Shown: one piece after another, positions 1-16,068 of the stretch
Layout of the letters: each line of letters starts with the position of its first letter
How positions within the stretch are numbered: position 1 is the stretch's first letter
Assembly (NCBI GenBank): GCA_030698575.1
Contig: JAUYMQ010000113.1
Coordinates: 1-16,068, forward strand
Source of the DNA: Deltaproteobacteria bacterium
Lineage (GTDB): Bacteria; JAUYMQ01
Direction of reading: 5' to 3'
Length of the DNA stretch: 16,068 nucleotides
Made by a program: the position numbers and the translations under genes
The notes under the pieces: generated by a model
What the model saw: the letters and a program-made list of their open reading frames with translations, nothing else
Database searches by the model: none
Told to the model about the DNA's origin: nothing

Positions 1-252
1 CAGCGGCGCGTTCAGCTCGAGCACCTGGGGCGCTTCGCCGCCGTCGGCTGCCGAGACGGTGACGTCGACCTTCCCGCGGGAAACGGCCTGCTGCACCTGC
101 CCGGCCAGCCGGGATTCGATTTCGGCAAAACGGCGCGGCAAGCGCACACGCACATCGGAGTGGCGATGGTTGACAGAGCGCATCTCGACGCTGAAACGAA
201 CTCCGCCCGTCTCGAAAGTGGCCGTGCCAAACCCGGTCATGCTTCGGATCAT
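1..252 (-). CDS. yicC: YicC/YloC-family endoribonuclease, N-terminal part (3' end cut by window)
   Basis: Only the first 84 codons lie in the window; family members are about 290 residues. The protein opens with MIRSMTGFG, the family's signature N-terminus. It continues with a SVEMRSVNHRHSDVRVRLPR block (residues 21-40) and a SRGKVDV segment (58-64), both typical of the YicC_N domain. YicC-family proteins are metal-dependent endoribonucleases; the E. coli enzyme acts in small-RNA turnover. The ATG at 250-252 is chosen over the internal ATG at 238-240 because it restores the MIRSMTGFG start and has GGAG ten bases upstream. It begins 15 bases after the cupin stop, so it may be co-transcribed with the sugar genes, although its role is unrelated. 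In many bacteria this gene sits near gmk and rpoZ, which suggests housekeeping genes lie beyond the window edge. Confidence 0.93.
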   Translation of the reverse strand, partial: MIRSMTGFGTATFETGGVRFSVEMRSVNHRHSDVRVRLPRRFAEIESRLAGQVQQAVSRGKVDVTVSAADGGEAPQVLELNAPL

Positions 253-267
253 GTCAGGATTACTCCG

Positions 268-687
268 TCAGGGGGCGCGCGTTCCAGTGCGCCCGTAGGC
301 ATCCTCGAGCCGGACGACGTCCATGAGCTGCGGCGTGGAAACCTCGAGCACCTCGCAGTCCGAGACCGCGGTCATGCGGTGCTTCGTGCCGGGCCGGATC
401 CGGTATCCCTCTCCCTTTCGCAGGCGGCGCGTGATCATGCGGCCGCGCTCGGAAACCTCGAAATCCATCGTGCCGGAGAGCATGTGAATCGTTTCGTCCT
501 TCCAGCGGTGGTACTGAAGGGACAGCCGGCCGCCCTTCTTGATCCGCAGGATCTTCCCCACGTACTTCGGCGCGCGCGCCCAGATGAGCTCGGAGCCCCA
601 GGGCTTCTTGACTACCTGGGTGGAGCCTCGCCGCAGATGGCCCAGGCTCTCCTTGAAAGCGGGGGTTGCTTTCCTCTTTTTCTTCAA
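268..687 (-). CDS. Stand-alone cupin, phosphomannose isomerase type II-like
   Basis: A 139-residue single-domain cupin. After a basic N-terminus (KKKRK) it carries KKPWGSELIWA (27-37), the hallmark of the isomerase domain of type II phosphomannose isomerases and relatives. Cupin motif 1 is GGRLSLQYH with likely metal ligands Gln58, His60 and Glu65. Motif 2 is PGTKH with His103. The C-terminal STPQLMDVVRLEDAYGR is common in small cupins of polysaccharide clusters. No mannose-1-phosphate guanylyltransferase domain is attached, so the exact reaction (hexose-phosphate isomerisation or another cupin function) is unproven. The start is TTG at 685-687. The frame upstream has no ATG or GTG back to the TAG of the preceding gene at 739-741, and the Shine-Dalgarno match is weak. 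It lies 51 bases after the sugar-phosphate transferase and 15 bases before yicC. Confidence 0.85.
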   Translation of the reverse strand: MKKKRKATPAFKESLGHLRRGSTQVVKKPWGSELIWARAPKYVGKILRIKKGGRLSLQYHRWKDETIHMLSGTMDFEVSERGRMITRRLRKGEGYRIRPGTKHRMTAVSDCEVLEVSTPQLMDVVRLEDAYGRTGTRAP

Positions 688-738
688 AGCTTGGATCTCG
701 CGGGCTGCCGGCGGGGTGGCCGGATCGGTTGCAGGGGG

Positions 739-2163
739 CTAGTGCGCGCCTTTCCCGAGCAGCACGGCCGGGACGGTGCGAAGCAGGATTTCGATATCGG
801 CGCTTAGCGACCAATGCTCGATGTAGTAGAGGTCGCTGTCGATGCGCTTCTCGAGCGAGGTGTTGCCGCGGAGGCCTCGGACCTGCGCCAGCCCCGTGAG
901 CCCCGCCTTGACCTTGTGGCGCAGCATGTACTTCGGAATCTGCTTCTTGAACTGCTCGATAAGCTCGGGCCGTTCCGGGCGGGGCCCCACCATGCTCATG
1001 TCGCCCCGGAGGACGTTCAGAAGCTGCGGAAGCTCGTCGAGCGAAAGCTTCCTCAGGACTCGCCCGAGCGGCGTGCGGCGGGGGTCGTCCTCTTTGGCCC
1101 AGACGGCGCCGGTGCCGGCCTCCGCGTTCACGCGCATCGTCCGGAACTTGATCATGTCGAAACAGCGCCCGTCGAAGCCCATCCGGGTCTGTCGGAAGAA
1201 CACCGGACCCGGCGTCAGGAGCTTGATCATCCCCGCCACGAGCAGCATGAACGGCGCCGCCACGAGCAGCATGGCGCCCGAGACGGCGATGTCGAAGAGG
1301 CGCTTCACCACGCGGTTCCATCCCGCCATGGGCGAATCCTGAATGCGCACCATGGGGAGGCCGTCGAAGTCCTCGACGCCTGCGCGGAGCTTCATGTGGT
1401 GATAGAGGTCGGGCACCACGCGCACGTCGACCATCTCCTCGCCCATGAACTTCAGGACCGAGTCCAAGCGATCGTGGGCGTCGGCCGGGAGGGCGATCAC
1501 CACCTGGTCGATGCCGCGCCCCTGCAGCACCCGTTGTACGTCTTCGTAGACGCCTAGCACCGGTATCCCGTCGATCGTCTTCCCCACCTTCGACATGTCG
1601 CCGGCGAGCAGGCCTCCCACGGAGAGCCCGACCTCTGGGTGCGCTTTCACGCGGCGGATCACCTCGCGCGCGAGATCTCCGGCGCCCACGATGAGGATAT
1701 GCCGCAGGTTGTAACCGCGGCGCCGCAGCTCCCGGAAAATCTGCCGCATGCCGATGCGGAACGTCGTCAGGGCGACGCAGGAGAAGAGCCAGAAGAGACC
1801 CATCACAACACGGCTGTAGGTGAAGATCTCGAAGGGGCGGTAGAAGAAGGTCAGCGCGACGACCACGAACACGCTGACCGTGGAGACGCGGGTGATGCGC
1901 ACCAGTTCCGCGGAGGGCGACTTCACGCGCCGTGGGAGATAGAGGCCCTCCCTCCGCATGAGCACGGCCCAGACGGCGAGAATGAGCGGCAGGATCGCAA
2001 GATAGGCGCTGAAGCGCGGCGTCTTTTCGTAGAGAGGAGCCAGGTGTTCGAACCACCCGGCGTGAAACCGGACTTCGTAGGCGAGGAGCCAGGCGGCGGT
2101 CACGACCGCCATGTCGGTGATGAAAAGGATGGAGAGGAATACCTGGCTATACTTCCTGAGCAT
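739..2163 (-). CDS. WcaJ-type polyprenyl-phosphate sugar-phosphate transferase (initiating enzyme)
   Basis: A 474-residue polyisoprenyl-phosphate hexose-1-phosphate transferase. It would move a sugar-1-phosphate from a UDP-sugar to undecaprenyl phosphate at the inner membrane and so start the repeat unit. The layout matches the family. There are four predicted N-terminal membrane helices (about 8-28, 52-69, 94-108, 118-135) and a Rossmann-like CoA-binding_3 region with ILIVGAGDLARE (156-167). A further hydrophobic re-entrant helix (about 292-314) precedes the cytosolic Bac_transf domain. Catalytic-domain marks are KFRTM (339-343), the Asp376-Glu377 pair in SLDELPQ, RGDMSMVGPRPERPE (386-400) and KAGLTGLAQVRG (419-430). 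The ATG at 2161-2163 has GGGGAGG four bases upstream and overlaps the GT4 gene by 17 bases. The sugar cannot be read from sequence; glucose or galactose are usual. Confidence 0.95.
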   Translation of the reverse strand: MLRKYSQVFLSILFITDMAVVTAAWLLAYEVRFHAGWFEHLAPLYEKTPRFSAYLAILPLILAVWAVLMRREGLYLPRRVKSPSAELVRITRVSTVSVFVVVALTFFYRPFEIFTYSRVVMGLFWLFSCVALTTFRIGMRQIFRELRRRGYNLRHILIVGAGDLAREVIRRVKAHPEVGLSVGGLLAGDMSKVGKTIDGIPVLGVYEDVQRVLQGRGIDQVVIALPADAHDRLDSVLKFMGEEMVDVRVVPDLYHHMKLRAGVEDFDGLPMVRIQDSPMAGWNRVVKRLFDIAVSGAMLLVAAPFMLLVAGMIKLLTPGPVFFRQTRMGFDGRCFDMIKFRTMRVNAEAGTGAVWAKEDDPRRTPLGRVLRKLSLDELPQLLNVLRGDMSMVGPRPERPELIEQFKKQIPKYMLRHKVKAGLTGLAQVRGLRGNTSLEKRIDSDLYYIEHWSLSADIEILLRTVPAVLLGKGAH

Positions 2164-3298
2164 GCCGCCTCCCCCGCTCCCAGGCTTTCACGTGCCGGTC
2201 GATGAACTCCCCCATCGCTTTCACGAACACCGCGCGGTCGAAGCCGAGGGCATGCTCCCGGATGAGTGCGGGATCAAAATCTCCCTCGACACGCTCGAAC
2301 TGGCGGAGCCCCTCGACCAGGCCGTCGGCCGACTGCTCGCGATAGAAGATGCCGGTGGGGGGACGGCCCGAAGGGTGGCCGGGCGGGATCACGGTTTCCA
2401 GAGCGCCGCCCCGGCCCAGCGCGATCACGGGCCTTCCCGCGGCCATGGCCTCGACGGGGACGATGCCAAAATCTTCCTCGCCGGGGAAAATGAGAGCCCG
2501 GCAGCGCGCATAGAGCGAAGCCAGCTCCCCCCGATCCCGCCATCCGAGCAACTCGACATTGGGGCCGGCCATTGCGCGCAGGCGGGACTCCATCGGTCCT
2601 GAACCGACGACCTTCAAAGGGTAGCCGATCCGGTTGAACGCTTCAACGGCCAGATCGACGCGCTTGTAGGGGGCAAAGGCCGAAACAACGAGAAAGTACG
2701 GCTCCGGCCCTCCCGGCTCGACGCGGAAAGCGCCGGTGCCCACAGGAGGGTAGATCACATCCGCCCGGCGCCCGTAATGCCGGCGTATGCGCTGCGCAAC
2801 GTTTCGCGAATTGGCGGCGAAGAAGCCCACCCGCGACGCGGTGGCGGCGTCCCACCGGCGCAGCCAGGGCGCGACCAGCGCCATCGCGCCGCGCATCCAG
2901 GCCGGCGCCATCCCTCGCCCCCAGTACTGGTCGTACTGATCCCAGACATAGCGCATGGGTGTGTGGCAGTAGCTGAGGTGCAGCGCGCCCGGGCGGGGAA
3001 TCACGCTCTTGGCCACGCAGTGTGAGGTGCTGACGATCAGATCGAAGGGGGATAGATCGAGCCGCTCGATGGCCGCCGGGAAGAGCGGCAGATAGGAGCG
3101 GTAGCGCCGCGCCGCCATCGGAAGCCGCTGCACGAAGCTCGTGACGATCGGATGGGACTCGACCAGCGGCGAGACGCTGCCGGGCACGTGCACCAGCGTG
3201 AAGAGCGGCGCGCCCGGGAAGCGTTCACAGAGAACTTCCAGCACCGCCTCTCCGCCCCGCATGCCCGTGAGCCAGTCATGGACCAGCGCGACCTTCAT
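2147..3298 (-). CDS. Family 4 glycosyltransferase, WbaZ-like
   Basis: A 383-residue GT-B fold retaining glycosyltransferase. The N-terminus MKVALVHDWLTGMRGGEAVL, then TSHCVAKSVIPRPGALHLSY (91-110) and CHTPMRYVWDQY (111-122), are characteristic of the WbaZ-like GT4 group, several members of which are mannosyltransferases of O-antigen synthesis. The nucleotide-sugar site shows SAFAPYKRVDLAV (206-218, with Lys212/Arg213), VGSGP (231-235) and the E-x7-E motif Glu275/Glu283 in EEDFGIVPVEAMAAGRP. No membrane segment is seen, so it is probably cytosolic and adds a sugar to the lipid-linked chain. The ATG at 3296-3298 overlaps the preceding TGA as ATGA and has a perfect GGAGG seven bases upstream. 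An upstream extension of the frame reads through the membrane-protein gene in a wrong frame and is rejected. The donor and acceptor are unknown. Confidence 0.94.
   Translation of the reverse strand: MKVALVHDWLTGMRGGEAVLEVLCERFPGAPLFTLVHVPGSVSPLVESHPIVTSFVQRLPMAARRYRSYLPLFPAAIERLDLSPFDLIVSTSHCVAKSVIPRPGALHLSYCHTPMRYVWDQYDQYWGRGMAPAWMRGAMALVAPWLRRWDAATASRVGFFAANSRNVAQRIRRHYGRRADVIYPPVGTGAFRVEPGGPEPYFLVVSAFAPYKRVDLAVEAFNRIGYPLKVVGSGPMESRLRAMAGPNVELLGWRDRGELASLYARCRALIFPGEEDFGIVPVEAMAAGRPVIALGRGGALETVIPPGHPSGRPPTGIFYREQSADGLVEGLRQFERVEGDFDPALIREHALGFDRAVFVKAMGEFIDRHVKAWERGRRHAQEV
2168..2174 (-). promoter_or_regulatory. Ribosome binding site of the sugar-phosphate transferase gene
   Basis: GGGGAGG on the coding strand, four bases before ATG 2161-2163, inside the end of the GT4 gene. 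It supports the start that gives the 17-base overlap. Confidence 0.7.
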
Positions 3299-4776
3299 GG
3301 GCGCCCCTCCGCCGCCGCGCCTGCCGCAGCCTCCCTGTGCGCAACCCTCCCGAGCCAGGCGTAGGCCCCCAGCCCGAGCAGGACGAGCGCGCCCAGCGGC
3401 AGCGCGTGGCGATGGAGGGCCGGGAGCGTGAAGGAAGCCCGGGCGAGCGCGGCCGACACATCCGACAGGGACAACCCCTGATCCAGCACGTAGCGATAGT
3501 CCGAGATCGTCTGCCCGGGCCCGTGAGGAACAACGTCGTAGACGAGCCCCGCGTTGGACAGAAGAAAGAAGCCGTAGGAAACCGCCGTCAGGCAAAGCGC
3601 GGCGGAGACCCGGACCGCCCGACGTCCACGGGTCAGGAACAGGGCGAGCGGGGGCGCGAGGAAAGGCACCGCGTCGGTCAGGAAGCGCTGCGAGTAGCTG
3701 TCGCCCCCCCACCAGGCGAACCAGAATCCGTAGACGAGCCCGAGTGAGATCAGGGCGGCGAGCGCGGCGCCCCCCATGAGCCGCTGCGCCCGGTCGACGC
3801 CCTCGCGGGCGAACAGCGCCACAGCCGTCCCGGCGAGTGCCAGCCAGTAGAGCGGGTGGTAGAGCAGGAATCCGTGCCGCGGATTGACGAGGACATTGAT
3901 CAGCGGCGGCGCGTTGGGCTCGAAGTGCCAGTGAGGTGAGTAGGTCGATGCAAACCACTCGCCCACCTGGAGCTTGAGATAGACGGGCAGGATCCAGATG
4001 ACGGCGAGCAGCCCCGCCGAGTAGAGCAGGCCCCGGGCGACGAGGCGCGCCGGACGCCGCCAGGAGAGGGCGAGCAGCGTCACGCCCACAGCCGCCGAGA
4101 GCAGCGCGCTCGCGTAGCGCACGATGGCGCCCGCTCCCACGGTCACGCCAAGCCAGAACCAGCGGCGCGCGCGCCCGCCGGGTTCGACGCAGATCCCGGC
4201 CAGCAGTCGGGCCGTGGCGGCAGCGGCGAAGCAGCTCACCGCGTGGCTCATCCCGTTCTGCGCGTAGAAGTGGAGCGGGCTCGCAAAGAACGAAAGCGCC
4301 GTCACGAAAGCGGACCACTCCGGCGAGAAGGCCAGCCGGCGCAACGTGGCGTAGATGAGAAGGAGCGTCAGCAGGGCATAGACGTTGTGGGCCAGCACGA
4401 CGAAGATGATGAGCGCCAGGGTTTCGGAAGTCACCTTCTCGTAAGCAGGCCTCATCTTGCCCGGCGCGATCGCCGGGCGCACCCAGCCCTGCGCGTAGGC
4501 CAGCTTCCCCAGCATGTAGAAGGGCGCATCGAAGATCGCGAGCCCCGGCGGGTACTGCGCGACCCAGCGCTGGACAGTGGCGTTGTAGGAGAGCCCGTTG
4601 AACACCTCGTAGCGGTTGTTGCCGAGATCAAAATCGCGATCCTCGATCATCGATTCGAGTGTCGAGAAATAGCCCCATCCGTCTCCCGCGAGGCCCCGTT
4701 CCCAGACGAGCATGTGAAAGCCCGCGATCGCGAGAACCAGCAGGATGTGGCGCGAACGCGCCACCCGCGCAATCAT
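3295..4776 (-). CDS. Polytopic GT-C-like membrane protein
   Basis: A 493-residue integral membrane protein with about ten hydrophobic helices starting at residues 11-25. The first extracytoplasmic loop carries Asp32 in GDGWGYFSTLESMIEDRD, the position where GT-C glycosyltransferases place a catalytic acid. It is followed by QYPPG (74-78). A later WWGGDSYSQRFLTDAVPFL (355-373) is typical of a widespread poorly characterised group of bacterial GT-C-like proteins. These enzymes usually use polyprenyl-phosphate sugars on the periplasmic face; that activity is inference here. The start is taken as ATG 4774-4776: it forms ATGA with the preceding stop and has GGGGAG five bases upstream. A GTG 18 bases further up (4792-4794) is the alternative. 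The protein differs in loop motifs from the two other GT-C proteins of the cluster. A polymerase-like role cannot be excluded. Confidence 0.83.
   Translation of the reverse strand: MIARVARSRHILLVLAIAGFHMLVWERGLAGDGWGYFSTLESMIEDRDFDLGNNRYEVFNGLSYNATVQRWVAQYPPGLAIFDAPFYMLGKLAYAQGWVRPAIAPGKMRPAYEKVTSETLALIIFVVLAHNVYALLTLLLIYATLRRLAFSPEWSAFVTALSFFASPLHFYAQNGMSHAVSCFAAAATARLLAGICVEPGGRARRWFWLGVTVGAGAIVRYASALLSAAVGVTLLALSWRRPARLVARGLLYSAGLLAVIWILPVYLKLQVGEWFASTYSPHWHFEPNAPPLINVLVNPRHGFLLYHPLYWLALAGTAVALFAREGVDRAQRLMGGAALAALISLGLVYGFWFAWWGGDSYSQRFLTDAVPFLAPPLALFLTRGRRAVRVSAALCLTAVSYGFFLLSNAGLVYDVVPHGPGQTISDYRYVLDQGLSLSDVSAALARASFTLPALHRHALPLGALVLLGLGAYAWLGRVAHREAAAGAAAEGRP
3306..3310 (-). promoter_or_regulatory. 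Ribosome binding site of the WbaZ-like GT4 gene
   Basis: Perfect GGAGG on the coding strand, seven bases before ATG 3296-3298. It decides the start against the much longer open frame upstream. Confidence 0.8.
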
Positions 4777-6461
4777 GGCGACTCCCCGCGCCACATCCGG
4801 CGCGGTAGCTGCGGCGGCGCCGCCGGCCTCCCCTCGGGGTAGAGAACCCGGTACACGCGGTAGAACTGTTCAGACCCCTCGCGCACCGGAAAGCTCGCCG
4901 TCAGCTCGAGATCCTCCGCCCGGATGCTCGTCGTGAATTGCGGATAGTGGCTCTCGGTGGAGCCGTCGTAGGTGACGACGAAGTCCGCGCCGTAGCCGCG
5001 GACGTAGGCGACGACGGCGTCATAGGAGAAGCGCACGGGGACGGGCAGGAAGCGCGCGCCGGCGTAGTAGGTGATGCGCTCGCGGGGGGCGAAGACGAGA
5101 GGCCGCGATCCCGCCCCGGTGTGATCGCGGATCCACTCCCCCGCAAGTCGCTCGCCGATCCCCTCGCCGGCGTTGATGGCGAGCGTCATGGGCAGGAGCG
5201 AGACGACTGCAGCCGCAAGCAGCAGCGCGGCCGACCGGCGAGCCAGCGGCAGGCCGCGACGCGCGAGAAAAGCTTCGAGCCGTGGCCCGAGCGAAACCAG
5301 ACCCAGTGCCGTCCATCCGAGCGCCAGGAGCGCCAGCGTGAAAAGATGCCGCTTGCTTCCGTAGCCGAGCGTGACCACGAGGCGGTAGATCGTGAGCCCG
5401 TAGAGCGCGATGAACGAGAGAAGGTACAGATCGCCCCGCGTCCGCCACAGCGCCCTTCCCCTGACAGCAAGCCCGAGCAGGAGGAAGGGCACCAGCTGCC
5501 AGGTCAGCGCCTCGGCGAGGCCCACGAGCATCCGGGCGCCCCGCCCCACGTAACGCTCGAAGGTCGTTGATCGGCGGATGGGCGGCCGGCCGATGTCGGC
5601 CTCGATCCGCTTCATGACCGTGTCCTCGGCCCAGCTTGGCTTCTTTTGCTCTCCGACGCCGACCAGATGGAGCACGGATTTCTTCTGCGTGAGCTGCCAG
5701 ATGCCCGTCGATTGATGGATATGGTTCAGATAGGGATAGGCGATGATGAGAAAGCCGGCAACGAGGAGGACCGCTGCAAGCGCCCGTGGAAAAAACTCCG
5801 GACGGAGGCGCGCCCCGGGGCGCGGCCAGAAGCCGAGCAGGATCCAGAACCCGCCCAGCGCCGCTAGGCCGACGCCTTCCGGCCGCGTCAGGTATGCGAG
5901 CCCCGCGCAAACACCCACGACGGGAAACATTCCGACGCCCTTCCACTTCGGGAGCAGCGTCAGCGCCCGCCAGAGCACCGCCACCCCCGCCGTGAAGAAC
6001 AGGAGAAATACCGAATCGCTCTGGACGTTCGCGGCATACCGCACGGCGAAGGGGTGGAAGGCCCAGAGCACGAGCGCCGTCCACGCTATGCGCCGCCCGA
6101 ACAGGCGGCGGAAGAACAGCCAGAGGGGGATCCCCACGAGGGCTCCCGCCAGGGCCGAGACGACGAGGCCTGCGCGCTCGTAGTCCCCCAGCAGGGGGTA
6201 GGCCTTCGCCATCAGCCATGAGTAAAGCGGGTGATAGACGTGGCTCAGGGCGTGCCGCGTCTGACCTTCGTTGAATGCGCGGGCGATGTCGATGAAGTGC
6301 GGGCCGTCATTGAAGATCAGATCGTCCCGCGCGCCCAGCACGAGCCGGAGCACGAAGGCGGCGGCGATGAACGCCGCAATGCGCAGCCGATCGGCGCCGC
6401 GCGCAGGCGCCGCCCCGACGGGAATCTTCCCGCTCCGGGCTGTCTCCCCCACGCCGTTCAC
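4773..6461 (-). CDS. PMT/ArnT-like GT-C glycosyltransferase (paralogue A)
   Basis: A 562-residue polytopic protein of the glycosyltransferase 39/PMT_2 type. The first loop has NDGPHF with Asp52, the expected catalytic acid. Then come HPLYSWLMAKAYPLLGD (77-93), typical of the family, YLTRPEGVGL (190-199) and a KRHLFTLALL helix (370-379). Membrane segments fill about 28-430. The last roughly 130 residues form a soluble, presumably periplasmic domain with YYAGA (465-469) and ADFVVTYDG (492-500). It probably transfers a sugar from a lipid-phosphate donor outside the inner membrane. The start is GTG 6459-6461, which overlaps the preceding TGA as GTGA, the coupling seen at other junctions. A GTG at 6536 and an ATG at 6509 upstream in frame lack a Shine-Dalgarno. 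It resembles the GT-C gene at 7461-9167, suggesting an old duplication. Confidence 0.87.
   Translation of the reverse strand: MNGVGETARSGKIPVGAAPARGADRLRIAAFIAAAFVLRLVLGARDDLIFNDGPHFIDIARAFNEGQTRHALSHVYHPLYSWLMAKAYPLLGDYERAGLVVSALAGALVGIPLWLFFRRLFGRRIAWTALVLWAFHPFAVRYAANVQSDSVFLLFFTAGVAVLWRALTLLPKWKGVGMFPVVGVCAGLAYLTRPEGVGLAALGGFWILLGFWPRPGARLRPEFFPRALAAVLLVAGFLIIAYPYLNHIHQSTGIWQLTQKKSVLHLVGVGEQKKPSWAEDTVMKRIEADIGRPPIRRSTTFERYVGRGARMLVGLAEALTWQLVPFLLLGLAVRGRALWRTRGDLYLLSFIALYGLTIYRLVVTLGYGSKRHLFTLALLALGWTALGLVSLGPRLEAFLARRGLPLARRSAALLLAAAVVSLLPMTLAINAGEGIGERLAGEWIRDHTGAGSRPLVFAPRERITYYAGARFLPVPVRFSYDAVVAYVRGYGADFVVTYDGSTESHYPQFTTSIRAEDLELTASFPVREGSEQFYRVYRVLYPEGRPAAPPQLPRRMWRGESP
4782..4787 (-). 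promoter_or_regulatory. Ribosome binding site of the GT-C gene at 3295-4776
   Basis: GGGGAG on the coding strand, five bases before ATG 4774-4776. It favours this ATG, which makes the ATGA overlap, over the GTG at 4792-4794. Confidence 0.7.
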
Positions 6462-7438
6462 GATCCGGCCCCCGCCCGTCTCCGGCGAGCCGCTCCCGCC
6501 AGCCCCCATCCGGCGGGGCAGCCGCGCAGGTGCCACAGCAGCATGCGCGCGCTCTCGGCCGCCTTCCGCCGGGCCCGCGCGGCGCGCCCGAGGGTCACCA
6601 CCGAGATCGCCGAGAAGATAACGAGATTGAGGGCGAGCTTGATCAGCCGGATCGAAATCACGGCCAGCCGCTGCACCGGCCCGCGGTTCTTCCCGAAAAA
6701 GCGGTAGAGCGACCTGAGGTACTCGATCCGCGTCTCCAGCGGCAGCTTCTTCTTCGAGCTTCCCCCCGAAAGATGCGTGATGCGGGCGTCAGGCACATGG
6801 ACCACCTTCCAGCCCGCCTCCCTCATGCGCGCGCACCAGTCGGTTTCCTCCATGAAAAAAAAGTATCCGTCGTCCATCGGGCCGACCTGCTCGAGCGCCT
6901 CACGGCGGACGACGAGGCAGGCGCCGAGCACTGCCTCGACCTCGATCGGCTCGGCGTAGTCCTGCCGTTTGGAGGGATAGCGCCCGGGAAGCATGATGCG
7001 CAGAAGGCTCACGTTAAGGATCTCGGTGGCCAGCGATGGAAAGTTGTGGATGGAGTTCTGCTTGGAGCCATCGGGGTCGAGCAGCTGCGGAGCGCACAGG
7101 CCCGTCCCCGGATTGGCGTCCATCCAGGCGACCAATCGCTCGAAGGCGCCCGGAAGCACCACGGTGTCGTCATTCAGAAGCACGGCGTGGCGGCCCTTCG
7201 CCTCCCGGAGCCCGATGTTGTTGCCGCCGGCGAAACCAAGGTTCCGCGGGTTGCGGATCACCTTCACCCCGGGGAACTCCGCTTCGACCGCAGCGGCGCT
7301 GCCGTCCTCCGAATCGTTGTCGACGACGATGACCTCGAAGCGACTTCCCTTCACCTCGCGGAAGATCGAAGCGACGGCGCGGAGAAGAAGCTCGCGCGCG
7401 TTCCAGGTCACGATGATGATCGAGAGATCGATTCCCAT
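6458..7438 (-). CDS. Family 2 glycosyltransferase, WbbL (rhamnosyltransferase)-like
   Basis: A 326-residue inverting GT-A enzyme. It begins with DLSIIIVTWNARELLLRAV (4-22). It has VVDNDSEDGS (38-47), RNPRNLGFAGGNN (62-74) and LLNDDTVV (87-94) with Asp90/Asp91 for metal-nucleotide binding. It also has AVLGACLVVRREALEQVG (169-186) and GYFFFMEETDWCARM (191-205), with the catalytic-base region Glu197/Glu198/Asp200. This pattern matches the WbbL-like group, many of which transfer rhamnose, but the sugar is not proven. A hydrophobic stretch near 258-282 may anchor the C-terminus to the membrane. The tail from about 285 is Arg/Ala rich. The ATG at 7436-7438 has GGGAG four bases upstream and starts 22 bases after the previous stop. 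An eight-base homopolymer lies in the YFFF codons (see the repeat entry). Confidence 0.93.
   Translation of the reverse strand: MGIDLSIIIVTWNARELLLRAVASIFREVKGSRFEVIVVDNDSEDGSAAAVEAEFPGVKVIRNPRNLGFAGGNNIGLREAKGRHAVLLNDDTVVLPGAFERLVAWMDANPGTGLCAPQLLDPDGSKQNSIHNFPSLATEILNVSLLRIMLPGRYPSKRQDYAEPIEVEAVLGACLVVRREALEQVGPMDDGYFFFMEETDWCARMREAGWKVVHVPDARITHLSGGSSKKKLPLETRIEYLRSLYRFFGKNRGPVQRLAVISIRLIKLALNLVIFSAISVVTLGRAARARRKAAESARMLLWHLRGCPAGWGLAGAARRRRAGAGS
6855..6862 (-). repeat. Eight-base A/T homopolymer inside a glycosyltransferase gene
   Basis: Eight consecutive A on the plus strand, eight T on the coding strand, spanning the three Phe codons of GYFFFMEE in the WbbL-like gene. It stands out in this G+C-rich DNA. 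The run is explained at least partly by the conserved aromatic motif, but tracts of this kind can slip during replication or transcription. Confidence 0.6.
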
Positions 7439-7460
7439 GCCGCTCCCTGGCCGCGACTTC

Positions 7461-9167
7461 TCAGGCGCCCCCCGCCGCAGGGGGCGCGGCCGGAAGCACC
7501 TCGTAGAGATACACCTTCTTCCTGCCGTAATCGAAGGCGTGGATCAGCCGGCCGCCGCCCGCGGTGAACGCCTCGATGAAGCCCGGCCGGAGCCGGGTGG
7601 TCTTGTCCTCGTCGAAGAGAACGTACGCCACCTCGGTTCTCCGGATGTAATCCATGACCTCTTCATAGGGCGCGTAGGGAAAGTAGGAGGTGTGTGCGCC
7701 GGCGTAGTAGTTCTCGATCATCGAGCTGCGCGTCATCACCTTGGCGCCGGGCGGCAGGTTGGCGCGCATCCAGGCGCCGGTCCGCTTCTCGGGGCTCCAG
7801 TACCAGCGGAAGTGGTTCGCCGAGAGATTGATCAGAACCGATTCAACGAGCAGAAGGCTCAGGGCCGCCGCCGCGATCCATTTCAGCGGCTGCCGGCGCA
7901 CCGCCTCGGGCAGCCGCCCCGGCGCCGCGCGCCCGACTCGGGCGGCGGTCTCCAGCAGCCCGACGGACGCCCAGAGGATGCCGAAAGGGACGACCGGCGC
8001 GAGGAAGCGGAGGCTGAAGTGGAAGAGCGAGAGCATCAGGAGATAGGCGCAGACGAGACTCGCGGCGACCCACTCGCCCCGCAGGCGCGGGATCTCCCGC
8101 CGCGCCGCCAGACCCACGAGCAGAAAGGGAGTCAGCACGTAACCCATCGCCGCGGGCACATTCGCGACGAATTCGCCCAGGGCGGTGACATAGTGCCGGG
8201 CGAAGACCCCCGGGTTCCGGCGGACATAGTTCACAAGGTTGAAGGAGTCGTCCGCCTCCGCCGTCTCCGCCCCGTTGCCTTGCCCGGCCGGGGCGTCAGC
8301 GTCCGTTCGCGCCTCGGGGGCGGGGTAGCGCCACTTCTCCGAGGCGAGAGTGCCCTCCAGGTGCGACTTCTTGAAGATGGCGCCGCTCTTGGCCGAGAGC
8401 GTCCAGACGCCGCTCTTGGCGTGTGTGACCGCCATCTGCGGCAAGAGCCCGACCAAGAAAAACAGGAGCGTGATCGCGCCGAGCGCGACCGCCCGCCAGA
8501 GAGCCCGGGCCTGCATGAGCGCCGGCACGGCGATCCATCCGCCGATGACCACCAGCAGCCCCATCGCCTCGGGCCGGTTCAAGCAGGCAAGCCCGACGGC
8601 CAGGCCGAACAGCGCGGCCGAGGAGGCCGTCCGCCGGCGCAGGAGCGCCACGCCGGCTAGAAAGGCGAGCAGGAAAAAGAAGGTGTAGGTCGGCTCGGTC
8701 ATCACCTGCGCGCCGAAACGCGACAGGAAGGGGGAAAAGGCGGCCATGGCCGCGCCCATCCGCGCGGCGCTCCGCCCGTGGGGGGGCGGGAGCAATCGTC
8801 GGAGCAGAAAATAGATGAGCGGGACGGCGGCGGCGCCGAAGATCGCGGAGGTCAACTGCCCCGCCAGCTCGAGAGCGCCGGCGTCGGCCACCGGACCCTG
8901 CCATGCGGCGGCGGGAAGAAGGTGCGCCACGCCGGCGACGCATAGCGAGTAGACGAAGGGGATCATCGCGTCGAAGCCTTGCGACCAGCGTCCCTCGAAG
9001 AATGCCCGGGCCATCGGGGCGTACCACCCCACACCGTCGCCGGCGATGCGGTTGGTGAACCCGATGAGCAGGGCCCGGAGAGCGAAACCGGCAAGCGTCC
9101 AGCCGATCACCCATGCAGCATCGCTTCCGGAATTCGCGCGCTGGCGACCCTCGCGACCCTGGGTCAT
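7461..9167 (-). CDS. PMT/ArnT-like GT-C glycosyltransferase (paralogue B)
   Basis: A 568-residue polytopic protein related to the GT-C gene at 4773-6461. The first loop has AGDGVGWYAPMARAFFEG (42-59) with Asp44 as the likely catalytic acid. LNRPEAMGL (196-204) corresponds to LTRPEGVGL of its relative, and GVWTLS lies at 253-258, the same residue numbers as GIWQLT there. Membrane helices run from about 18 to 450, interrupted by a hydrophilic low-complexity insert (about 270-310, Ala/Glu/Asp rich). The C-terminal soluble domain contains YYAGA (487-491) and VAYVLFDED (513-521). A lipid-phosphate sugar donor and periplasmic action are expected from the family. The ATG at 9165-9167 makes ATGA with the stop of the GT2 gene and has GGGGAG just upstream. 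A 53-residue upstream extension in frame is rejected because it is GT2 coding sequence. Confidence 0.87.
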   Translation of the reverse strand: MTQGREGRQRANSGSDAAWVIGWTLAGFALRALLIGFTNRIAGDGVGWYAPMARAFFEGRWSQGFDAMIPFVYSLCVAGVAHLLPAAAWQGPVADAGALELAGQLTSAIFGAAAVPLIYFLLRRLLPPPHGRSAARMGAAMAAFSPFLSRFGAQVMTEPTYTFFFLLAFLAGVALLRRRTASSAALFGLAVGLACLNRPEAMGLLVVIGGWIAVPALMQARALWRAVALGAITLLFFLVGLLPQMAVTHAKSGVWTLSAKSGAIFKKSHLEGTLASEKWRYPAPEARTDADAPAGQGNGAETAEADDSFNLVNYVRRNPGVFARHYVTALGEFVANVPAAMGYVLTPFLLVGLAARREIPRLRGEWVAASLVCAYLLMLSLFHFSLRFLAPVVPFGILWASVGLLETAARVGRAAPGRLPEAVRRQPLKWIAAAALSLLLVESVLINLSANHFRWYWSPEKRTGAWMRANLPPGAKVMTRSSMIENYYAGAHTSYFPYAPYEEVMDYIRRTEVAYVLFDEDKTTRLRPGFIEAFTAGGGRLIHAFDYGRKKVYLYEVLPAAPPAAGGA

Positions 9168-9997
9168 GGCTCCCCGTCGCGCTTCCACGAGCCGCTCACT
9201 GGCGGTTCGAGGTCCCCGGCCGATCCCCGCTGGAGATGCGAGCGGGCCCAGGGGCCCTCCCGGGTGGAGCGAAGCGCGGGCCACATCAGCAGCATGTCCT
9301 TGATGGTGGCCCAGATGATGCCCCACTTCCCACCGCTCCCGGTCCCGTACTGGCGCGGCATATGCTCGATGACTACCCCGCGGATGAGAAACCCCCGGCG
9401 CAGCGCCCGGATGCAGAGCTCCGCGTCGATGAAGGGGCTTTCGGTCTGGAGAGGAACCACTGCGTCGAGCAGTCGGCGATGGATGAGCTTGACGGAGTTC
9501 ACGTCGCCGATGGTGACACCGTAGAGCGTCCGGATGAGGAAGTTGTAGACGTAGGACTGCCGCTTCCTCCGGCCTGCGTCGTTCCGGATCTCACGCCACC
9601 CAACGACGAGGTCGGCGAGTTCCGCGGCCGGCAGCATTCGCTCGAGCTGTGCGGCGCGAATCTGCCCGTCACCCGGAATCGAGAAGACGAGCTTCCCGGC
9701 CGCGGAGTGGTAGAGCTCGCGCATCGTGTAGCCGAAGCCCCGGTTCACCTTGTGATGGATGACGCGAAGAGCGTCGAACTCCCGCGAGAGCTTGTCGAGA
9801 ATCTCCCCCGTGCTGTCCCGGCTACCGTCGTTCACCACGAGTATCTCGTGGCGCGGCGCTGCCTGGGAGGCGACATAGGAGGCCTCGCGCACCACGGCCT
9901 CGATGCTGCCGGCGTCGTTGTAGGCCGGCACGATAATCGAGAGATCGGGGGTCAGCTGCGCCCCGGCTGTCTCGGTTCCCGGCTCCAGGCTTTCCAT
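9164..9997 (-). CDS. Family 2 glycosyltransferase, DPM1/polyprenyl-phosphate sugar synthase-like
   Basis: A 277-residue GT-A protein with DLSIIVPAYNDAGSIEAVV (18-36), EILVVNDGSRDSTGEIL (51-67), NRGFGYTMREL (85-95) and ESPFIDAELCIRA (186-198). This resembles dolichol/polyprenyl-phosphate mannose synthases. It has no C-terminal membrane helices, so it would be the soluble, DPM1-like form. A plausible job is to make the polyprenyl-phosphate sugar donor for the GT-C enzymes encoded directly downstream; this is inference from gene order. The usual DxD-type motif reads IPGDGQ (107-112), with Pro where the first acid is normally found. The start is placed at ATG 9995-9997; a GTG at 10004-10006 is the alternative, both preceded by G-rich sequence. 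It follows the aminotransferase stop by 56 bases and ends in an ATGA overlap. Confidence 0.88.
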   Translation of the reverse strand: MESLEPGTETAGAQLTPDLSIIVPAYNDAGSIEAVVREASYVASQAAPRHEILVVNDGSRDSTGEILDKLSREFDALRVIHHKVNRGFGYTMRELYHSAAGKLVFSIPGDGQIRAAQLERMLPAAELADLVVGWREIRNDAGRRKRQSYVYNFLIRTLYGVTIGDVNSVKLIHRRLLDAVVPLQTESPFIDAELCIRALRRGFLIRGVVIEHMPRQYGTGSGGKWGIIWATIKDMLLMWPALRSTREGPWARSHLQRGSAGDLEPPVSGSWKRDGEP

Positions 9998-10053
9998 CGA
10001 CCCCACCCCCGAACAATTCCCGCGGCGCGCAGCTCAGGCGCGGCGCCACATCG

Positions 10054-11172
10054 TCACTTCCCGAAGAATTCCCGCACCGCGCCGGCCACCCGCTCGATTT
10101 CCCCATCCTCGAGTTCCGGATAGAACGGCAGGCTCAGCGTTCGCGCGGCCCACGCCTCCGTCCGCCCGAGGCCACCGGGCCCGAGCCGGGCGCCGGCGTA
10201 GGCCGGCTGGCGGTGGACCGGCGTCGGATAATGGATGAGGGTCTCGATGCCGCGTTCGGCCAGGTGCTTCCGCAACGCGTCGCGGCGCCCCGTCTCCACG
10301 GCATAGAGGTGCCAGGCGTGGCGGCACCGCTCGCGGACCGCAGGGAGGCGGAAATCCCCGGCGCCATCGAGATCGCGGAGGGCTCGATCATAGTGCGCGG
10401 CCATCGCATCGCGCCGGGCCGCCCAGGCCTCGAGTCGGCCGATCTTGACGCGGAGGATGGCGGCCTGCAGCTCGTCGAGCCGGCTGTTCCGCCCTGGGGC
10501 CTCCGCCTGATCCCGCGTCGGCTGGCCGTAGTTGCCAAGCGCCCGCACCGTTCCCGCCAGCTTCTCATCTACTGTCACGAGGATGCCCGCGTCGCCCAGG
10601 GCGCCGAGGTTCTTGCTCGGATAGAGGCTGAAGCAGCCGGCGACGCCCAGCGTCCCCACGGGCCGCCCGTCGTACGCGGCGCCGTGCGCCTGGCTGGCAT
10701 CCTCGACGACGTGCAGGCCGCGCCTTCCGGCGATGTCGAGGATCTCCCCCATGGCGGCCGGCTGGCCGTAGAGATGGACCGGCACGACCGCGCGGGTACG
10801 CTCGCCGATCGCGGCCTCCAGTGCCCGGGCGTCGAGCGTACGGAAATCGTCGACGTCCACGAAGACCACATCCGCGCCCGTCTGCCGGATGGCCGAAGCG
10901 GTTGGAATGGCCGTGGCCGAAACCGTGATGACCTCGTCACCAGGGCCCACGCCGAGCCCCATGAGCGCAAGCGCGATGGCGTCGGTCCCCGACCCGACGC
11001 CGACCGCAAAGGGGGCGCCGGCCACCGCCGCGAACTCGCGCTCAAAGGCCTCGCCCTCCTCGCCGAGGATGAACCAGCCCCGGTCCAGCACCCGCGCGAT
11101 CGCTGCGTCAATCTCCTCTCGCAGCGCCGCGATCTGCCGGCGGAGATCCCCGAAGGGGATGGGCTCCGTCAC
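10054..11172 (-). CDS. DegT/DnrJ/EryC1/StrS sugar aminotransferase
   Basis: A 372-residue fold-type I PLP enzyme that aminates a keto nucleotide sugar, normally with glutamate as amino donor. Visible marks are PFGDLRRQ at the start, GVGSGTDAIALAL (58-70, PLP phosphate binding), VITVSATAIPTASAI (81-95), Asp158 in VVEDASQAHGA, and Lys187 in FSLYPSKNLGALGDAG as the PLP Schiff-base lysine. NSRLDELQAAIL (229-240) and HLYAVET (288-294) are also present. The length is typical of the family. The VSATAI block recalls enzymes that make 3-amino sugars such as QdtB/FdtB, but regiochemistry is not certain. The GTG at 11170-11172 overlaps the acyltransferase stop as GTGA and has GAGG seven bases upstream. 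The longer frame to 11325 reads acyltransferase sequence out of frame. It acts with the adjacent SDR and acyltransferase, by context. Confidence 0.93.
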   Translation of the reverse strand: MTEPIPFGDLRRQIAALREEIDAAIARVLDRGWFILGEEGEAFEREFAAVAGAPFAVGVGSGTDAIALALMGLGVGPGDEVITVSATAIPTASAIRQTGADVVFVDVDDFRTLDARALEAAIGERTRAVVPVHLYGQPAAMGEILDIAGRRGLHVVEDASQAHGAAYDGRPVGTLGVAGCFSLYPSKNLGALGDAGILVTVDEKLAGTVRALGNYGQPTRDQAEAPGRNSRLDELQAAILRVKIGRLEAWAARRDAMAAHYDRALRDLDGAGDFRLPAVRERCRHAWHLYAVETGRRDALRKHLAERGIETLIHYPTPVHRQPAYAGARLGPGGLGRTEAWAARTLSLPFYPELEDGEIERVAGAVREFFGK

Positions 11173-11918
11173 TTCGACGCCTCGGTCCAGGGATAGGGGT
11201 GATGGCCCGGTGTGATCTTGCACGGGATCTCGTCGCTGCGCTTCGTGATCTTCGCCGGCGAGCCCATGGCCACCATCCCGTCCGGAACGTCCTGGTTCAC
11301 GAGGGTGTGCGAAGCGATGAGGCACCGCTTGCCCACCTTCACGCGCGGCATCACGATTGAATACATCAGGATAACGGTCTCCTCCCCGATGACGGGCGCC
11401 TCGAGGTGGCGCCTGCAGGGGGGGTGCAGCGAATCGGGCAAGCAGCTGTAGGGATAGACCTGGACCCGGTCACCCATGACCGTCCCCTGCGAGAGGCACA
11501 CGTGGTAGTGAAGTCGAACGCCGTTGCCGAGCTTGCAGCGACCGTCGACCGTCACGAAGGTCCCGAAGCTGCAGTCGTCTCCGGCCTCGGTGAACTCCCG
11601 GATGGCCGCGCTGTGCCCCGTGCGCAGCCGCGCTCCCGTGCGGCTGCCGGCGTAGATCACCGTGCCGGCCCGGATGATGGCGCCCGGCCCGATGACCGTG
11701 GGCGGGTTCTCGTAACCGGCGTCGCCGTAGAAGTCCGCGAGCGGCTCGCCGAGGACCACGTTCGGACCGATGTAGCCGCCCTCTCCCACCGACACGTTCT
11801 CATAGAGGATGGCCCCCTCGCGAACGGTCACATTCTTGCCGAGCGTCACGTTCTCGTAAATCCGGGCCGACGGATCGATCCGTCCCAGGTTGTCGCGCAT
11901 GCGCATGATCTTCGTCAT
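11169..11918 (-). CDS. Left-handed beta-helix (hexapeptide) acyltransferase
   Basis: A 249-residue protein built almost entirely of imperfect hexapeptide repeats: ARIYENVTLGKNVTVREGA (18-36), VIGPGAIIRAGTVIYAGSRTG (75-95), and further turns to about 210. It ends with VPDGMVAMGSPAKI (211-224), the closing motif of sugar O/N-acetyltransferases of this fold. A TGHSAAIRE segment (100-108) contains His102, a candidate catalytic or CoA-site residue. Such enzymes act as trimers with acyl-CoA. Between an SDR and an aminotransferase, the simplest reading is N-acylation of the amino nucleotide sugar made by the neighbour. It is longer than WbpD-type enzymes (about 190 residues) and carries a loop DSLHPPCRRHLEAP (162-175). 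The ATG at 11916-11918 overlaps the SDR stop as ATGA; the 57 extra in-frame residues upstream are SDR coding sequence. Confidence 0.9.
   Translation of the reverse strand: MTKIMRMRDNLGRIDPSARIYENVTLGKNVTVREGAILYENVSVGEGGYIGPNVVLGEPLADFYGDAGYENPPTVIGPGAIIRAGTVIYAGSRTGARLRTGHSAAIREFTEAGDDCSFGTFVTVDGRCKLGNGVRLHYHVCLSQGTVMGDRVQVYPYSCLPDSLHPPCRRHLEAPVIGEETVILMYSIVMPRVKVGKRCLIASHTLVNQDVPDGMVAMGSPAKITKRSDEIPCKITPGHHPYPWTEASK
11180..11183 (-). promoter_or_regulatory. Ribosome binding site of the aminotransferase gene
   Basis: GAGG on the coding strand, seven bases before GTG 11170-11172. It supports the GTG that overlaps the acyltransferase stop codon as GTGA. Confidence 0.6.
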
Positions 11919-12952
11919 TCCCAGTAGAAGGACTTGTTCTTGCGGTAATACTCCACGGTACGCCTCACGCCCTCGCGGAGTCCGGTGCGGGGTTCCCATC
12001 CGAGCCGGGCGCGGATCTTCGAGATGTCGGAATAGAAATCTCCCGGCTCCTGCGCGGCGCGCTCCGGGCTGAAGGGGGCAAACTCCCACCGTCCGCTTCC
12101 CGCCACGTCGATGATCGTCTTGGCCAGTTCGAGGAAGGTCGTGGGCTGGTCGACACCGACGTTGAAGATCTCCCCGGTGGCCTCCTCGCTGATGGCGGCG
12201 ACGAGCATGGCGTCCACGCAGTCGTCGACATAGAGGAAGTCGCGTAGGATGCTTCCGTCGCCGAAGACCTTGATCGTCTCGCTGTCGATAGCGAGCCTCA
12301 CGAACCAGTTGGCGACGCCGAAGCGCGAGTGTTTCATCTGCGCGCGAGGCCCGTAGACATTGGTAATTCGCAACAGAACGGAGCGAACGTCGTGAGTGTC
12401 GTTGTAGACCTTGATGATCTTTTCCGCCGTGAGGTTCGAGATTTCATAGATGCCCTTGGGGTTCGTCGGAGCCTCCTCGTTGACCGGAAGCGTCACCGAC
12501 GGACCGTACTGGCCACGGGTCCCCGTGTAGACAACCCTCGCCCGGGGCGCGTGGCGCCGGATGGCCTCCATCACGACCGCCGTCCCCTTGATGTTCATGT
12601 CGATGTCGGGGAATGGATCGGTCAGGCTCGTGATGTGGCAGACCTGTCCCGCGAGGTGGAAGACGAAGTCCTTCTCGCGGACGAGCCAGTCCATCGCGCT
12701 CGCGTCGCGAATGTCGCAGTAGTTCACGGCGACTTTCCGGCGGACGGGCTGGATATTGAAGAGGTTCCCGCCGTAGTCCTGGATCATGGCGTCGGCGATG
12801 GTGACTTGGGCGCCCAGCCTGGCCAGTCGGACGGCCAGGTTGGATCCGATGAATCCCATTCCGCCCGTGATCAGGACGTTCCGCCCATCGTAGAGCTCGC
12901 CGAGCCGGGCTTCGGCGGGCGCTCTCGACGCGCTCTTGCCAGGACTGCTCAT
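11915..12952 (-). CDS. Extended SDR: NAD-dependent nucleotide-sugar epimerase/dehydratase family
   Basis: A 345-residue extended short-chain dehydrogenase. The NAD-binding motif GGMGFIGSN (30-38) follows a short extra N-terminus of about 20 residues. FHLAGQVCH (98-106), Thr145 in VYTGTRGQYG, and LRITNVYGPRAQMKHSRFGV (194-213) follow. GDGSILRDFLYVDDCVDAML (231-250) and GEIFNVG (260-266) are standard for GalE/dehydratase-like sugar enzymes. The catalytic tetrad position normally Tyr-x-x-x-Lys reads Tyr169-Glu-Ile-Ser-Asn173, so the Lys is missing. The enzyme may belong to a subgroup with altered chemistry or work as a binding protein; 4-epimerase, 4,6-dehydratase and decarboxylase cannot be told apart. 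The ATG at 12950-12952 has AGGA four bases upstream. It lies 79 bases after the kinase gene, the largest gap of the cluster, and overlaps the acyltransferase by four bases. Confidence 0.92.
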   Translation of the reverse strand: MSSPGKSASRAPAEARLGELYDGRNVLITGGMGFIGSNLAVRLARLGAQVTIADAMIQDYGGNLFNIQPVRRKVAVNYCDIRDASAMDWLVREKDFVFHLAGQVCHITSLTDPFPDIDMNIKGTAVVMEAIRRHAPRARVVYTGTRGQYGPSVTLPVNEEAPTNPKGIYEISNLTAEKIIKVYNDTHDVRSVLLRITNVYGPRAQMKHSRFGVANWFVRLAIDSETIKVFGDGSILRDFLYVDDCVDAMLVAAISEEATGEIFNVGVDQPTTFLELAKTIIDVAGSGRWEFAPFSPERAAQEPGDFYSDISKIRARLGWEPRTGLREGVRRTVEYYRKNKSFYWE

Positions 12953-13031
12953 CCGTTCCTACCCCCTCGCGCGCATCATCGCACGCCGGACGGCTCGAGA
13001 CACGGAAAAATGGCGTTCGCACGGCCGCGGA

Positions 13032-14699
13032 TCAGAGTGCGGCTCCGGGGGCCCCGCCGTTCGCGGAGCGGCCGAAGCCCTCCGGTTCGGGCTCCCAGCG
13101 CCGCGCACCCGTGCCCCAAAGATGCTTGCGATCGATGCTCTCGCGGACAATCCGCCGGAGCGCTTCCCGCGTCGCGCGCGCATCGCCGAGCACGCCTCCC
13201 CGCGCGTAGGCCTTGAAGGCGCGGAGTCTTTCGGTCCGGCTCACGGGCGGCGGCAGCGAGCCGTTCAACTGCGCGAGGGCGCGCTCGCGCTCCGCTGCGG
13301 AGAGGCTCGCGGGAAAGTCCAGATCCTCCAGGTCGAGAAGGTAGAACCGCCATCCCCGATCCGCTTCCCCGACCAGGATGTTGCCCGCCTTCAGATCGGC
13401 GTGGCGGGCCCCGCTTGCGTGTAGATGGCGCACCCATGCGCCGGCCGCATCCGCGAACTGCCGACGGTGCGCGCGGCCGGCCCCGGGACCTCGCAGGGTC
13501 AGGGCCGCGTAGTGGGTGAGCCAGGGAAGATGGCCCAGATCTTCCATGACGAGAAGGGTTTCACCCGGTCCCTCGGCCAGCGCCAAAGCACGAGGTGCGC
13601 CCAGGCCGCGAAGACGGCACCCTTCCGCCGCGCGCCAGGCGGCGCGCGCCCGATCACGCGCGAGGGGGCGGCGGCGATAGCCTTTCACGCAGAGCGCGCC
13701 GCTCTTGCCGGTCCCGACCCGCAGCACGCGCGACCGCGGCGTCTCGCGGAGAACCTCCGCGTGCTCGCCGTGCCGGACCGCCGCGAGCGCGCCGTCGATC
13801 GCCACTTGATCGGCGTCCTCGGCGCGGTGCAGCCACCCAAAGACTGTTTTCTCACGGACAAAGTGCGGGCCGCCGCGCAGTGCGCGCCGCGCGCGCCGCG
13901 CCCGGTGCATCCGGGCCCGACGTTCGGACGCAGAGGCTATGGCCCTGGCGGCATCGGCCTCCGTGACCGCCCAGGCCGGCATCTCCCGGAGGTAGCGCCG
14001 CAGGAACCGGAGGCGATCGCTCCTGCGCGCCCAGGGCGACGCGGCGTAGTCGAGCCAGGCCAGATCGGTGATCCAGTGACGGGGCCCCGGGCGGCGCGGC
14101 CTCTGCGCCCTGTGCAGATCGATGAGCCAGAGCGCGGGCGCCGGCTCATCGAGCGGTCCCGCCAGAAAGTTTCCGAGGTGGAGGTCCCGGTGGAAGAACC
14201 CTTCCCGGTGGAAGGCGGCGACGATGCCGGCCAGCCCCGCTGCGAGTCGCCGCCGCCAGGCGCCGCCGTCTGCGTTCCTCTCGTTCGCGCGGGCAAGGAG
14301 GCGCTGATCGAGCGCCAAAGCTCCCTCGATGCCCTCGGTGACCAGGTAGGACTCGAGAGCGACGCCCAGCCGGCGGCGTTCCCCCAGCGCCAGGGGACGC
14401 GCCGTGCGAATCTTCCGCTCGAGGAGACTGCGGGCGTTGCCCCATTCGGCCCGCGCCCGCGAGGGCGTGAAGAGAAAACGGATCGAGGAAATCAATCCGC
14501 GGTAGCGATCGTGCTTCACGTACAGCGTGCCGCCGGCGACGGCGGCTATCCGCGCGACGCGCCGCGCGCGGGTCTCCTTGACGATCTCCCCCGCGGTCCC
14601 GTCCGTGCTGGCAGCCCAGGCGAACAGCGCCGGCAAGTCCTCGCCGGCCAGCCCGTCGATCTCCCAGCGCACGCCGTCCCGGCGCATCTCGCCCGGCAT
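13032..14699 (-). CDS. Tandem LPS-kinase-like protein (two WaaP/InaA-type domains)
   Basis: A 555-residue protein with two complete kinase-like domains. Domain 1 (about 35-215) has Lys62 in LYVKHDRYRG, the catalytic loop HRDLHLGNFL (170-179, Asp172 and Asn177) and the metal-binding Asp195 in LIDLHRAQ. Domain 2 (about 315-470) has Lys339 in LCVKGYRRRP, LLVMEDLGHLPWLTHY (382-397), the loop HADLKAGNIL (433-442, Asp435 and Asn440) and Asp456 in LLDLEDLDF. Known WaaP/KdkA/InaA proteins have one such domain (about 230-290 residues) and phosphorylate heptose or Kdo of the LPS core, or are of unknown target. Next to heptose-activation and core GT genes, a double core kinase is likely. No membrane helix is seen. 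The start is ATG 14697-14699 within GTGATG; GTG 14700-14702 is equally possible. The C-terminal tail from about 530 looks disordered. Confidence 0.9.
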   Translation of the reverse strand: MPGEMRRDGVRWEIDGLAGEDLPALFAWAASTDGTAGEIVKETRARRVARIAAVAGGTLYVKHDRYRGLISSIRFLFTPSRARAEWGNARSLLERKIRTARPLALGERRRLGVALESYLVTEGIEGALALDQRLLARANERNADGGAWRRRLAAGLAGIVAAFHREGFFHRDLHLGNFLAGPLDEPAPALWLIDLHRAQRPRRPGPRHWITDLAWLDYAASPWARRSDRLRFLRRYLREMPAWAVTEADAARAIASASERRARMHRARRARRALRGGPHFVREKTVFGWLHRAEDADQVAIDGALAAVRHGEHAEVLRETPRSRVLRVGTGKSGALCVKGYRRRPLARDRARAAWRAAEGCRLRGLGAPRALALAEGPGETLLVMEDLGHLPWLTHYAALTLRGPGAGRAHRRQFADAAGAWVRHLHASGARHADLKAGNILVGEADRGWRFYLLDLEDLDFPASLSAAERERALAQLNGSLPPPVSRTERLRAFKAYARGGVLGDARATREALRRIVRESIDRKHLWGTGARRWEPEPEGFGRSANGGAPGAAL

Positions 14700-15853
14700 C
14701 ACCGCCCACCCATGGCAAGCGCCGCCTCGAACACCTTCACAAGTCCGTCCGCATGCGCGCGCGGGGAGAGCAGCTCCGCACGGGCGCGCGCCTGCCGGCC
14801 CATCTGCTCGCGCAAGCCGCGCTCCGCGAGGCGGTCGACCGCCGCGGCTAGCGCGGCGGTGTCGTCCGACTTCTCCACGACAAACCCCTCGCGACCCTCG
14901 GTAATCACCTCCGAGGCGCCGTTCATCCGCGTGGTGATTGCCGGGAGCCCCATCGCCAGCGCTTCGGCCGTGGCGTTCGAAAAGGCATCGTAACGCGTGG
15001 GCGCGAGCAGCGCATCCGATGCCGCGTAGAGCGCCTCGATGTCGGGCCGCGCCCCCGCGAAGATCACCCGATCACCGGCCCCTTCGCGCTCCGCCAGCGC
15101 GCGGTAGGGCCCCGGCCCGCCCTTGCCGGCCACGAGGAGCCAGGGGCGCGACCGGGCGCGCGCTGCGGCCGTGACGGCGAGATCGAGCCCCTTTCGTCGA
15201 AAACCGGAACCCGAGAAGATCAGTGTGTAGGCCTCGTCGGGAATTCCCAGCGACGCGCGGACCTCGTCGCGACGCCCGCGGTGCCGGGCGGGATCGAAGC
15301 GCGCGGCGTCCACCGGATTGTGAAGCACGTCGATGCGATCCGGCGGGACGTCGTAGCGCGCGAGGATTTCATCGCGCACCCGGTTCGAGTTGAACAGGTA
15401 GCGCCGCGTCGCGCCGGTCCGCCAGGCGCTGAAAATTCGCTTCTCCATCGCCAACTGGGCCGCGTGACGGGGATTCAGGCGCGACAGAGAGCCGCGCCCG
15501 GCGCCTGTTCCAGCGGAAGTCGCCCGCAGCAGGGTGTCGTAGGCCCCCGCCCCCTCGCGGTAGACATCCTGGTGCGGCGTGCGCGCCAGCCCGAGAACAG
15601 CGTCCCACGCTCCCCGATCTCGCTCGATCACCCGCGCGGCGCCTCTGGCAAAAGAGAAAGTCTTGACCGGCGACCAGAAGGTCGCCGCGCGCACCGAATG
15701 CAACGCCGCTCCCGGAGGCAGGTCGCGCGCTTCGGAAGCGATGATGCTGACAGTGTGCCCGGCTTCGATAAGCGCGCGAAGAACGGTCTCGGCGTATCTC
15801 TCCACGCCGCCGCGGGCTGCATCGTAGTGATTGATGATGATGGCCACGCGCAT
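14699..15853 (-). CDS. Family 4 glycosyltransferase, WaaG-like LPS-core enzyme
   Basis: A 384-residue GT-B glycosyltransferase. The N-terminus MRVAIIINHYDAARGGVERY, then GLARTPHQDVYREGAGAY (88-105) and YLFNSNRVRDEI (152-163), match WaaG-type enzymes that add a hexose to the heptose region of the LPS core. The donor site shows LIFSGSGFRRKGLDLAV (211-227), VAGKG (241-245) and TRYDAFSNATAEALAMGLPA (286-305). In that last block the usual E-x7-E motif is Asp289-x7-Glu297, as in other WaaG-like proteins carrying YDPFSN. The ATG at 15851-15853 has AGGAG ten bases upstream and starts 13 bases after the heptose adenylyltransferase stop. It is followed without a gap by the tandem kinase. Frame extension upstream to 16024 reads the previous gene out of frame and is rejected. 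It is probably cytosolic and membrane-associated. Confidence 0.92.
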   Translation of the reverse strand: MRVAIIINHYDAARGGVERYAETVLRALIEAGHTVSIIASEARDLPPGAALHSVRAATFWSPVKTFSFARGAARVIERDRGAWDAVLGLARTPHQDVYREGAGAYDTLLRATSAGTGAGRGSLSRLNPRHAAQLAMEKRIFSAWRTGATRRYLFNSNRVRDEILARYDVPPDRIDVLHNPVDAARFDPARHRGRRDEVRASLGIPDEAYTLIFSGSGFRRKGLDLAVTAAARARSRPWLLVAGKGGPGPYRALAEREGAGDRVIFAGARPDIEALYAASDALLAPTRYDAFSNATAEALAMGLPAITTRMNGASEVITEGREGFVVEKSDDTAALAAAVDRLAERGLREQMGRQARARAELLSPRAHADGLVKVFEAALAMGGR

Positions 15854-15866
15854 GGACGGTCTGCTC

Positions 15867-16068
15867 CTACCTCTCGCCATCCGCCTCGCGGATGCGGGAG
15901 ATGATCTCCTTGGTGGCGTGGTTCTTCGGGTCGCCCACGATGGCAATTCGCGCGCCGATTGAAGCAACGGTGGGCGCCTCGGGCACGTCCTCGGGGGCGT
16001 AATCGGTTCCCTTCGCGTGAACATCGGGGCGGAGGTCCCGAAGAATTCCGTCGGCGCGCAGCCCCGAG
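15867..16068 (-). CDS. rfaE2: D-glycero-beta-D-manno-heptose 1-phosphate adenylyltransferase, C-terminal end (5' part outside window)
   Basis: Only the last 66 codons plus the TAG at 15867-15869 are present. The segment LRPDVHAKGTDYAPEDVPEA is the conserved region of RfaE2 and of the C-terminal domain of HldE, where LRPD..KG.DY is diagnostic. It is followed by IGARIAIVGDPKNHATKEII, matching the closing strand and helix of this nucleotidyltransferase fold. The enzyme adenylylates heptose-1-phosphate to ADP-heptose for the inner LPS core. Whether the protein is a separate RfaE2 or a fused HldE cannot be judged. A related glycerol-3-phosphate cytidylyltransferase-type protein is less likely given the core GT and kinase genes downstream. 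Low-number frames on this strand end exactly before the WaaG-like gene, consistent with one operon. Confidence 0.85.
   Translation of the reverse strand, partial: SGLRADGILRDLRPDVHAKGTDYAPEDVPEAPTVASIGARIAIVGDPKNHATKEIISRIREADGER

Follow-up and report, generated by a model that had tools for sequence, protein, structure and literature searches.

One bacterial gene was confirmed to encode two joined domains of the LPS-kinase family, and this pairing is real and recurrent rather than unique, since such domains occur fused or as the products of neighboring genes in many bacteria. The gene lies in a window of 16,068 nucleotides (the whole stretch of DNA that was analyzed), which is an entire contig of a deltaproteobacterial genome of 4.13 Mb in 653 contigs, a fragmented metagenome-type assembly. 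We propose, with moderate confidence, that its product is a two-headed lipid A-core kinase that would act with a WaaG-like GT4 glycosyltransferase, most likely on two positions of the core.

Two kinase domains in one reading frame

A sequence-only reading of the window had described two sets of kinase motifs in one 555-residue frame, and these were found as claimed, on the minus strand. The ATG of the kinase gene overlaps the TGA of the upstream GT4 gene (TGATG, 14701-14697, from the sequence), so that the two genes are probably translated together; a GTG at 14702 is an alternative start of the kinase gene. The features concerned are:

13032..14699, minus strand: two-domain LPS-kinase-family protein, 555 aa (ATG at 14699, stop codon at 13032-13034)
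13881..14690, minus strand: N-terminal kinase domain, WaaP-like, residues 4-273 (PF06293, RfaP model, phmmer)
13092..13862, minus strand: C-terminal kinase domain, C-type, residues 280-536 (PF06293, C-type profile)
14699..15814, minus strand: WaaG-like GT4 glycosyltransferase, directly upstream (sequence, Pfam, locus comparison)

When the halves were searched separately, as that reading had suggested, both passed the curated Pfam cutoff of the Kdo/WaaP LPS-kinase family PF06293 (21.3 bits), the N half with 68.0 bits (E = 9.9e-19) and the C half with 44.1 bits (E = 2.1e-11). An iterated HMM delimited the domains to residues 4-273 and 280-536. Its matches were full-length and scored 222.8 and 171.8 bits, values that are not independent, because this HMM includes the window's own halves. 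The best PDB match of the whole protein by phmmer was the WaaP structure 6dfl (E = 1.4e-14, residues 33-244). The C-type profile matched the same structure with an E value of 4.4e-28, aligned over the whole kinase domain, and WaaP with 99.9% by hhalign. AlphaFold was run with only two sequences, those of the window protein and a Tectomicrobia homolog, and with so few its pLDDT was 35.6, too low for a confident model.

Membership in the family does not make either half a known enzyme. The N half scored 86.4 bits with the RfaP model NCBIfam NF011703, below its cutoff of 170, and both halves fell below the cutoff of 142 of the KdkA model NF002475 (35.6 bits for the N half, 27.7 bits for the C half). 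Judged by these cutoffs and by the WaaP site residues described below, neither half would qualify as an equivalog of WaaP/RfaP or KdkA.

The protein can nevertheless be compared with both. It shares the PF06293 domain with WaaP/RfaP, and its N half has in common with them the Lys, the alphaC Glu, the HRD motif and DLHR; WaaP differs in having one kinase domain of about 265 aa where the window protein has two, and a CYICH loop where the window's N half has LHLGN. KdkA belongs to the same Pfam family, has the N-type loop DLxxxN and provides the NCBIfam model closest to the C half, but it keeps the alphaC Glu that the C half lacks, and the C half remains far below its cutoff. The heptose II kinase WaaY and InaA are distant single-domain relatives in the same kinase cluster, and E. 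coli WaaY takes one of the most remote positions in our domain tree.

A C-type subclass without the alphaC glutamate

The N half has the beta3 Lys (K62), the alphaC Glu (E85), the HxD motif (H170/D172, within HRDLHLGN at 170-177, which includes H174 and N177) and the metal Asp (D194, within DLHR at 194-197). The C half keeps K339, H433/D435 (within HADLKAGN at 433-440, which includes K437 and N440) and D456 (within DLE at 456-458); at the position of the alphaC Glu it has Ala354. The residue numbers of the sequence-only reading agree with these except for its Asp195, which is Asp194 counted from the ATG. Its description of both halves as not visibly degenerate holds for the N half and for the other catalytic residues of the C half, but not for the missing glutamate. 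By these alignments, Ala354 marks a subclass, and the PF06293 membership of the C half stands.

In the WaaP of Pseudomonas aeruginosa, the corresponding kinase residues are K51, E78, H161/D163 and D188; Y165, H168 and R191 are essential, and the substitution E78A raises EDTA sensitivity 128-fold (PMC6147952). The sites of Y165, H168 and R191 are occupied by H174, N177 and R197 in the N half and by K437, N440 and D459 in the C half. Given the effect of E78A in WaaP, a C-type domain without this glutamate may be a weak or unusual kinase.

The loss is a feature of the subclass. The alphaC Glu is absent from 21 of 21 surveyed C-type domains vs 7 of 48 other family members (Fisher p = 4e-12, which is indicative because the Glu column had part in defining the groups). 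Another 20 C-type domains, found when a two-domain relative served as the query, all have Ser or Ala at this site; in the gammaproteobacterial loci, 20 of 20 WaaP domains and 20 of 20 middle domains have Glu. The beta3 Lys, the catalytic Asp, the loop Asn and the metal Asp do not vary among 16 C-type sequences or among the 20 further ones, and the signature DLKxxN plus DxD/E is, as far as these alignments reach, stable across the subclass. The kept residues argue for retained catalysis in a working but unusual kinase, which is short of proof of activity. Decay is also seen: two genes of genome G040, in loci L033 (6500-8152) and L034 (6364-7905), encode a kinase N half followed by a decayed or barely detectable C half, and that of L033 has lost the beta3 Lys and the catalytic Asp, a possible route to a pseudokinase.

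Subclass scores were obtained with profiles from which the tested genome was left out. The C half scored 106.6 bits with the C-type profile, 63.9 with the N-type, 49.3 with the KdkA and 24.4 with the WaaP profile; the N half scored 173.9 bits with the N-type plus WaaP profile and 148.7 with the C-type. Nearly all double proteins show the same split. The two halves of the window protein are 30% identical, about as similar as N halves (33%) or C halves (29%) are across lineages. These identities rule out a recent duplication, and the claim that the halves differ and are no recent duplicates was borne out by identity, best subclass profiles and WaaP substrate-site residues together. The phylogeny says less about older events. 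An AU test did not reject the window's two halves as sisters (p = 0.14). The first tree gave a clade of C-type domains an SH-aLRT support of 86; once the Glu column had been masked and the long rows taken out, this support was gone and the deep branches lost resolution, that of the window's C half included, and we dropped the idea of a single firm clade. What defines the subclass is therefore its profile scores and its residue signature.

The makeup of other double proteins is informative. The N half of the G411 protein is a bona fide RfaP (308 bits, cutoff 170) and its C half is C-type, and the KdkA-like N half and C-type C half of the G136 protein match a pair of neighboring genes in G261 and in G372. 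Taken together, the sequences favor a fusion of different kinases over an old internal duplication.

Fusions, neighboring kinases and LPS genes

Two-domain proteins, counted as two domains in one frame, were found in 14 genomes from 13 families, a count that includes the window's own genome (G000, G024, G290, G215, G136, G169, G026, G040, G048, G086, G400, G411, G406 and G410). Ser/Thr protein kinases among the PF06293 matches of the survey, present in many genomes (e.g., at L036), were left out of these counts. A pattern scan of genome contigs with a two-row alignment gave one named homolog; viral contigs and plasmids were searched as well and gave no matches. The survey, which the sequence-only reading had called for, also recovered the same kinases as separate overlapping neighbor genes (L042, L043 and L044). 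C-type domains are stand-alone genes in these three loci and in L048. The view that known enzymes of this family are single-domain proteins does not hold for the family at large, given the double proteins of 13 families and the three-domain WaaP fusions of a gammaproteobacterial group. The fragmented assembly could suggest that a lost stop codon had joined two genes here alone. This is hardly credible and was refuted by fused homologs in other genomes: a Candidatus Tectomicrobia genome has a colinear one (L003/L037, a 577-aa frame, 32-35% identical over residues 22-516 and 34% over its full length), and others occur in 12 other families.

The fusions vary in composition. GT2-kinase-kinase fusions were found at L032, L035 and L040, and WaaP-kinase-kinase fusions with three kinase domains (740-767 aa; order WaaP, DxHxxN type, C-type) at L058 (7902-10127), L068, L072 and L073. 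Close relatives in the same genus as the latter encode WaaP and a two-domain protein by separate adjacent genes. In one gammaproteobacterial order, a two-domain query was matched in 22 of 35 genomes, and in all of the 20 loci that were read WaaP is directly followed by the two-domain protein, encoded by an overlapping or adjacent gene in 16 of them and fused to WaaP in the other 4. These two-domain kinases (about 470-510 aa) and WaaP-kinase-kinase fusions (740-770 aa) resemble the window protein in having two PF06293-type domains with the C-type second, the former beside WaaG and WaaP, but the first domain belongs to a different subclass (DxHxxN, without DLHR). The P. aeruginosa protein PA5006 is possibly a two-domain kinase of this kind; it has at least 493 residues, is a putative LPS kinase, and its gene closes the series waaF-waaC-wapG-waaP-wapP-wapQ (PMC8707732). 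We found no paper on tandem LPS-kinase domains in one protein, or on the subclass without Glu, in a literature search covering mostly non-subscription papers; tandem LPS kinases surely lie in annotated genomes.

Other arrangements were seen along the way. At L038 (5905-9104), two consecutive two-domain kinase genes (519 and 547 aa) overlap at their ends, giving four kinase domains side by side that adjoin HldE-like and WaaG-like genes; in the second of these G215 proteins, each half is WaaP-type. The gene just upstream of that for the Tectomicrobia double kinase (L030, 5082-7430) encodes a 782-aa protein in which a GT2 domain is followed by an apparent heptosyltransferase (GT9), one more fusion from LPS-core synthesis. 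A 744-aa protein at L058 (2963-5197) joins an apparent glycoside-hydrolase-like N part to an LPS-kinase-family domain at residues 473-743.

The neighborhood of the window gene includes, besides the GT4 gene, the following:

11915..12952, minus strand: NAD-dependent epimerase-like gene, downstream (43% to the epimerase of L040)
10054..11160, minus strand: DegT/DnrJ aminotransferase (Pfam; 41% to the L040 counterpart)
6458..7438, minus strand: GT2 glycosyltransferase (Pfam; of a type adjacent or fused to kinases elsewhere)

Among the compared loci, the window's GT4 is closest to the GT4s found beside such kinases (L048, L042, L030, L038, L057 and L058), and next to E. coli WaaG (27% over 282 residues); in E. 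coli waaQGP, too, a WaaG-like GT4 gene lies beside the kinase gene. Relatives of the window's GT2 neighbor a kinase in L042 (48%) and L038, and are fused to kinases in L032 (49%), L035 and L040. The last of these loci, from another phylum-level lineage, shares the epimerase and DegT genes with the window. The relatives mostly adjoin LPS-core genes, i.e., those for RfaF/heptosyltransferases, HldE-like halves, GmhB, KdsA, an MsbA-like exporter and a WaaE-like GT2, which were recognized by reading translations and not each by HMM. The window's own cluster, with its WbaP-type sugar-phosphate transferase, DegT, acetyltransferase and epimerase, looks more like one for O-antigen or outer core than for inner core. 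Three PMT_2-type (GT39-like) membrane proteins are also encoded in the window (3295-4764, 4773-6470 and 7461-9239), one scoring just under the Pfam cutoff.

Elsewhere in this genome we found a Kdo transferase homolog, three heptosyltransferase matches and three further single kinases. One of the kinases, at L027, is KdkA-like (87.3 bits, KdkA cutoff 142) and adjoins heptosyltransferases. The single LPS-kinase-family genes at L028 (5116-6891) and L029 (1236-2267) lie away from LPS genes and adjoin MutS2-like and P450-like genes, and the L029 kinase has lost the HxD motif.

What the two domains may do

We infer that both domains are active, that their substrates are sugars of the LPS core and that two sites are modified. 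The C domain could instead be a regulatory or scaffolding partner that binds nucleotide or the nascent core with little catalysis, leaving phosphorylation to the N domain. We consider this rather unlikely. The consistent loss of the alphaC Glu would fit it, as would the L033 protein, where loss of catalysis is tolerated; however, other C-type sequences have kept Lys, Asp, Asn and the metal Asp over very deep divergence, the lysine of DLKxxN is also kept, like in Ser/Thr protein kinases, and C-type domains exist as stand-alone genes, too. The C domain could also be a protein kinase whose target is a partner, be it the N domain, the GT4 or some other LPS enzyme, in view of the likeness of that loop to Ser/Thr kinases and of weak matches to Bud32 by a C-type protein that stands alone. 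This seems very improbable to us: the best curated family is Kdo/WaaP, no regulatory feature was seen in the activation loop, and sugar kinases share this company of LPS-core genes.

A further possibility is that the two domains share a single position or substrate, an old internal duplication having brought a gain in dose or processivity. The near-equal identities between and within the two kinds of halves, the AU test and the G215 protein with two WaaP-type halves are compatible with this, but the halves differ in subclass scores and substrate-site residues, and other fusions are mixed (WaaP plus C-type, KdkA-like plus C-type), which makes this reading improbable.

As a two-headed kinase, the protein would be a cytoplasmic enzyme that takes part in building the lipid A-core at the cytoplasmic face of the inner membrane. 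Its two domains, the WaaP-like one and the C-type one, would each use ATP to phosphorylate a hydroxyl of a core sugar, most likely at two different positions that may be on two heptoses, or on a heptose and a neighboring sugar, and the kinase would probably work in step with the WaaG-like GT4 whose gene overlaps its own. Since this genome has a KdkA-like gene of its own elsewhere, Kdo is the less probable target and a pair of heptoses the more probable one. More tentatively, and with some doubt, C-type domains could be an overlooked subclass of LPS kinases without the alphaC Glu, always paired with a classical LPS kinase, fused or as a neighbor, and adding a second core phosphate coupled to WaaG-type transfer.

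The outer membrane is held together by inner-core phosphates, which P. aeruginosa requires for growth. Should a single protein indeed carry two heads, the order and coupling of core phosphorylations could be addressed in one enzyme by a point mutation in each head. Through the fusions, a little-described subclass of kinases without the normally essential Glu is also linked to WaaP and WaaG, and this link would give a testable function to many proteins that are annotated only as LPS-kinase-like.
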